Positions 1 to 64,000 of a stretch of DNA of 64,000 nucleotides are shown here, piece after piece. How positions within the stretch are numbered: position 1 is the first letter of the stretch; each line of letters begins with the position of its first letter. The position numbers were made by a program, and so were the translations under genes. The notes beneath the pieces were generated by a model that searched no databases, had not been told where the DNA came from, and worked only from the letters and a program-made list of their open reading frames with translations. Origin of the DNA: Roseicella sp. DB1501 (GTDB taxonomy: Bacteria; Pseudomonadota; Alphaproteobacteria; Acetobacterales; Acetobacteraceae); NCBI RefSeq assembly GCF_013112485.1, contig NZ_JABFHG010000012.1, positions 62,001-126,000 of the forward strand. Direction: 5' to 3'.

Positions 1-32
1 CGGACGCGGCGCCCGGACGGCGGCTGCTCTAG
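1..32 (+). CDS. Possible C-terminal codons of an upstream gene (partial)
   Basis: Reading in the frame that starts at base 3, the window opens with about nine sense codons ending at a TAG at 30-32. They could be the tail of a gene that begins outside the window, in the same direction as proC. Nothing in nine residues identifies the product. In related genomes a YbjN-type gene often precedes proC, but that is only a guess here. Confidence 0.25.
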   Translation, partial: DAAPGRRLL

Positions 33-159
33 CCCCGGCGGCGCGGCGCGTCCATTGACGTCCCGGCGCGCCGGCCCATCGCCCGCCTGCCCGGCCTTCT
101 TCCTTGGGGCCTTCCTCGGGACCATTGCGCTCCGGCGGCTGCCGCGCGAGGGTCGGCGC

Positions 160-975
160 ATGAGCGAGACATCCCTGCCCCCCCTCCTCCTCGTCGGCTG
201 CGGCAAGATGGGCGGGGCCATGCTCGCGGGTTGGCTGGAGCGCGGCCTGACCGAGGCGGTGGTGGTCGAGCCCCAGGCGGCGGCGGTGGCGGGTTTCGCC
301 GGCCGGGTGACGCGGGTGCCGGAGCCGGCCGCGATCCCGCCCGGCTTCCGCCCAGGCGCCGTGGTGCTGGCGATCAAGCCGCAGGAGGCGGCCGCGGTGC
401 TGCCCGCCTTCGCCCGGCTGGCGGGGCCGGGGACCGTCTTCCTCTCCATCATGGCCGGGCGCGCCATCGCCGGCATGCGCGCCGCGCTCGGCGGGGAGGC
501 GGCGGTGATCCGCGCCATGCCGAACACCCCGGCCGCGGTGCGGCAGGGCTTCACCGTCGCCTGCCCCGGCCCGGGCGTGACCGCGACGCAGCGGGCGCTG
601 GCCGACCGGCTGCTCGGCGCCATCGGCGAGGTCGCCTGGGTGGAGGAGGAGGGGCTGATCGACCCGGTCACCGCCGTCTCCGGCGGCGGCCCGGCCTATG
701 TCTTCCTGCTCGCCGAGCTGCTGGAGAAGGCGGCGGTGGAGCAGGGGCTGCCGGCTGACCTCGCCCGCCGCATGGCGCGCGCGACCGTCGCCGGCTCCGG
801 CGCCCTGCTGGCGGCGAGCCCGGAGAGCAGCGCCCAGCTCCGCATCAACGTCACCAGCCCGAAGGGCACGACCGAGCGGGCGCTGGCGGTGCTGATGGCC
901 GCCGAGGCCTGGCCGGCCGCCCTGTCCCGCGCCATCGCTGCGGCGACGGAGCGCTCGCGCGAGCTGGCGGGCTGA
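160..975 (+). CDS. proC: Pyrroline-5-carboxylate reductase
   Basis: Catalyses the last step of proline synthesis, the NAD(P)H-dependent reduction of pyrroline-5-carboxylate, in the cytoplasm. The 271-aa protein opens with a Rossmann motif (VGCGKMGGAM, about residues 11-20). It carries the family C-terminal signature around TAVSGGGPAYVF and the segment LRINVTSPKGTTERAL that builds the dimeric active site. Length is normal for the family. The reading frame is open upstream to base 55, but the first 35 codons look like untranslated leader. ATG 160 gives the standard N-terminus just before the nucleotide-binding strand. The next gene begins 40 bases downstream in the same direction. Confidence 0.95.
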   Translation: MSETSLPPLLLVGCGKMGGAMLAGWLERGLTEAVVVEPQAAAVAGFAGRVTRVPEPAAIPPGFRPGAVVLAIKPQEAAAVLPAFARLAGPGTVFLSIMAGRAIAGMRAALGGEAAVIRAMPNTPAAVRQGFTVACPGPGVTATQRALADRLLGAIGEVAWVEEEGLIDPVTAVSGGGPAYVFLLAELLEKAAVEQGLPADLARRMARATVAGSGALLAASPESSAQLRINVTSPKGTTERALAVLMAAEAWPAALSRAIAAATERSRELAG

Positions 976-1015
976 CCCCTTGGCGCCGGCCCTGCCGATC
1001 CCCCACCTTGACGGC

Positions 1016-1615
1016 ATGAGCGATACCCACGACGCGACCGAATCCCGCCTCGTCACCGGCCTCTGGCAGGTCGTGGCGGCCCATGGCTGGCAGGGCGTGA
1101 CGCTGCGGCGGCTGGCCGCCGCCACCGGCCTCGCGGCGGCGGATATCCGCGTCCGCTGCCCCGGCGGGCCGCGCGACCTGCTGGCGCTGCAGGCACGGCT
1201 GCTGGACGAGGCGGTGGCGAGCGGCACCGTCCCCGGCCAGGGCGGCACGCCGCGCGACCGCATCTTCGACGTGCTGATGCGGCGGATCGACGCCATGCAG
1301 CCGCATCGCGCCGGGATGCTGCGCTTCCTCGACGAGCTGCGGACCGATCCCGGCCTCGCCCTCTGCCTGGTGGCGGGGCTGCCGCGCTCCATGGCGCGGC
1401 TGCTGGAGACGGCCGAGATCGAATCGCGCGGCCTGTCCGGGGCGCTCCGGGTGCAGGGGCTGGTCGGGGTCTGGCTGGCGACGCTGCGCGCTTGGCAGCG
1501 CGACGGCTCGGCCGATCTCGGCGCGACCATGGCGGCGCTGGACCGGGCGCTGGACCGGGCGGAGCAGGTGGCGCGCACGCTCCGCCTCACGCCCGGCGAC
1601 CTGGCGGCGGGCTGA
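1016..1615 (+). CDS. TetR/COQ9-like helix-turn-helix protein
   Basis: A 199-aa protein with an N-terminal TetR-type three-helix segment (about residues 8-60, including WQGVTLRRLAAATGL). The C-terminal half resembles alphaproteobacterial COQ9-family proteins, with a segment near WLATLRAWQRD and TMAALDRALDRAE at about residues 155-185. It could be a repressor or a COQ9-like lipid-binding protein helping ubiquinone synthesis; the sequence does not decide between these. ATG 1016 is preferred over an upstream in-frame codon at 980, because the intervening residues are not helical. It lies between proC and the phasin gene, in the same direction, so it may be co-transcribed with proC. Confidence 0.7.
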   Translation: MSDTHDATESRLVTGLWQVVAAHGWQGVTLRRLAAATGLAAADIRVRCPGGPRDLLALQARLLDEAVASGTVPGQGGTPRDRIFDVLMRRIDAMQPHRAGMLRFLDELRTDPGLALCLVAGLPRSMARLLETAEIESRGLSGALRVQGLVGVWLATLRAWQRDGSADLGATMAALDRALDRAEQVARTLRLTPGDLAAG

Positions 1616-1746
1616 GGGGCGCCGGCGGCGCGGCGGCTTGTTGCCGGGGCGGATTTACCACCCTTCGCGATCCCGCCCCGCCCTGATCCGTTTTAGGCTT
1701 CGGGCGCCCGTGTCATGCGGCGCCCGGTACCACGGCGGAGAACGAC

Positions 1747-2178
1747 ATGTCCGAGACCAGCGGCAAGAAGCCCGAGACCGACCTGATGCGCATGCTCTCC
1801 GAGTTTCGCCTGCCCGGCATGCCGGATGTGGAGGCGCTTGCCTCCGCCCAGCGCCGCAACCTCGAGGCGCTCTCGGCCGCCAACCGCGTGGCGCTCGAAG
1901 GGGCGCAGGCCGTGGCGCGGCGGCACATGGAGATCCTGCAGTCCTCGATGACCGAGATGACCGAGGCGATGAAGGCGCTCAGCACGCAGGAATCGCCGCA
2001 GGCCAAGGCGGCGCGCCAGGCGGAGATGCTGAAATCCGCCTATGAGAAGGCGGTCGCCAACATGAAGGAAGTGGCCGACCTCATCCAGAAGTCGAACCAG
2101 GAGGCGCTGTCCCTGCTCAACAAGCGCTTCACCGAGGCGATGGACGAGGTGAAGACGCTGATGGCGAAGAAGGGCTGA
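1747..2178 (+). CDS. Phasin family protein (granule-associated)
   Basis: A 143-aa, almost wholly helical, charged protein with the phasin pattern. An N-terminal amphipathic stretch (MRMLSEFRLPGMPDVEALAS) is followed by the motif NLEALSAANRVALEGAQAVARR at about residues 38-59, then a long heptad-like region ending in lysines. Phasins coat polyhydroxyalkanoate granules and can influence their size; some act as general surface proteins or chaperones. No PHA synthase is in the window. The gene is monocistronic in appearance, preceded by about 130 bases that include a GGAGAA ribosome-binding site. It is followed by a hairpin-rich interspersed repeat. Confidence 0.88.
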   Translation: MSETSGKKPETDLMRMLSEFRLPGMPDVEALASAQRRNLEALSAANRVALEGAQAVARRHMEILQSSMTEMTEAMKALSTQESPQAKAARQAEMLKSAYEKAVANMKEVADLIQKSNQEALSLLNKRFTEAMDEVKTLMAKKG

Positions 2179-2203
2179 TAGTTCTGGCCCTCGGATGCCG
2201 GGC

Positions 2204-2289
2204 GCGAACCTCCGGTTCGCCTGGCGTCGCGGCATAAGCTGCGGGCCCCATCCGGGGCCTCGGACCGGTTGAGGAACCAGTCCGCAGAT
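2204..2289 (+). repeat. Interspersed three-hairpin repeat, copy A
   Basis: An 86-bp element between the convergent phasin and flgN-like genes. It matches the element at 42180-42265 (reverse strand) over its full length without gaps, 67 of 86 bases identical by hand alignment. A third, longer copy is at 36994-37102. It folds into three hairpins: GCGAACC/GGTTCGC with a TCC loop, GGCCCC/GGGGCC with an ATCC loop, and GGACCGGTT/AACCAGTCC. The first stem differs from the other copy by a paired G-to-A and C-to-T change that keeps pairing. Confidence 0.8.
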
Positions 2290-2307
2290 GTAGCGGGCGG
2301 CGCGGGC

Positions 2308-2718
2308 TCAGGCGCGCGTCGCCATGGCGAGCGGCGGCGCCTGCCGCGCCGCCAGCGGCCGTCCCGCCGCGCCGTAGCCCGGCGCCGCCGCCCGCGGCAG
2401 GGCGGCGCCGGCGATGGTCTCGATCACCTGCGACTGGATGGCGATGGCCCGCTGCAACAGGCGGCGGTTCTCCGCGCCCAGTTGCTGCAGGCGGTCGGTC
2501 ATCTCGGCCGCGTCCCGCCGGGCCTCGCCGGCCGCCTGGCTGCCGGTCCGCGCGGCGGCGGCGAAGGCGGCGGCGAAGGCATCCGTCGCCTGCGTCTTGG
2601 CGGTGGCGAGGCCGGCGGCGCGTGGCAGGTCGAGCGCGGCGAGCGCCTCGTTCTCCGCCCGCAGGGCCTCGGCCAGGCGCTGGCCGGCGGCGATCAGGGC
2701 CTCGATCATCAGGCTCAT
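2308..2718 (-). CDS. Putative FlgN-type flagellar chaperone
   Basis: A 136-aa, alanine-rich, helical protein at the end of the flgI-flgJ operon. Its start overlaps the rod-binding gene stop (ATGA at 2715-2718), so translation is probably coupled. Size, helical character and position fit FlgN, the export chaperone for hook-associated proteins FlgK and FlgL. Sequence similarity in this family is weak, so the call rests largely on context. The last 25 or so residues are low-complexity (Pro, Ala, Arg). The 3' end faces repeat copy A and the convergent phasin gene. Confidence 0.6.
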   Translation of the reverse strand: MSLMIEALIAAGQRLAEALRAENEALAALDLPRAAGLATAKTQATDAFAAAFAAAARTGSQAAGEARRDAAEMTDRLQQLGAENRRLLQRAIAIQSQVIETIAGAALPRAAAPGYGAAGRPLAARQAPPLAMATRA

Positions 2719-3011
2719 GGCGTGGTCTCCTGGCTGGACGCGTCGGATTGGCGGCGCAGCAGCTCGCGCAGCACCGCATCGGCGATGCCGAGGCCATGGC
2801 CGCCGCGCACCGCCTGCTTCGCGGTGGCCTCGACCAGCATCGGCCGCCATTGCGCCTCCGCCGCGCCGCCGCCAAAGAGGCCGCCGCTGGGATCGGCGCT
2901 GGCGAAGATCGGCTGCAGCAGCTGGGCGAAGGCCTGAGTCTCGAAATCCTGCGCTGCCTGGCGCAGCCTCGCCGGCGCGGCGGCGATCTCGGCGGCGGTC
3001 AGCGGGCGCAT
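2715..3011 (-). CDS. Rod-binding protein, FlgJ N-terminal type
   Basis: A 98-aa protein made only of the FlgJ rod-binding domain, including DFETQAFAQLLQPIFASAD at about residues 22-40 and the C-terminal helix GLGIADAVLRELLR. The muramidase domain found in gammaproteobacterial FlgJ is absent, as is usual in alphaproteobacteria. It should act in the periplasm as a scaffold for flagellar rod assembly, with another hydrolase opening the peptidoglycan. ATG 3011 shares a base with the flgI stop (TGATG). A GTG one codon upstream is possible. The gene is flanked by flgI and the flgN-like gene with overlaps on both sides. Confidence 0.85.
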   Translation of the reverse strand: MRPLTAAEIAAAPARLRQAAQDFETQAFAQLLQPIFASADPSGGLFGGGAAEAQWRPMLVEATAKQAVRGGHGLGIADAVLRELLRRQSDASSQETTP

Positions 3012-4147
3012 CACCGCAGCTCCATCTCGGCCTGCAGCGCCCCTGCGGCCTTCACCGCCTGCAGGATGGAGATCAGGTCGCGCGGCCCGACACCGAGGGC
3101 GTTCAGCCCGCGCACCAGCTCCTGCAGGGTGACGCCGCCGCCGAGGGTGCCGACCCGGCGCTCCGCCTGGTCGTCCACCTCGATAGTGGTGCGCGGCACC
3201 ACCGCGGTCTGGCCGTTCGAGAGCGGCGCCGGCTGGCTCACCTGCGGCGTCTCGGTGATGCGGATGGTGAGGTTCCCCTGCGCCACCGCGACGGTCGAGA
3301 CGCGCACATTGGCGCCCATGACGATGGTGCCGCTGGCTTCCTCGATGACGACGCGCGCCACTTGGTCGGGCTCGACGCGGAGCTGCTCGATCTCGCCGAG
3401 CATGGCGAGCGGGTCGCGCCCGGCGAGGTTGAGCGCCACCGTGCGCGGATCGGTCGCGGCGGCGAGGCTGCCGCCGGTCGCGCGGTTGATCGCGGCGGCG
3501 ATCCGCCGCGCCGTGGTGAGGTCGGGGTTGCGCAGCGCCAGGCGCAGGCTGTTGCGGCCGGCCAGCGCATAGGGGATCTCGCGCTCGACGATGGCGCCGG
3601 AGGCGATGCGGGCGCTGGTCGGCACGCCGCGCTGCACGCTGGCCGCGGCGCCGCGGGCGGCGACGGCACCGGTCGCCACCGCCCCCTGGGCGACGGCATA
3701 GACCTCGCCATCGGCGCCCAGCAGCGGCGTGACGAGCAGCGTGCCGCCCTGCAGGTTGGTGGCGTCGCCGAGCGCCGAGACGGCGATGTCGATGCGGCTG
3801 CCCGGCCGGGCGAAGGCCGGCAGGTTGGCGGTGACCATGACCGCGGCGACGTTCTTGGTCTCGAGTTTGGCCTCGTTGTCCCGCGTGTTGACGCCGAGCC
3901 GCTCGAGCATGCCGATCAGGGTCTGGCGGGTGAAGATGGCGGTGCGCAGCCGGTCGCCGGTGCCGGCGAGGCCGACCACCAGGCCGTAGCCGACGAGCTG
4001 GTTGTCCCGCACGCCCTCGACATCCGCGATGTCCTTGATGCGGACCGGCTGGGCGGCGGCGGGAGCCGCCGGGAGGAGGAGGAGCAGCGCCATTGTGGCC
4101 GCCAGCGCCCAGGCGGTCTTCGCCCTTGCGAAAGCAATTTTGGCCAC
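3011..4147 (-). CDS. flgI: Flagellar P-ring protein FlgI
   Basis: A 378-aa periplasmic protein that polymerises into the flagellar P-ring around the rod. A Sec signal peptide (basic start, hydrophobic core LLLLLPAAPAAAQ, cleavage near residue 33) precedes the mature start VRIKDIADVEGVRDNQLVGY. That is the strongly conserved family opening. The GTG at 4147 is chosen because GGAGAG lies about seven bases upstream and it includes the basic n-region; an ATG at 4093 would truncate the signal peptide. It is the first gene of a three-gene flagellar operon, is divergent from fliX, and has a sigma-54 promoter at 4224-4238. Confidence 0.95.
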   Translation of the reverse strand: MAKIAFARAKTAWALAATMALLLLLPAAPAAAQPVRIKDIADVEGVRDNQLVGYGLVVGLAGTGDRLRTAIFTRQTLIGMLERLGVNTRDNEAKLETKNVAAVMVTANLPAFARPGSRIDIAVSALGDATNLQGGTLLVTPLLGADGEVYAVAQGAVATGAVAARGAAASVQRGVPTSARIASGAIVEREIPYALAGRNSLRLALRNPDLTTARRIAAAINRATGGSLAAATDPRTVALNLAGRDPLAMLGEIEQLRVEPDQVARVVIEEASGTIVMGANVRVSTVAVAQGNLTIRITETPQVSQPAPLSNGQTAVVPRTTIEVDDQAERRVGTLGGGVTLQELVRGLNALGVGPRDLISILQAVKAAGALQAEMELR

Positions 4148-4223
4148 GCTGCTCTCCGCCCCCCAGGGTCCGGGCCTCCGCAGCCGGCGAGGATCGCCGG
4201 ATCGGAGGCTCGGAGCGGCAGGG

Positions 4224-4238
4224 GCAACCGGCGTGCCA
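4224..4238 (-). promoter_or_regulatory. Sigma-54 (-24/-12) promoter for flgI operon
   Basis: On the minus strand the sequence reads TGGCACG, CCGG, TTGC. This matches the RpoN consensus TGGCACG-N4-TTGC exactly. It points toward flgI, whose GTG start is about 75 bases downstream. Sigma-54 control with the FlbD/FliX system is known for rod, ring and hook genes in Caulobacter-type flagellar cascades. A GANTC site at 4243-4247, the CcrM recognition sequence, lies just upstream. Confidence 0.85.
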
Positions 4239-4330
4239 GCCCGAATCAGGGACCGAAGGGCAGGCTTTGCCGGGTCGGGCGGAGAAGTTTGCCCCTGATG
4301 GGCAGGAATGGCGCGGGCCAGGAGGGCGGG

Positions 4331-4750
4331 ATGCGCGGGATCGGCGGAGTGGCGGCGGGCGGGGCCATGCGGCCCGGACGGACCGGCGGGCGTGGGGCAG
4401 GCGGCTTCACGGTCGGCCAGCCCGGGGCGGCGGCGGCCGGGCCGCACGCGGCGGGGGCGGCGGTGCCGGTCGGGCTCGGCCTGCTCGCGTTGCAGGAAGG
4501 CGGCGATGCGCCGTCGCGGGACCGCTCGGCCCGCCGCCGGGCGGAGTCGATCCTCGATGAGTTGCAGGCGCTGCAGCGCGATCTTCTGCGAGGCGGCGGC
4601 GATCCGGGGCGGCTGGAACGGCTCGCGGCCCTGCAATCAGGGGAGGAGGGGGCCGATCCCATCCTGCGACAAGCAGTGCAGGCGATCGTCCTGCGCGCCA
4701 GGGTGGAACTGGCCCGGCGCGGCTGGAACGGCTCCGTGTCAACCGCGTGA
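4331..4750 (+). CDS. fliX: Flagellar assembly regulator FliX
   Basis: A 139-aa cytoplasmic protein with the FliX layout. It has a glycine-rich N-terminus (MRGIGGVAAGG), a Pro/Ala/Gly linker, and a conserved helical C-terminal half from about residue 50 (VGLGLLALQEGG, then ILDELQALQRDLL and a final ARVELARRGW). In Caulobacter FliX couples early flagellar assembly to FlbD, the sigma-54 activator, so its position facing a sigma-54 promoter for flgI makes sense. AGGAGGG lies five bases before ATG 4331. No obvious sigma-54 element faces this gene, so it is probably transcribed by another sigma factor, as expected for an early regulator. Confidence 0.85.
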   Translation: MRGIGGVAAGGAMRPGRTGGRGAGGFTVGQPGAAAAGPHAAGAAVPVGLGLLALQEGGDAPSRDRSARRRAESILDELQALQRDLLRGGGDPGRLERLAALQSGEEGADPILRQAVQAIVLRARVELARRGWNGSVSTA

Positions 4751-4882
4751 AAAGCCGCTCGTATCAGCAATTTGCGCCTGTGTAACCCCTTGGCTTTCGG
4801 ATGGCTGCGCATGTATGGTCCGGCCAACTTCGGGGCAGGGCGTCCGCGCCCGGGCTCCGGCTGCAATGGGGTCGTCCAGACG

Positions 4883-5299
4883 ATGTTGATCACGCTGCCG
4901 CCCGATTACCGCCCGCACGATGACGAAGAGTTTATGAGTTCCCAGCAGCAGGCCTATTTCCGGCAGAAGCTGCTGCGCTGGCGCCAGGACCTGCTGCGCG
5001 AGGCGGGCGAGACGCTCGCCAGCCTCTCCGTCGGCGGCATCGCCGAGGCCGACCTGACCGACCGTGCCAGCGTCGAGACCGACCGGGCGCTCGAGCTCCG
5101 CACCCGGGACCGGGCCCGCAAGCTGATCTCCAAGATCGACCAGGCGCTCGAGCGGATCGAGACCGGGACCTACGGCTATTGCGAGGAGACGGGCGAGCCG
5201 ATCGGCCTGCGCCGCCTCGAGGCCCGGCCGATCGCCACCCTCTCCATCGAGGCGCAGGAGCGCCATGAGCGCATGGAGCGCGTGCACCGGGACGATTAG
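4883..5299 (+). CDS. dksA: RNA polymerase-binding transcription factor DksA
   Basis: A 138-aa DksA/TraR-family protein that binds the secondary channel of RNA polymerase and works with ppGpp. A coiled coil (about residues 25-95) has an acidic tip around EADLTDRAS, followed by the C-terminal globular domain GTYGYCEETGEPIG and RRLEARPIA. Of the four zinc-finger cysteines in E. coli DksA only the first remains; the others are Thr, Ser and Ala. This zinc-independent form is typical of alphaproteobacteria. ATG 4883 gives the family N-terminus (MLITLPPDYRP). The open frame extends upstream to 4772 without recognisable protein. A strong hairpin follows. Confidence 0.92.
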   Translation: MLITLPPDYRPHDDEEFMSSQQQAYFRQKLLRWRQDLLREAGETLASLSVGGIAEADLTDRASVETDRALELRTRDRARKLISKIDQALERIETGTYGYCEETGEPIGLRRLEARPIATLSIEAQERHERMERVHRDD

Positions 5300-5328
5300 G
5301 CCCGCTTCCAGTAGGTATCTCGCTTCCG

Positions 5329-5352
5329 ATGGCCGGCGCTTGCGCCGGCCAT
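5329..5352 (+). terminator. Hairpin terminator after dksA
   Basis: A perfect 11-bp inverted repeat (ATGGCCGGCGC, TT, GCGCCGGCCAT) starts 30 bases after the dksA stop and is followed by a short TTGTCGT stretch. It fits an intrinsic terminator with a poor T-run. Confidence 0.65.
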
Positions 5353-5468
5353 TGTCGTATGGGGCGCGTTTGCAGCCGGCGGAGGCCGGCGCGATGCTGC
5401 GCCGGGCGGCCGGCCGCGCCGCCGGGTAACCCTTCGGCCGGCCCGCTGCGATGAAGGAGGGGGGAGCC

Positions 5469-6239
5469 ATGCGGCTGGCCGGGCGCCATGCGCTGATCAC
5501 CGGTGGAGCGTCGGGCATCGGCCTCGCCACGGCGCGGCTCTTCCTGCGCGAGGGCGCGCGGGTCGCGCTGCTCGACCGCAACGCGGCGGCGCTGGCCGGC
5601 CTCGCCGCCGAGCTCGGCGTGACGGGCATCCCGGTCGACATCGCCGATCCCGAGGCCGCTGCGGCGGCGGTGGAGCAGGCGGCCGCGGCGCTCGGAGCGC
5701 TGGATGCGGTGGTGAATGCCGCCGGCATCAGCCGCGTCGCCAGCCCGGCCGAGACCACGCCGGCGCTGTGGCGGGAGGTGATGGCGGTCAATCTCGACGG
5801 CCCCTTCCATGTCTGCCGCGCCGCCCTGCCGCATCTGCGCCGGGCCGCGCCGCCCGGGGGAGCCAACTCGGCGGGGGCCAGCATCGTCAACCTCGCCTCG
5901 GCCGCCGGCCTGGTGCCGCGGCCGCATTACGCGGCCTATGGCGCCTCCAAGGGCGGGCTGCTGATGCTGACGCGCTGCCTCGCCCTCGACCTGGCAGGGG
6001 AGGGGATCCGGGTGAATGCGGTCTGCCCGGGCGCGATCCGGACGCCGATGGTGGAGGAGACGATCGCCGCCCAGCCGGATGCGGCCGAGGCCGAGCGGCG
6101 CTTCCTCGCGCGCTACGCGCTCGGCCGCTTCGGCACGGCGGAGGAGGTGGCGCAGGCGGTGCTGTGGCTGACCAGCGCGGAGGCGAGCTATGTCACCGGC
6201 TCGGCCCTCGGCGTCGATGGCGGCTCCGCCTGGCATTAG
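5469..6239 (+). CDS. SDR family oxidoreductase
   Basis: A 256-aa classical short-chain dehydrogenase. It has the cofactor motif TGGASGIG (about residues 11-18), NAAG near residue 85, a serine in the SIVNLASAAG strand and the catalytic YGASK near residue 158. The C-terminal PGAIRTPM and VDGG motifs are also present. An Asp at the end of the second strand (LLDRN) suggests NAD+ preference. The substrate cannot be read from the sequence; annotations such as 3-oxoacyl-ACP reductase would be guesses. ATG 5469 follows a strong AAGGAGGGGGGAG site. An upstream in-frame ATG at 5451 lies within that site. Confidence 0.9.
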   Translation: MRLAGRHALITGGASGIGLATARLFLREGARVALLDRNAAALAGLAAELGVTGIPVDIADPEAAAAAVEQAAAALGALDAVVNAAGISRVASPAETTPALWREVMAVNLDGPFHVCRAALPHLRRAAPPGGANSAGASIVNLASAAGLVPRPHYAAYGASKGGLLMLTRCLALDLAGEGIRVNAVCPGAIRTPMVEETIAAQPDAAEAERRFLARYALGRFGTAEEVAQAVLWLTSAEASYVTGSALGVDGGSAWH

Positions 6240-6417
6240 TAATTCCCAGCGAAGTCGCTGCGCGCCTTCGCATGGGCCCCATGAGTCCCTCTCTTGCCCA
6301 AGCTAGGTCCGCGACAGGATAACGGGCAGCGACGGTTCCGACAGGCGCTTCTTAGGCGGCCGTGGGGAACGGCCTTAACCGGGCTTTCAGCCCTGCTCCG
6401 GCAGGCTGGGCCGGTCC

Positions 6418-7206
6418 ATGATCACGCTCTCCACCTCGCTGGTCTCCGCCCTCTTCGGCAGCACCAACACCAGCAGCAGCACCGGCGATGCCGCCTCGGC
6501 GATCCTCGCGCTGAAGCAGGCGCAGTCGAGCGATGCCGAGACGAAGGGCGTGGCGCAGGAGAGGAAGGACCCCGTCACCATCACCGCGCTCAAGCAGTTC
6601 GAGACGGCGGTGGCGAAGGCGAAGGACGTGAAGACGGCGCTGCAGGACCCGCGGGTGCTGGCGGTGCTGCTACCGGCGCTCGGGCTGGCCGACCAGAGGC
6701 AGTATCCCGGCCTGGTCCAGAAGGCCCTGCTCGCCGATCCGAGCGACACCAAGGGCTTGCTCGCCAGCCTCGACAGCCGCTTCAAGGCCGCCGCCCAGAC
6801 GCTGGACCTGAAGAACAAGGGGTTGGCCGGCCTGACCGACGCGGCCACGAAGACGAAGCTGACCGACGCCTACATCCAGTACCAGTATCAGATCGGCCTG
6901 GACGAGAAGAATGCCGGCATGTCGGACGCCTTGTACTTCATCAAGAACGCCTCCTCCCAAACCGATGTCTACGGCATCCTCGGCAACGCGGTGATGCGGC
7001 GGGTGGTGACCGGGGCGCTCGGCCTGCCGGCCGAGATGGCGATCCAGTCGGTCGAGACCCAGGCGCGGGCCATCAGCAGCCGCATGAAGCTGACCGACCT
7101 GCAGGACAGCACCAAGGTCCAGAAGCTGGTCCAGCGCTACCTGATGGCGGCGGCTTCCACCAGCACCAGCAGCACCACCGGCAGCCTGCTCTCCCTCTTC
7201 GGCTGA
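6418..7206 (+). CDS. DUF1217 domain protein, flagellum-associated
   Basis: A 262-aa protein of the alphaproteobacterial DUF1217 family, which is usually found in flagellar gene clusters; its function is unknown. Characteristic segments are a low-complexity Ser/Thr N-terminus, VLLPALGLADQRQYPGLVQ near residue 83, and YFIKNASSQTDVYGILGNAV near residue 172. A GLPAEMAIQSVETQARAI block follows near residue 203. No membrane segment or classical signal peptide is seen; Ser/Thr-rich ends resemble flagellar secreted proteins. No clear ribosome-binding site precedes ATG 6418. It lies 1.7 kb from fliX, consistent with a loose flagellar neighbourhood. Confidence 0.8.
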   Translation: MITLSTSLVSALFGSTNTSSSTGDAASAILALKQAQSSDAETKGVAQERKDPVTITALKQFETAVAKAKDVKTALQDPRVLAVLLPALGLADQRQYPGLVQKALLADPSDTKGLLASLDSRFKAAAQTLDLKNKGLAGLTDAATKTKLTDAYIQYQYQIGLDEKNAGMSDALYFIKNASSQTDVYGILGNAVMRRVVTGALGLPAEMAIQSVETQARAISSRMKLTDLQDSTKVQKLVQRYLMAAASTSTSSTTGSLLSLFG

Positions 7207-7323
7207 GGCGCAATCCGGCGGCGCATCGTCACGGACGTTGCCTCCGGGGCGGCGCCGTCCTACCTCTCCGTCCGGGCCACGCCCCCCCACCGGGGCGCAT
7301 CCGCTTCTGGAAGGGAGCATCCG
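7207..7323 (+). promoter_or_regulatory. Possible structured leader of serC-serA
   Basis: The 117 bases before serC hold several inverted repeats, for example CGCCCC/GGGGCG around 7281-7300, directly ahead of the GGAAGGGAG ribosome-binding site. A conserved serC RNA motif is known upstream of serC in some alphaproteobacteria. I cannot confirm a match by eye, so this is only a candidate. Confidence 0.3.
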
Positions 7324-8501
<1,178 letters not shown>

Positions 8502-8502
<1 letters not shown>

Positions 8503-10088
8503 TGCCGAAGGTCCTGATCTCCGACAAGCTCTCGCCCGCCGCGATCGAGATTTTCCGGCGGCGCGGAGTGGAGGTGGATTTCAAGCCGGGCCTCAGCCCG
8601 GCCGAGTTGCGGGCCATCATCGCTCCCTATGACGGGCTGGCGGTGCGCAGCGCCACCAAGGTGACGCGGGAGCTGCTGGAGGCGGCACCGAACCTGAAGG
8701 TGGTCGGCCGCGCCGGCATCGGCGTGGACAATGTCGACGTCACCAGCGCCTCGGCGCGCGGCGTCGTGGTGATGAACACGCCCTATGGCAATGCCATCAC
8801 CACCGCCGAGCATGCCATCGCCATGATGTTCGCCCTCGCCCGGCAGATCCCGGAGGCCTCGGCCTCCACCAAGGCCGGCCGCTGGGAGAAGAACCGCTTC
8901 ATGGGCGTTGAGCTCTTCGGCAAGACGCTCGGCCTGATCGGCTGCGGCAATATCGGCTCCATCGTCGCCGACCGGGCGGTCGGGCTGAAGATGAAGGTGG
9001 TCGCCTTCGACCCCTTCCTCTCGGAGAAGCGCGCCCTCGAGCTCGGCGTCGAGAAGGTGGAGCTGAACGAACTGCTGGAGCGGGCGGATTTCGTCACCCT
9101 GCACACGCCGCTGACCGAGCAGACGCGCAACATCCTCTCCCGCGAGAACCTGGCGAAGCTGAAGCGGGGGACGCGGGTGATCAACTGCGCCCGCGGCGGG
9201 CTGGTGGACGAGCAGGCGCTGTACGAGGCGCTGACCTCCGGCCATCTGGCCGGCGCCGCGCTCGACGTCTTCGAGGTGGAGCCGGCGACGGAGAGCCCGC
9301 TCTTCGCGCTGGAGAACGTCGTCTGCACGCCGCATCTCGGCGCCGCGACGGCCGAGGCGCAGGAAAACGTGGCGCTGCAGGTGGCCGACCAGATGGCGGA
9401 TTACCTGCTGACCGGCGCGGTCTCGAACGCCATCAACATGCCCTCGGTCACCGCCGAGGAGGCGCCGCGCCTCAAGCCCTATATGGAACTCGCGCGGTTG
9501 CTCGGCAGCATGGCGGGGCAGCTGACGCAGGCGCGCGACGGCGCGCTGCGGGCGATCCGCGTCGAATATGAAGGCCATGTCGCGGAGCTGAACCGCCGGC
9601 CGCTGACGGCGGCGGCGCTGGCCGGCGTGCTCGGGCCACTGCTCGGCGCGGTGAACATGGTCAACGCGCCAATCGTCGCCCGGGAGCGGGGGATCGAGGT
9701 GGCCGAGACGGTGCATGAGCGCCGCGGCGACTATGCCTCGCTGCTCCGGGTCACGGTGGTGACGGATGGCTATGAGCGCAGCGTCGCCGGGACGCTGGTG
9801 GGCGAGGCCCGGCCGCGGCTGGTCGAGATCAAGGGCATCGCGGTCGAGGCGGATTTCGCCCCGGACATGCTCTACGTCACCAACCAGGACAAGCCGGGCT
9901 TCATCGGCCGCTTCGGCATGGTGCTGGCGAATGCCGGCATCAACATCGCCACCTTCCATCTGGGCCGCGCGGCGCAGGGCGGGGATGCGATCTGCCTGGT
10001 GAGCCTGGATGCGCCGATGCCGGAGGCCGTCCTGGCCGAGCTGCGCTCCCTGCCGCTGGTGATGCAGGCGACGCCGCTGCGCTTCTGA
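8502..10088 (+). CDS. serA: D-3-phosphoglycerate dehydrogenase
   Basis: A 528-aa enzyme for the first committed step of serine synthesis, oxidising 3-phosphoglycerate with NAD+. Domains in order are the substrate-binding domain, the nucleotide-binding fold (LIGCGNIGS, about 145-153), then an intervening ASB domain (about 325-450) and a C-terminal ACT domain (from about 458). Catalytic Arg231, Glu260 and His278 sit in NCARGG, FEVEP and CTPHLG. This is the long form; serine feedback through ACT is plausible. ATG 8502 overlaps the serC stop. The enzyme order in the pathway is SerA then SerC. Confidence 0.95.
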
Positions 10089-10152
10089 GGTAGCGACCGA
10101 ACCTGCCTGGGCGACCGGCCTGGGCGGGTGAGGTGGCGTTCCCATGAACGGA

Positions 10153-10185
10153 AAAGGGGTCCGGGACAGCATCCCGGACCCCTTT
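10153..10185. terminator. Bidirectional terminator between serA and sterol-desaturase gene
   Basis: A 14-bp perfect stem (AAAGGGGTCCGGGA with TCCCGGACCCCTTT) with a five-base loop lies between two convergent genes. The A-rich left arm and T-rich right arm let it act on either strand. Confidence 0.8.
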
Positions 10186-10228
10186 CATCGTTCCAGGACC
10201 GGCGCGGCGGGCCGCGCCGGTTGTCGCA

Positions 10229-11227
10229 TCAGGCTTCCGGCACGGCCGGGCCCGGGGCCGGCTCGGAGCGCCCGGCATGGCGCTGCATCCGCTCGCGGAG
10301 GATCTTCACGAAGCCGCGGAACGGCGAGATGTAGAGGCCCGTGACGGTGGAGAAGTCGCCGCTGCCCGGCGGCAGGCCGAGGCGGTACTGCTCGGTCGGG
10401 TTGGTGTAGACGATCGTCTTGAACCAGCGGTCCCAGCAGGACAGGAGCAGGCCGAAGTTCTTGTCCCAGTGATGCACCTCGGAGCTGTGATGCAGCTGGT
10501 GCTGGGCCGGGCTCAGCAGGTACCGCTCCAGCCAGCCATAGCCCAGGCGGATATGGGAATGGCGCAGGTGGTGGAAGCTGAGGGCGTTGATCAGCCAGTA
10601 GGCCTCGAGGCCACGCAGGCTGTAGTCGAGGATGGGCAAGGCAAGGACATAGGCGGAGACGCCGATCAGCCCGCCGACTGCAATGGCGTTGAAGCCATTG
10701 TCGATGATGGTCTGCACCGGGTGGAAGCGGCGATTCGTCAGCGGGACCAGGATCTCCGCCGAGTGGTGGGTTTTGTGGAACTGCCACAGCAGGACGAATT
10801 TATGCTCGATGTAGTGGGCATAGAAGGTCGCGAAGTCCTGCGCGATCATCAGTGCGACGAGGATCAGGGTCCAGGTCAGGAGGCTCGGGGAAGAGACGGC
10901 TTCAACTTCGCCGAACAGCATCGTCAGCAGGGCGTAGCTGCCGGCCGCGAGGGCGGCGCTGCTGACGAGCAGGGGGGCGAGGATGAACGGGTGGAGGAGC
11001 CTGAAGCTGATATTGAAGAAGATGTCGAGGCGGAGAGAGGGGTGCTTCAGGATCCGCGCGGGAAAGCAGAAGCGCATGTAGCCGCGGAAGCTGCGCTCCG
11101 CGCTCTCGGTCTGCGAGACATAGGCGATATACGCTCCGAAGAACGTCATTGCCCAGCTGAACAGGATGGCATAGGGGGCGATTGCGAGCAGATGCCTGGC
11201 TGCCGCTACCAGCGTGTCGCCAAACAC
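10229..11227 (-). CDS. Sterol desaturase / fatty acid hydroxylase family protein
   Basis: A 332-aa integral membrane di-iron enzyme. Four or more hydrophobic helices surround the histidine boxes HYIEH (about 137-141), HKTHH (about 150-154), HHLRHSH (about 219-225) and HHSSEVHH (about 248-255). These match the eight-histidine iron site of the ERG3/hydroxylase superfamily. The substrate is likely a membrane lipid or carotenoid but cannot be read from sequence. The C-terminal tail of about 25 residues is Pro/Ala/Glu-rich. It is transcribed alone toward serA, with a shared terminator hairpin, and is preceded by a 645-base gap. Confidence 0.88.
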   Translation of the reverse strand: MFGDTLVAAARHLLAIAPYAILFSWAMTFFGAYIAYVSQTESAERSFRGYMRFCFPARILKHPSLRLDIFFNISFRLLHPFILAPLLVSSAALAAGSYALLTMLFGEVEAVSSPSLLTWTLILVALMIAQDFATFYAHYIEHKFVLLWQFHKTHHSAEILVPLTNRRFHPVQTIIDNGFNAIAVGGLIGVSAYVLALPILDYSLRGLEAYWLINALSFHHLRHSHIRLGYGWLERYLLSPAQHQLHHSSEVHHWDKNFGLLLSCWDRWFKTIVYTNPTEQYRLGLPPGSGDFSTVTGLYISPFRGFVKILRERMQRHAGRSEPAPGPAVPEA

Positions 11228-11872
11228 CTAGCAGCTCCTTTGACGCATATGCATTCGTCGGTCCCTGTAACAAGTCCAGCCACCGGCGCCGGGGGGGACG
11301 GCGCCCTGTGCGAGCGGTACTAGACCACGATTACGGTCGGAGGCCAATTTGTGGCAGTGCAGCGATTGGTGAGGGTTAGAGAATGTGATGAGATTGCTGT
11401 GGCGTAAGGATGGTGTGGAGAGTTCCGAAGCTCGAATTCCACTGCAACGATCAAGTCCGGCAAAAGTAATGTATGGGTCATGCGCGAGACGCGGAGCTGA
11501 TCCAGGAAGGCATGTTTGTGGGACGGACGCCCACGCTTCGCTGCCCCGGTAGTGTCTGCATCAGTGGCGATGTTTCATCGTTTCATGCCTGATATGCCAC
11601 GCCATGGCGCGATGACATGCGCCCCGTTGCATCCAACTCACTCGCCGCGGATCCTCGCAGCCGACCGCCCCGCTTCCTGATGCGACGCATCTTGCCACGG
11701 GGAGACGACCCGCCGGCAGGCGCACCGAAGGCCGAGACTGTTGCGCCACGTCATTTATGTCGGGATGTGATCCGCATGCAGGTCCTTCCGACTCGATCCA
11801 GGGCGCCGGCATGGCCGCCCGCGCGAAGGGCCGGATCGCGCCACCGGGCATTGCCGCCCGATGGCGCCGCGC
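11228..11872. other. Gene-poor gap, lower GC
   Basis: About 645 bases lie between the start of the sterol-desaturase gene and the end of the crotonase gene. GC is visibly lower between 11330 and 11600, and the frames there are broken by stops. The part near 11228 should hold the promoter for the desaturase gene. A short inverted repeat (GGCGCC) lies near 11286-11305. I see no gene, tRNA or clear insertion-sequence end. The composition suggests decayed or transferred DNA. Confidence 0.5.
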
Positions 11873-12670
11873 TCAGCGGCCGTGGAAGACCGGCGGCCGC
11901 TTCTCGACGAAGGCCCGGAGCGCCTCCTTGTGGTCCTCGGTGTCGCGGCAGCGCGTCATGCCATAGGCCTCGACATCCAGCGCCTCGGCCAGCGTTCCCT
12001 GCTCCGCCACCTGCATGTTGCGCTTCATGTGGTGCCAGGCGACGCGCGGCCCGGCGGCGAGCTGCCGCGCCAGGGCCAGGGTGGCCTCGCCGAGCTCGGC
12101 ATCCTCGACCAGCCGGTTCAGCAGGCCGAGCCGGTGCATCTCGGCCGCGTCGATGACCTCGGCGGTGAAGTAGAGCTCGCGCGCCTTGGCCGGCCCGACG
12201 AGGCGGTTGAGGAACCAGTGGCCCCCGAAATCGCCGGAGAAGCCCATCCGGGCGAAGGCGGTGCCCATGCGGGCGCTGCGGCCGCCGATGCGCATGTCGC
12301 AGGCGAGCATCAGCGACATGCCGGCGCCGGCCGCGACGCCGTTCACCATGGCGATGGTCGGCTTCGGCATCTCGTGCAGCAGGCGCGAGGCCTCCATGCG
12401 GGCGCGGAGCGACATCTGCGCCTGCTCCCGCGTCCCTTCCAGGATTGGCCGTTCGCCGGTGGCGCGCGACTTCATGTCGCCGCCGGCCGAGAAGCCGCGC
12501 CCGGCCCCGGTCAGCACCACGCAGCCGACCGACATGTCGGTGGCGATGCGGGCGAGGGCGGCCAGGAGCTCGTCGAGCAGCGTCCCGCCGAGCGCGTTCA
12601 GGCTGTCCGGCCGGTTCATGGTGAGCAGGGCGACGCCTGCCTCCTCGCTCACGATCAGGTCGCCTGGCAT
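11873..12670 (-). CDS. Enoyl-CoA hydratase/isomerase family protein
   Basis: A 265-aa crotonase-fold protein acting on acyl-CoA thioesters. It shows the oxyanion-hole segments GRGFSAGGDMK (about 57-67) and NGVAAGAGMSLMLACD (about 109-124). In place of the usual second glutamate there is an Asp in GFSGDFGGHWFLNRLVG (about 143-159). This resembles the Asp-type active site of PaaG-like isomerases more than standard hydratases, so isomerase activity is possible. It is divergent from the alcohol dehydrogenase gene across about 110 bases that must hold both promoters. Whether they share a pathway is unknown. Confidence 0.88.
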   Translation of the reverse strand: MPGDLIVSEEAGVALLTMNRPDSLNALGGTLLDELLAALARIATDMSVGCVVLTGAGRGFSAGGDMKSRATGERPILEGTREQAQMSLRARMEASRLLHEMPKPTIAMVNGVAAGAGMSLMLACDMRIGGRSARMGTAFARMGFSGDFGGHWFLNRLVGPAKARELYFTAEVIDAAEMHRLGLLNRLVEDAELGEATLALARQLAAGPRVAWHHMKRNMQVAEQGTLAEALDVEAYGMTRCRDTEDHKEALRAFVEKRPPVFHGR

Positions 12671-12781
12671 CCCTCGCTCCTCCCGTCTTGCGTCTGGTGC
12701 ACCCTATACCGGGGGGGCAGACTGGGCCGCTACCCGTCATGCGAGGGCATCGGCGGGCCGGCCAGGGAGAAGGAGCGATCC

Positions 12782-13864
12782 ATGAAGGCAGCGGTCCTGC
12801 ATGCGGTGAACGAGCCGCTCACCATCGAGGAGGTTTCCCTGCAGAAGCCGAAGGCGCGGGAGGTGCTGGTCCGCACCGCCTATGCCGGGCTCTGCCATTC
12901 CGACCTGCATTTCATCGAGGGGCTCTACCCGCATCCGCTGCCGCTGGTGCCGGGCCATGAGGTGGCCGGCGTGGTGGAGGCGGTGGGCTCGGACGTCACC
13001 TACCTGCAGCCGGGCGACCATGTGATCGGCTGCCTCTCGGTCTTCTGCGGCGCCTGCCAGCAATGCACCTCCGGCCGGACGGTGCTTTGCGAGAATACCG
13101 AGGTGAAGATGGTGCCGGGCCAGTCCCGCCGCCTCTCCTGGAAGGGCGGGGAGGTGATGAACCAGTTCCTCAACCTCTCCGCCTTCGCCGAGCAGATGCT
13201 GGTGCATGAGAATGCGCTGGTGAAGATCGACCGGGAGGTGCCGCTCGACCGTGCGACGCTGGTCGGCTGCGGCGTCATCACCGGCGTCGGGGCGGTGATC
13301 AACACGGCGCGCATCCCGGCCGGCTCGACCGTCGCGGTGATCGGCTGCGGCGGCGTCGGCCTCTCGGCGGTGAACGGCGCGGCGCTCGCCGGCGCCTCGC
13401 GCATCATCGCTCTCGACACCCTGCCCGAGAAGCTCGAGACGGCGAAGGCCATGGGCGCGACGGACACCGTGCTCGTCGGCAATGACGACCCGGTGGAGGC
13501 GGTGCGGGCGCTGACCGGTGGCGGCGTCGAGTTCAGCTTCGAGGCGCTCGGCCTGAAGAAGACCGCCGAGCAGAGCTTCGCCATGCTGCGCCCGGGCGGC
13601 ACCGCCACCATCATCGGCATGGTGCCCTTCGGCCAGAAGATCGAGCTGCACGGCTTCGACTTCCTGCGGGAGCGGCGGATCCAGGGGTCCTCCATGGGCT
13701 CCAACCACTTCCGCACCGACATGCCGCGGCTGCTGACGCTCTGGCAGCAGGGCAAGCTGAAGCTCGACCACCTGATCAGCAACACGCTGAAGCTCGAGGA
13801 GATCAACGAGGGCTTCGCGCGGCTGAAGACCGGCCATGTGGTGCGCCAGCTGATCGCCTTCTGA
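12782..13864 (+). CDS. Zinc-dependent alcohol dehydrogenase
   Basis: A 360-aa medium-chain dehydrogenase. Catalytic zinc ligands are visible in GLCHSD (Cys about 39) and GHEVAGVVE (His about 60). The structural zinc is held by a four-cysteine lobe, CGACQQCTSGRTVLC, about 85-99. The Rossmann motif is VIGCGGVGLS at about 184-193, with an Asp (ALD) at the next strand end that favours NAD+. It most resembles the class III and aryl/alkyl alcohol group; the substrate is not predictable. ATG 12782 has GGAGAAGGAGCG upstream. A strong hairpin terminator follows. Confidence 0.92.
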   Translation: MKAAVLHAVNEPLTIEEVSLQKPKAREVLVRTAYAGLCHSDLHFIEGLYPHPLPLVPGHEVAGVVEAVGSDVTYLQPGDHVIGCLSVFCGACQQCTSGRTVLCENTEVKMVPGQSRRLSWKGGEVMNQFLNLSAFAEQMLVHENALVKIDREVPLDRATLVGCGVITGVGAVINTARIPAGSTVAVIGCGGVGLSAVNGAALAGASRIIALDTLPEKLETAKAMGATDTVLVGNDDPVEAVRALTGGGVEFSFEALGLKKTAEQSFAMLRPGGTATIIGMVPFGQKIELHGFDFLRERRIQGSSMGSNHFRTDMPRLLTLWQQGKLKLDHLISNTLKLEEINEGFARLKTGHVVRQLIAF

Positions 13865-13889
13865 GAGCGGCGGACGTCCCGGCGCCGAT

Positions 13890-13916
13890 CCCGATCAGGC
13901 AAGGTGCCTGATCGGG
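13890..13916. terminator. Bidirectional hairpin between convergent genes
   Basis: A perfect 12-bp stem (CCCGATCAGGCA with TGCCTGATCGGG) and a three-base loop lie between the alcohol dehydrogenase and lipoprotein stops. There is no T-run on either side. Confidence 0.7.
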
Positions 13917-13935
13917 TGGCGATGCTCCGGTATTC

Positions 13936-14475
13936 TCAGTTCCGCCGCTCGAGGCGGTCCATCTCCGAGGCGACCATGCCAGCCGCCGCGGCGGCCTGCG
14001 GCAGGCGCGGCATCTCGGCGAGCCGGGCGAGGACGCTGCGCGGTCCGGCCGGGAAGGCGGCGCCGCTCAGCGCCGCCTCGGCCTGCGCTTGGCTGCCGCC
14101 GCGCAGCGCGGCGCCGACGCGCTGCATCGCCGTGATGACGAGCTGCGGATCGGCATCGGAGGCGATGCCGAGATAGGCGCGCATCTCCGTCCGCGCGCGC
14201 TGCAGCGTCTGCAGCACGGCGGGGTTCACCACCGGCGCGTAGCGCGGGTCGGTGGCGAGCGAGCTGGTGAGGAATTCCAGCTGCTCGACCGCGAAGGCGG
14301 CCGAGGCTGGCTGCCCGGCCCAGCGGCTGGTATCGCCGAAATTGCGCGGCGCGCTGAGCCCCGCACCACGGATCGGGTCGCCGAGGCCGAAGAGATAGGG
14401 GGAGGAAGGGTTGGTGCCGCAAGCGGCCAGCCCGAGGCCGCAGGTCAGGATCAGGGCCGCGCGTCGCCTCGGCAT
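13936..14475 (-). CDS. Putative lipoprotein of unknown function
   Basis: A 179-aa protein with a lipoprotein signal: basic MPRRR, a hydrophobic stretch and the lipobox LAAC with the acylated Cys near residue 20. The rest is Ala-rich and helical, with the segments FAVEQLEFLTSSLATDPRYAPVV and RTEMRAYLGIASDADPQLV. It appears to belong to an alphaproteobacterial group of uncharacterised envelope lipoproteins; I do not recognise a named domain. ATG 14475 is chosen because GGAAGGAG lies about nine bases upstream. The frame is open for 56 more codons upstream without a signal-like start. Confidence 0.78.
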   Translation of the reverse strand: MPRRRAALILTCGLGLAACGTNPSSPYLFGLGDPIRGAGLSAPRNFGDTSRWAGQPASAAFAVEQLEFLTSSLATDPRYAPVVNPAVLQTLQRARTEMRAYLGIASDADPQLVITAMQRVGAALRGGSQAQAEAALSGAAFPAGPRSVLARLAEMPRLPQAAAAAGMVASEMDRLERRN

Positions 14476-14605
14476 TCCGGGTCTCCTTCCGATCCGCCAG
14501 CCATATTCACGAACCATCGAGCCGGCAAGCCGGCAGCGCTGCCCATGGGAGCGTCGGGCGGCACGCTGCGTTCGGTGAGGATTGGAAACGCAACGGAAGG
14601 TCACC

Positions 14606-14683
14606 ATGCGCGGCATCCTCCTTTGGCTCCTCGGCATCCCCATCCCGATCCTGATCCTGCTTTATCTGTTCAATGTGCTCTGA
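14606..14683 (+). CDS. 25-aa hydrophobic membrane peptide
   Basis: ATG 14606 begins a 25-codon frame ending in TGA. After MRG the peptide is one continuous hydrophobic helix with a central PIP (ILLWLLGIPIPILILLYLF). GGAAGG lies six bases upstream, so translation is likely. Such a sequence is long enough to span the membrane once, and very similar short peptides appear in other proteobacteria from general recollection. It overlaps, on the opposite strand, only the upstream region of the lipoprotein gene. Function is unknown; a regulatory subunit of a larger membrane protein is a guess. Confidence 0.65.
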   Translation: MRGILLWLLGIPIPILILLYLFNVL

Positions 14684-14757
14684 GGGACGGGCCGTTGACG
14701 GGATGCCGTCAACGGCCTGCTGCGGCGGCTAAGGCAGCCCGGCGGCGGGCACGAAAA

Positions 14758-14781
14758 AAGGGGCGCCTCGCGGCGCCCCTT
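14758..14781. terminator. Bidirectional terminator at the ompA-like gene end
   Basis: A 10-bp stem AAGGGGCGCC / GGCGCCCCTT with a TCGC loop. On the minus strand it is followed by six T residues, making it a strong terminator for the OmpA-like gene. On the plus strand CCTGTTTT follows, so it can also end the small-peptide transcript. Confidence 0.85.
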
Positions 14782-14865
14782 CCTGTTTTGCCCCCCTTGA
14801 TCGAGTGTCCCGCAACCAGTCCGGCAATGGGCGCCCCGGGCGGTCCGTCCCGAAGCGCCAGCCGG

Positions 14866-16026
14866 TCAGCGCAGGACGATCTCGACGCGGCGGTTCTGCG
14901 GCTCGCGCACGCCATCCGCGGTCGGCACCAGCGGGCGCGACTCGCCATAGGCGCTGACCGAGATGTCGCTGCGGCTGATGCCACGGTTGACCAGCTCGGC
15001 CGCGACCGCATCGGCGCGGCGCTGCGACAGGCGCTGGTTGTAGGCGGCCGAGCCGGAGCGGTCGGCATGGCCGGCCACCTCGATGCGGGTCGACTGCACG
15101 CGCGAGGCGTTCTGCGCCGCCTCGGCGATGATCTCCCGCGCGCGGGCGGTCAGGTCGGCGCGATCCCAGTCGAAGAAGACCAGGTAGGTCCGCGCCGGAG
15201 CCGGCGCCGGAGCCACGGGGGTGGCGACGGGCGGCGGCGGCGGCGGCGGCTGGAACAGCGCGTAGCGCAGGCCGAGCATGACCGAATGGTTGTAGTTGTC
15301 CGGCGACACCTTGCCGGCCGCGCCGATCGCGTTGTTCACCGGGTTGCGGATCGTGGTGAACAGATCCGGCTGCAGCGTGCCGAAGAAGCGGTACTCGGCG
15401 GTCAACGTCAGACCAGTGACGCCGAGCCAGGTGAGCGGCGTGCCCACGCCGACGATGGCCTGGTAGGCGAACTGGCCGTTGTCGTCATCGGCGTAGAACA
15501 CCGAGCCGCCGCGCCCGGGGGCGAAGCTCTGGCCGCGGACATTGTGCCACTGGGTCCAGGCATAGCCGGCGCCGACGCCGACATAGGGCTGGAAGATGCT
15601 CTGGCCGAGGCCGAAGTTGGCGAAATCGAAGTCATAGAGAATGTTCGCCATCACACCATAGGTGCGCTGGAAACCACCCGTCCGGCCGATCGGCGCGAGA
15701 TTGAACCCGCGGATGCTGTCGACTTCGTTCTCGCGGTAGTTGCCTTCGATTTCAGCCCGGAACCCGTTGCCGAAGCCCCAGCCGATGCTGGCGACGCCGG
15801 CCCAGCCGAAGTTGAAGTTCGCCTTGCCCGCGTTGCTGATGGTGACGCCGGGGGCGAGGCCGAAATTGCCTGGCGTGGCACCGCCGCTCAGGTCGATCTT
15901 CGACGGGTTGTTGACCCAGTTTCCACCCGCACCGACACCGATATAGAGACCGGTCACCGGCTGGGCGCTGGCGGCCACCGGCGCCGCCAGGATGGTCGCT
16001 GCCAGCAGCGCCCTTTTGAACGTCAT
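14866..16026 (-). CDS. OmpA-family outer membrane protein
   Basis: A 386-aa outer membrane protein. A Sec signal peptide (cleavage after AASA, about residue 21) leads to an eight-strand-like beta-barrel. That barrel starts VTGLYIGVGAGGNW and ends with NHSVMLGLRYALF. A run of eight prolines (about 256-263) and a Pro/Ala linker join it to a C-terminal OmpA/peptidoglycan-binding domain. The conserved features YLVFFDWDRADLT, AGHADRSG and the RRADAVAAELVNRG helix are present. It anchors outer membrane to peptidoglycan. ATG 16026 follows GGAGAGAGG. It is monocistronic with its own strong terminator. Confidence 0.93.
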   Translation of the reverse strand: MTFKRALLAATILAAPVAASAQPVTGLYIGVGAGGNWVNNPSKIDLSGGATPGNFGLAPGVTISNAGKANFNFGWAGVASIGWGFGNGFRAEIEGNYRENEVDSIRGFNLAPIGRTGGFQRTYGVMANILYDFDFANFGLGQSIFQPYVGVGAGYAWTQWHNVRGQSFAPGRGGSVFYADDDNGQFAYQAIVGVGTPLTWLGVTGLTLTAEYRFFGTLQPDLFTTIRNPVNNAIGAAGKVSPDNYNHSVMLGLRYALFQPPPPPPPVATPVAPAPAPARTYLVFFDWDRADLTARAREIIAEAAQNASRVQSTRIEVAGHADRSGSAAYNQRLSQRRADAVAAELVNRGISRSDISVSAYGESRPLVPTADGVREPQNRRVEIVLR

Positions 16027-16742
16027 GCCTCTCTCTCCATCATCGTCACTCGCGCCGCGGGAACCGACATCTCGGTTCGCAGCCGACACGCGTGTACGCG
16101 CCTAAGACGTTACAGGGGCCACAGTTCATCTGCCCCTTCTGCTAGCCCCGTCGTTGTTGCCGCCGAGCCACAGTCCCCTTGGGAGGGACCGGTGGAAGCC
16201 TTCTCCGCCGGAGCGCATGCGACATAGAGCAGATTCTTCGCGGCGGGGGAGGGCACGGCTGCGCGATCCGACTCCAGACGGCAGCGGTAAAGCATCGCTG
16301 TGGCCAAGAAAGCACAGGGGATGTCGTGCCAGAAACGGCGTGTAACCAAGTATATCGTGTACGCTCTCGCCGGGTGAGAATGGTCGTATCTTTCACGCGA
16401 GCGCTAGCGTCTTCGCCAACGCGATCGGTCGCTGGGCTGGGGACGTCAAAGTTCCCTCACGAATTCTTAGGTGCATGCGACGGACATGGCTGCTTTGCTT
16501 CAAGAGCAGAGCCGCAGCGGCGCGTCGGCAAGGACCGGCCGGCCCGCCCGGGCGCGGTTCCACCTGGACGGCCGCACCCCGTGGTCAGCAGCCGGTGAAA
16601 GGCGCCTGGGCGCATCGGTCCCCGCGCGCATCGGCGGGCCGGCATCGAATGGATACCGCTGGCCTAGTCCGGATCGTCGGGACGACGCGGCGTCCGAGCG
16701 ACGCCGCGAGGCGCGCGGTGGCCAGCGGGCGCGGTCGGTGTC
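16027..16742. other. Gene-poor gap upstream of ompA-like gene
   Basis: About 715 bases lie between the start of the OmpA-like gene and the end of the ankyrin gene. The first 100 bases should carry the ompA-like promoter. GC falls between about 16210 and 16500, where the frames are short and lack coding character. I see no gene, RNA gene or insertion-sequence remnant I can defend. Confidence 0.5.
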
Positions 16743-17435
16743 TCAGCCCCGGGTGCGGCGCGACGTGGACTGGGCCGGACGCGGCGTCGACGTGGTCGAG
16801 ACGGGTGCAATGGCGCCCGCGGGCCGCCCGGCATCGAAGCCGAGGAAGCCGATCTCCGGCTGCGGGGCGCCGCCATCGCCGGCCCAGAGCCGCGGGTTGC
16901 GCGCGACCGGCCGCGGCATCGGCACCGAGCGGTCGATGGCCTCCGCCGCCGGGCGCGGCCCGTTGCCGTTGCGGGGCGGGCGGTTGCGGCCCGCCTTGCC
17001 GGCCGCCTCGCCCTCTGCCGCGGGCGGTGGCCCGGCGACGCGCGTCCCGCCCCGCACCGAGAGCAGGTAGAACATGATCTCGGTGCGCCCCTGATCCACC
17101 GATGCATCGATCGGCGTCAGGCCGAGCACGTTGCGCGAGTCAAGGTCCGCGCCGCGCGCCACCGCATCCTTGGCCGCCGCCAGGTCCCCCCGGTTGATGG
17201 CGTCAAAGAGCGAGGCATTCGGCGAGAGCACCTGGTTCGGATCGGCCGGGATCGGCTCCGGCGCCGTCCGGTTCTGCAGGCCGGGCAGGGCGGGCGGCGG
17301 CGGACGCTTCGCCGCCGCGGCGTCGCCCTGCGGCTGCCGTCCGGGACCGCGAGCGAACTGGGCCAGGGCGTCGCTGGCCGGCAGGGTGAGTCCGGCGAGC
17401 AGGACGAGGGGCAGCAGGCGGGTCGGGGCGCGCAT
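16743..17435 (-). CDS. Exported ankyrin-repeat protein
   Basis: A 230-aa secreted or periplasmic protein with a Sec signal peptide (cleavage after DALA, about residue 25). A Pro-rich stretch is followed by about two ankyrin units at residues 70-125 (SLFDAINRGDLAAAKDAVAR, then GLTPIDASVDQGRTEIMFYLL). The C-terminal 100 residues are low-complexity (Gly, Pro, Arg, Ala) and probably disordered. Ankyrin units mediate protein contacts; the partner is unknown. Related ankyrin proteins are common next to metabolic genes in Acetobacteraceae. It is transcribed away from the acyltransferase gene, whose promoter must be in the 179 bases between. Confidence 0.8.
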   Translation of the reverse strand: MRAPTRLLPLVLLAGLTLPASDALAQFARGPGRQPQGDAAAAKRPPPPALPGLQNRTAPEPIPADPNQVLSPNASLFDAINRGDLAAAKDAVARGADLDSRNVLGLTPIDASVDQGRTEIMFYLLSVRGGTRVAGPPPAAEGEAAGKAGRNRPPRNGNGPRPAAEAIDRSVPMPRPVARNPRLWAGDGGAPQPEIGFLGFDAGRPAGAIAPVSTTSTPRPAQSTSRRTRG

Positions 17436-17614
17436 GGCCCTTGCTTACTCGCTGACCAGCCAGGCCGCCACCCGCTTCGAGCCCCGGCTCCCTGGCGAGG
17501 TGCTGGCGGGAATGCAATCAAAGGCTATTTTTTGCGATGCAAGATAAACTAAAAGTTGTGACTGCAGGTCGGACCCTTTAGGAATTCAATAATCACCTGG
17601 ATGAGCGTCTGATC

Positions 17615-18655
17615 TTGCCGTTCCAGCAACGACTTATCGAGATCCAGCTTCTCCGCGGCGTCGCTGCCCTGGCGGTCGTCCTCCATCATGCCGCCGATCG
17701 CGCGGGCCTGAGCTTCGGGGTCGGCGCTGCCGGCGTCGACATCTTCTTCGTCATCTCCGGCTTCATCATGTGGATGGTCGGCACTGACCGGCCTGCCTCC
17801 CCGCTGCGCTTTGCCTGGGCCCGCCTGGCGCGGGTGGCGCCGCTCTACTGGCTGGTCACGATCGGCATCGCGGCGCTCGCGCTGTTGCTGCCGGCGGCGA
17901 TGCCCAACCTGCATCCGACGCCGCAAACCCTGCTGCTCTCGCTGTTCTTCATCCCCCACCGCAATGCCGAGGGCGCCATCTTTCCGCTGCTCGTGCCGGG
18001 CTGGACGCTGAACTTCGAGATGGTCTTCTACCTGCTCTTCGCCGCGAGCCTGGCGCTGCCGCGGCAGGCGCGGCTCGGCATGCTCCTGGCCACGCTCGGG
18101 CTCCTCGCCACGGCCGGCCTCGCGTTGCAGCCCGATCACCCGGTGGCCGTCACCTGTACCAGCCCGTTGCTGCTCGAATTCGCCGGGGGGATCGGGCTCG
18201 CCGTGCTCTGGCGCCAGGGACGCCTCCCAGGACGGGCCGGCGGCTGGAGCATGATGGCGCTTGGCTTTGGAGCCTTCGCAGCCCTCGAGCTCAATGGCTT
18301 CCATGCCGAGGACTGGCGGGTTCTGCTCTGGGGCGTGCCGGCCTGGCTGCTGGTCGCGGGTGCGCTCTCGGCTGGCGCGGTCGGACGGCACGGCCCGGCG
18401 GCGCTGCTCGGCGACGCCTCATACTCGATCTATCTCATGCATCCGCTGCTGGTCGGGCTCACCTGGCGCCTGCTCGGCTGGCTGCCTGTTCCGGCTTACC
18501 TCGCCGTGACCCTGCTTCTCTCGATCAGCGCCGGTCTCGCCTGCTTCCGGCTCGTCGAACTCCCGATCAGCCGGCGGCTGCGACTGCACCAGAGGGCGAG
18601 GCTGCATCCGTCCCACGCCCGCGGCGCACCCTCCAGCACCGTGGTCCTGGGATGA
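17615..18655 (+). CDS. Acyltransferase 3 family membrane protein
   Basis: A 346-aa integral membrane protein of the OafA/acyltransferase-3 type, which transfers acetyl or other acyl groups to surface polysaccharides. It opens with LIEIQLLRGVAALAVVLHHA, containing the conserved Arg and His. It continues with VDIFFVISGFIM, the R-x-ARVAPLYWLV segment and about ten transmembrane helices. No C-terminal SGNH domain is present. The only nearby start is a TTG at 17615; no ATG or GTG lies between the in-frame stop at 17579-17581 and this point. The true start is therefore uncertain. There are no glycan synthesis neighbours. Confidence 0.85.
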   Translation: MPFQQRLIEIQLLRGVAALAVVLHHAADRAGLSFGVGAAGVDIFFVISGFIMWMVGTDRPASPLRFAWARLARVAPLYWLVTIGIAALALLLPAAMPNLHPTPQTLLLSLFFIPHRNAEGAIFPLLVPGWTLNFEMVFYLLFAASLALPRQARLGMLLATLGLLATAGLALQPDHPVAVTCTSPLLLEFAGGIGLAVLWRQGRLPGRAGGWSMMALGFGAFAALELNGFHAEDWRVLLWGVPAWLLVAGALSAGAVGRHGPAALLGDASYSIYLMHPLLVGLTWRLLGWLPVPAYLAVTLLLSISAGLACFRLVELPISRRLRLHQRARLHPSHARGAPSSTVVLG

Positions 18656-18733
18656 CCGGCAGGGGGCCGGTCACGCCGCCCTTGCGACGGGGCCGCCACC
18701 ATGACGAGGACACGCCACGGCAGAGACCAGCGA

Positions 18734-18952
18734 TCAGGCGCGGTCGGCGCGACGCTGCGGCTGGATGAGGGCGGGGCTGAAGCGGCCGCCCGGACCATTC
18801 CCGAAGGAAGCGAAATTCGGATAGCTCGTCTCTGCCGTGGGGCGGCGCAGCAGGTGCCGGGAGAGCGTCATGGCCAGGATGAACAACCGGAGGAGGGCGG
18901 CGGCCAGCGAAACGGCCACCAGGGTGGTTGCTTCGAGTACCGTCTCACGCAT
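18734..18952 (-). CDS. Possible small membrane protein
   Basis: A 72-aa frame with one hydrophobic helix near the N-terminus (TLVAVSLAAALLRLFILAMT) followed by a basic, disordered tail. GGGAG lies about seven bases before ATG 18952. It is the only frame with protein-like features in the roughly 500-base space between the acyltransferase and the OmlA-like lipoprotein gene. I recognise no family, and it may not be expressed. Confidence 0.4.
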   Translation of the reverse strand: MRETVLEATTLVAVSLAAALLRLFILAMTLSRHLLRRPTAETSYPNFASFGNGPGGRFSPALIQPQRRADRA

Positions 18953-19151
18953 CGTCCGCTCCCGTGGGGACCTAGCCCCGTTCTGTCGAGCTGTACGGGA
19001 GATTTTCTACCATAAATTTAAAGCATCGCGCATAGCCTATTCGTTATCACAATCATTTGGTGTGCTTCCATGTCGGAATGCACGCGCCGACCCCGATACG
19101 AAACGGCCCAAGCCGGGGGATGCTCTCTCCACGCGATCCCGCCAATCCGCC
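18953..19151. other. AT-rich intergenic stretch
   Basis: Roughly 18990-19090 is far richer in A and T than its surroundings and includes a TAAATTTAAA-like core near 19013-19024. It could hold a promoter for the small membrane protein gene. It also lies just past the stop of the lipoprotein gene. No gene is visible. Confidence 0.4.
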
Positions 19152-19571
19152 CTAACGGCAGCCATTGCCCCGGAAGGTGAAGGCCGTCACCCGGCCCTGC
19201 CGCACCGCGAAGGTCACCGAGCAGTTCCGCACGATGACCAGCGGCGGCGTGTAGATCGGTGCGCCGAAGCGGCGATAGCCGAACCCGCCCCAATAGGGAT
19301 CGCCCGGATAGACGGTGCTGGTCCGCTCGTCATATTGCAGGAAGCGCTCGCCGCCCGTCTCGAAGGTGCCGTTCGGCACGCCGAGGGCCTGGACCAGTTC
19401 GGCCTCCGTCTTGCCGATGAAGGGCTGCAGCCGGACCTCGATCGGCGGCTCCGTGGCGCAGGCACCGAGCAGCAGCGGCAGCAGCAGCGCCGGCAGGATG
19501 GCCCGCCGCAGCAGGCCTGCCAGCCTGCGCTGGTATCGTCCCAGCCTTCCTGTGGGCACTCCCTTGGGCAT
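19152..19571 (-). CDS. SmpA/OmlA-like lipoprotein
   Basis: A 139-aa lipoprotein with lipobox LLGAC (Cys at about residue 38). The following domain resembles SmpA/OmlA (BamE-like) proteins: FIGKTEAELVQALGVP, then FLQYDERTSTVYPGD. The C-terminal segment VTFAVRQGRVTAFTFRGNGC contains two cysteines that may form a disulphide. It starts three bases after the stop of the amidotransferase-like gene, so it is the last gene of the MoxR operon, or at least co-transcribed with it. The function is probably envelope assembly, but no close BamE orthology is claimed. Confidence 0.75.
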   Translation of the reverse strand: MPKGVPTGRLGRYQRRLAGLLRRAILPALLLPLLLGACATEPPIEVRLQPFIGKTEAELVQALGVPNGTFETGGERFLQYDERTSTVYPGDPYWGGFGYRRFGAPIYTPPLVIVRNCSVTFAVRQGRVTAFTFRGNGCR

Positions 19572-19574
19572 TGT

Positions 19575-21689
19575 CTATCGTCCCTCCCGTCGCCAGGCGA
19601 GCACGGCGACGCCCAGTACCAAAGGTAAAGCGAGCCACGGCGGCAACAAGGATGTGGCGGCGATGCCGGTCACGGTGTGATCGCCGTTGCGACGCAACCC
19701 GATCCAGCCGCCGCCCGGGCCGCTGCCCTGGCCGCCTCCTTGGGCATCGCGGCCGGGGCTGACCCGGCGCAGCTCCGGCAGCACCGGCACCGCGCCGGCG
19801 CCGAGCCAGCGGGCGCCGCCCCCGGTCGCGGCGAGGACCGGGGCAAGGGGGCCGGGGTCGGCTCGCAGATCGGCGACCTCAGGCGGGTTCGCGGCGGCGG
19901 CGGCGGCGAAGGCGTTGCGCTTGCCGTCCGAGACCTGCCAGACACCGGGCTGGTCGGCCGGCAGCTCCGCCGTGGCCCGCCCGCCAGGGCCCGGCTGCAG
20001 CGTGGCCGGACGCGTGCTGCCATCGGGCGCCGTGACGGTGAGGCCGGGCGGCGGCCCGGGCTCGACGCTGCGGCGCTGCACCTGCAGCCGCCCGGCCTCG
20101 ATCCGCGCCGTCAGCTCCTCCTCCTCCAGCTCCGGCTCTCGCATCAGCCAGTGCGCGGCGCGCCGCAGCAGCTCGGCCTGTGGTCCGCCGCCGTCATGGC
20201 CGCGCGACCAGAGCCAGATATGGTCCGAGAGCAGCAGCGCGACGCGCCCCTCGCCGACGCGGTCGAGCACCAGCAGCGGCGCCCCGCCGGCCGCCTCCAT
20301 CACCGCCGTGCCGCTGCGCTGCTCGGCCCGCATGCTGCGGTACCAGCGGCCCCAACGCGCCTCGTGCGACTCGTCCGGGTTGGCGCCGGTCAGCCCCTCC
20401 GTCACCGGATGGCGGGCGCCGAGCGCGGTCACCATCGGCCGGAAGGCGCCCTCGGTGGCGCCCGGGCCGGCCTCGCCGGTCGGCCGCGCGGGCAGGATGC
20501 TGCCGAGCGGCGTCGCAGCGAGGCTGGCCGGGCCGGCGAATTCCGGCCCGACCGAGAGCAGCAGCGCGCCGCCGCCGCGGACGTAATCGGCGATGTTGCG
20601 CAGATAGGCCGGCGGCAGGATGCCGCGATTGGCGAAGCGGTCGAAGACGATCAGGTCGAAGTCGCGCAGCTTCACCTGGAACAGCTCGCGTACCGGGAAG
20701 GCGATCAGCGCCAGCTCGTTCAGCGGCGTCAGGTCGTCCTTCTCGGGTGGCCGGAGGATGGTGAAATGCACCAGGTCGACGCCGGGATCGGCCTTCAGCA
20801 GGCGCCGCCAGGTGCGCTCGCCAGCATGCGGCTCGCCCGAGACGAGCAGCACCCGCAGCCGGTCGCGCACCCCGGTGACGGTGATGACGGCGCGGTTGTT
20901 GATCTCGCTGACCTCGCCCGGCCGCGCCTCGGCCGCCAGCTCGACGACGGTCGGGCCGCCGCGCTCGATCGGGATCTCGATGCGGTGCTCGCGCCCGACC
21001 GGTACGCTCTCGACCCGCGGCGGCGCGCCGTCGCGCCGGATCGAGAGCCGCGCCGCGCCGGCGGCCTCCGGCAGGCCGAGATCCTCGACCGCCACCCGCA
21101 GCTCGACGCTGCGGCCGACGATGCCGTAGCCCGGCGCCTCGATGACGCGCAGCCGCCGATCGATCTCGCCGGGCCGGCCGGGCAGCAGGGCGTGGAAGGG
21201 CGCCTCGATCGGTGAGGTCGCGGGCACGTCATGCACCTGGCCGTCGGTCAGCGCGATCACCCCGGCGAGGCGGGCGCGCGGAATCTCGGCCAGCGCCTGC
21301 TCCATGGCGGTGAACAGGCGCGTGCCCTGGTTGCCGCCCTCCGGCACCTCGACGGTGCGGAATTCGAGATCGGGCAGGCGCCCCAGCCGGGCCTCGAGCA
21401 GTCGCCGCGCCGCCTCGATCTGCGCCGCGCGGTCGCCGATGCGGGCGCTGTCGCTGTGATCGACGAGGAGGAGAGCGATGTCCGGCCGCGTCTCCCGCGT
21501 CTCCTCGACCAGCCGGGGATTGGCGAGCGCCAGCAGGAGCAAGGCGAAGACCAGGAGCCGCAGCGGCGCGCCGCGCGCCCGGCGCCAGAAGGCCGGGGCC
21601 AGCGCCAGCAGCGCGACCAGGGCGAGGGCGAGGAGCAGCCAGGGCGGCAGGATGGGGGCGAAGTCGATGCCGGCGAAGGCCTGGGTCAT
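19575..21689 (-). CDS. Membrane protein with VWA-like and amidotransferase-like domains
   Basis: A 704-aa protein of the type usually labelled glutamine amidotransferase in MoxR clusters. It has two N-terminal membrane helices (about 12-30 and 44-62), then a VWA-like region beginning IALLLVDHSDSARIGD. A class I amidotransferase-like fold (about 290-520, including YLRNIADYVRGGGALLLSVG) follows, but the Cys nucleophile is not evident, so catalysis is doubtful. A C-terminal membrane helix (about 680-698) ends the protein. Its ATG overlaps the ltrA stop (ATGA). It probably works with MoxR and the DUF58 protein as an envelope-located complex. Confidence 0.82.
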   Translation of the reverse strand: MTQAFAGIDFAPILPPWLLLALALVALLALAPAFWRRARGAPLRLLVFALLLLALANPRLVEETRETRPDIALLLVDHSDSARIGDRAAQIEAARRLLEARLGRLPDLEFRTVEVPEGGNQGTRLFTAMEQALAEIPRARLAGVIALTDGQVHDVPATSPIEAPFHALLPGRPGEIDRRLRVIEAPGYGIVGRSVELRVAVEDLGLPEAAGAARLSIRRDGAPPRVESVPVGREHRIEIPIERGGPTVVELAAEARPGEVSEINNRAVITVTGVRDRLRVLLVSGEPHAGERTWRRLLKADPGVDLVHFTILRPPEKDDLTPLNELALIAFPVRELFQVKLRDFDLIVFDRFANRGILPPAYLRNIADYVRGGGALLLSVGPEFAGPASLAATPLGSILPARPTGEAGPGATEGAFRPMVTALGARHPVTEGLTGANPDESHEARWGRWYRSMRAEQRSGTAVMEAAGGAPLLVLDRVGEGRVALLLSDHIWLWSRGHDGGGPQAELLRRAAHWLMREPELEEEELTARIEAGRLQVQRRSVEPGPPPGLTVTAPDGSTRPATLQPGPGGRATAELPADQPGVWQVSDGKRNAFAAAAAANPPEVADLRADPGPLAPVLAATGGGARWLGAGAVPVLPELRRVSPGRDAQGGGQGSGPGGGWIGLRRNGDHTVTGIAATSLLPPWLALPLVLGVAVLAWRREGR

Positions 21690-22858
21690 GCGGCGTGTCC
21701 CCGCAGCGAGACGTGCTCCCAGGCCGCGACGAGGATCAGCGCGGCATTGGCGAGGCCGGCGAGGGCCAGCACCGGCATCTCATGCGCGAGGGTCGCCAGC
21801 ACCGCGAGCAGCGCCAGCCCGACCAGGTGCGAGAGCGGCAGCTGGCCGAGGCTGATGCGCTTGAACAGGGCGAGGCCGAGCAGGTAGAGCGCGGGCCCGC
21901 CGATGATGCAGTGGATCGCCGCCGGCGCGGCGATCCCGCCCGGATGCTGCAACACCATCTCATCCCCGGCGGCCGCCACCACGATCCCGGCGACGACGGG
22001 AAGGTGGAGATAGGTGTAGCCGAGCCGGGCCATGCGGCCGGGATCGGCGGAGCGGGTGATGTGATGCGCGCCGCGCTCCTGCCCGAGGTGGAAATACAGC
22101 CACCACATGGCGACCGAGCCGAGGAAGGCGATGACGAAGGCGGTGCCGTGCGGCCCGTCCCAGGCCAGCCCGGCGAAGCTCTCGCCGGTGACGAGCAGCG
22201 TCTCGCCGAGGGCGATGAGGATGAAGCCGGCGCAGCGCTCGGCCATGTGGCCGCCCTCGACCCGCCAGTCGGCGGTGGTGGAGCGGCCGAGGCCGGGAGT
22301 CCAGAAATAGGCGAAGGGCGAGGCATATTCGATGCCGAGGGCGAGCACCCAGAGCAGCAGCCGCGCCTCGCCCTCCGCCAGCCCGCCCGCCACCCAGAAG
22401 GGCGCGGCGAGGGCGAGCCAGGCGAGGACCCGCAGGAAGTTCCGCCGCAAGGCCGGCTCCGCCGGGCCGATCGCCCAGACGGTGAAGGCGCCGCGCCCCA
22501 CCTGCATGAAGGCATAGGCGGCCGCGAAGGCGAGGCCGCGCTCGGCGAAGGCCTCCGGCAGCGCCATGGAGAGCACCAGCCCGGCCAGCATCAGGAGGAA
22601 GAGCATCAGCCGCACCGGCGTGCGGTCGGCATCGAGGAAGTTCGTGACCCAGGCGGTGTAGATCCACACCCACCACACCGCGAGGAAGAGCAGGCCGGTG
22701 CGCAGCGCGCCCGCCAGGTCGAGATGGTGCAGCAGCGCGTGCGAGACCTGGGTGATGGTGAAGGCGAAGACCAGGTCGAAGAACAACTCGACATTGGCGA
22801 CGCGCGCCTCGGCATGCGGCAGGCGCTCGCGCAGCAGGCCGCGGGGCGATAGCGGCAT
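21686..22858 (-). CDS. Low temperature requirement protein A (LtrA) family
   Basis: A 390-aa integral membrane protein with about ten to eleven helices. The family signature is near the N-terminus (VANVELFFDLVFAFTITQVSH, about 20-40), followed by WVTNFLDADRTPVRLM and HMAERCAGFILIALGETLL (about 205-223). The biochemical role of LtrA proteins is unknown; the name comes from a Listeria cold-growth mutant. Here it lies inside a MoxR operon: its start is two bases after the stop of the BatA/DUF4159 gene, and its stop overlaps the next start (ATGA). Codon use matches its neighbours. Confidence 0.88.
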   Translation of the reverse strand: MPLSPRGLLRERLPHAEARVANVELFFDLVFAFTITQVSHALLHHLDLAGALRTGLLFLAVWWVWIYTAWVTNFLDADRTPVRLMLFLLMLAGLVLSMALPEAFAERGLAFAAAYAFMQVGRGAFTVWAIGPAEPALRRNFLRVLAWLALAAPFWVAGGLAEGEARLLLWVLALGIEYASPFAYFWTPGLGRSTTADWRVEGGHMAERCAGFILIALGETLLVTGESFAGLAWDGPHGTAFVIAFLGSVAMWWLYFHLGQERGAHHITRSADPGRMARLGYTYLHLPVVAGIVVAAAGDEMVLQHPGGIAAPAAIHCIIGGPALYLLGLALFKRISLGQLPLSHLVGLALLAVLATLAHEMPVLALAGLANAALILVAAWEHVSLRGHAA

Positions 22859-22860
22859 CC

Positions 22861-25671
22861 TTAATTCCCCAACCGCTCAAGGATGGCCGGCACGTGCACC
22901 TGGTCGCCCTTGTAGTTGCCCGTGAGCGCGTACATCACGAGGTTGACGCCGAAGCGGTAGGCGAGCGTCCGCTGCCGCGCCCCGCCCGGGATCACCGCGA
23001 AGGGGTTGTTGCCGCGGCCGTCAATGGCCCAGGCAGCGGCCCAGTCATGGCCGCCGATGATGACCGGGGAGACGCTGTCATTCGCCCGGTCCTGGTCGCG
23101 CGCCACCCAGACCTGGCCGCCGGCGAAGCGGCCCGGCAGCTCGGGCAGCAGGTAGAAGGCGCGCTTCAGCACATGGTCGTCGGCGAGGGGGGCGAGCGGC
23201 GGGACGGCCAGGTCGCGGGTGACGCGCCGCAGCGCCGCGCCGGCCCCGGCCGCGAAGCCCTCGCCCGAGCCCTCATCGCGCGTGTCGAACAGGATGATGC
23301 CGCCATGCCGCATGAAGTCGTTCAGCGCGGCGACCGCGGCGGGGTCGGGCTGCGGCGCGTCCGGCAGGATCACCCAGTAGAGCAGCGGGTAGAAGGAGAG
23401 GTCGTCCTGGCCGGGGGTGACCGCCGTCGGCTCGGCCAGCGCCGCCGCGGTGCGCCGGTTGACGAAATCCGACAGGCCGACGAGGCCCATGCGCTGCGTG
23501 TCGTCCACTGTGGCATCGCCGGTGACGACATAGGCGAGGCGGGTGGCGAGCGCCGGGTCGGCCGCCCAGTCCGGATCGGAAAGCGGCTGCGCCCGGAGCG
23601 GCGCCGCGGCCAGCAGCAGGAGCAGGAGACCGCCGCGCAGCACCGCCGCGCGCGGCGGGCCGGAGCCGCCCCCGGTGGGAGGGGCCGCTTGGCGATGCGC
23701 CCCCGGCCGGCCGAGCAGCCCGCGCAGGACGAGGCCGATCAGCAGATCCGCCGCCAGCAGCAGCAGGGCGAGCGCGAGCAGCCAGGGGCCGAGATCGCGC
23801 TCGGCCGGGATGCCGCCGATGGCGAGGAAGCGGGTGCCGGGCGGCGCCATCGGCGCGGCGCGCGGCGCCGGCAGGCCGCTGCCGAGGTTGAGGGCGCGCC
23901 GGTAGGTGGCATCGGCGCCCGCCTCGGCCGCGGGCCGGCCGGGGGTGCCGTACCAGCCCGGCGGGTTGCGCGGCGAGGGGATGGCGGTGTCGATCGCCGC
24001 GGCCGGCAGGGCGGCGGCGGCCGGCGGCGCCGGGCCCAGCCGGCCGAAGCCGTCCAGCGTCTCGAGCGGCGCCAGCGGCGCATCGCCCTCCGCCCCCTGG
24101 ACGCCGGAGGAGAGGGCGACGATTCGCCGCAGCATCTGCACGAAGAGGCCCGACAGCGGCAGGTTCGACCATTCGGCATTGGCGGTGACGTGGAACAGCA
24201 CGATGCGCCCCTGGCCGCGCGCCTCGGCGGTGACCAGCGGCGTGCCGTCCGAGAGCCGCGCCCAGCTGCGGCCCGAGAGGGTGGGGGAGGGCTCGGCGAG
24301 CACCTGCCGCTCCACCGACACCTCGCCGGGGATGGGCAGGCCGGCGAAGGGCGAGGTCTCCGGGAACGGCGCGAGGCGCTGCGGCTGCTCCCAGGACAGC
24401 GCGCCGCCCAACTGCCGCTCGGCCCGCAACGGCACCGGCAGCAGCGGGTCCTGCCGCTCGGCGAGATGCGGGCCGGCGAAGCGGATCAGCGTGCCGCCGC
24501 GCTCCACCCAGCGGGTGAGCGCGGCGCGGTCGGGCCCCTCGCCGATCGGCCGGTCGGCCAGGACCAGCACCGAGATCGGCCGCGCCAGCAACTGCTCGAT
24601 CGAGCCGCGGCGCAGCTCGACGAAGGGCGCCAGCGCGCGGTCCAGATAGTAGAGGTCGCCGATCAGCGGCGCGTCGGCGCCCTCCTCCGCCGCCGGCAGC
24701 AGGCCGACCGGGCGGCGGCGGAAGCGCTCGTCGAGCAGCACGACGCCGCCGGCGCCGGACTCGCCCTCGAGATCGAGGCGGACCACCTGGTTGCGCAGCT
24801 CGAGCGGCAATTCCAGCACGCCTTCGCCCTCCGCCGCCCCGGCCGCGATCGGCAGCCGCGCCTCGGCCAGGGCGCGGCCATCGCCGGTGCGGGCCAGCAC
24901 CACCGCCTCCGAGGCCGCCGGCTGCGGCACCTGCCGGACCTTGAGGCGCAGCCGGTCCGCCTCGGCGACGGGCGGCGGCAGCAGGCGGGTGGGATGCGCC
25001 TCGTCGCGGGCGAGGGTGAGCTCGCCCGCCGCGGCGAGCGCCGCCTGCAGCGGGCCGGCCCCCTCGGCCGGGTCCTCGGTGCCGTCGCTGACGAGCAGCG
25101 TGGCGAGCGGCCCGGGATGGCTCGCCCGCCAGGCCTGGAAGGCGGCGAGGGCGGCGGCGCGGTCGGGCGCCCAGGGCTTCGGCCGCAGCGCCGCCAGCCG
25201 CGCGCGCAGATCCTCGGCCGGCATCGGGCCGAGGAGGCGCGGCGCCTCGCCGGTCTCGGCCGGGGCGGTGGCGAGCAGGGCGGCGTTGCGCCCGGCCCGG
25301 GCGGCGCCGTCGAGGGCGCTGCCGGCGGCGGCCATGCGCGCGGGCCAGCCGGCCGCGGCGGCCCAGCCGTCATCCACCACGAGCAGCAGCAGCCCCTCGC
25401 CGGCGGCCCCAGGGCCGGGGCCCAGCACCGGCCGGGCGAGGCCGATGATCACCAGTGCCGCGGCGACCAGGCGCAGCAGCAGCAGCCACCATGGCGTGCG
25501 CGCGGGGGTCTCCTGCGCCAGCGGCAGGTCGCGCAGCAGCCGCAGCCCCGGAAAGCCGATGCGGCGCGGCGCGGGCGGGGTGACGCGCAGCAGCCACCAG
25601 AGGATCGGCAGCGCCGGCAGGGCCAGCAGCAGCCAGGGCGCCGCGAAGGCGAGGGGGCCGAGGCTCAGCAT
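22861..25671 (-). CDS. BatA-type/DUF4159 membrane protein
   Basis: A 936-aa protein. The N-terminus is a BatA-like module: PWLLLALPALPILWWLLR, then the conserved RRIGFPGLRLLRDL and a second helix near residue 60. A large extracytoplasmic region with an amidotransferase-like fold spans about 90-620. A third membrane segment lies near 625-645. The C-terminal DUF4159 domain is at about 695-936, with DLSFYPLLYWVI and FDTRD. Such proteins accompany MoxR AAA+ ATPases and are thought to build periplasmic complexes; the reaction is unknown. The gene is 45 bases after the DUF58 gene. Confidence 0.88.
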   Translation of the reverse strand: MLSLGPLAFAAPWLLLALPALPILWWLLRVTPPAPRRIGFPGLRLLRDLPLAQETPARTPWWLLLLRLVAAALVIIGLARPVLGPGPGAAGEGLLLLVVDDGWAAAAGWPARMAAAGSALDGAARAGRNAALLATAPAETGEAPRLLGPMPAEDLRARLAALRPKPWAPDRAAALAAFQAWRASHPGPLATLLVSDGTEDPAEGAGPLQAALAAAGELTLARDEAHPTRLLPPPVAEADRLRLKVRQVPQPAASEAVVLARTGDGRALAEARLPIAAGAAEGEGVLELPLELRNQVVRLDLEGESGAGGVVLLDERFRRRPVGLLPAAEEGADAPLIGDLYYLDRALAPFVELRRGSIEQLLARPISVLVLADRPIGEGPDRAALTRWVERGGTLIRFAGPHLAERQDPLLPVPLRAERQLGGALSWEQPQRLAPFPETSPFAGLPIPGEVSVERQVLAEPSPTLSGRSWARLSDGTPLVTAEARGQGRIVLFHVTANAEWSNLPLSGLFVQMLRRIVALSSGVQGAEGDAPLAPLETLDGFGRLGPAPPAAAALPAAAIDTAIPSPRNPPGWYGTPGRPAAEAGADATYRRALNLGSGLPAPRAAPMAPPGTRFLAIGGIPAERDLGPWLLALALLLLAADLLIGLVLRGLLGRPGAHRQAAPPTGGGSGPPRAAVLRGGLLLLLLAAAPLRAQPLSDPDWAADPALATRLAYVVTGDATVDDTQRMGLVGLSDFVNRRTAAALAEPTAVTPGQDDLSFYPLLYWVILPDAPQPDPAAVAALNDFMRHGGIILFDTRDEGSGEGFAAGAGAALRRVTRDLAVPPLAPLADDHVLKRAFYLLPELPGRFAGGQVWVARDQDRANDSVSPVIIGGHDWAAAWAIDGRGNNPFAVIPGGARQRTLAYRFGVNLVMYALTGNYKGDQVHVPAILERLGN

Positions 25672-25716
25672 GGCGGGCCGGGCCGCCGCGGCAGGGGGTG
25701 GCGCATGGGGTCGACC

Positions 25717-26620
25717 CTATTCCGGCCCGAGGGCCTGCCACAGCGCCAGCAGCGCGGTCTGCGGCGGCTGGTCGACATGGTGTGTCATGAAGCCCCAGCC
25801 CGCGGCGGCGGCGATGGAGGCGATGCCCTCGCGGTGATGGCGCAGGCGTTCGACATAGATCGGGCGGGCCTCCTCGACCCGGGGCACGAGGATGCTCTGG
25901 CCGCCCGCACCCCATTCGAACAGGACGCGGCCGGCATAGGCCCGGTTGCCCTCGCCGAGCGTTTCCTCCTCCGGATCCAGCACCTGCAGGATATGGCCGC
26001 GCACCGGCCAGGCGGCGAGGGCGGCGACGGTGGCGTGGATCTCCGGCAGCGGCGCCATGAAATCGCCGATCAGCACCGCCCGCGCATGCCGTGGCAGGCT
26101 GGGATCGGGCACCGGCAGGGACTGCGACTTGGTGACCAGGCCCATGGTCTCGACCAGGGAGGCGAGGCCGGCCCGCCCGGCATGGCTGCGGCTGCCGCCA
26201 CGGGCGCCGCCGAACAGCCGCACCCGCTCGCCGCCGCGCAGCACCAGCGCCGCCAGCGCCGCGCTGAGCAGGTCCGCCCGCTCCCGCTTGGTCGGCCGGC
26301 TCGGCGAGAAGCGCCATTCCATCGAGCGCGAGGCGTCCGACCACAGCGCGACGGTCTGCGCCGCCTCCCATTCCGTCTCGCGGATGAAGAGCCGGTCGCT
26401 CTTGGCGCTCTGCCGCCAGTCGATGCGCGCGGCGGCGTCGCCGGTCAGGAAGGGGCGGAACTGCCAGAAGGCGTCGCCTTGGCCGGCCCGCCGCCGCCCG
26501 TGCACGCCCTGCAGCACGGTCGCGGCGATGCGGTCGGCGGCGACGACGAGGGGCGGCAGCCGCGCGCCCAGCGCCTCGGCCCGCAGCGCCGTCGGGCCGG
26601 GCGCGCCCGGCTTGCGCGGC

Positions 26621-26628
<8 letters not shown>
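25717..26628 (-). CDS. DUF58 domain protein
   Basis: A 303-aa cytoplasmic protein of the DUF58 family, the standard partner of MoxR ATPases. Seen features are [21 protein letters not shown] (about 44-64) and [19 protein letters not shown] (about 68-86), followed by a VWA-like fold starting [12 protein letters not shown]. The DxSxS metal site is present in the form DASRS. Its start overlaps the moxR stop by eight bases, indicating coupled translation. The family is thought to link MoxR to envelope targets. Confidence 0.9.
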
Positions 26629-27652
<1,024 letters not shown>

Positions 27653-27902
27653 CCCAGACCCGATCCCTATATTGGCCCCGAGCGTCCTTGCCGACGCCCG
27701 GAGAGGTGTTGCCGGCACGGTGCCGGTGCGGCGTCTCCCTGATATGGGCCCGGACATGTGGATGACGAAGCCTATGGCCAGGGACGGTTGGGACAAAGCG
27801 TTGAATGGGGAGGCAGTCGTGCAGAACCGGATGCGGCCCGTCCGCGACCCGTCCCGCCCCGTGGGCGGGGACCTGCCTTGCCCCTCGGGCGGGCAAGGCG
27901 TG

Positions 27903-28493
27903 ATGGCGGGGCTGGAGGGGGGCCCAAAGGGGGGAGCGGAGGGCGCCGCGCCGCGCGGCGGGCCGCCGCGCACGAAGCGCGATGCCGGGCATTACGCGAT
28001 CCGCATCGACCGGAACGGCACCTGGTACCATGAGGGCGGCGTGATCGGCCGCAAGGAGTTGGTCTGCCTCTTCGCCAGCGTGCTGAAGCGCGGCGAGGAT
28101 GGCGGCTACTGGCTCGAGACGCCGGTCGAGCGCGGCCGCATCGATGTCGAGGACGCACCCTTCGTCGCCGTCGAGATGTGCTGGCGCGACTGCGACTGCG
28201 GCGACGGCAAGCCGCGGCAATGCCTCAGCTTCCGCACCAATCTCGACCAGATCGTGACGGCGGATGCCGAGCATCCGATCCGGGTGCATCTCGACCCGAA
28301 GACGCGGGAGCCGCGCCCCTATGTGACGATCCGGCCGGGGATCGAGGCGCGGATCAACCGCGCGGTCTTCTACGAGCTGGTCGCGCTCGGCCAGACCGAG
28401 ACGGTGGATGGCCGCGAGGTCCTCGGCGTCTGGAGCGAGGGCGTCTTCTTCCCGATCGACGAGGTCGGCGCGCTCGACGTCGCGGCGGAATGA
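27903..28493 (+). CDS. DUF1285 domain protein
   Basis: A 196-aa protein of unknown function, conserved in alphaproteobacteria. Family segments are IRIDRNGTWYHEGGVIGRKELV, LETPVERGRIDVEDAPFVAVE and the C-terminal VLGVWSEGVFFPID. A four-cysteine patch (MCWRDCDCG) is unusual. The start is uncertain: in-frame ATGs exist at 27756, 27762, 27774 and 27903. I prefer 27903 because bases 27850-27900 are filled with strong inverted repeats, and the preceding codons (RPVRDPSRPVGG) look untranslated. It leads a plus-strand set with CoA pyrophosphatase and the CCA-adding enzyme, divergent from moxR. Confidence 0.82.
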   Translation: MAGLEGGPKGGAEGAAPRGGPPRTKRDAGHYAIRIDRNGTWYHEGGVIGRKELVCLFASVLKRGEDGGYWLETPVERGRIDVEDAPFVAVEMCWRDCDCGDGKPRQCLSFRTNLDQIVTADAEHPIRVHLDPKTREPRPYVTIRPGIEARINRAVFYELVALGQTETVDGREVLGVWSEGVFFPIDEVGALDVAAE

Positions 28494-28530
28494 GACCGGC
28501 TGCCATGCGGGCCGCCGCGGCGGCCCTGGC

Positions 28531-29148
28531 GTGACGCCAACCGAGATCGCCGCCCGCCTGGCCGATCCCGCGGCGCTGGCGCTGGCCGAGCCGACGGGCT
28601 TCGACGATGCCGAGGACCGCGCCGTGCTGCCGGCGCGGCCGGCCGCCGTTCTCGTGCCCATCGTCATGCATGCCGAGCCGACGGTGCTGCTGACCCTGCG
28701 CGCGGCGCGGCTCTCCTCGCATGCCGGGCAGGTGAGCTTCCCCGGCGGCCGGATCGAGGCGGGCGAGACGCCCGAGGCGGCGGCGGTGCGCGAGGCGGCG
28801 GAGGAGGTGGGCCTCGACCCCCGCCTGCCGGAACTGCTGGGCCGCCTGCCGGAGCACCGCACCGGCACCGGCTTCCACATCATCCCGGTCGTCGGGCTGG
28901 TGCCGCCGCCGCTCAACCTCGTGCCCGATCCGGCCGAGGTGGAGGAGCCCTTCGAGCTGCCGCTCGCGGTGGTGCTCGACCCGGCGGCGCCGGAGCGGCG
29001 GATGGCGGAATGGAAGGGCCGCAGCCGAACCTTCTGGGTCTGGCCGCATGAGCGCCACTACATCTGGGGCGCGACCGCGGCGATCCTGGTGAACCTGGCG
29101 CGCGTGCTGCGCGGCGCGCCCGAGGCGGTGCCGGCGCGCGCCGGCTGA
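28531..29148 (+). CDS. CoA pyrophosphatase (NUDIX hydrolase)
   Basis: A 205-aa Nudix hydrolase that cleaves coenzyme A and its thioesters. The Nudix box is visible as GGRIEAGETPEAAAVREAAE EVG at about residues 72-95. It is preceded by the CoA-specific LRAARLSSHAGQVSFPGG region. The start is taken as GTG 28531, 38 bases after the DUF1285 stop, as the coding pattern begins there (TPTEIAARLADP). No ATG in this frame precedes the domain. The C-terminal HERHYIWGATAAILVNL is also typical. It lies in a co-directional run with DUF6111 and cca. Confidence 0.9.
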   Translation: MTPTEIAARLADPAALALAEPTGFDDAEDRAVLPARPAAVLVPIVMHAEPTVLLTLRAARLSSHAGQVSFPGGRIEAGETPEAAAVREAAEEVGLDPRLPELLGRLPEHRTGTGFHIIPVVGLVPPPLNLVPDPAEVEEPFELPLAVVLDPAAPERRMAEWKGRSRTFWVWPHERHYIWGATAAILVNLARVLRGAPEAVPARAG

Positions 29149-29247
29149 GATAGGGGGGGGCGCCAGGGGCGGGTGCGGGTTGGGCGCCGAAGGGCATGGC
29201 CGCCGCGTTACAGCGCCGTCTTCCAATCCCTGTCGCGCGGCGGCCCG

Positions 29248-29499
29248 ATGCCCTATCTCGTCGACATCCTGCTGTTTATCCTCCCCTTCGCGGCCTATGC
29301 CCTCTGGCGCCGGCTCAATCCGGGCGTCGAGCCGGGGCCGCGGGTGGTGCTGGCCGGGCTGGCCGGGGTGCTGCTGATGTTCCTCTTCGCCCTCTGGTAC
29401 GGGCTCTCCGTCTCGATGCCGCCGCATGAGCGCTACGTGCCGGCGCAGCTCGGCCCCGATGGCCGGGTGACGCACGCCCCCCTGGATGCGGCGCGGTGA
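29248..29499 (+). CDS. DUF6111 family small membrane protein
   Basis: An 83-aa protein with two predicted membrane helices (LVDILLFILPFAAYALW, and VVLAGLAGVLLMFLFALWYG) and a short hydrophilic tail. It contains the motif PPHERYVPAQ. This matches a small alphaproteobacterial family of unknown function typically located next to the CCA-adding enzyme. ATG 29248 is chosen over an upstream start at 29173, since the intervening residues are basic and unlike the family. It ends ten bases before cca, so the two are almost certainly co-transcribed. Confidence 0.8.
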   Translation: MPYLVDILLFILPFAAYALWRRLNPGVEPGPRVVLAGLAGVLLMFLFALWYGLSVSMPPHERYVPAQLGPDGRVTHAPLDAAR

Positions 29500-29509
29500 G
29501 GGGAGGGCG

Positions 29510-30739
29510 ATGAGTGGGGACCCGCCGGTGGCGCGGGTCGCGCCGCCGGGCCTGCTCGGCCGCGGCGCGCCGGCGGCGGTGCTGGCGGCGCTGCCCGGCG
29601 CCCGGGCGGTGGGCGGGGCGGTGCGGGACGCGCTGGCCGGCCGGCCGGTGCAGGATGTCGATGTCGCCGCGCCGCTGCCGCCCGAGGCGATCATCGCCCG
29701 GCTGCGCGCCGCCGGGCTGAAGGTGGCCGAGACCGGCCTCGCCCATGGCACGGTGACGGCGGTGCTGGACGGCGAGCCGGTCGAGGTCACCAGCCTGCGC
29801 CGCGACCTCGCCACCGATGGTCGGCATGCCGAGGTGGCATGGACCACCGACTGGCGGGAGGATGCGGCGCGGCGCGACTTCACCATCAACGCCATGTCGA
29901 TGAGCGGCGCCGGCGAGGTCTGGGATTATTTCGGCGGCCGCGAGGACCTCGCCGCCGGGCGGCTGCGCTTCGTCGGCGACCCGGCGACGCGGCTGGCCGA
30001 GGACTATCTGCGGGCGCTGCGCTTCTTCCGCTTCCAGGCCCGCTACGGGCGGGGCGCGCCCGATCCGGCGGCGGTCGCGGCGATCCGGGCGGCGGTGCCG
30101 GGCCTGGCGCGGCTCTCGGCCGAGCGGGTCTGGATGGAGCTGAAGCGGCTGCTGGCGGCGCCCGACCCGCGCGCGGCGCTGGCGCTGATGGCGGCGACGG
30201 GGGTGCTCGGGGCGGTGCTGCCGGAGGCGGGGCGGCGCGATCGCCTCGATGCGCTCCTGTCCTCGCCGCTGCCGCAGACGCCGCTGGTGCGGCTGGCGGC
30301 CATCCTGGCGCCGGATGTCGATCTGCCGGCGCTGGCGCGGCGGCTGCGGCTGTCCGGCGAGGAAGCGGGGCGGTTGCAGGGCTATCTCGTGGGCGACGTC
30401 CTGACGCCGGAAGCCGATGCCATCGCCGTCAACCGGCTGCTCGCCGAGGCGGATGCGGAAGCCCTGCTCGTCCGCTCCTGGCTGCGGATGGAGCGCGCGG
30501 CCTCGGCCGGCCCCGCCGGCGGCTGGCAGGGCGTGGCGGGACGGCTGGCGGCTACCCCGCGGCCGGTCTTCCCCTTGCAGGGGCGGGACGCCCTCAGCCT
30601 CGGCCTGCCGCCGGGGCCGCGCATCGGCCGCCTGCTCGCCGAGGTCCGGGCCTGGTGGCTCGCCGGCGGCTGCACCGCCACGCATGGGGAATGCCTCGCC
30701 CGCCTGCGGGAATTGGCCGCCGGCCCGGCGATCCGATAA
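29510..30739 (+). CDS. cca: CCA tRNA nucleotidyltransferase
   Basis: A 409-aa class II nucleotidyltransferase that adds or repairs the 3' CCA of tRNA. The active-site motif AVGGAVRDALAGRPVQDVDV (about 33-52) contains the GG and the DxD carboxylates. RRDFTINAMS (about 119-128) and the neck motif DYLRALRFFRFQARYG (about 158-173) follow. The enzyme could also be a poly(A) polymerase, but the sequence and single-copy context favour CCA addition. GGGAGGGCG lies just before ATG 29510. The downstream ABC transporter gene starts 12 bases after the stop. Confidence 0.93.
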   Translation: MSGDPPVARVAPPGLLGRGAPAAVLAALPGARAVGGAVRDALAGRPVQDVDVAAPLPPEAIIARLRAAGLKVAETGLAHGTVTAVLDGEPVEVTSLRRDLATDGRHAEVAWTTDWREDAARRDFTINAMSMSGAGEVWDYFGGREDLAAGRLRFVGDPATRLAEDYLRALRFFRFQARYGRGAPDPAAVAAIRAAVPGLARLSAERVWMELKRLLAAPDPRAALALMAATGVLGAVLPEAGRRDRLDALLSSPLPQTPLVRLAAILAPDVDLPALARRLRLSGEEAGRLQGYLVGDVLTPEADAIAVNRLLAEADAEALLVRSWLRMERAASAGPAGGWQGVAGRLAATPRPVFPLQGRDALSLGLPPGPRIGRLLAEVRAWWLAGGCTATHGECLARLRELAAGPAIR

Positions 30740-30751
30740 ACCCGCGCCGCC

Positions 30752-32530
30752 ATGGCCGTCCTCCCCGCCGATCCCTCCTCCCGGGCCCTGATCCGGCGCC
30801 TGCTGCGCGGCTACCTGGCGCGGCACCGCCGCGGCATCGCCCTCGCCGTGCTCTGCACCCTGGCGCTGGCGGGGCTCACCGCCCTCTATCCGGTCGTCAT
30901 CCAGCAGGGCTTCGACCGCTTCAGCGCCAATGACCCGGACCTCGCCTGGCTGCTGCCGCTGGTCATCATCGGCGTAACCCTGGCCAAGGCGGCGGCGCAA
31001 TACGGCCAGGCGGTCGCGGTGCAATCCGTCGTGCTGCGGGTGATCGAGGCGCTGCAGGGCGACCTGTTCCGGGCGCTGACCCGGGCCGACCTCGCCGCGG
31101 TGCTGCGCGACGCGCCGGCCCGGCATGCCAGCCGCTTCACCGTCGATGCGGCGGCGATCCGCGAGGCGCTGACCAAGTCGATCAACGGCGGCGCCGACAT
31201 CCTCACGGTCATCGGCCTCGTCGCCTCCATGATCTGGCTCGACTGGCAGATGTCGCTGATTGCCGCGGCCATGTACCCGGTCGCGGTGCTGCCGATCCTG
31301 CGCCTCGGCAAGCGCATCCGCCGCGCCTCGGGCGGGGTGCAGGAGCGGATGGGCGAGACCGCGGCGCAGCTCACCGAGAGCTTCGCCGCCGCCCGCGTGG
31401 TGCGCGCCTACCGGCTGGAGGAGCAGGAGGAGGCGCGCGCCAACCGCACCTTCGCCCGGCTGCGCGAGAGCCTGCTCGGCATCGCCCGCACCCGCGCCAG
31501 CCTCGATCCGATGCTGGAGGCGCTGGGCGGCGTCGCGGTCGCCGCCGTGCTCGGCTTCGTCGGCTGGCGGGTCTCGACCGGGCAGGGCACGGTCGGCGAG
31601 TTCACCGGCTTCGTCGCGGCGCTGCTGATCGCCTCGCGCCCGATCCGCGCCCTCGGTTCGCTGAACGCCGCCTTGCAGGAGGGGCTGGCCGGCCTCGCCC
31701 GGGTCTTCGCCGTCATCGACGCGCCACGCGCGGTGGTGGAGGCGCCCGACGCCCGGCCGCTGCCGGCCGGCCATGGCCGGGTGGCGTTCGAGTCGGTCGG
31801 CTTCGCCTATGAGGGCACGCCGGACCGGGCGCTGTCCGGCCTCAGCTTCGCCGCCGCGCCGGGCGAGACGGTGGCGCTGGTCGGGCCCTCGGGCGCCGGC
31901 AAGTCGACGGCGCTGGCCCTCGTCCCGCGCCTCTACGACGTGACCGCGGGGCGGGTGCTGCTGGATGGGGCGGATGTGCGGTCGGTGACGCTCGCCTCGC
32001 TGCGCGACGCCATCGCCTATGTCGGGCAGGAGGCGGTGATCTTCGACGACACGGTCCTCGCCAACATCGCCTGCGGCCGGCCGGGGGCGAGCGAGGCGGA
32101 GGTGGAGGCGGCGGCGCGGGCGGCGGCGGCGCACGACTTCATCGCGGCGCTGCCGCAGGGCTACCGCACGCTGCTCGGCCCCGGCGGCGGCCGGCTCTCG
32201 GGCGGGCAGAAGCAGCGCGTCTCCCTCGCCCGGGCGCTGCTGCGCGACCCGCGGGTGCTGCTGCTGGACGAGGCGACGAGCGCGCTCGATGCCGAGAACG
32301 AGGCGCTGGTGCAGGCGGCGCTGGCGCGGCTGCGGCGGGGGCGGACCACGCTCGTCATCGCGCATCGCCTGGCGACGGTGCGCGAGGCGGACCGCATCGT
32401 GGTCATGCAGGAGGGGCGGGCGGTGGAGCAGGGCACGCATGCCGCGTTGATGGCGGCGGACGGGCTCTATGCCCGGCTGGTCCGCACCCAGGCCTTCGGC
32501 GGCGAGGTGGCGCCGGCCGCGGCCGGCTGA
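30752..32530 (+). CDS. ABC transporter, MsbA-like half transporter
   Basis: A 592-aa fused exporter. Six transmembrane helices occupy about residues 1-325. The ATPase domain follows, with Walker A GPSGAGKST (about 376-384), the Q-loop YVGQEAV, signature LSGGQKQR (about 482-489), Walker B VLLLDEATSALD and the H-loop IAHRLATV. The type resembles MsbA and related lipid or multidrug exporters that act as homodimers; the substrate is unproven. It starts 12 bases after cca, so it is likely in the same transcript. Confidence 0.92.
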   Translation: MAVLPADPSSRALIRRLLRGYLARHRRGIALAVLCTLALAGLTALYPVVIQQGFDRFSANDPDLAWLLPLVIIGVTLAKAAAQYGQAVAVQSVVLRVIEALQGDLFRALTRADLAAVLRDAPARHASRFTVDAAAIREALTKSINGGADILTVIGLVASMIWLDWQMSLIAAAMYPVAVLPILRLGKRIRRASGGVQERMGETAAQLTESFAAARVVRAYRLEEQEEARANRTFARLRESLLGIARTRASLDPMLEALGGVAVAAVLGFVGWRVSTGQGTVGEFTGFVAALLIASRPIRALGSLNAALQEGLAGLARVFAVIDAPRAVVEAPDARPLPAGHGRVAFESVGFAYEGTPDRALSGLSFAAAPGETVALVGPSGAGKSTALALVPRLYDVTAGRVLLDGADVRSVTLASLRDAIAYVGQEAVIFDDTVLANIACGRPGASEAEVEAAARAAAAHDFIAALPQGYRTLLGPGGGRLSGGQKQRVSLARALLRDPRVLLLDEATSALDAENEALVQAALARLRRGRTTLVIAHRLATVREADRIVVMQEGRAVEQGTHAALMAADGLYARLVRTQAFGGEVAPAAAG

Positions 32531-32666
32531 GGCTGGCACCACGGCCGCGTCCGGCGGCGCGGGCCGCAGGGCTGGGCGGCCCGAAACGCGCTGGTGCGCG
32601 GCCGGGGGCGGGGCTTCCTATCCGCGGCGTCCCGGTGGGGCGCCCATCAAAGCCGGGAGAGACTGT

Positions 32667-32981
32667 ATGGCATGGATCTGGCTCGCCATCGCCGGCGGCT
32701 TCGAGGTCGTCTGGGCAGTGCTGCTGAAATACACCGAAGGCTTCAGCCGCCTGCTGCCGAGCGCCGCGACCCTCGCCGCCATGGGCGTCAGCTTCTACTG
32801 CATGTCGCGCGCGCTGCAGGTGCTGCCCATGGGCACCGTCTATGCCGTCTGGGTCGGCATCGGCGCCGTCGGCACGGCGGTCTGGGGCATGGCAGTGGAG
32901 GGGGACCCGGCCACCGCCGGACGGATCCTCTGCCTCGCCTTGGTCCTCGGCGGCGTCGCCGGCCTCAGGATGGCCAGTTGA
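32667..32981 (+). CDS. sugE: SugE-type SMR transporter (guanidinium exporter type)
   Basis: A 104-aa four-helix small multidrug resistance protein. The membrane-embedded glutamate is in AGGFEVVWAVLLKYTEGFSRL (Glu13). The helix 1 pattern and KYTEGF loop place it in the SugE/Gdx branch, whose characterised members exchange guanidinium for protons, rather than the EmrE branch. ATG 32667 follows AGCCGGGAGAG. The 136 bases upstream are structured, but I could not match them to a guanidine riboswitch. Its last 17 bases overlap a small antisense gene. Confidence 0.85.
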   Translation: MAWIWLAIAGGFEVVWAVLLKYTEGFSRLLPSAATLAAMGVSFYCMSRALQVLPMGTVYAVWVGIGAVGTAVWGMAVEGDPATAGRILCLALVLGGVAGLRMAS

Positions 32982-33129
32982 GGCTCTCGTGCACCGCCTT
33001 CCAGATGGCGATCGCCGCCGCGATCGCGACCAGCAGCCGCTGCAGGAAATCCGCCCAGGGCCGCAGGCGTTGCAGCAGGGGCGGGCGTGGCCCGGGGCGC
33101 GGCCTGGGGGGTTGCTGGGGGCGGGGCAT
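32965..33129 (-). CDS. 54-aa single-helix membrane protein
   Basis: A short minus-strand frame. It has a Pro/Arg-rich start (MPRPQQPPRPRPGPRPP), an amphipathic segment (LLQRLRPWADFLQRL), a transmembrane helix (LVAIAAAIAIWKAV) and a charged end (HESLNWPS). The pattern of basic cytoplasmic tail plus a helix is protein-like. Its codon choice is consistent with the genome. Its 3' end runs 17 bases into the antisense strand of sugE. An AT-rich stretch upstream (33130-33155) could be its promoter. Function unknown. Confidence 0.55.
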   Translation of the reverse strand: MPRPQQPPRPRPGPRPPLLQRLRPWADFLQRLLVAIAAAIAIWKAVHESLNWPS

Positions 33130-33190
33130 GATAATAGGATATCATTCCTAAATATGCCTCGTCGATCACGATCCGCGTGACCGGGCGCAA

Positions 33191-33220
33191 TTGACGCTAT
33201 GCCGCAGGGCACCATAGAAG
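33191..33220 (+). promoter_or_regulatory. Candidate sigma-70 promoter of sdhCDAB
   Basis: TTGACG at 33191-33196 and TAGAAG at 33215-33220 are separated by 18 bases, about 57 bases ahead of the sdhC start. The -35 box is good and the -10 box matches four of six bases. It is the best promoter-like match before the operon. Confidence 0.45.
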
Positions 33221-33276
33221 GCGTGTCGCAGGAATGCCGCACCGCGCCTGGTTCAGCCGCAGGAGTGAATGTACCA

Positions 33277-33726
33277 ATGTCCATCATGCAGGACTCGCGC
33301 GAGGCGACCATGTTCGGTCGCCGATCGGACGGCACGCCCATCCGTCGGCCCCTGTCGCCGCACCTGCAGGTGTACGACATGATGCAGCTGACCAGCGCGC
33401 TGTCGATCAGCGGCCGCATCACCGGGGTGATCTGGTCGGTCGGGCTGCTGGTGCTGGTCTGGTGGCTGGTCGCCACCGCCTCGGGGCCCGGTGCCTATGC
33501 CACGGTGACCTGGTTCCTCACCTCCTGGCTCGGCGTGCTCGGCCTCTTCGGCCTGACGGCCGCCGCCTGGTTCCACACGCTGAACGGCCTGCGGCACCTC
33601 GCCTGGGATGCCGGCTACGGCTATGACATTCCGACCACCTACAAATCCGGCCGGGCGGTGCTGATCGGGACGGCGGCGATGACCGTGCTGACCTGGTTGA
33701 TCGCCATCATCGCCTGGGCCCGCTGA
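33277..33726 (+). CDS. sdhC: Succinate dehydrogenase cytochrome b556 subunit
   Basis: A 149-aa membrane anchor subunit of complex II. Three helices are visible. The opening RPLSPHLQVYDMMQLTSALSISGRITG carries the Ser and Arg of the quinone site. The heme-ligand His is in HTLNGLRHLAWD (about residue 105). ATG 33277 is favoured: AGGAG lies 11 bases upstream and the other in-frame ATGs lie inside the leader. It leads sdhC-sdhD-sdhA-sdhB. The operon couples succinate oxidation in the TCA cycle to ubiquinone reduction. Confidence 0.93.
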   Translation: MSIMQDSREATMFGRRSDGTPIRRPLSPHLQVYDMMQLTSALSISGRITGVIWSVGLLVLVWWLVATASGPGAYATVTWFLTSWLGVLGLFGLTAAAWFHTLNGLRHLAWDAGYGYDIPTTYKSGRAVLIGTAAMTVLTWLIAIIAWAR

Positions 33727-33738
33727 GGATCGCCGAAG

Positions 33739-34137
33739 ATGGCCAAGGATTCCGCCGCCGACGCCACGATGCGCTCGCCGCTCGGCCGGGTGCGTGGCTT
33801 CGGCTCCGCCAAGGGCGGGACGCATCACTGGTTGATGCAGCGCCTCACCTCCGTCGCGTTGCTGCCGCTGGTGCTCTGGTTCGCCCTCTCGGCCGCCTCG
33901 CTCGCCGGCGCGCCCTATGAGGTGACGCGCGACTGGATCGCGCATCCCTTCAACGCGGTGCTGCTGCTGGCCGCGATCGCGCTCGCCTTCCACCACACCG
34001 CGGCAGGCATGCAGGTGATCATGGAGGACTATGCGAATCAGGAATGGGCCAAGGTGGCGGGAATTTACGGAGTCAGGGCCATCTGTTGGCTGCTGGCCAT
34101 CGCCGCGGCGCTCGCGGTCCTTCGGATCGCGGTCTGA
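33739..34137 (+). CDS. sdhD: Succinate dehydrogenase hydrophobic anchor subunit
   Basis: A 132-aa three-helix anchor subunit pairing with SdhC. The family start MRSPLGRVRGFGSAKGGTHH, WLMQRLTSVALLPL and the heme/quinone segment FHHTAAGMQVIMEDY (about 83-97) are clear. It starts 12 bases after the sdhC stop. The subunit is in the inner membrane and provides the second heme ligand and part of the ubiquinone site. Confidence 0.92.
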   Translation: MAKDSAADATMRSPLGRVRGFGSAKGGTHHWLMQRLTSVALLPLVLWFALSAASLAGAPYEVTRDWIAHPFNAVLLLAAIALAFHHTAAGMQVIMEDYANQEWAKVAGIYGVRAICWLLAIAAALAVLRIAV

Positions 34138-34235
34138 GACGCAGTGAGGATTGAGGGGCGGCGCGGCCAGGCCGCGGCCGCCTCGGGCTCCGGATCGCCC
34201 CGCCCGGCGCGGGATGGGGGCGGATAGGGACACGG

Positions 34236-36050
34236 ATGATGAATGCGATCAGCATGCCCTCGCAGGGCGCCTACCGGATCGTCGACCACACCTATGACGT
34301 GGTGGTGGTGGGCGCCGGCGGCGCCGGGCTGCGCGCCACCTTCGGCATGGGCGCTGCCGGCCTGAAGACGGCCTGCATCACCAAGGTCTTCCCCACGCGC
34401 TCCCACACCGTGGCGGCCCAGGGCGGGGTCGGCGCCGCGCTCGGCAATATGGGCGAGGATGACTGGCGCTGGCACATGTACGACACCGTGAAGGGGTCGG
34501 ACTGGCTCGGCGACCAGGATGCCATCGAGTATATGTGCCGCGAGGCGATCCCGGCGATCATCGAGCTCGAGCATTACGGCGTGCCCTTCTCCCGCACCGA
34601 GGATGGGCGCATCTACCAGCGGCCCTTCGGCGGCCACATGCAGCATTACGGCAAGACGCCGGCCATGCGCGCCTGCGCCGCGGCCGACCGCACCGGCCAT
34701 GCCATCCTGCACACGCTCTACCAGCAGTCGCTGAAGCACAACTGCGAATTCTTCGTCGAATACTTCGCCCTCGACCTGATCATGGATGAGGAAGGCGCCT
34801 GCCGCGGCGTCATGGCCTGGAACCTCGAGGACGGCTCCATCCACCGCTTCCGCGCCCAGACCGTGGTGCTGGCGACGGGCGGCTACGGCCGGGCCTATTT
34901 CTCCTGCACCTCCGCCCACACCTGCACCGGCGATGGCGGCGGCATGGTGCTGCGCGCCGGCCTGCCGCTGCAGGACAACGAGTTCGTGCAGTTCCACCCG
35001 ACCGGCATCTACGGCTCCGGCTGCCTGGTGACGGAGGGCGCTCGCGGCGAGGGCGGCTACCTGACGAATTCCGAGGGCGAGCGCTTCATGGAGCGCTACG
35101 CCCCGACGGCGAAGGACCTCGCCTCGCGCGACGTCGTCTCCCGTGCCATGTCGATCGAGATCCGCGAGGGGCGGGGCGTCGGGCCGCACAAGGACCACAT
35201 CCACCTGCATCTCGAGCATCTCGGCGCCGAGATCCTGCATGAGCGGCTGCCCGGCATCTCCGAGACGGCGAAGATCTTCGCCGGCGTGGACGTCACCAAG
35301 GAGCCGATCCCGATGCTGCCGACCGTCCATTACAACATGGGCGGCATCCCGACGAACATCCATTGCGAGGTGCTGAACCCCACCGCCGAGGACCAGGACC
35401 GCGTGGTGCCCGGGCTGATGGCGGTGGGCGAGGCGGCCTGCGTCTCGGTGCACGGCGCCAACCGGCTCGGCACCAACTCGCTGCTCGACCTCGTCGTCTT
35501 CGGCCGCGCCGCGGCGCACCGGGCGGCCGACACGCTCAAGCCGGGCGCGGGCCAGCCGCCGCTGCCGCCCAAGGCCGGCGAGAAGGCGCTCGACCGGCTC
35601 GACCGCGTGCGCCACGCCAAGGGCGGCACGATGGTCGGCGAGCTGCGGCTGAACATGCAGCGGACCATGCAGACGCACGCGGCGGTGTTCCGCACCTCCG
35701 AGCTGCTGCGCGAGGGTGTGGACAAGATGAAGAAGGTCCATGCTGGCTACGACGACATCAAGATCGCCGACCGCAGCCTCATCTGGAACAGCGACCTGGT
35801 CGAGGCGCTCGAGCTCGACAACCTCATCGGCAACGCGATGACGACCATCGTCGGCGCCGATGCCCGCAAGGAAAGCCGGGGAGCGCATGCGCAGGAGGAC
35901 TACCCCGACCGCGACGACCAGAACTGGATGAAGCACACGCTCGCCTGGGTCGACGAGAAGGGCAACGTGAAGCTCGACTATCGCGACGTGAAGATGCGGA
36001 CCCTCACCAACGAGGTCCAGGTCTTCCCGCCGAAGGCGCGCGTCTATTAG
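34236..36050 (+). CDS. sdhA: Succinate dehydrogenase flavoprotein subunit
   Basis: A 604-aa flavoprotein. The FAD-binding fold is [14 protein letters not shown] (about 22-35). The covalent FAD His is at about residue 57 in [11 protein letters not shown]. Substrate-site motifs are [28 protein letters not shown] and [18 protein letters not shown]. The C-terminus ends with [21 protein letters not shown]. All expected catalytic residues appear present. A 98-base gap separates sdhD from sdhA, and 101 bases separate it from sdhB. Confidence 0.96.
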
Positions 36051-36151
36051 CCAAGCGCAGGATGCGCCTCGCCCCATCCTTCATGTCGGGCCGGTCCCTG
36101 CCGGCGGGCGCTTCTGCCCCGCGGTGGCCTGCCCAGGGAACGACCTGATCC

Positions 36152-36934
36152 ATGGCCACCTTCACGCTCCCGAAGAACAGCACGATCCAGCCGGGCAAGA
36201 CCTTCAAGGCCGAGGCCGGCGCCAAGAACGTGAGGTCCTTCCGGATCTACCGCTTCGATCCCGATTCCGGGGAGAATCCGCGCACCGACACCTACGAGAT
36301 CGATCTCGACAAGTGCGGCCCGATGGTCCTGGACGCGCTGATCAAGATCAAGAACGAGGTGGACAGCACGCTCACCTTCCGGCGGTCCTGCCGCGAGGGA
36401 ATCTGCGGCTCCTGCTCGATGAACATCGACGGGCTGAACACCCTCGCCTGCCTCAAGCCGATCGAGGACGTAAAGGGCGACGTGAAGATCAGCCCGCTGC
36501 CACACATGCCGGTGGTGAAGGACCTGGTGCCGGACCTGTCGCAGCTCTACGCGCAGCTCCGCTCGGTCGAGCCCTGGCTGAAGTCCGACACCCCGCCGCC
36601 GCCGGATGGCGAGCGCCGGCAGTCGAAGGAGGAGCGAGCGAAGCTCGACGGGCTGTGGGAGTGCATCCTGTGCTTCTGCTGCTCCACCGCCTGCCCGTCC
36701 TACTGGTGGAACGGCGACCGCTATCTCGGCCCGGCCGTGCTGCTGCAGGCCTATCGCTGGATCGCCGACAGCCGCGACGAGGCGACCGGCCAGCGCCTCG
36801 ATAATCTGCAAGACCCGTTCCGGCTCTACCGCTGCCACACCATCATGAACTGCACCCGGACCTGCCCCAAGGGGCTGAACCCGGCCGAGGCGATCGGCAA
36901 GATCAAGCAGATGATGGTCGAGCGGGAGAGCTGA
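36152..36934 (+). CDS. sdhB: Succinate dehydrogenase iron-sulfur subunit
   Basis: A 260-aa electron-transfer subunit with three clusters. [2Fe-2S] cysteines are 80, 85, 88 and 100 ([10 protein letters not shown] and LAC). A second cluster motif is [16 protein letters not shown] (about 171-186). The third is [14 protein letters not shown], near residue 228. The protein accepts electrons from FAD in SdhA and passes them to ubiquinone at SdhCD. It is the last gene of the operon; a hairpin and then repeat copy B lie downstream. Confidence 0.96.
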
Positions 36935-36993
36935 TCCAGCTTATGCCAGTGGCCTGCATGCGTGACCGCATGCGGGCCCCCCAAACGCCGGTC

Positions 36994-37102
36994 GCAGAAC
37001 CTCTGGGTTTGCTTGGCGTCGCGCCGCCAGGTGCGCCTCGCGGCGCGACCGGCGGCGGCCTCGTTCGGGGCATCGGACCGGTCAAGCGACCGGTCCGTTG
37101 AT
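36994..37102 (+). repeat. Interspersed three-hairpin repeat, copy B
   Basis: A diverged, 109-bp copy of the element at 2204-2289 and 42180-42265, lying between convergent sdhB and the peptidoglycan-binding gene. The first hairpin (GCAGAACC, TCT, GGGTTTGC) and the third hairpin (GGACCGGTC, AAGC, GACCGGTCC, 37075-37096) are kept. The middle is enlarged by about 20 bases. The third stem has a C-G pair where copy A has T-A, again keeping the fold. Confidence 0.7.
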
Positions 37103-37119
37103 AACCGGTTGCCCCGGCG

Positions 37120-37692
37120 CTACCGCGCCGGCGCAGCGAGGTTGTTCGGATCGAGACCGAGCTCGCGCGCCGTGGCCGGGTTCATCTGCCCGGTCGCCTG
37201 GAGGCCGCGCCCCTGCTGGAAGCGCTCGATGCCCGCCTGGGTGCTGGCGCCCCAGGCGCCGTCCACATCGCTGCGGTAGAAGTTCAGCGCCTTCAGCCTC
37301 TGCTGGATGTTGCGCACCGCGGCCGGGTTGAGCGGCTCGGTCGCCATCGCGGCCGGCGTGCCCGGCGCCGGGCCGGCACCGGGGCCGGCGGCCAGCAACT
37401 CGCTGGGGCTGAGGCCGAGCGTCGCCGCGGTGGCGGGGTTGAGCTGCGTCGAGGGCACCAGCGCATGCGCCGCCTGGAAGCGCTCCAGCGCCGCCTGGCT
37501 GTCGGGCCCCCAGATGCCGTCGGCGCGCCCGGTATAGGTGCCCGCCTGCTTCAGCTTCTCCTGCACCGCGGTGACCGCCGCAGGAGCGAGCGGTTGAATA
37601 TAGACCAGCGCCGGCGCCTGCTGCGAAAGCGCGGGGGCGGCAAGGCCGCCCGCCACGAGCATCGGCACCACCCAGGATCCCAGGCGATCCAT
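37120..37692 (-). CDS. Exported peptidoglycan-binding protein, two PG_binding_1 domains
   Basis: A 190-aa protein with a Sec signal peptide (cleavage near ALSQ, about residue 24). Two peptidoglycan-binding 1 modules follow. The first is at about 35-90 (VTAVQEKLKQAGTYTGRADG, then IWGPDSQAALERFQ). The second is at about 125-180 (NIQQRLKALNFYRSDVDG, then AWGASTQAGIERFQQGRGL). It binds cell-wall peptidoglycan and has no catalytic domain. GGGAGG lies about eight bases before ATG 37692. Its gene points away from the divergent amine oxidase and toward repeat copy B. Confidence 0.88.
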   Translation of the reverse strand: MDRLGSWVVPMLVAGGLAAPALSQQAPALVYIQPLAPAAVTAVQEKLKQAGTYTGRADGIWGPDSQAALERFQAAHALVPSTQLNPATAATLGLSPSELLAAGPGAGPAPGTPAAMATEPLNPAAVRNIQQRLKALNFYRSDVDGAWGASTQAGIERFQQGRGLQATGQMNPATARELGLDPNNLAAPAR

Positions 37693-37804
37693 CACGTGTT
37701 CCTCCCGACCCGGCTTCGAGACCTTCCGCCCAAACACCGGAAAACCCCTCGCGGTTCGGTGCCGAACCGGCTGTGATACGGCATTGCAGCAATGGAGGGG
37801 GAGC

Positions 37805-39763
37805 ATGCCGGGCTGGATGATGCGCTGGGGCTTCGGCGCGATCCTGATGCTAGGCGGCCTATTGGGCGGCGCCACGGCGGCGCATCCGCTGGATCCACTG
37901 GGCGCGGAGGAGATCACGGCCGCCACCGCCGCGCTCCGCCAAGCCGGCGCCGCGGATGACGCGACCCGCTTCGTCGCCGTCGAGCTGGTGGAGCCGGCGA
38001 AATCCGCCGTGCTCTCCGGCCAGCCGGCGCCGCGCCGGGCGCATGTCGTGCTGCGCCGCGGCGCCGCCATGGCCGAGGCCGAGATCGACCTCGCCACGGG
38101 CCGGGTGACGGGGCCGCGCCCGATCCCCGATGTGCAATCCGGCGTGCTGCTCGAGGAATGGGAGCTGGCCTCGAAGCTCACCCTGGCGGATCCCGCCTGG
38201 CAGGCGGCGATGCGCAAGCGCGGCTACACCGCCTTCGACACGCTGTTCTGTGCCCCGCTCACCGTCGGCTGGTTCGGCACTGCCGAGGAGCAGGGGCGGC
38301 GGCTGCTGCGCGTGCCCTGCTACGAGACGAAGGGCGCCCGCACCACCGTGCACGGGCGGCCGATCGAGGGGCTCTTCGCCATCGTCGATCTCGGCGCCGG
38401 GCAGGTGCTCCGCGTGGTCGATACCGGCGCGGTGCCGGTGCGGGAGGGGCCGGACCGGGCCGACGAGGCCGCCTTCCCCGATCTCCGCCCGCCCATGCGG
38501 CCGGTGCGGCAGGCGGCGCCGATGGGCGGCAATGCCGTCATCGCCGGGCAGGAGGTGAGCTGGGACAAGTGGCGCTTCCACGTCCGGCTCGACCGCCGCT
38601 TCGGCCCCATGATCTCGCTGGCGCGCTGGGCAGAGGAGGGGCGCGACCGCATGGTGCTCTATGCGGGCCATGCCTCGGAGATGTTCGTGCCCTACATGGA
38701 CGCCTCCGAGGCCTGGTACTACCGCTCCTACATGGATATCGGCGAGTACGGCTTCGGCGCCCTCGCCTCGACGCTCGCCCCCGGCACCGACTGCCCGGCG
38801 CATGCGCAGTTCCTGGACGCGGTGCTGCCCGGCGACGACGGCAAGCCGATGACGCTGCCCGGCGTTCTCTGCATCTTCGAGCGCGACACCGGCAACCCGG
38901 CCTGGCGACATGCCGAGATCGTCGACCAGAGCTACGAGGGCCGGCCGGAGGTCGAGCTGGTGGTGCGCAGCATCCCGACCGTCGGTAATTACGACTACGT
39001 CATGGACTGGGTCTTCACCCAGCGCGGCGAAATCCGCATCGATGTCGGCGCGACGGGGATGGATGCGGTGAAGGGCGTCGCGGCGCGCAGCATGGCCGAG
39101 CCGGGGGCGGCGCAGGAGGTGACGACCGGCATGCTGGTGGCGCCCGGCGCGGTCGGCGTCTGGCACGACCACTACATCTCCTTCCGCCTCGATCTCGATG
39201 TGGACGGCCCGGCGAACAGCTTCCGGCGGGAGCGGCTGGTGCCGCGCGCGGCGGCCGCGGGCACGCCGCGCCGCAGCCTCTGGGCGCCCGAGGCGGTGCC
39301 GATGCCGGTCGAGGGCGCGGTCCTGCCCGAGCATGCGCCGGAGGTCTGGCGGGTGGTGAATCCCGGGCTGACGACGACGCTCGGCCATCATCCGGGCTAC
39401 GAGGTGGTGCTCGGCCATGGCGCCACCTCGTTGCTCGATCCGGAGGATTTCCCGCAGCGGCGGGCCGCCTTCACCGCCGCGCCGCTCTGGGTGACCGGCT
39501 ACGATCCGGCCGAGATCCACGCCGCCGGCCCCTGGCCGAACCAGGCGCGCGGCGGCGATGGCCTGCCGCGCTTCGCCGCGCGCGGGCGCCCGGTGGAGAA
39601 TGCCGATCTGGTGGTCTGGGCGACGATGGGCTTCCACCACCTGACGCGGCCGGAGGACTGGCCGGTGCTACCGACCAAGTGGCACCGCATCGAGCTGAAG
39701 CCCTACGGCTTCTTCACCCGCAACCCGGCGATGACCCTGCGGCGGGAGGCGCGCCAGCCATGA
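37805..39763 (+). CDS. Exported copper amine oxidase
   Basis: A 652-aa quinoprotein oxidase that turns primary amines into aldehydes, ammonia and hydrogen peroxide. The Tyr processed to topaquinone is about residue 396 in NYDYVMDW. The catalytic base Asp is about 311 in YMDIGEYG. Copper ligands are His453, His455 (VWHDHY) and about His611 (GFHHLTRPEDW). A signal peptide with cleavage near GGATA makes it periplasmic. A GGAGGGGG site supports ATG 37805. The in-frame TTG at 37784 is likely leader. It is shorter than E. coli TynA, as it lacks the N-terminal stalk domain. Confidence 0.92.
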   Translation: MPGWMMRWGFGAILMLGGLLGGATAAHPLDPLGAEEITAATAALRQAGAADDATRFVAVELVEPAKSAVLSGQPAPRRAHVVLRRGAAMAEAEIDLATGRVTGPRPIPDVQSGVLLEEWELASKLTLADPAWQAAMRKRGYTAFDTLFCAPLTVGWFGTAEEQGRRLLRVPCYETKGARTTVHGRPIEGLFAIVDLGAGQVLRVVDTGAVPVREGPDRADEAAFPDLRPPMRPVRQAAPMGGNAVIAGQEVSWDKWRFHVRLDRRFGPMISLARWAEEGRDRMVLYAGHASEMFVPYMDASEAWYYRSYMDIGEYGFGALASTLAPGTDCPAHAQFLDAVLPGDDGKPMTLPGVLCIFERDTGNPAWRHAEIVDQSYEGRPEVELVVRSIPTVGNYDYVMDWVFTQRGEIRIDVGATGMDAVKGVAARSMAEPGAAQEVTTGMLVAPGAVGVWHDHYISFRLDLDVDGPANSFRRERLVPRAAAAGTPRRSLWAPEAVPMPVEGAVLPEHAPEVWRVVNPGLTTTLGHHPGYEVVLGHGATSLLDPEDFPQRRAAFTAAPLWVTGYDPAEIHAAGPWPNQARGGDGLPRFAARGRPVENADLVVWATMGFHHLTRPEDWPVLPTKWHRIELKPYGFFTRNPAMTLRREARQP

Positions 39764-39778
39764 GCAGGGCAACGGAGG

Positions 39779-40540
39779 TCAGCGCAGCAGCGCGTCCCAG
39801 ACCGGCAGGCCGAGCAGCGCCGCGACGGCGATCATGGCGTGGCAGGTGAGGCGAAAGACCCGCTCGCTGGCGAGGCCGAAGCTCCAGGCGCCGAGGCCGA
39901 TGCCGGCCGCATAGGCCGGCGCGCCGATGGCGAAGGGGCCAAGCAGCCGCGCATCCAGCAGCCCCGCCATCGCATAGGCGATGCCGATGAAGACCGCGCC
40001 GGCCGCGAGGAACAAGGCGAAATCCGCCCGCAGCTGCCGCGCGGGTCCCTCGCGCCCGAGCAGATAGGCGAGCACCGGCGGCCCGCTCACCATGGCGACG
40101 CCGCCGAGCACGCCACCGGCCAGCCCGAAGCCGAGCGTCACCGGCCGCGAGGGCACGCCGCGGAAGCGCCAGCCGGAGACCAGCAGCGCCAGCAGCCCGA
40201 GGATCACCAGCGCGACGCCCCAGCGCAGCGCCAGCGGATCGGCCAGGGCCAGCACCGCGGCGCCGAGCGGCGTGCCGAGCGCCGCGCCGAGGGCGAGCCA
40301 GCCGACCTCGCGGCGGTCGGCGATGCGCCAGGCGGCTGGCGTCAGCAGCGCGATCGCCAGCACCTCGAGCGCCAGCATCAGCGGCGCCGCCTGCCGCGTG
40401 CCGAGGCCGATGGAGGCCAGCGGCACGAAGATGAGCGCCGCGCCGAAGCCGGAGAAGCCGCGCGCCAGCCCGGCCGCGAGCGCCGCAACGAGCAGCCAGG
40501 CGAGGGCGGCGCCCTGCGGCAGGAGAGGCATGGACTCCAT
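39779..40540 (-). CDS. TauE/SafE family sulfite or organic anion exporter
   Basis: A 253-aa membrane protein with about eight helices in the TauE/SafE pattern. It has an N-terminal module with GFSGFGAALIFVPLASIGLG (about 28-47) and a C-terminal repeat module with GGVLGGVAMVSGPPVLAYLLG (about 141-161). The family moves sulfite, sulfoacetate or similar anions; the substrate cannot be deduced. It is convergent with the amine oxidase gene, 15 bases apart, and starts 21 bases after the CYTH gene stop, so it is likely co-transcribed with that gene. ATG 40540 and 40531 are alternatives. Confidence 0.88.
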   Translation of the reverse strand: MESMPLLPQGAALAWLLVAALAAGLARGFSGFGAALIFVPLASIGLGTRQAAPLMLALEVLAIALLTPAAWRIADRREVGWLALGAALGTPLGAAVLALADPLALRWGVALVILGLLALLVSGWRFRGVPSRPVTLGFGLAGGVLGGVAMVSGPPVLAYLLGREGPARQLRADFALFLAAGAVFIGIAYAMAGLLDARLLGPFAIGAPAYAAGIGLGAWSFGLASERVFRLTCHAMIAVAALLGLPVWDALLR

Positions 40541-40561
40541 CTGCGTCGTACGGGGCGGGTG

Positions 40562-41041
40562 CTATGGCCGCGGCGGGAGGCCGGCGCGGACGAGGTTGCT
40601 GTTCAGGTAGCGCGGATCGCCGCTCACCTCGCGCCCCACCCAGTCGGGCAGCGCGACAGGCTGGTCGATGCGCGCAAGCTCGACCTCGGCGAGGACGAGC
40701 CCGGCGAGCGGTCCGGCGAATTCGTCCACCTCCCAGACCAGCCCGGCATGCGCCACGCGCGTGCGGGTCTTCTCCAGCACCGGCGGGACGCAGAGCGTCG
40801 CCAGCATCGCCGCCGCATCCTCGGCCGGGATCGGGTATTCGTACTCGGCGCGCGTGGTCAGTCCCGGCCCCTTGATCGTCAGCACCCCCGCTGCGCCGGC
40901 CAAGCGGATGCGCACCACCGGCGCATCGGCGCCGCCGCCATTCGGCAGGTAGCCCTGGCGGAAGGGCAGGCCGGGGCCGAGCGCGGCATGGCGCCAGCCC
41001 CCGCCGGCGACGAGGAATTTCCGCTCGACCTCGGTGGCCAT
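40562..41041 (-). CDS. CYTH domain protein
   Basis: A 159-aa single-domain CYTH protein. The signature ExExK is at residues 4-8 (EVERK). Further conserved charged strands follow (VVRIRLAGAAGVLTIKG, then YEYPIPAEDAAAML and WEVDEFAG). CYTH enzymes hydrolyse inorganic triphosphate or act as class IV adenylate cyclases; the substrate is not decided by sequence. ATG 41041 begins exactly at the conserved N-terminus. A 14-bp tandem repeat lies 20-60 bases upstream in the leader. It is followed by the TauE gene in the same direction. Confidence 0.88.
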   Translation of the reverse strand: MATEVERKFLVAGGGWRHAALGPGLPFRQGYLPNGGGADAPVVRIRLAGAAGVLTIKGPGLTTRAEYEYPIPAEDAAAMLATLCVPPVLEKTRTRVAHAGLVWEVDEFAGPLAGLVLAEVELARIDQPVALPDWVGREVSGDPRYLNSNLVRAGLPPRP

Positions 41042-41062
41042 GGCCAACTCCCTGCACGGTGC

Positions 41063-41104
41063 CCGCTGCACCGAACCCGCTGCACCGGGCCCGCTGCACC
41101 GGGC
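41063..41104 (-). repeat. 14-bp tandem repeat in CYTH gene leader
   Basis: Three head-to-tail copies of CCGCTGCACCGGGC lie at 41063-41076, 41077-41090 and 41091-41104. The first copy differs at two bases (GAAC for GGGC). A degenerate partial copy lies on the left flank (CCTGCACGGTGC, 41051-41062). It is located just upstream of the CYTH start, between divergent genes, so it could be an operator array or a slippage product. Confidence 0.8.
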
Positions 41105-41259
41105 CCGCGGTGATGCATGCCGCGCCTCGCCGCCGGCGACAAGGCGCGATCCCCGGAGCCTCGCCGGGGATTCCTGGAGGAAGGGGCCGGATCGTCCAAC
41201 CCTGTGGTTCACGGCGGATGCCGTCTGCGCAAGACTGCGGCGGGGTAGGGAGAACGGTC

Positions 41260-42135
41260 ATGGACCAGGTGGTCGGCGTCATCGGCCTCGGCATCATGGG
41301 CGGCGCCATGGCGCGCAACCTGCGCGTCGATGGCTGGCGCGTCCTGGGCGTCGATCCCGATCCGGCCCGCTGCGCCGCCCTCGCCGAGGAGGGCGTGCGG
41401 ATCCTGCCGGATGCCGGGGCGGCGGCGCGGGAGTCGCGGCTGCTGCTCTCCAGCCTGCCGACGCCCGCGGCCTTATGCGCGACCGTCGAGGCGATCGCCG
41501 TCGCCGGCGCGCCGCCCTGCATCCTCGTCGAGACCAGCACCTTCGCGCTGGAGGACAAGCAGGCGGCCGAGGCGGCGCTGCGCGCGGCCGGGCATGTGGC
41601 GCTCGATTGCCCGCTCTCGGGCACCGGGGCGCAGGCGGCGCGGCGCGACCTCGTCGTCTATGCCAGCGGCGACGGCGAGGCCGTCGCGCATTGCGCGCCG
41701 CTCTTCGCCGGCTTCGCCCGCGCGACGCACAATCTCGGCGCCTTCGGCAACGGCACGCGGATGAAGCTCGTCGCCAACCTGCTCGTCGCCATCCACAACG
41801 TCGCCTCGGCCGAGGCGATGGTGCTGGCGGAGAAGGCCGGGCTGGATCCGGAGCAGGTCTTCGAGCTGGTGCGGAGCGGCGCCGGCACCTCCCGCGTCTT
41901 CGAGCTGCGGGCGCCGATGATGGTGGCGCGCCGCTACGAGCCGCCGACCATGCGCAACGCGCTCTGGGCGAAGGACCTGGCGGTGATCGGCGCCTTCGCC
42001 GCCGCGCTCGACTGTCCGCTGCCGCTGTTCAGCGCCGTGCTGCCGCTGCATGCGGCGACGCTGGCCGAGGGGCACGGCGCCGAGGATACCGCCGCCGTGC
42101 ATGCCGTGATCGCCCGGATGGCCGGGCTGCCCTGA
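41260..42135 (+). CDS. Beta-hydroxyacid dehydrogenase family (HIBADH-like)
   Basis: A 291-aa NAD(P)-dependent dehydrogenase. The Rossmann motif is GLGIMGGAMARNL (about 9-21). The substrate motif is DCPLSGTGAQAARRD (about 116-130), and the catalytic Lys169 is in GNGTRMKLVANLL. It resembles 3-hydroxyisobutyrate, tartronate semialdehyde and glyoxylate reductases; the specific substrate is unknown. ATG 41260 follows GGGTAGGGAG. A strong terminator hairpin and repeat copy C follow. The gene is divergent from the CYTH gene. Confidence 0.88.
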   Translation: MDQVVGVIGLGIMGGAMARNLRVDGWRVLGVDPDPARCAALAEEGVRILPDAGAAARESRLLLSSLPTPAALCATVEAIAVAGAPPCILVETSTFALEDKQAAEAALRAAGHVALDCPLSGTGAQAARRDLVVYASGDGEAVAHCAPLFAGFARATHNLGAFGNGTRMKLVANLLVAIHNVASAEAMVLAEKAGLDPEQVFELVRSGAGTSRVFELRAPMMVARRYEPPTMRNALWAKDLAVIGAFAAALDCPLPLFSAVLPLHAATLAEGHGAEDTAAVHAVIARMAGLP

Positions 42136-42141
42136 GAGCCG

Positions 42142-42166
42142 CCTTCCGCGGCATTGCCGCGGAAGG
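42142..42166. terminator. Hairpin terminator after the dehydrogenase gene
   Basis: A perfect 11-bp stem (CCTTCCGCGGC, ATT, GCCGCGGAAGG) seven bases after the dehydrogenase stop is followed by TTGTG. It lies immediately beside repeat copy C. Confidence 0.75.
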
Positions 42167-42179
42167 TTGTGCGTCTCGG

Positions 42180-42265
42180 ATCAGCGGACCGGTTGCCTGA
42201 CCGGCCCGAGGCCCCGAATGGGGCCCGCGACCTGTATCGCGTCGCCGAGCAAACCGGAGGTTTGC
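42180..42265 (-). repeat. Interspersed three-hairpin repeat, copy C
   Basis: An 86-bp element in reverse orientation between the convergent dehydrogenase and MFS genes. Ungapped alignment to copy A (2204-2289) gives 67 identical bases of 86. The stems GCAAACC/GGTTTGC, GGCCCC/GGGGCC and GGGCCGGT/ACCGGTCC are preserved. Stem 1 shows a compensatory pair change relative to copy A. Confidence 0.8.
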
Positions 42266-42289
42266 GCCGCCGATCGAGGGGTGGCGATA

Positions 42290-43717
42290 TCAAACATGGA
42301 TGCCGTCGAGATCCTTGCCGGCATGCTCGGGGCTGAACCACCACACCACCGCCGCCTGGCCCAGCATGAAGACCGGGATGACGAGGAAGGCGAGGTGGAA
42401 GCTTCCGGTCGCCTCGCGGATCCAGACCGAGACGAAGGGCCAGAGCACGTAGCCGATGAAGAAGGCCAGCGCCCAGGAGAAGCCGTTGCCGACGCCGCGG
42501 ATGCGGGTCGGGTACATCTCGGCGGTGTAGGTGGTCGCCGGGCCCCAGACGCCGAGGAAGCCGATGCTCCAGAGCAGGCCGAAGATCCAGAGCAGCGTCC
42601 GGTCCTGCGAATAGATCCAGAGCGTGAGGAACAGCGCGCCCTCCGCCAGCATCAGCACGAAGGCGAGCCGCCGCCCGAGCAGGTCGGAGATCCAGCCCGC
42701 GCCGGCAATGCCGACCACGCCGATCAGGCCCCAGGCGATGTAGAAGCTGCTGTACTCGGCCGTGGTCCAGCCATGCGCCTCCTTCAGGAAGAGCGGCATC
42801 CAGAGCCCGACGGTCGAGAAGGCGATGAGGTTGGTGACGGCGACGAAGGTCGCCAGGATGGTGTTGCGGCGCATATCCGGCAGGAAGAGCTGGCGCAGCC
42901 CCACCTTGTCGGCCTTGCCGAACCACTGTCGGTCCTCCTCGCTGATCGTCTGGCCGGACGCGAGTTCGGCGCGGATGCGCTGCTTGCGGTCGGTGGTGCG
43001 CACCCAATAGGGCGATTCCGGGCAGAGGAAGCGGACATAGACCGCCAGCAGCGCCACCACCGCCGGCAGCACGAAGGCGCCGCGCCAGCCCCATTGCCCG
43101 ACGACGAGGGCGGTGATGGTGCCGGCCAGCGCCGCGCCGACGCCCCAGGCGGCGCGGTTGCTGCTGACGATGCGGGCGCGCAGCCGCGCCGGCCAGGTCT
43201 CGGCCACCAGCATGGAGCCGATCGCCCATTCGCCGTTGAGGGCGAAGCGGACGATGGAATAGGCGGCGACGAAGAACCCCCAGGTAGGCGCGAGCGCCAC
43301 CAGCGGCATCATCAGCGAGAACATGGCGATGTTGATGGCCAGCAGCGTGCGCCGGCCGAAGCGGTCCGCCAGCCAGGGCCAGAGATAAAGGCCGATGATG
43401 CCGACCAGCATCGCGATCTGCACGCCGGTGCGGTATTCCGGCAGGGTGACGGCGAACTCCGCCATCACCAGCGGCGCGACGAGGGAGAAGATCGCCCCGT
43501 CCATGCCGTCGAAGCCCCAGCCCAGGCCATTCGCCCAGGCGATGTGCCAATGCGTCTTGGTCAGCTTCTCCTGCTGCGCCGCGTTGCGATAGGCCTGCGA
43601 GCGCAGGTGCCGCTCCTCGAGCGGACCGGCGGCGGGGGGAAGGCCTGCATCGCCTGCGAATAGTTCGCCGGCTACCGGTTTGCGCGGCGAGGCGCCGCCG
43701 AGCGTTGTCGAACTCAT
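42290..43717 (-). CDS. MFS transporter, sialate/shikimate-type (AAHS/MHS-like)
   Basis: A 475-aa 12-helix major facilitator protein. Its hydrophilic N-terminus of about 50 residues precedes the first helix (WHIAWANGLGWGFDGMDGAIF, with the Asp typical of organic-acid carriers). The A-loop motif is DRFGRRTLLAIN (about 112-123). The long central loop at about 240-280 is cytoplasmic. It likely imports a carboxylate or aromatic acid; the substrate is not predictable. GAGGAGGAGAG lies upstream of ATG 43717. It is convergent with the dehydrogenase gene, separated by repeat copy C. Confidence 0.88.
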   Translation of the reverse strand: MSSTTLGGASPRKPVAGELFAGDAGLPPAAGPLEERHLRSQAYRNAAQQEKLTKTHWHIAWANGLGWGFDGMDGAIFSLVAPLVMAEFAVTLPEYRTGVQIAMLVGIIGLYLWPWLADRFGRRTLLAINIAMFSLMMPLVALAPTWGFFVAAYSIVRFALNGEWAIGSMLVAETWPARLRARIVSSNRAAWGVGAALAGTITALVVGQWGWRGAFVLPAVVALLAVYVRFLCPESPYWVRTTDRKQRIRAELASGQTISEEDRQWFGKADKVGLRQLFLPDMRRNTILATFVAVTNLIAFSTVGLWMPLFLKEAHGWTTAEYSSFYIAWGLIGVVGIAGAGWISDLLGRRLAFVLMLAEGALFLTLWIYSQDRTLLWIFGLLWSIGFLGVWGPATTYTAEMYPTRIRGVGNGFSWALAFFIGYVLWPFVSVWIREATGSFHLAFLVIPVFMLGQAAVVWWFSPEHAGKDLDGIHV

Positions 43718-44096
43718 GGACTCTCTCCTCCTCGGTCCCGCCGGCGTGTCTTCACGCTCGGCTGCGCGGTGCCGCGCAAGGCCATTCCCCTGAGCGGGAT
43801 GTCGCCTGGTCCGCATGCTGCGATGGCCGTGGCCAGCGCCGCAACATCCTTGTCGGCATCGGCTGCATGATGGGTTTGAAACAAGATGATTTTGCAACGA
43901 TGCGGACGGGCGTGCGCCCCTTGCCGGCCGCCGTGTCGCGCCCGCGCCACAGGATGGGCCACCACAGCCGGGGCCAGGCGCGAGGTGAGGTTTTGCCACA
44001 CGCGCGCAGGATGTATGGTGGGGGTTCGAGCCGGATGGGACCGCGCGGGGAAGGCGGGGCCGCCCGGCGCGCCAGAAGGGGGACAGAACGGGCATC
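43718..44096. other. Intergenic region between MFS and xseB genes
   Basis: About 380 bases lie between divergent genes and must hold both promoters. A less GC-rich stretch (about 43875-43910, GGTTTGAAACAAGATGATTTTGC) could be the core promoter area. I see no RNA gene: a GGTTCGAGCC-like string at 44023-44032 is not part of a tRNA fold. No open frame looks coding. Confidence 0.4.
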
Positions 44097-44330
44097 ATGA
44101 CGGCACAGCGGGAGCTGGCCGCGCTGTCCTTCGAGGACGCGCTGCAGGAGTTGGAGGAAATCGTACGGTCGCTCGAAGGGGGCAAGGGCAGCCTGGCCCA
44201 GGCGATCGCGGATTACGAGCGCGGGTCCGCGCTGCGGCAGCATTGCGAGCGGAAGCTGGCCGAGGCCGAGGCGAAGGTGCAGGCCATCGTCGAGGGGCCG
44301 GGCGGCCCGGTGCTGCGCGATGTCGAGTGA
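44097..44330 (+). CDS. xseB: Exodeoxyribonuclease VII small subunit
   Basis: A 77-aa subunit of ExoVII, which degrades single-stranded DNA. The family pattern is clear: LSFEDALQELEEIVRSLEGGKGSLAQAIADYERGSAL, with two helices. Its large subunit XseA is not in the window. The gene opens the conserved xseB-ispA-dxs-tlyA set and ends 13 bases before ispA, so all are likely co-transcribed. Confidence 0.95.
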   Translation: MTAQRELAALSFEDALQELEEIVRSLEGGKGSLAQAIADYERGSALRQHCERKLAEAEAKVQAIVEGPGGPVLRDVE

Positions 44331-44343
44331 GGTCGCCTGAGCG

Positions 44344-45261
44344 ATGAGCATGACAACCGAGGCGGCGACGGACTCCCTGCCGCGCGCCATGGCGGAGGCC
44401 GCCGCCGAGATCGACGAGGCCCTCGCCGTCCTGCTGCCGCCGGAGGAGGGCGCCGAGGCGCCGCTCTATGCCGCGATGCGCTACGCCACGATCGGCGGCG
44501 GCAAGCGGCTGCGCGGCTTCCTCGTCCTCGAAGGCGCGCGGCAATTCTCGGTCTCGCGCCAGGCGGCGCTGCGCGTCGCGGCGGCGATCGAGATGGTGCA
44601 CGCCTATTCCCTGGTGCATGACGACCTGCCGGCGATGGACGATGACGATCTTCGCCGCGGCAAGCCGACGGTGCACAAGGCCTTCGACGAGGCCACCGCC
44701 ATCCTCGCCGGCGATGCGCTGCAGAGCCACGCCTTCACCGTGCTCGCCGAGGAGGACACGCATGCCGACCCGGCGGTGCGCGCCGAGCTGGTGCGCTGCC
44801 TCTCCCGGGCGGCCGGCCCGCGCGGCATGTGCGGCGGCCAGATGCTCGACATGCTGGCCGAGCGCGCCGGCAGCCAGCTCGACGAGGTGGCCATCGGCCG
44901 GCTGCAGACGCTCAAGACCGGCAAATTGATCGAATTCTCCGCCGAGGCCGGCGCCATTCTCGGCAAGGCGCCGCTCGCCCAGCGGCATGCCCTGCTCGCC
45001 TATGGCCGCGACCTTGGCGCCGCCTTCCAGATCGCCGACGACCTGCTTGACGCCACCGTGAGCGCCGAGGAGGCCGGCAAGGCCACCGGCAAGGATGCCG
45101 CGGCCGGCAAGGCGACCCTGGTCGGCCTGCTCGGGCTCGAGCGGGCGCGGCTGCAGGCGGAGCGGCTCGTGGCCCAGGCGAAGGGCCACCTTGACGGCTT
45201 TGGACGGAGGGGCGACCTCTTGCGCATGCTCGCAGACTTCACCATCGAGCGGAGGAGCTGA
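44344..45261 (+). CDS. ispA: Polyprenyl synthase, farnesyl diphosphate synthase type
   Basis: A 305-aa trans-prenyltransferase that extends isopentenyl and dimethylallyl diphosphate to farnesyl diphosphate. It has the FARM motif [10 protein letters not shown] (about 96-105), with a two-residue insertion typical of bacterial type II enzymes. The SARM is QIADDLLD (about 228-235), and [22 protein letters not shown] lies between. Its stop overlaps the dxs start (TGATG), matching the pathway link to DXP synthase. It is the second gene of the xseB-ispA-dxs-tlyA set. Confidence 0.95.
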
Positions 45262-47183
45262 TGTCGGCACCCCCCTCCACGCCTCTGCTCGACCGGGTTC
45301 GAATTCCCGCCGAAATGCGCAATTTCTCGACCGAGCAGCTCAAGCAGCTGGCGGACGAGCTGCGCGCCGAGACGATCCACGCCGTCAGCCAGACCGGCGG
45401 GCATCTCGGCGCCTCGCTCGGCGTGGTCGAGCTCACCGTGGCGCTGCACGCGGTGTTCGAGACGCCGCGCGACCGGCTGATCTGGGATGTCGGCCACCAG
45501 GCCTATCCGCACAAGATCCTGACCGGGCGGCGCGACCGCATCCGCACGCTGCGCCAGGGCGGCGGCCTCTCCGGCTTCACCCGCCGCAGCGAGAGCGAGT
45601 ACGACCCCTTCGGCGCGGCGCATTCCAGCACCTCGATCTCCGCCGGCCTCGGCATGGCCGTGGCGCGCGACCTGAAGGGCGACACGCGCAACGTCATCGC
45701 CGTGATCGGCGACGGCGCGATGAGCGCGGGGATGGCCTATGAGGCCATGAACAATGCCGGCGCCGAGAAGTCGCGCCTCATCGTCATCCTGAACGACAAC
45801 GACATGTCCATCGCTCCGCCGGTCGGGGCGATGAGCGCCTATCTGTCGAAGGTCGTCTCCTCGCGGCCCTTCCTCTCCATCCGCGACATGATGGCCAAGC
45901 TGGCGCGGCGCTTCCCGGCGCCGGTCGAGCGCGTCGCCAAGCGGGCGGACGAATACGCCCGCGGGCTGCTGACCGGCGGGACGCTGTTCGAGGAGCTGGG
46001 CTTCTACTATGTCGGCCCGATCGACGGGCACGACCTCGACCACCTCATGCCCGTGCTGCGCAACCTGCGCGACCAGGAGCTGCACGACCCGATCCTGCTG
46101 CATGTGGTGACGAAGAAGGGCAAGGGCTACGCCCCGGCCGAGGCCAGCGCCGACAAGTATCACGGCGTGCAGAAGTTCAACGTCATCACCGGCGAGCAGC
46201 AGAAGGCGCCGCCCGGCCCGCCCTCCTACACCAAGGTCTTCGCCAACGCCCTGGTCGCCGAGGCCGAGGCGGATGCGCGCATCGTCGCCATCAACGCGGC
46301 CATGCCCTCGGGTACCGGCCTCGACACCTTCGGCAAGCGCTTCCCGAAGCGGACCTTCGATGTCGGCATCGCCGAGCAGCATGCCGTCACCTTCGCCGCC
46401 GGCATGGCGACCGAGGGGATGAAGCCCTTCTGCGCCATCTACTCGACCTTCCTGCAGCGCGCCTACGACCAGCTGGTGCACGATGTGGTGCTGCAGAGCC
46501 TGCCGGTGCGCTTCGCCATGGACCGCGCCGGCCTGGTCGGGGCCGATGGCGCGACCCATGCCGGCAGCTTCGACATCGCCTATCTCGGCTGCCTGCCCGG
46601 CATCGTGCTGATGGCGCCGAGCGACGAGGCGGAGCTGATGCATATGGTGGCGACCGCGGCCGCCATCGACGACCGGCCGAGCGCCTTCCGCTACCCGCGC
46701 GGCGAAGGCTTCGGCGTCGAGCTGCCGGCGCGCGGCACGCCGCTCGAGATCGGCAAGGGCCGCATCGTGCGCGAAGGCAGCTCGGTCGCCATCCTCTCCT
46801 ATGGCACGCGGCTGGCCGAATGCCTGCGGGCAGCCGAGGAGCTGGGCGCGCGCGGCCTCTCCACCACCGTCGCCGATGCCCGCTTCGCCAAGCCGCTCGA
46901 CACGACGCTGGTCGAGCGCCTGGCGCGCGAGCACGAGGTGCTGATCACCATCGAGGAGGGTTCGGTCGGCGGCTTCGGCAGCTTCGTGCTGCAGCACTTG
47001 GCGCTGCGCGGGCTGCTCGATGCCGGGCTGAAGGTGCGGCCGATGTGCCTGCCGGACCGCTTCATCGACCATGACAACCCGAAGAAGCAGTATGACGAGG
47101 CGGGGCTGAACGCGGCGCAGATCGTCGCCATGGCGGTCTCGGCGCTCGGCAGCGGCGCGGCGGCGCGGCCGGCGCGGGCCTGA
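45261..47183 (+). CDS. dxs: 1-deoxy-D-xylulose-5-phosphate synthase
   Basis: A 640-aa thiamine diphosphate enzyme that condenses pyruvate and glyceraldehyde-3-phosphate, the entry to the MEP isoprenoid pathway. Visible features are [16 protein letters not shown], the [16 protein letters not shown] thiamine motif (about 151-166), [10 protein letters not shown] and the pyrimidine-domain segment [17 protein letters not shown]. Length and motifs are fully normal. It overlaps ispA by four bases and is followed by tlyA. Confidence 0.97.
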
Positions 47184-47265
47184 GGCCGGCAGCGGCGGGC
47201 AGGCCGGCCCGCCGCCGGAAGGACGGGGGTGGGCCATCGCCAAGGAGCGTGCCGATCAGGCGCTG

Positions 47266-47976
47266 GTGGATCGCGGCCTGGCCGAGAGCCGGACGCGGGC
47301 CCAGGCGCTGATCCTTGCCGGCAAGGTCTATGCCGGGGAGCGGCGGATCGAGAAGTCCGGGCAGCTATTGCCCCCCGGCACCGCGCTCGAGGTGCGGGGC
47401 CAGGACCATCCCTGGGTGTCCCGCGGCGGGGTGAAGCTGGCGCATGCGCTCGGCCATTTCGGCCTCTCGCCGGAGGGCAGGGTCTGCCTCGATGTCGGGG
47501 CCTCGACCGGCGGCTTCACCGATGTGCTGCTGCAGCACGGGGCGGCGCGGGTCTATGCGGTCGATGTCGGCCATGGCCAGCTCGCCTGGGGCCTGCGCAA
47601 CGATCCCCGCGTCGTGGTGCTGGAACGGGTGAATGCCCGCTACCTCGAGCCGGCCCAGGTGCCGGAGGCGCCGGGCGTGCTGGTCTGCGATGCCAGCTTC
47701 ATAGGCCTCGGCACGGTGCTGCCGCGGCCGCTCTCGCTCTGCGCCCCCGGCGCCTGGGCGGTGGCGCTGATCAAGCCGCAATTCGAGGTGGGGCCGGCGG
47801 TCGCCAAGGGCGGGGTGGTGCGGGATGCCGCGGTGCACCGCGCGGTCTGCGACCGCATCGCCGGCTGGTGGGCCGGTCTGCCGGGCTGGCAGGTGATCGG
47901 CATCGAGCCGAGCCCGATCCTCGGCCCCGAGGGCAACCGGGAGTTCCTCATCGCCGCCCGCCATGGCCGGCCATGA
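47266..47976 (+). CDS. tlyA: TlyA family rRNA 2'-O-methyltransferase
   Basis: A SAM-dependent methyltransferase that modifies rRNA ribose (16S/23S in studied members), with an N-terminal S4 RNA-binding domain. From GTG 47266 the protein is 236 aa. S4 residues are RGLAESRTRAQALILAGKVY. The SAM site is LDVGASTGGFTDVLLQ, with the catalytic Lys near LIKPQFEVG. The conserved first residues AKERADQALV lie upstream of this GTG, starting at 47239. No ATG, GTG or TTG exists in frame there, only ATC at 47236. So the true start may be ATC 47236, adding ten residues. Confidence 0.88.
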   Translation: MDRGLAESRTRAQALILAGKVYAGERRIEKSGQLLPPGTALEVRGQDHPWVSRGGVKLAHALGHFGLSPEGRVCLDVGASTGGFTDVLLQHGAARVYAVDVGHGQLAWGLRNDPRVVVLERVNARYLEPAQVPEAPGVLVCDASFIGLGTVLPRPLSLCAPGAWAVALIKPQFEVGPAVAKGGVVRDAAVHRAVCDRIAGWWAGLPGWQVIGIEPSPILGPEGNREFLIAARHGRP

Positions 47977-48007
47977 CGTCACCGAACGCTCCCGCTATAC
48001 CCGGCGC

Positions 48008-48475
48008 ATGGACGATATCGCCCCCCAGGAGGTCCGCTACCCGGACCTGAAGCCCGGCCACGCCATCCCGCCCGCCCTGAAGGCGGAGGGCTGGAAGCCG
48101 GTCCCGGCCAAGGACTACCCGGCCATGATCGGCCCCTTCCTCGCCCGCCGCGCCGGCGAGGGGTGGGAATACGCCTTCCTGCCGGAGCAGCGGCACCTCA
48201 ACATCGGCGGGGTGGTGCATGGCGGCATGCTGATGAGCTTCATGGACGACGTGCTCGGCATGACGGTATGGGAGGCGGCCGGCCGCCGGCCCGTCACCAC
48301 GGTGCAGCTCAACAACCACTTCATGGCGCCGGGCCGGCTCGACGAGCTGGTGGTCGGCCGGGGCGAGATCCTGCGCGTGACGAAGAGCGTGGTCTTCGTC
48401 CGCGGGCTGCTCACCTCGGGCGGGCGGACCCTCGTGCATGGCGACGGGGTGTGGAAGATCCTCGGCACCAGCTGA
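48008..48475 (+). CDS. PaaI-type hotdog thioesterase
   Basis: A 155-aa hotdog-fold acyl-CoA thioesterase. The active-site helix is [22 protein letters not shown], with the catalytic Asp at the MDD position. [17 protein letters not shown] follows. The substrate is an aliphatic or aromatic acyl-CoA. An alternative ATG at 47963, overlapping tlyA, would add 15 residues that are polar and unlike the family; 48008 is chosen. It lies 35 bases upstream of the thiolase gene, so both may be co-transcribed and act in acyl-CoA metabolism. Confidence 0.85.
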
Positions 48476-48510
48476 ACCGGGCGGGGCCGAAGACCAGGGA
48501 GGACAGCAGG

Positions 48511-49713
<1,203 letters not shown>

Positions 49714-49727
49714 CGCCAAACATGAAA

Positions 49728-49756
49728 GGGCCGCCGATGCAGGACATCGGCGGCCC
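49728..49756. terminator. Bidirectional hairpin terminator
   Basis: A perfect 12-bp stem (GGGCCGCCGATG, CAGGA, CATCGGCGGCCC) lies between the convergent thiolase and 47-aa genes. It has AAA on the left side, which serves the minus strand as TTT. Confidence 0.8.
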
Positions 49757-49780
49757 GTTCCGGCGGTGCTGGGCCGTGGC

Positions 49781-49924
49781 TCAGCCCCCGGCCGCACTCC
49801 GCATGTCCTGAGTCCCGATCTCGGCCAGCAGGGACCAGACGCGGTCCGGGTCCATGCGGATTTCCGGATCGTTCAGGAGCCTGTCGAGCTCGGCGAGCTT
49901 GGCCTCGAATTCACGCTCGGTCAT
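49781..49924 (-). CDS. 47-aa small protein, PCRF-like segment
   Basis: A short acidic protein. The segment FEAKLAELDRLLNDPEI, followed by DPDRVWSLLAEIG, looks like the helical start of the PCRF domain of release factor 1, but the rest of RF1 is absent. Similar short proteins of unknown role occur in related alphaproteobacteria, from general recollection. A GGGAG lies about 12 bases before ATG 49924; longer in-frame extensions contain low-confidence residues. It is convergent with thiolase, sharing the terminator. Confidence 0.6.
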   Translation of the reverse strand: MTEREFEAKLAELDRLLNDPEIRMDPDRVWSLLAEIGTQDMRSAAGG

Positions 49925-50199
49925 GCAAGCCTGTCTCCCATTTTGGCCGCGGCAGAAGCGGCAGCGCCCAAAGCCGCGGAAAAACGCAGTAGAAACACCG
50001 CGGTTGCGCGCTGCAACAATCCGGCAGGAGGGTGGCGGAACTGTGACGTGCCGCCCAATCTCGCGACCGATCCGTACCGAGAAGAACATGCTCCTCGGCC
50101 GGGCCGCGATGCGGTCACGGACGGTCCCTCTGGGGGGCTATCCGCCCACCAGGCACGGCGAGGGACGCTGCCGTCCGGCCGCGACCGGGCCTTGTCGCT

Positions 50200-51411
50200 T
50201 CACACGGAGGAGAGGACCGCCGGCGCCAGGCCGGGATGCCGGGCCGCGGCATGGGCCGGGTTGCGGAAGCGCAGCTCGCCCTCCGGCACCGCATCCGGCG
50301 CTGCCGCGCTGAACATCTCGAAGCGCGAGGCGCAGGTGACGGCCACCACCCGCCGCGCCGCCGGGGCGGTGAGAAACCGGCGGACCGCGCCCTCGAGCTC
50401 GAGATGCTCGCCCCGCAACGTGCGCCAGTCGGCGCGGTCGAGATCGTCGAGGAACATGGCCAGGATGCCGGGATGGGCGCCGGTCAGGCGATGCTCCGCC
50501 GCCGTGGCGGCGCGCCGGCAGACTGCCGCGGCGATCTCGTTCTCCCGTCCCGCCCGCGCCGCCATGGCGAAGACGCTGCCGCCATCCCGGCCGGTGGTGA
50601 CGGCGAGATGCGCCTCATGCCCGAACAGGGCCCGCAGCCGCGCCGGCAGGCCGCCCGGCATGTCCTGCATCTGCGCGCCCGCGAGCATCAGCGGGTCGAG
50701 CTTCAGCACCGCCTGCGCGCCGGCATCCTGGCGCCGCTCGGCGCTCAGCAGCCCGCTGATCCGGCGCTGCAGCTCGGCGAGCTGATCGGGGCCGGAGATG
50801 CCCTCGGGCAGCGTCATCTTCAGCAGGTAGCGGCCGGGATGCGCCGCCAGCCAGGTCTGCAATTCCGGATCGATGGCGTCGACCAGCGTCCACCAGTCGC
50901 CGCGATGCACCGGCCGGCCCTCCTCGGCCGAGACGGTCTCGCAGACCACCTCGGCCGTTGCGCCGTCGCGCTCGGCCAGCATGTCGTAGAAGGCGCCCTC
51001 GGCCAGCCCGTCGAAGCGCAGGGTAAAGCCGTGCTGGCGCAGCCGGGCCGCGGTGCGGAGCAGATGGAAGAGCGGGATCAGCGTCGCCGGGCCGGTGAGC
51101 CCGGCCAGGATCAGGTCCTGCAGCTTGCGCCGGCCGGCGGGCGGCAGCGCTTCGGCCAGCACCACCGCTTCCTGCGCCAGCAGGCAAAGGCGGCGTTCGG
51201 CGAGCGTCGCCCGCCCGGCCAGCCGGCCATCGGCGATGCGCGAGAGGGCGAGTTCGAGGGCATGCCGCTGCTGCGCCGCCCGTCCGGAGCGGGAGCCGGG
51301 CTGCGCCCGCAGGCCGAGCTCCGCGACGCGCGCCAGCCATTGATCCTCGCCGCAAAGCGAAATGAAGCCGTTGAGCGCGGGAATATCCGCGGGCGGACCA
51401 GCGAAGGGCAT
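50200..51411 (-). CDS. Hypothetical protein, 403 aa, weak nuclease-like motif
   Basis: I do not recognise a named family. The protein is soluble, Ala/Leu/Arg-rich, with no signal peptide or membrane helix. A mid-region block (about 152-180) reads AEVVCETVSAEEGRPVHR after GAFYDMLAERDG. This spacing recalls the E-x-K-T and GRxxHR pattern in some PD-(D/E)xK nuclease-like proteins, but the usual Lys is Glu here. That would abolish activity if the match is real. Codon use is like its neighbours. It lies between a small gene and chorismate synthase, in the same direction as aroC; the 150-base gap argues for its own promoter. Confidence 0.7.
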   Translation of the reverse strand: MPFAGPPADIPALNGFISLCGEDQWLARVAELGLRAQPGSRSGRAAQQRHALELALSRIADGRLAGRATLAERRLCLLAQEAVVLAEALPPAGRRKLQDLILAGLTGPATLIPLFHLLRTAARLRQHGFTLRFDGLAEGAFYDMLAERDGATAEVVCETVSAEEGRPVHRGDWWTLVDAIDPELQTWLAAHPGRYLLKMTLPEGISGPDQLAELQRRISGLLSAERRQDAGAQAVLKLDPLMLAGAQMQDMPGGLPARLRALFGHEAHLAVTTGRDGGSVFAMAARAGRENEIAAAVCRRAATAAEHRLTGAHPGILAMFLDDLDRADWRTLRGEHLELEGAVRRFLTAPAARRVVAVTCASRFEMFSAAAPDAVPEGELRFRNPAHAAARHPGLAPAVLSSV

Positions 51412-51561
51412 GGCGACGTCTCACACTCCTCGTTGGGCAGACCTTCCCCGGCCGCATCGCGGAGCGTCAAGCGCACAGCCCGATCCCACCGCTCATACTA
51501 TAGTACTGCCTGCCTCGGGACCCGAAGCCCAGCCGCCGGCAACAGCGCGCGGCGACCCCCT

Positions 51562-52665
51562 TCAGTTGCGCGGCAGCCGCGCCTCGGCCGGCGCATCCGG
51601 ATTCTGCGCCCGGTGCCGCAGCAGGTGGTCGGCGAGGGTGATCGCCAGCATCGCCTCGCCCACCGGCACGGCCCGGATGCCGACGCAGGGATCGTGCCGG
51701 CCCTTGGTGAGCACCTCCACCTCCTGGCCGAATCGGTCCACCGAGCGGCGCGGCGTCAGGATGGAGGAGGTGGGCTTCACCGCGAAGCGGGCGATGATGG
51801 GCTGGCCGGTGGAGATGCCGCCGAGGATGCCGCCCGCATGGTTGTCGCCGAACCGCACCCGGCCATCCGCGCCCATGCGCATCTCGTCCGCATTGGCCTC
51901 GCCGGTGAGGGCGGCGGCGGCGAAGCCCTCGCCGATCTCGACGCCCTTCACCGCATTGATCGACATCAGCGCCGCGGCGAGATCGGCATCGAGCTTGCCG
52001 TAGACCGGCGCGCCAAGGCCAGGCGGGGCACCCTCGGCCACCAGCTCGATCACCGCGCCGAGGGAGGAGCCGGATTTCCGCGCCTCGGTCAGCATGGCCT
52101 CCCAGCGCCGCGCCGCCGCGCGGTCGGGGCAGAAGAAGGCATTCTCCTCCACCGCCGCCCAGTCCCAGGCGGCGCGGTCGATGCGGTCGGGGCCCATCTG
52201 GACCATCGCGCCGCGGATTCTCACGCCCTCCAGCACCCGGCGGGCGACGGCGCCGGCGGCGACGCGCATGGCGGTCTCCCGCGCCGAGGAGCGGCCGCCG
52301 CCGCGATAGTCGCGGATGCCGTATTTCAGCTCGTAGGTCAGGTCGGCATGGCCGGGCCGGAAGCGGTCCTTGATCTCCCCGTAGTCGCGGCTGCGCTGGT
52401 CCTGGTTCTCGATCAGCAGGGCGATGGGGGTGCCGGTGGTCAGCCCCTCGAAGGTGCCGGAGAGGATGCGGACCTGGTCCGGCTCCTGCCGCTGCGTCAC
52501 GAATTTCGACTGGCCGGGGCGGCGGCGGTCGAGGAAGGGCTGGATATCCGCCTCGGTCAGGGCAAGGCGCGGCGGGCAGCCGTCCACGACGCAGCCGATG
52601 GCCGGGCCATGGCTCTCGCCCCAGGTGGTGACGCGGAAGAGATGGCCGAAGCTGTTATGGGACAT
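51562..52665 (-). CDS. aroC: Chorismate synthase
   Basis: A 367-aa FMN-dependent enzyme that makes chorismate from EPSP, the end of the shikimate pathway. The family N-terminus [16 protein letters not shown], the block [17 protein letters not shown] and [17 protein letters not shown] (about 110-126) are all present. It starts 39 bases after the fabI stop and is in the same direction, forming the fabI-aroC pair often seen in alphaproteobacteria. No missing residues were noticed. Confidence 0.96.
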
Positions 52666-52704
52666 GGCGCCGCGGCCTCGATGGGGATGACGGGGCGGGC
52701 CGGG

Positions 52705-53538
52705 TCAGACCGTGCTGATGTCGGGCGCGTCCACCGCCTTCATGCCCACCACGTGGTAGCCGCAATCGACGTGGTGGACCTCGCCGGTCACGCCGGCGCC
52801 GAGATCGCTCAGCAGGTAGAGCCCGGCGCCGCCCACCTCCTCGATGGTGACGTTGCGCTTGAGCGGGCTGTTGAACTGGTTCCACTTCAGGATGTAGCGG
52901 AAGTCGCCGATGCCGCTCGCCGCCAGGGTGCGGATCGGCCCGGCCGAGATGGCGTTCACCCGGATGCCCTGGCCGCCAAGATCGACCGCCAGGTAGCGCA
53001 CGCTCGCCTCCAGCGCCGCCTTGGCCACCCCCATCACGTTGTAGTGCGGCGTGACGCGCTCGGCGCCGAGGTAGCTCATGGTCAGCAGCGCGCCGCCGCG
53101 CTTCATCAGCGGCACCGCCCGCTGGCTGACGGCGACGAAGGAATAGGCGGAGATGTCGAGCGCCTGCAGGAAGACGTCGCGCGGCGTGTCGAGGTAGCGG
53201 CCGCGCAGATAGTCCTTGTTGGCGAAGCCGATGGCATGCACCAGGAAATCGAGATTGTCCCACCGCTCGGCGATGGCGGCGAAGGCGGCGTCGATGCTGG
53301 CCTCGTCGCCCACGTCGCAGGGCACCACCAGGGAGGAGCCGATACTCTCGGCCAGCGGCCGCACCCGCTTCTCCAGCGCCTCGCCCTGATAGGTGAAGGC
53401 CACCTCGCCGCCCTGGGCGGCGACCGCCCGGGCGATGCCCCAGGCGATGGACCGGTCATTCGCCACGCCGATGACAACCCCCCGCTTGCCGGCCATGAGC
53501 GTGCCGGTGGGTGCTGCAGCGAGGGGCGCTTCGGACAT
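52705..53538 (-). CDS. fabI: Enoyl-ACP reductase (NADH), FabI type
   Basis: A 277-aa atypical short-chain dehydrogenase that reduces enoyl-ACP in fatty acid synthesis and is the target of triclosan-like inhibitors. It has the FabI cofactor pattern GVANDRSIAWGIA (about 24-36). The catalytic Tyr166 and Lys173 sit in HYNVMGVAK. Tyr156 precedes them in LTMSYLGAERV. ATG 53538 adds a short alanine-rich leader before MAGKRG; an internal Met at residue 15 is an alternative. It is divergent from pdxH across about 105 bases. Confidence 0.95.
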   Translation of the reverse strand: MSEAPLAAAPTGTLMAGKRGVVIGVANDRSIAWGIARAVAAQGGEVAFTYQGEALEKRVRPLAESIGSSLVVPCDVGDEASIDAAFAAIAERWDNLDFLVHAIGFANKDYLRGRYLDTPRDVFLQALDISAYSFVAVSQRAVPLMKRGGALLTMSYLGAERVTPHYNVMGVAKAALEASVRYLAVDLGGQGIRVNAISAGPIRTLAASGIGDFRYILKWNQFNSPLKRNVTIEEVGGAGLYLLSDLGAGVTGEVHHVDCGYHVVGMKAVDAPDISTV

Positions 53539-53644
53539 GCGGCGGCGGGATCCGGCTTGTTGCGAACGGGCAGGCGTGGTGGCACACCGCCGGACGCCGG
53601 GCAAGAGCTTCCGGCCGCACGCCTTGTGACCCGGGATTTCCGCC

Positions 53645-54256
53645 ATGGACAGCAGCACCGAGGATCCCTTCGACCGTTTCGCGGCCTGGATGGCGGAGGC
53701 GACGAAGAGCGAGCCGAACGATCCGAATGCGGTCTGCCTGGCGACCTGCACGCCGGAGGGGCGGCCCTCGGCACGAATGGTGTTGCTGAAGGGCACCGAT
53801 CCGCGGGGCTTCGTCTTCTACACCAACCTCGAGAGCCGCAAGGGCGGCGAGCTGCTGGCCAATCCCTTCGCCGCGCTCTGCTTCCACTGGAAGAGCCTGC
53901 AGCGCAGCGTGCGGGTGGAGGGGCCGGTGGAACGCGTCACCGATGCCGAGGCCGACGCCTATTACGCCTCCCGCGCTCGCGGCTCGCGCATCGGCGCCTG
54001 GGCCAGCCGGCAGTCCCGGCCGCTCGAGGGTCGCTGGGCGCTGGAGAAGGCGGTGGCGGAGTACACGCTGAAATTCGGCCTCGGCGAGATCCCCCGCCCG
54101 GATTTCTGGTCCGGCTTCCGAGTGCTGCCGCAGCGGATCGAATTCTGGCGCGACATGCCCTTCCGCCTGCACGACCGGCAGGTCTTCCACCGCGTCGCCG
54201 GCATCGGCGCGGGCGATGGGGGCGGGGGCTGGCGGGTCGAGGCGCTGTATCCGTGA
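53645..54256 (+). CDS. pdxH: Pyridoxamine 5'-phosphate oxidase
   Basis: A 203-aa FMN enzyme that oxidises pyridoxine or pyridoxamine phosphate to PLP, the last step in vitamin B6 synthesis and salvage. Family features are [28 protein letters not shown] (about 43-70) and [14 protein letters not shown]. The C-terminus has [15 protein letters not shown] near residue 155 and WRVEALYP. Its normal length and the divergent fabI fit an alphaproteobacterial arrangement. The two-domain kinase follows after 25 bases. Confidence 0.95.
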
Positions 54257-54281
54257 GGCCGCGCCGTCCGGCCGGCGGCGC

Positions 54282-55757
54282 ATGATCCCGCCGGCGCAGG
54301 CGGAGACGGCGGCGCTGCTCCGCCGCCTCACCAGTGCCGAGCCGGTCGAGACGCATATCTCGGCCGTCTATGTCGGGCGGGATGCCGCCTTCAAGCTGAA
54401 GAAGGCGGTCGCCCTCGGCTTCCTCGACTTCTCGACACTGGCGGCGCGCGAGCATTTCCTTCGGCGCGAGCTGGAGATCAACCAGCCCTTCGCGCCGAGC
54501 CTCTACCGCGACGTCCTGCCGGTGACGCGGGCGCCGGATGGCGGCCTCGCCCTCGGCGGCGAGGGCGAGGTGGTGGACTGGGTGCTGCGGATGGCGCCGG
54601 TCCCGGCCGGGGACTTCCTCGATGCGGTGGCGGCGCGGCAGGGGCTCGACGGGGTGCGGCTGGATGCCGTCGCCGACGCGGTCTTCGCCCAGCACGCCGC
54701 CCTGCCGCCGGTCGCGGGCATCGACGCGCCCGCCGCGATGCGCCGGGTGCTGGCGGGCAACGGTGCGGCGGCGCGCGCGGCGGGCCTGCCGGCGGCGCGC
54801 GTCGAGGCGCTGGTCGCGGCGACCGAGGCCTGGATCGCCCGCCTCGCGCCGGTGCTCGCGGCCCGCGCCGCGGCGGGAAGGGTGCGGCGCTGCCATGGCG
54901 ACCTGCATCTCGGCAATCTCTGCCTGGTGGAGGGCCGGGTGACGCCCTTCGACGCGCTGGAATTCGACGAGGATCTGGCGCGGATCGATACCGGCTACGA
55001 CCTCGCCTTCCTGCTGATGGATCTCGACCACCGGCTCGGCCGCGCCGCCGCCAACCGGGTGCTGAACCGCTACGTCGCGCGCGGCGGCGATGCCGGGCTG
55101 GTCGCCGGCCTGCCGCTCTGGCTATCGGTCCGCGCCATGATCCGGGCGCATGTCGTGGCGAAGGCGAGGGGCGTGGGGGAGGGGCTGCCCTATCTGGCCC
55201 GCGCCGAGGCGATGCTGGCGCCGCCGCCGCCGCGCCTGGTCGCGGTGGGCGGGCTGCAGGGCACCGGCAAGTCGCGCCTCGCCCGCGCCCTGGCGCCCGC
55301 CCTTGGCGCCGCGCCGGGGGCGCTGGTGCTGCGCAGCGACGAGATCCGCAAGCGCCGCGCCGGCCGGGCACCGGAGGAGCGGCTGCCGCCCGAGGTCTAT
55401 GCGCCGGAGGCGAGCGCCGCGGTCTTCGCCGAGCTGGATGCGCTGGCCGCCGAGGCGCTGCGCGGCGGCCATGCCGTCATCGCCGATGCCGCCTTCCTGC
55501 GCGACTCCGAACGCGACGCGATCGAGGCGGCACGCGGCGCGGCGCCCTTCACCGGGTTTTGGCTGGAGGCGCCGTTGCCGGTGCTGCGCGCGCGCATCGA
55601 GTCCCGCCGCGGCGATGCCTCGGATGCCGATGTCGCGGTGCTGGAGGCCGCGGCGGCGCGCGGGGTCGGGGCGGTGCGCTGGGTGAGGCTGGACGCGACG
55701 GAGGATCCGACCCCGGCGGCCCTCCGGTGCCTGGGCTTGAACGGCGATCGGCTCTAG
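54282..55757 (+). CDS. Two-domain kinase: APH-like phosphotransferase plus P-loop kinase
   Basis: A 491-aa protein that fuses two folds. The N-terminal half (about 1-320) is aminoglycoside-phosphotransferase-like, with CHGDLHLGNLCLV (about 205-217) and FDALEFDEDLARIDTGYDLAF carrying the catalytic and metal-binding Asp residues. The C-terminal half (about 322-491) is a P-loop kinase (Walker A GGLQGTGKSR, about 324-333, LRSDEIRKRRAG and VIADAAFL). Such AAA_33 fusions are common in proteobacteria; the substrate is unknown. ATG 54282 is chosen over an upstream in-frame start at 54216 that overlaps pdxH. Confidence 0.88.
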   Translation: MIPPAQAETAALLRRLTSAEPVETHISAVYVGRDAAFKLKKAVALGFLDFSTLAAREHFLRRELEINQPFAPSLYRDVLPVTRAPDGGLALGGEGEVVDWVLRMAPVPAGDFLDAVAARQGLDGVRLDAVADAVFAQHAALPPVAGIDAPAAMRRVLAGNGAAARAAGLPAARVEALVAATEAWIARLAPVLAARAAAGRVRRCHGDLHLGNLCLVEGRVTPFDALEFDEDLARIDTGYDLAFLLMDLDHRLGRAAANRVLNRYVARGGDAGLVAGLPLWLSVRAMIRAHVVAKARGVGEGLPYLARAEAMLAPPPPRLVAVGGLQGTGKSRLARALAPALGAAPGALVLRSDEIRKRRAGRAPEERLPPEVYAPEASAAVFAELDALAAEALRGGHAVIADAAFLRDSERDAIEAARGAAPFTGFWLEAPLPVLRARIESRRGDASDADVAVLEAAAARGVGAVRWVRLDATEDPTPAALRCLGLNGDRL

Positions 55758-55793
55758 CAGACATTCACCTCCTGCGCCCTCAGGAGACGCGCC

Positions 55794-56672
55794 ATGGCCT
55801 ATCGCCGCCTGCTTCTGCCGCTGACCGGGACCGCCTCCGGGGAAGCCGCCCTCGCCACCGCGCTGATGGTGGCGCGGATCTGGAACGCGCATGTCCACTG
55901 TCTGCATGTCCGGGTCGATGCGCGGGACGTCGCGCCGCTGGCGGGCGAGGGGCTGTCGGGCGCGATGATCGAGGAGATGATGGCGGCGACCGAGCGGGAG
56001 AGCGGCGAGCGCGCCAGCCGCGTGCGGGCCCTCTTCGAGCGCTTCGCCGACCACTCGGGCGGCGTGATCCTCGCCGACAGCGCCGAGAGCGCGCTGAAGG
56101 CCGATGGCCCGACCCTCTCCTTCGAGAGCATCGCCGGCCGCGAGGAGGATGTGGTCGCCCAGCAGTCGCGCCTCTACGACCTCGCCGTGGTGCCGCATCC
56201 GGAGGCGGGGGAGGATGTCTCCTCCTCCGACGCGCTGCATGCGGTGCTGTTCGATTCCGGCCGGCCGGTGCTGATCGCGCCGCGCGAGGCGCCGGCGACC
56301 ATCGGCACCCGGGTCTGCTGCGCCTGGAACGGCTCGGCCGAGAGCGCCGCGGCCATCGCCGCGGCGCTGCCCTGGCTGCACCGGGCCAATGCCGTGCGGC
56401 TGCTCTATGCCGATGAGTACCAGCGCCGCGGCCCGACCGTGGATGGCATCCGCGCCTATCTGCGCTGGCACGAGATCGAGGCCGAGCCGGTGCTGTTCAA
56501 GCCGCAGACCAAGGATGTCGGCGCCGGGCTGCTCGGCGCGGCGCGCGACTTCCGCGCCGATCTGCTCTGCATGGGCGCCTACAGCCATTCGCGGCTGCGC
56601 CAGCTCATCCTCGGCGGCGTCACCCGGCATATCCTCGAGAACAGCGACATGCCGGTGCTGATGTGCCGGTAG
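55794..56672 (+). CDS. Universal stress protein, tandem Usp domains
   Basis: A 292-aa cytoplasmic protein with two Usp-like folds. The N-terminal domain starts YRRLLLPLTGTASGEAALATAL. The C-terminal domain starts RVCCAWNGSAESAAAIAAAL (about 172). It ends with the ATP-binding signature GAYSHSRLRQLILGGVTRHIL. The signature in the C-terminal domain suggests nucleotide binding; the N-terminal one lacks it. The target stress is unknown. GGAGAC precedes ATG 55794. The gene starts 36 bases after the kinase stop. Confidence 0.9.
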   Translation: MAYRRLLLPLTGTASGEAALATALMVARIWNAHVHCLHVRVDARDVAPLAGEGLSGAMIEEMMAATERESGERASRVRALFERFADHSGGVILADSAESALKADGPTLSFESIAGREEDVVAQQSRLYDLAVVPHPEAGEDVSSSDALHAVLFDSGRPVLIAPREAPATIGTRVCCAWNGSAESAAAIAAALPWLHRANAVRLLYADEYQRRGPTVDGIRAYLRWHEIEAEPVLFKPQTKDVGAGLLGAARDFRADLLCMGAYSHSRLRQLILGGVTRHILENSDMPVLMCR

Positions 56673-56846
56673 TTCCCCACGACTAATCCCCCACGACGCC
56701 GCTGCGCGGCGCCACGGAGGCCCCGGGAGTCGCATCGGGTACAGGCGCGTCACGGCCTGCCGAGGCGAAGCCACGGCAGGGCAGCGGCAGGGTCGGGCCG
56801 CGGGCCTGAGACGGAAGCGATTGGCGGGGAGGCGCGGGAGAGGACC

Positions 56847-57431
56847 ATGCCAACCCGTCTGGTGCGACCGGCACCGGAGCATCTCCCCGCCTATCTCGAA
56901 GCGCTGGACCGTGGCTGGTCGCCGGACAATGCGCGGCCGGCGGAGACCGCGCGGGCCGAGCGGGAGGCCATCGCCCGCGACCCCGCCGCCTTCCTCGCCG
57001 GGCTCGACGACCCCGAGGCCCGGGGCGCGCCCGTCACCCTGCCCGATGGCAGCACCCGGCCGCGCCTGCCGGGCTTCCGCCGCTGGATCTGGGATGCCGG
57101 CTTCTGCGGCTCCATCGGCCTGCGCTGGCAGCCCGGCACGCCGGACCTGCCCTCGCATGTGCTCGGCCATATCGGCTATGCCGTGGTGCCCTGGCGCCGC
57201 GGCGAGGGGCAGGCGAGCCGGGCGCTCGGCCTGATGCTGCGCGAGGCGGCGCCGCTCGGCCTGCCCTGGGTCGAGCTGACCACCGATCCCGACAACCTCG
57301 CCTCCATCGCCGTCATCACCCGCAATGGTGGCATTCTGGTCGGGCGCTTCGAGAAGGATGCCGCCTATGGCGGGGCGCCCGGGCTGCGCTTCCGCATCGC
57401 CCTGCCGTCCCTCATGGGGCCCCCGCGATAG
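56847..57431 (+). CDS. GNAT family N-acetyltransferase
   Basis: A 194-aa acetyl-CoA-dependent acyltransferase. Key blocks are HIGYAVVPWRRGEGQASRAL (about 109-128), the acetyl-CoA loop with Arg/Gly-rich R-x-G-E-G-x-A, and the substrate strand WVELTTDPDNLASIAVITRNGG. The substrate is unknown; the shape resembles GNATs acting on amino acids or small molecules. GGGAGAGGACC lies before ATG 56847. A stretch of about 175 bases without a gene separates it from the Usp gene and holds a small hairpin (CGCCGC, TGC, GCGGCG, near 56697-56711). Confidence 0.88.
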   Translation: MPTRLVRPAPEHLPAYLEALDRGWSPDNARPAETARAEREAIARDPAAFLAGLDDPEARGAPVTLPDGSTRPRLPGFRRWIWDAGFCGSIGLRWQPGTPDLPSHVLGHIGYAVVPWRRGEGQASRALGLMLREAAPLGLPWVELTTDPDNLASIAVITRNGGILVGRFEKDAAYGGAPGLRFRIALPSLMGPPR

Positions 57432-57501
57432 CGCCGGCCAATGATGGCAATCAGGCTCACGGCATGGCGAGCGGTTCGGCGCCGGGCCATCTAGGGGCCA
57501 A

Positions 57502-57519
57502 CGGACGACAAGACGTCCG
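57502..57519. promoter_or_regulatory. Inverted repeat before pirin gene
   Basis: CGGACG and CGTCCG arms with a six-base ACAAGA spacer lie 15 bases before the pirin start. It could be a regulator site or a small hairpin in the leader. Confidence 0.35.
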
Positions 57520-57533
57520 ATGCGAGGCTCCCG

Positions 57534-58244
57534 ATGATCGAAGTCCGACCCTTCAAGACCCTTGGCGGCGCCGACCATGGCTGGCTGAAGGCCCGCCACC
57601 ACTTCTCCTTCGCCGGCTACCACGATCCCGCGCGGATGAACTGGGGCAGGCTGCGCGTCTGGAACGATGACGAGATCGCCGCGGGCACCGGCTTCGACCC
57701 GCATCCGCACCGCGACATGGAGATCGTCACCTATGTCCGGGACGGCGCCATCACCCATCGCGACAGCCTGGGCAACGAGGGCCGCACCGAGGCGGGCGAC
57801 GTGCAGATCATGTCGGCCGGCACCGGCGTGGTGCATAGCGAGTACAATCTGGAGCCGGAGACCACCCGGATCTTCCAGATCTGGATCATCCCCGACCGGC
57901 GCGGCGCGACGCCCAACTGGGGCGCCAAGCAGTTCCCGAAGGCGAGCCGCGAGGCCGGCTTCGAGGTGCTGGCGAGCGGCCGGCCGCAGGATGCCGAGAG
58001 CGGCGCCCTGCCGCTGAATGTCGACGGCGCCGTGCTGGCGACGACGCTGAAGGCCGGGCAGACCTTGCGCCAGCCTCTCGCCGAGGGCCGCGCCGCCTAT
58101 CTCGTCCCGGCGAAGGGCGCGGTGACGGTGAACGGCGTGGCGCTCGGCGCCCGCGACGGCGCCGGCATCGTCGACGAGCCGGTGATCGAGATCACCGCCG
58201 GCGAGGATGCCGAGCTGGTGCTGGTCGAGGTGGCGAAGGAGTAA
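57534..58244 (+). CDS. Pirin family protein
   Basis: A 236-aa bicupin of the pirin/YhhW group. The metal-binding residues are in PHPHRDMEIVTYV (His about 57, 59) and GTGVVHSEYN (His about 101), with a Glu from HSE. Homologues bind iron or other metals, and E. coli YhhW has quercetinase activity; pirin may also act as a redox regulator. The biological role here is unknown. A C-terminal cupin (residues 150-236) lacks metal ligands, as usual. Confidence 0.9.
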   Translation: MIEVRPFKTLGGADHGWLKARHHFSFAGYHDPARMNWGRLRVWNDDEIAAGTGFDPHPHRDMEIVTYVRDGAITHRDSLGNEGRTEAGDVQIMSAGTGVVHSEYNLEPETTRIFQIWIIPDRRGATPNWGAKQFPKASREAGFEVLASGRPQDAESGALPLNVDGAVLATTLKAGQTLRQPLAEGRAAYLVPAKGAVTVNGVALGARDGAGIVDEPVIEITAGEDAELVLVEVAKE

Positions 58245-58350
58245 CCCCCCGACATTCCAAGGGCGCAGGCTGGGGGGCAGGCGCGGGCCTGCCCCCTTTC
58301 GCTGCCGGCACTTCGGCGCGAAGCTCTCGCCATACAGGCGGGAGGGACGG

Positions 58351-59403
58351 ATGCCGAAGGTCCAGGCCGAGAGGCTGCGCGAGATCGGCCGCGCGCTGCT
58401 GATGGCGAATGGCGTGCCGGAGGATGAGGCGGCGACCGTCGCCCGCCATGTGGTGAACGCCAACCTCGCCGGGCATGACAGCCACGGCGTCATCATGCTG
58501 CCCAATTACATCGAGCGCGTGCGCGTCGGGCACATCGTCCCCGGCGCGCCCTTCGCCATCGTGCAGGAATCGCCGACGACGACGGTGGTCGACGGGAATT
58601 GGGGCTTCGGCTACGTCATCAACGAGCGCGCCATGCAGCTCACCATCGAGAAGGCGGAGAAGAGCAACATCGCCGCCTGCACAGTGTTCCGCCAGGGCCA
58701 TGTCGGGCGCCTGGCGAGCTATCCGCTGATGGCGGCGAAGGCGGGGATGATCGGCATGGCCTGGGCCGATAGCGGCCGCTCCCCCAAGGGCGTCGCGCCC
58801 TTCGGCGGGCGGGCGGCGCGGCTCGGCACCAACCCCTGGGCGATCGCCGTGCCCTCCGACCTCGACGGCCCCTTCTGCATGGACTTCGCCACCTCGGCGG
58901 TGGCGATGGGCAAGGTGAAGCTCGCCGAGGCGCGCGGCCAGGAGATCCCGCGCGGCTGGGTGGTGGACAGCGAGGGCGACCTCACCACCGACCCGAAGAA
59001 GATCAATGGCGGCGCCCTGCTGCCGCTCGGCGGCGCGGGGGAGGGCTACAAGGGCACGGCGCTGGCGGCCATGGGCGAGGTGTTCTGCGGCATCCTCACC
59101 GGCCTCGGCTTCGGCGTCGAGCCGAGCGGCCGGCACAATGACGGCTGCTTCCTCATCGCCATCAAGGTCGAGGCCTTCCGCCCGCTGCTGACCTTCCGCC
59201 AGGAGGTGGCCGACTTCGCCCACTACCTGAAGGACACGCCGCCGGCCAAGGGCAGCCAGGGCGTGCTCTATCCCGGCGAGGTCGAGCACCGGGCGGAGCG
59301 GCAGCGCGCCGCCGAGGGCATCGAGATCGAGGAGGCCACCTGGGCGAAGCTGAAGGGCCTCGCCGAGGCGGGCGGCCTCACGGCGAAGCTGGGTTTCGCC
59401 TGA
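58351..59403 (+). CDS. Malate/L-lactate dehydrogenase family oxidoreductase
   Basis: A 350-aa NAD(P)-dependent dehydrogenase of the Ldh_2 family, unrelated to classical MDH. The motif ANLAGHDSHGVIMLPNYIERV (about 38-58) includes the catalytic His. GHVGRLASYPLMAA and LGTNPWAIAVPSD mark the nucleotide-binding region. Substrates in the family include malate, lactate, ureidoglycolate and delta-1-pyrroline-2-carboxylate. GGAGGGACGG supports ATG 58351. Its last 26 bases overlap the end of the convergent metallopeptidase gene. Confidence 0.88.
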   Translation: MPKVQAERLREIGRALLMANGVPEDEAATVARHVVNANLAGHDSHGVIMLPNYIERVRVGHIVPGAPFAIVQESPTTTVVDGNWGFGYVINERAMQLTIEKAEKSNIAACTVFRQGHVGRLASYPLMAAKAGMIGMAWADSGRSPKGVAPFGGRAARLGTNPWAIAVPSDLDGPFCMDFATSAVAMGKVKLAEARGQEIPRGWVVDSEGDLTTDPKKINGGALLPLGGAGEGYKGTALAAMGEVFCGILTGLGFGVEPSGRHNDGCFLIAIKVEAFRPLLTFRQEVADFAHYLKDTPPAKGSQGVLYPGEVEHRAERQRAAEGIEIEEATWAKLKGLAEAGGLTAKLGFA

Positions 59404-60457
59404 CCTCCCGGATGAGGCGGTGGATGAAGCCGAGCTTCTCCATCGCCGGCGGGGAGAGCACGAAGGGATAGAGATCGGCCGAGCCCATGCAGCGGTTCAG
59501 GCTGTTCACCGCGAAGGTCAGCGGCAGCCAGGCCTCCAGCAGCGGCTCGACCCTCTCCTGGGTGTAGGGGTCGAAGTCGATCCTGGCATCGAGGTCGTCG
59601 GTCTTGGCGACCTTCGGCGCCACCTGCAGGCCGAAGGCGTCCGCCATCTCCAGCGTGTCGACGATGTGCAGGTAATGCGCCCAGGTCTCGGCGAAATCCT
59701 CCCAAGGGTGGGTCGTCGCATAGGCGCTGACATAGGCCTCCTGCCAGTTGGCCGGCGGCCCTTCCTTGTAGTGGCGCTGCAAGGCCGCGCCGTAATCCTG
59801 GCTGTCGTCGCCGAAGACGGCGCGGCATTCCTCCAGCTTGCCGCCGTCGCGCACCAGCAGGTCCCAGTAATGATGCCCGCTCTCGTGCCGGTAATGGCCG
59901 AGCAGGGTGCGGTAGGGCTCGCCCATGGCGTTGCGGCGCTTCTCGCGCTCGGTGTCGTCGGCCTCGACCAGCGCCATGGTGATCAGCCCCTCGTCATGCC
60001 CGGTCATGACGCGCGAGGTGCCGCCATCCGGCGGGTCGGCCAGGACGTCGAAGGCCAGGCCGTGCTGCGGGTCGGCGATGCGGTCCTCGAGCGGCAGGCC
60101 GAGGCGGAGCAGGGAATAGACCAGGCGGCGCTGCGCGTCCTGGATCTTGCGCCAGGGCTGCAGGTTCTCCGCGACAGCGAGATCGGGCACCGTCCGGTTG
60201 TGCCGGCAGGCGAGGCAATAGGCATCCGTCGTGCCGGGCGGCACCAGCCAGTTGCAGGCATCGTATTGCGCATTGGTGCAGAACAGCCGCTGCTGGTCCT
60301 TGGCGGCGAGCGGCGTCCAGGCCGGGTCGCCCGCCGGCTCCAGCGCCGAGAGCCGCGTCACCTCCGGCAGGAAGCCGAGGCGGAAGCCGCAGCGCTCGCA
60401 TTTGGTGTTCTCGAAATACAGAACCTGATCGCAGTTCTGGCAGCGGAACAGTCGCAT
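59378..60457 (-). CDS. Zinc-ribbon plus putative zinc metallopeptidase
   Basis: A 359-aa protein with an N-terminal zinc ribbon (CQNCDQVLYFENTKCERCG, residues 6-24), a second four-Cys patch (CTNAQYDACNWL and CLACRHN, about 60-84) and an HESGHHYWD active-site motif (about 193-201). It matches the putative zinc-binding metallopeptidase family (COG4307 type). The protein is cytoplasmic, with no signal or membrane segments. The substrate is unknown. ATG 60457 sets the exact zinc-ribbon start; the open frame further upstream is arginine-rich. Its 3' end overlaps the Ldh gene. Confidence 0.88.
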   Translation of the reverse strand: MRLFRCQNCDQVLYFENTKCERCGFRLGFLPEVTRLSALEPAGDPAWTPLAAKDQQRLFCTNAQYDACNWLVPPGTTDAYCLACRHNRTVPDLAVAENLQPWRKIQDAQRRLVYSLLRLGLPLEDRIADPQHGLAFDVLADPPDGGTSRVMTGHDEGLITMALVEADDTEREKRRNAMGEPYRTLLGHYRHESGHHYWDLLVRDGGKLEECRAVFGDDSQDYGAALQRHYKEGPPANWQEAYVSAYATTHPWEDFAETWAHYLHIVDTLEMADAFGLQVAPKVAKTDDLDARIDFDPYTQERVEPLLEAWLPLTFAVNSLNRCMGSADLYPFVLSPPAMEKLGFIHRLIREVRRNPASP

Positions 60458-60566
60458 GCACGGCCTCCATGGCGGCCGGAGGGGGGCCGCGATGTCTCGC
60501 AGGACGCGTGACGCGGCGGCGGGTTTCGCGGATGCGAAAAACCGCCTCCTCCGCCTCCGTTCTGGC

Positions 60567-61685
60567 TCAGTTCCGGGCGCTGGCCACTGGCGCGCCGGCG
60601 GGGGCCGCGGCATTCGCCCCGCCGCGGAACCAACCGGCGATGGCAAGGGCGACGTCGCCGAGGCGGCGCTGCCGGCCGGTATCGATCGCGACCGTCGCGG
60701 TGACGCCGGCGCGCAGCGGCGGCTCGCCGGGGAAGGGCTCGAGCTGGATCCGCACCGGCAGGCGCTGCACCACCTTCACCCAATTCCCGGAGGCGTTCTG
60801 CGGCGGCAGGATGGCGAACTCGGCCCCGGTCGCCGGGCTGATGCTCTCCACCACGCCTTGCCAGCGCAACTCGGGATAGAGGTCGAGCACCACCTCCACG
60901 AGCTGCCCCGGCACGATATGCGTCAGGGTCGTCTCCTTCAGATTGGCCTCGACCCAGGGGCGGCGCTCCGAGACCAGGGCGAAGACCGGCACCGCCGCCT
61001 TGACCTGCTCGCCGCGCTGCAGCCGCAGGTTCACGATGGTCCCGCCGACCGGGGCGGTGACCGTGGTGCGCCGCAGGTCGAGCAGCGCCTGGTCACGCTC
61101 GGCCATGCGCTCGCGCACCGTCGGGTGGTCGTCGACCGGCAGGTCGGGGTCGCCCTTCAGCGCCGTCAGCAGACGGAGCAGCCGCTGCCGCACCACCTTG
61201 ATGCGCTCGCGCGCCACCTCGGCATCGCTCTGCGTCTCCTCGAGCTTGGTGGCCGGGGTGACGCCGCGGGCGGCCAGCGCCTGCTGCCGTTGCGCTTGGC
61301 GCATGAGGTAGTCGGCGCGGTTCTGCAGCTCCCCGAGCTCGCTCTGCGTCTCGAGATAGGTGGCGCGCGCGGTCTCGACCGCGGTGCGGGCGGCGTCGAG
61401 CTCGGCCTCGGCCTTCGCCAGCGCCAGGCGGAAGGGCTCGGAATCCAGCCGCAGCAGCACCTCGCCGGCGCGGACCCGGCCGTGATTGAGCACCGCCACC
61501 TCGAGGACGCGGCCGCCGACCTCGGGTGCGATCTGCACGATATCGGCCTTCACATAGGCATTCTCGGCGGTCACGTAGCGGCCGCCCCGCTGCCAGAGGA
61601 AGGCGGCGCCGGCCAGCACCAGCAGCGGCACGCCGAGCAGCAGCAGGAGGCGCTGGAGGCGCCGGCGGGCCGCGGGCGTGCTCAT
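60567..61685 (-). CDS. HlyD/EmrA-type membrane fusion protein
   Basis: A 372-aa periplasmic adaptor of a tripartite efflux pump. It has one membrane helix (LLLLLGVPLLVLAGAAFLW, about 12-30) and a biotinyl-lipoyl-like domain (about 43-85, IAPEVGGRVLEVAVLNHGRV). A long coiled coil occupies about 90-215. The barrel segment ends at VVLDLYPELRWQGVVESISPATGA. It works with an EmrB-like MFS pump; that gene is at 62317. Its ATG overlaps the marR stop (ATGA), so the two genes are co-translated. Confidence 0.92.
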   Translation of the reverse strand: MSTPAARRRLQRLLLLLGVPLLVLAGAAFLWQRGGRYVTAENAYVKADIVQIAPEVGGRVLEVAVLNHGRVRAGEVLLRLDSEPFRLALAKAEAELDAARTAVETARATYLETQSELGELQNRADYLMRQAQRQQALAARGVTPATKLEETQSDAEVARERIKVVRQRLLRLLTALKGDPDLPVDDHPTVRERMAERDQALLDLRRTTVTAPVGGTIVNLRLQRGEQVKAAVPVFALVSERRPWVEANLKETTLTHIVPGQLVEVVLDLYPELRWQGVVESISPATGAEFAILPPQNASGNWVKVVQRLPVRIQLEPFPGEPPLRAGVTATVAIDTGRQRRLGDVALAIAGWFRGGANAAAPAGAPVASARN

Positions 61686-62167
61686 GGCGCGACGGCCGGC
61701 CGCTCGGCTGCCGGCACGGTGGGCCGCCGGGCGCCGAGGCTGAGGAGCTGCCCCTTCACCCGCTCCATCATCCCGGTCAGCGCCTCGCGCTCGCCCTCGT
61801 CGAGGCAGGCCATGGCGTCGTCGAGCAGCGTCTCGGCGATGCGGCCCATCTCGGCCTGCACCCGCTCCGCCGCCGCGGTGAGGTAGAGACGGTTGACGCG
61901 CCGGTCGTCCGGATCGGGGCGGCGGACCAGCCAGTCGCGGCGCTCCATCCGGTCGATCATCCGCCCGGCCGTCGCCCGCTCCACCTCCAGCATCTCGGCG
62001 AGCTCGGACTGGCTGATGCCGGGATGCCGGTGCAGCCGGCTGAGCACCAGCCATTGCGAGCGGGTGAGGCCGATCCGCCGCACCCGCCGGTCGAAGCTCG
62101 CGCGCATCAGCCTCGCGACGTCGGCGATCAGGAAGCCGATTTGCCGGCGATCCTCCTGCTGGGGCAA
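61682..62167 (-). CDS. MarR family transcriptional regulator
   Basis: A 161-aa winged-helix regulator. Visible blocks are FDRRVRRIGLTRSQWLVLSRLHRHPGISQSELAEMLEVER (about 26-65) and the wing RRPDPDDRRVNRLYLT. It likely represses the emrA/emrB efflux genes and is released by phenolic or other ligands; this is inferred from position. TTG 62167 is chosen because GGGAGA lies six bases upstream; an in-frame GTG at 62224 is the alternative. The gene is divergent from emrB and overlaps emrA. A palindrome lies in the shared promoter region. Confidence 0.9.
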   Translation of the reverse strand: MPQQEDRRQIGFLIADVARLMRASFDRRVRRIGLTRSQWLVLSRLHRHPGISQSELAEMLEVERATAGRMIDRMERRDWLVRRPDPDDRRVNRLYLTAAAERVQAEMGRIAETLLDDAMACLDEGEREALTGMMERVKGQLLSLGARRPTVPAAERPAVAP

Positions 62168-62228
62168 AGGGCGTCTCCCGAGGGGGCCGGACCTGGCCCG
62201 GCATCGCGTGGTCGTGCGCGCCACGGAT

Positions 62229-62245
62229 TGTTGCCCAACTCAACA
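62229..62245. promoter_or_regulatory. Candidate MarR operator
   Basis: TGTTG and CAACA arms separated by seven bases form a 17-bp palindrome in the 149-base space between the divergent marR and emrB-like genes. It is the strongest symmetric site there, and fits the size of a MarR site. Confidence 0.55.
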
Positions 62246-62316
62246 TCACCCGGCAGACTTTCGTCAAGGTTACAGGTCTGTCATGCCCCTCGGCCGCCCC
62301 ATCCTCGTCCGTCCCG

Positions 62317-63840
62317 ATGTCCGACCGGCCTGACGGCACCGAGCTGCCGGCGCTGCGCCGGGTGCTGATCCTGGCGGTGGTGGTGCTCGGCTCGACGCTC
62401 TACGCGACGACGCTGCTCGTCGCCTCCACCCTGCTGCCGCAGATGCAGGGGAGCATGGCGGCGACCTCGGACGAGATCGCCTGGACCACCACCTTCAACA
62501 TCCTCGCCACCGCCATCGCCACGCCGACCAGCGGCTTCCTCGCCGCCCGCTTCGGCCGGCGGCGGGTGATGCTGACCGGGGTGCTGGGCTCGACGCTGGC
62601 CACCTGGCTCTGCGGCCAGGCCGAGAGCCTGGAGGCGCTGGTGCTGTGGCGGGTGCTGCAGGGCGGCATCGGCGCGCCGGTGGTGCCGCTGTCGAACGCC
62701 ATCGTGCTCGACAGCTTCCCGCGCCGGCAGGCCGGGCTGGTCAGCTCGATCTTCGGCATGACCGTGGTGCTCGGCCCGGTGATCGGCCCGGTCTTCGGCG
62801 GCATGCTGGCCGAGAGCTACAACTGGCGCTGGGCCTTCTACATGATCGTCCCGGCCGGGCTGCTGGCCGGCCTGGCGCAATGGCTGGTGCTGCCGCGCGA
62901 CCGCCCCGCGGCGCGGGTGCCGATGGACTGGACCGGCTTCCTCGCCCTCGCCACGGCCATCGCCTGCCTGCAGCTCGTCTTCTCGCGCGGCCAGCGGCTC
63001 GACTGGTTCGAGAGTACGGAGATCATCATCGAAGCGGGCATCGCCGCGCTCGCCTTCTGGATCTTCCTGGCGCATTCCCTCACCGCCGACCGGCCCTTCC
63101 TCAATCTGCGGCTGCTGCTCGACCGCAACTACGCCATCGGCCTGTCGCTGGTGCTGATCTACGGCATGGTGAACTTCACCCCGATCGTGCTGCTGCCGAC
63201 CCTGCTGCAATCCCATGCCGGCTATCCCGACAGCATCATCGGCCAGATCGTCGGCTATCGCGGCATCGGCGGCGTGCTCGGCTTCGGCAGCACGCTGGTG
63301 ATCGGCCGGCTCGATCCGCGGATCGGCATGAGCCTCGGCTTCGGCCTGCTGGTCGCCTCCGGCCTCTGGCTGATGAGCCTCGACCTCAATGTCGATGTCG
63401 ACACGCTGCGGCTGAACGCCGTGCTGCAGGGCGTCGCGGTCGGCGTCATCTGGGTGCCGCTGACGGTGCTGACCTTCCGCACGCTCGACACGCGCTACAC
63501 CGCCGAGGCGATGTCGGTCTTCCACCTGCTGCGCAACCTCGGATCGAGCCTGTTCATCTCGGCCAGCGTGACCGAGATCGTCCGCTCGACCACCGCCAAT
63601 TACAGCCGGATGACCGAGTCGCTCTCGTTCTACAACCGCGCGCTGGCCATGCCGGACCTGATGGGCGGCTGGAGCCTGGAGACGCTGCAGGGCGTGGCGC
63701 GGCTGTCGCGGGAGATCGACCGGCAGGCGGCGATGATCGGCTATCTCAACGCCTTCGGCCTCTATACGGCGGTCTCGGCGGTGGCGATCCTGCTGGTGAT
63801 GCTGGCGCGCGGGCTGGCGCGCGCGCCGGCAGCGCAGTAG
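62317..63840 (+). CDS. DHA2/EmrB-type MFS efflux pump
   Basis: A 507-aa 14-helix major facilitator drug exporter. It starts RRVLILAVVVLGSTLYATTLLVASTLLPQMQG. The proton-drug motif is in FLAARFGRRRVMLTGVLGST. The antiporter C-motif-like GMTVVLGPVIGPVFGGMLAESYNWRW sits near residue 145. The fusion protein gene at 60567 completes a two-component pump. Substrate is not decided. ATG 62317 is used. The gene faces a transglutaminase-like gene only ten bases away. Confidence 0.92.
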   Translation: MSDRPDGTELPALRRVLILAVVVLGSTLYATTLLVASTLLPQMQGSMAATSDEIAWTTTFNILATAIATPTSGFLAARFGRRRVMLTGVLGSTLATWLCGQAESLEALVLWRVLQGGIGAPVVPLSNAIVLDSFPRRQAGLVSSIFGMTVVLGPVIGPVFGGMLAESYNWRWAFYMIVPAGLLAGLAQWLVLPRDRPAARVPMDWTGFLALATAIACLQLVFSRGQRLDWFESTEIIIEAGIAALAFWIFLAHSLTADRPFLNLRLLLDRNYAIGLSLVLIYGMVNFTPIVLLPTLLQSHAGYPDSIIGQIVGYRGIGGVLGFGSTLVIGRLDPRIGMSLGFGLLVASGLWLMSLDLNVDVDTLRLNAVLQGVAVGVIWVPLTVLTFRTLDTRYTAEAMSVFHLLRNLGSSLFISASVTEIVRSTTANYSRMTESLSFYNRALAMPDLMGGWSLETLQGVARLSREIDRQAAMIGYLNAFGLYTAVSAVAILLVMLARGLARAPAAQ

Positions 63841-63850
63841 GGGCGGGCAT

Positions 63851-64000
63851 TCAGTCTTCGACCGGCTCCAGGTCGACGCCGATGGTGAGCCCGTGGTCGC
63901 CGCCGCCGAGCATCACGCCGCGCACCGGGCTGATATCGCCGTAATCGCGGCCCCAGCCGAGCACCACATGCTCCTCCTGCACCACCACGCCATTGGTCGG
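63851..64000 (-). CDS. Transglutaminase-like protein, C-terminal end (partial)
   Basis: The last 49 codons of a gene that begins beyond the window. Residues PTNGVVVQEEHVVLGWGRDYGDI, then GVMLGGGDHGLTIGVDLEP match the C-terminus of bacterial transglutaminase-like proteins. These typically carry a Cys-His-Asp site further upstream; the conserved Asp-Pro-Thr-Asn context near the window end supports this. Its function cannot be judged from the fragment. It is convergent with the MFS pump. Confidence 0.7.
   Translation of the reverse strand, partial: PTNGVVVQEEHVVLGWGRDYGDISPVRGVMLGGGDHGLTIGVDLEPVED

Follow-up and report, generated by a model that had tools for sequence, protein, structure and literature searches.

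Multi-hairpin elements dispersed behind genes in Roseicella and its relatives carry TNA target duplications and very probably form a MITE-type family

Bacterial MITEs such as RUP, NEMIS/Correia and ERIC are shorter than 200 bp, encode no protein, have terminal inverted repeats (TIRs) and a target duplication, lie between genes and are foldable, as set out in the available parts of PMC2229807 and PMC10969869; most of them have TA ends, are A+T-rich and fold by pairing of their two ends (PMC2229807, in its available part). Two other families are treated in the same part of PMC2229807: the CcrM-associated intergenic repeats (CIR) of alpha-Proteobacteria, ≈110 bp long with two side-by-side arms and a conserved GANTC, and YPAL/RU-2 of Yersinia, ≈168 bp long, not A+T-rich, palindromic and intergenic, with duplications of 3–26 bp at dyad symmetries. 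REPs belong mostly to the GTAG or CGTC families and are single palindromes of 20–40 bp with a tag; according to the available part of PMC3733652, CGTC REPs predominate in alpha-Proteobacteria and have no known transposase, and Acetobacteraceae are among the groups missing them. The IS1031 group of IS5 targets TNA and makes exclusively a 3-bp repeat (available part of PMC12016507).

Here, we describe a hairpin family found in a window of 64,000 nucleotides from Roseicella sp. DB1501 (Acetobacteraceae), bases 62001–126000 of contig 4 in a genome of 5.99 Mb and 47 contigs. An earlier note had reported three copies of a hairpin repeat in this window, and we find that copies A (2204–2289, plus strand) and C (42180–42265, minus strand) indeed share 67 of 86 bases without gaps, the runner-up ungapped match of copy A inside the window reaching 44 of 86. 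With genes called by a purpose-written caller that uses in-frame hexamer scores, the reported placement between the stops of convergent genes also holds for all three copies (flanking stops at 2178/2308, 36934/37120 and 42135/42290 for A, B and C, respectively). The elements are, however, larger than the spans first marked (Table 1), and copies A and C start directly at the upstream stop codon, with copy B beginning 9 nt past it. The left end of copy A adjoins TGA, its right end reads CCGCAGATG at 2282–2290, where the consensus has CCGTTGGTA, and its right flank, TAG at 2291–2293, no longer equals the TGA on the left. Copy B ends in TGCCAGTGG and CCGTTGATA, and its unequal flanks, TTA and ACC, leave no duplication; copy C adjoins on its left the TGA stop of a minus-strand gene (TCA on the plus strand, 42290–42292) and has an unequal right flank, CGA.

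Table 1. Copies of the element in the window, with their hairpins and the stop codon adjoining copy A
Feature	Position	Strand	Basis
Copy A, whole element, short form, 112 bp	2179..2290	+	Covariance model match 2173-2295, 123.7 bits
TGA ending gene 1747-2178 (stop codon), also the inferred left copy of the target duplication	2176..2178	+	Gene calls, junction listing
Copy A hairpin 1	2197..2225	+	Fold; covariation across 31 copies
Copy A hairpin 2, two pairs most variable between copies	2228..2243	+	Fold; covariation
Copy A hairpin 3	2244..2259	+	Fold; covariation
Copy A hairpin 4, beside right end	2261..2284	+	Fold
Copy B, whole element, long form (extra 5′ hairpin, longer hairpin 2)	36944..37103	+	Covariance model match 36963-37108, 76.5 bits; end scores
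Copy B hairpin 1	36985..37019	+	Fold
Copy B hairpin 2, extended form	37022..37057	+	Fold
Copy B hairpin 3	37058..37071	+	Fold
Copy B hairpin 4	37074..37097	+	Fold
Copy C, whole element, short form, 111 bp	42179..42289	-	Covariance model match 42174-42295, 106 bits
Copy C hairpin 1	42242..42273	-	Fold
Copy C hairpin 2	42226..42241	-	Fold
Copy C hairpin 3	42210..42225	-	Fold
Copy C hairpin 4	42185..42208	-	Fold

Copy A is common to the source genome and G003, a genome of the same genus, and copies B and C have no G003 counterpart in the same gap; a hairpin similar to the GATCCCGATCAGGTG..CGCCTGATCGGG type occupies the site of copy C there. A perfect G+C-rich hairpin (CCTTCCGCGGC ATT GCCGCGGAAGG, 42142–42166), possibly a terminator in itself, still stands beside copy C in the window, so that this gap kept its own hairpin despite the element. 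A search of the whole window against Rfam gives nothing at gathering score at the copies; for the region of copy A, up to E 10, three matches are returned (E 1.1 to 6.3), all outside 2179–2290 except that one of the three, at 2133–2180, touches the element by two bases. Elsewhere in the window, at 7270–7323 (plus strand), lies a serC leader RNA (RF00517, 39.7 bits), 5′ of the gene starting at 7324.

Single-strand folding gives four hairpins per copy rather than the three first reported, with a longer second hairpin in copy B, and the fold energy of each copy lies below those of all 200 dinucleotide shuffles (z = −3.90, −4.30 and −3.65). The stem pair swaps seen earlier are confirmed, G-C to A-T in the first stem and T-A to C-G in the last, and at two pairs of hairpin 4 where copy A has T-A, its G003 orthologue has C-G. 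The short-form consensus, drawn by eye, runs from the left as TNA / TAYCRAYGGCCCTCAGACGCC GGGC GCAAACC TCC GGTTTGC TTGGC TTC GCGGC ATAA GCCGC G and continues to the right as GGCCCC GTTC GGGGCC TC GGACCGGTC NNNN GACCGGTCC GTTGGTA / TNA, with terminal inverted repeats (consensus TRCCRRCGG ... CCGYYGGYA) that are supported by a scan for ends only; long forms have an additional hairpin between the left end and CCTCAG. The hairpin slots are interchangeable: slot 2 is enlarged in some copies, copy B being one, slot 3 holds either GGCCCC/GGGGCC or GCGCCC/GGGCGC, and slot 4 holds GGACCGGTC/GACCGGTCC, GGCATGAATG/CATTCATGCC or GGCCC/GGGCC. Whole copies of 138–149 bp in Neoroseomonas eburnea (L045, L115 and L120, for example) have their first hairpin flush with the left end, and one copy on contig 4 of the source genome (L145:14046–14257, contig positions 180046–180257) has its hairpin 2 split by another hairpin sequence of the GATCCCGATCAGGTG..CGCCTGATCGGG type. 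Whole copies range from ≈110 to 194 bp, with ≈70% G+C and four to five side-by-side hairpins; a low-scoring open reading frame (scores 3–7) covers the centre in only 3 of 41 matches, and this short element carries no gene.

The earlier note had expected that a covariance model would find many copies in the genome and its relatives, and this is what we observe. A blastn search of the source genome with copy A gives at least 41 matches including itself, with 40 of 130 first-look candidates scored and a best other match at E 3.7e-24. From an alignment of 31 copies (L002–L029 and the three window copies, with L030 left out), in which 94.1% of the stem pair cells are paired compared to 90.6% after shuffling, and 38 cells show changes on both sides compared to 12.6 (0 of 500 shuffles reach 38), we built a covariance model of 123 positions and 31 pairs. 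Across the whole source genome this model matches at least 148 places at E ≤ 1 and at least 139 at E ≤ 0.001; since 150 candidates were scored, the total may exceed 139. What had been named as evidence against a family, a lack of further copies or a random placement of copies without conserved stems, is not what we observe.

Among 39 genomes taken as relatives, the source genome counted, 11 have matches at E ≤ 0.01, three of these 11 lying outside the bacterial family, and a survey of 200 genomes of the family, with stricter filters and no more than 17 matches scored per genome, finds matches at E ≤ 1e-5 in 38 genomes (again with the source genome counted) and 21 of 102 genera. A 30-base pattern of hairpin 1 hits 95 sequence stretches from named genomes; most belong to Neoroseomonas and other Roseomonas-like genera, and others to Magnetospirillum, uncultured Rhodospirillaceae and one Erythrobacter. 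The element is thus patchy in one bacterial family and some relatives; neither its consensus nor one whole Neoroseomonas copy matches the plasmid collection, and that same copy has no match in the phage collection. Contig 46 of the source genome holds a tandem array of two copies repeating every 112 bp (50773–51006), which has three copies in G003 (L166:10752–11079) and is absent in G001, and the same contig carries other dispersed repeats of ≈100–130 bp (L159:11405–11618 and L159:1115–1245), with many copies in G003 and G002; one of these has arms GGACCATGATCCG..CGGATCATGGTCC, and both are unmatched by the model of the element.

The earlier reading of these sequences as a small mobile family finds strong support in target duplications, empty sites and a recent burst of near-identical copies. 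The burst is seen in G054, a genome of the same bacterial family, which holds at least 17 such copies, the 17 scored being 16 of 157 bp and one of 145 bp; the 157-bp copies differ pairwise by a mean of 2.7 and at most 10 positions, the ends read TACCAACGCG and CGAGTTGGTA, and the flanks of the 17 look unrelated by eye. An exact 3-bp TNA duplication brackets all 17 scored copies (TCA 5, TTA 5, TGA 4, TAA 3), although the copies were chosen without imposing TNA. The end pattern preceded by TNA occurs at 87 ends in G054, at none in the reversed control and at none in G138, the copies of which must have other end letters; 27 of 28 pairs of facing ends picked in G054 share the same TNA on both sides, which chance would give in ≈1 of 4, and they mostly fall at two spacings, ≈149–150 and 113–114 bases between pattern starts. 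Unpaired ends at contig ends of G054 were considered as traces of a longer IS, and two of the three tested lie inside a 157-bp copy. At the end of G054 contig 141 (L287), an element matches the 157-bp sequence over ≈35 nt from its left end and diverges beyond that point; it may be a damaged copy or mark the boundary of a longer element.

The same signal is detectable among older copies, many of which no longer have equal flanks. In 2.44 Mb of DNA, much of it selected for carrying the element, the scan for ends finds equal flanking 3-mers in 27 of 321 pairs lying 100–219 bp apart, 18 of these 3-mers being TCA, TGA or TTA, compared to 26 of 1111 pairs in eight other distance bins, with four TNA; equal 4-mers flank 7 of 269 end pairs and are G+C-rich and, by eye, foreign to the element. 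Among copies of the source genome and G003, 63 of 80 could be used after 17 without a clear right end had been dropped, and in 13 of these 63 the 3-mer at the right end recurs beside a good left end, compared to 5.4 ± 1.9 on permutation (1 of 3000 reaches this), two of the 13 being a single insertion common to both species; the remaining 50 fail the equal-flank criterion. Empty sites are readable on both sides at two loci. At C2:127479 the source genome reads GACACC-TGA-[element]-T-TGA-GAGG, with one extra T before the right TGA, where G003 reads GACACC-TGA-CAGG, and at L197:6730 of G003 the element is bracketed by TCA where the source genome has one TCA; for two further G003 copies (L200:15583 and L191:13662), only the left flank of the empty site finds a match in the source genome. 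By eye, 8 of 14 copies of the source genome with a comparable orthologous gap have no counterpart in G003, as do 11 of 18 G003 copies in the reverse comparison, and nine pairs at shared sites pass an automatic criterion. Dispersal, defined ends, the 3-bp TNA duplication, empty sites and a recent burst are all directly observed.

The placement of the copies follows largely from where TNA falls. TNA covers exactly four trinucleotides, TAA and TGA, which are stop codons, and TTA and TCA, which are the same two stops on the opposite strand, so that insertion there regenerates a stop on either strand. Of the gaps of at least 20 nt in 837 kb of the source genome, the element is present in 14 of the 89 that are convergent, in 22 of the 328 tandem ones and in 1 of the 112 divergent ones, and the convergent enrichment expected earlier is real (Fisher p = 0.011 for convergent against tandem and 0.013 for divergent against tandem). 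Counted per gene 3′ end, occupancy is 14 of 178 (7.9%) for convergent and 22 of 328 (6.7%) for tandem gaps, near-equal rates which indicate that the unit is the stop codon or the 3′ end rather than convergence. Considering 125 copies of the source genome and G003 together, 116 lie in convergent or tandem gaps, six in divergent gaps and three inside called genes. A stop codon is found at the junction, within set distance windows, in 66 of the 116, with 23 of these 66 depending on a window of 14–21 nt intended for the long form; random TNA in the same residual gaps predicts 54.3 ± 4.1. In G054, a stop codon falls exactly at the junction in 11 of 17 copies, none of them in a divergent gap, compared to a random expectation of 8.1 ± 1.3 (P = 0.03). 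These expectations come close to the observed counts, so that most of the pattern is accounted for by TNA in short 3′ gaps, with a modest remainder unexplained. TAG, which is not a TNA target, makes up 6 of 67 junction stops, perhaps by later change. The distances from the 5′ side to the stop peak at a single value (22 of 91), and orientation relative to the genes is free: of 125 copies, 91 have a stop facing their 5′ side and 79 have one facing their 3′ side.

We therefore propose, with high confidence for the family as a whole, a high-copy, MITE-type, non-autonomous and protein-free family of ≈110–194 bp that inserts at TNA with duplication and restores stop codons. A transposase acting in trans would insert the element into a TNA trinucleotide and duplicate it; where that TNA is an ochre or opal stop on either strand, the insertion would preserve both the reading frame and a stop at the junction, and the gene should stay readable. 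Selection against insertions in coding sequences and promoters would then leave copies at or behind gene 3′ ends, with convergent gaps hit most often because each contains two stops; purifying selection is probably behind the deficit in divergent gaps. It had also been suggested that convergent gaps without the element hold simple perfect hairpins. Such hairpins do occur, but in a minority of these gaps (18 of 75 with a perfect stem of at least 8 bp, among gaps of at least 20 nt in the 837 kb), and a test of whether the element replaces existing terminators shows no difference, another stem of this length being retained in 3 of 14 element-bearing convergent gaps.

The alternative that survives best, though we regard it as unlikely, is that the hairpins form a structured RNA, either a bidirectional terminator without T-runs or a stabiliser of mRNA 3′ ends, which spread as a useful sequence and is kept at 3′ ends by selection. 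The strong multi-hairpin folds and the 3′-end placement, with its near-empty divergent gaps, are consistent with this, as are nine compensated stem pairs at the nine shared sites, where re-dealing the 3′ letters within each locus yields 0.66 (0 of 5000 shuffles reach the observed number), and a single case, the site of copy B, where G004 has by eye a hairpin plus a T-run in place of the element. These pairs are spread 2, 4, 1, 1 and 1 over five of the nine loci and exceed what simple neutral decay predicts; the stems are kept by paired changes. Template-switch correction of imperfect palindromes, or conversion by other copies, can also yield paired changes, and covariation among dispersed copies alone is no proof of RNA function. 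At the same nine sites, on the other hand, 35 stem changes are one-sided; in 21 of these the pair is lost in one species, and in 14 pairing is kept. Of 126 aligned copies, which represent 125 places, three have a TTTT close to the 3′ end and none has an AAAA close to the 5′ end, and a scan of copy A for an intrinsic-terminator pattern finds none. G-U and A-C mismatches are equally frequent in these 126 copies (84 and 85), giving no sign of selection on the RNA of one strand and fitting change at the DNA level or neutral change. The free orientation, the many sites not common to congeners and the persistence of other stems in element-bearing gaps at much the same frequency as elsewhere also argue against an RNA origin. 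The role as a bidirectional terminator or RNA stabiliser put forward in the earlier note is possible, with rare T-runs and the lack of strand asymmetry against it and the compensated changes in its favour, and the hairpins may have some effect on mRNA 3′ ends. A bolder and doubtful extension, which we offer tentatively, is that the identity of TNA with stop codons makes these positions a genetic safe harbour, and that the family has become a distributed system of 3′-end processing or termination in part of the bacterial family; if true, a gene that is hit would be given a ready-made multi-hairpin 3′ UTR of interchangeable modules, with resident copies kept paired by selection.

A highly improbable alternative is that these are REP/BIME elements mobilised by a RAYT (Y1 HUH) transposase. 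High-copy extragenic palindromes in free orientation, and the tandem array of two copies in the source genome and three in G003, would fit such a mechanism. However, the source genome has no match to Y1/RAYT (PF01797) in a search that is positive in 5 of 14 control genomes, and among 14 element-bearing genomes two have a match; moreover, IS200-type transposition creates no target duplication, and equal 3-bp flanks surround all 17 young copies of G054. Mobilisation by RAYT is ruled out as far as a resident RAYT is required. The MITE-type family that we favour would be mobilised by a DDE (IS5-like) transposase acting in trans, to which the target habit points. The source genome has nine PF13340 and 13 PF01609 matches, which coincide at some loci. 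One IS5-like element, on contig 27 at 4259–5197 (L247, L256), is 939 bp long with 16-bp perfect ends, GAGCCCTTCCGGAAAG, and a TGA duplication. None of the 22 PF13340/PF01609 loci combines the ends of the element with equal TNA flanks, so it is target habit alone that suggests the mobiliser. The long-form end pattern gives two matches in the source genome, both known copies; wide end pairs in the sampled DNA comprise one facing pair whose flanks differ and six pairs bracketed by equal TNA but otherwise unremarkable, and no partner IS ends are present in the 16 small G054 contigs sampled. The partner IS of a MITE is often lost, and a partner with shared ends is not required for MITE status.

The last alternative, that the stop-codon copies never inserted, either because the element developed where it stands or because gene calling created the stops, is scarcely credible. 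In its favour, stops often fall exactly at the junction and our gene caller is home-made; against it, the empty orthologous sites carry the same trinucleotide and the G054 copies show unrelated flanks and exact duplications that are read without gene calls, which together refute it.

Insertion of one mobile family would thus explain a class of hairpins found behind genes in these bacteria, and by a simple placement rule: an element that targets TNA finds TAA and TGA on either strand, and its own duplication repairs them. The fresh burst in G054 provides a natural experiment on the transposase, on insertion preference and on how a single hairpin array affects the 3′ ends of many different genes.

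Our literature search found no title or abstract opening that describes this hairpin family, which is no proof of absence from print, as subscription papers were outside its scope, and the available parts of PMC10969869 and PMC2267715 contain nothing matching the element. Comparison with the described systems places it closest to MITEs, with which it shares a length below 200 bp, the absence of a protein, TIRs, a target duplication, intergenic location and foldability; short and gene-free, it has terminal inverted repeats, a duplication of fixed length (3 bp) and presence or absence at orthologous sites, and a same-ended partner IS was found neither at the 22 loci of the source genome nor among wide pairs or the 16 G054 contigs. 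Unlike most MITEs, it is ≈70% G+C, consists of four to five hairpins in a row and duplicates TNA. With the IS1031 group it has in common the TNA target and 3-bp duplication, but the ends of that group (GAGCCC.., or GAACCTGTCTAG.. in ISLrh, in the available part of PMC12016507) differ from its TRCC.., and no common ends were found. High copy number, hairpins and extragenic location make "REP-like", the term used in the earlier note, acceptable as a loose description; membership is not supported by the distribution of Y1/RAYT given above or by a multi-hairpin unit of ≈110–194 bp with TIRs and a 3-bp duplication, in which no GTAG- or CGTC-tagged palindrome of 20–40 bp is seen by eye. CIR resembles the element in length (≈110 bp), in its alpha-Proteobacterial hosts and in having side-by-side arms instead of an end-to-end stem, but has two arms, and any GANTC occurs in just 7 of 126 aligned copies of the element. 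YPAL/RU-2 resembles it in size, in not being A+T-rich, and in being palindromic, intergenic and flanked by a target duplication, and differs in its duplications of 3–26 bp at dyad symmetries, its host group and its internal inverted repeats. We class the element as a new MITE family, unusual in its multi-hairpin build and tidy in its stop-codon rule.
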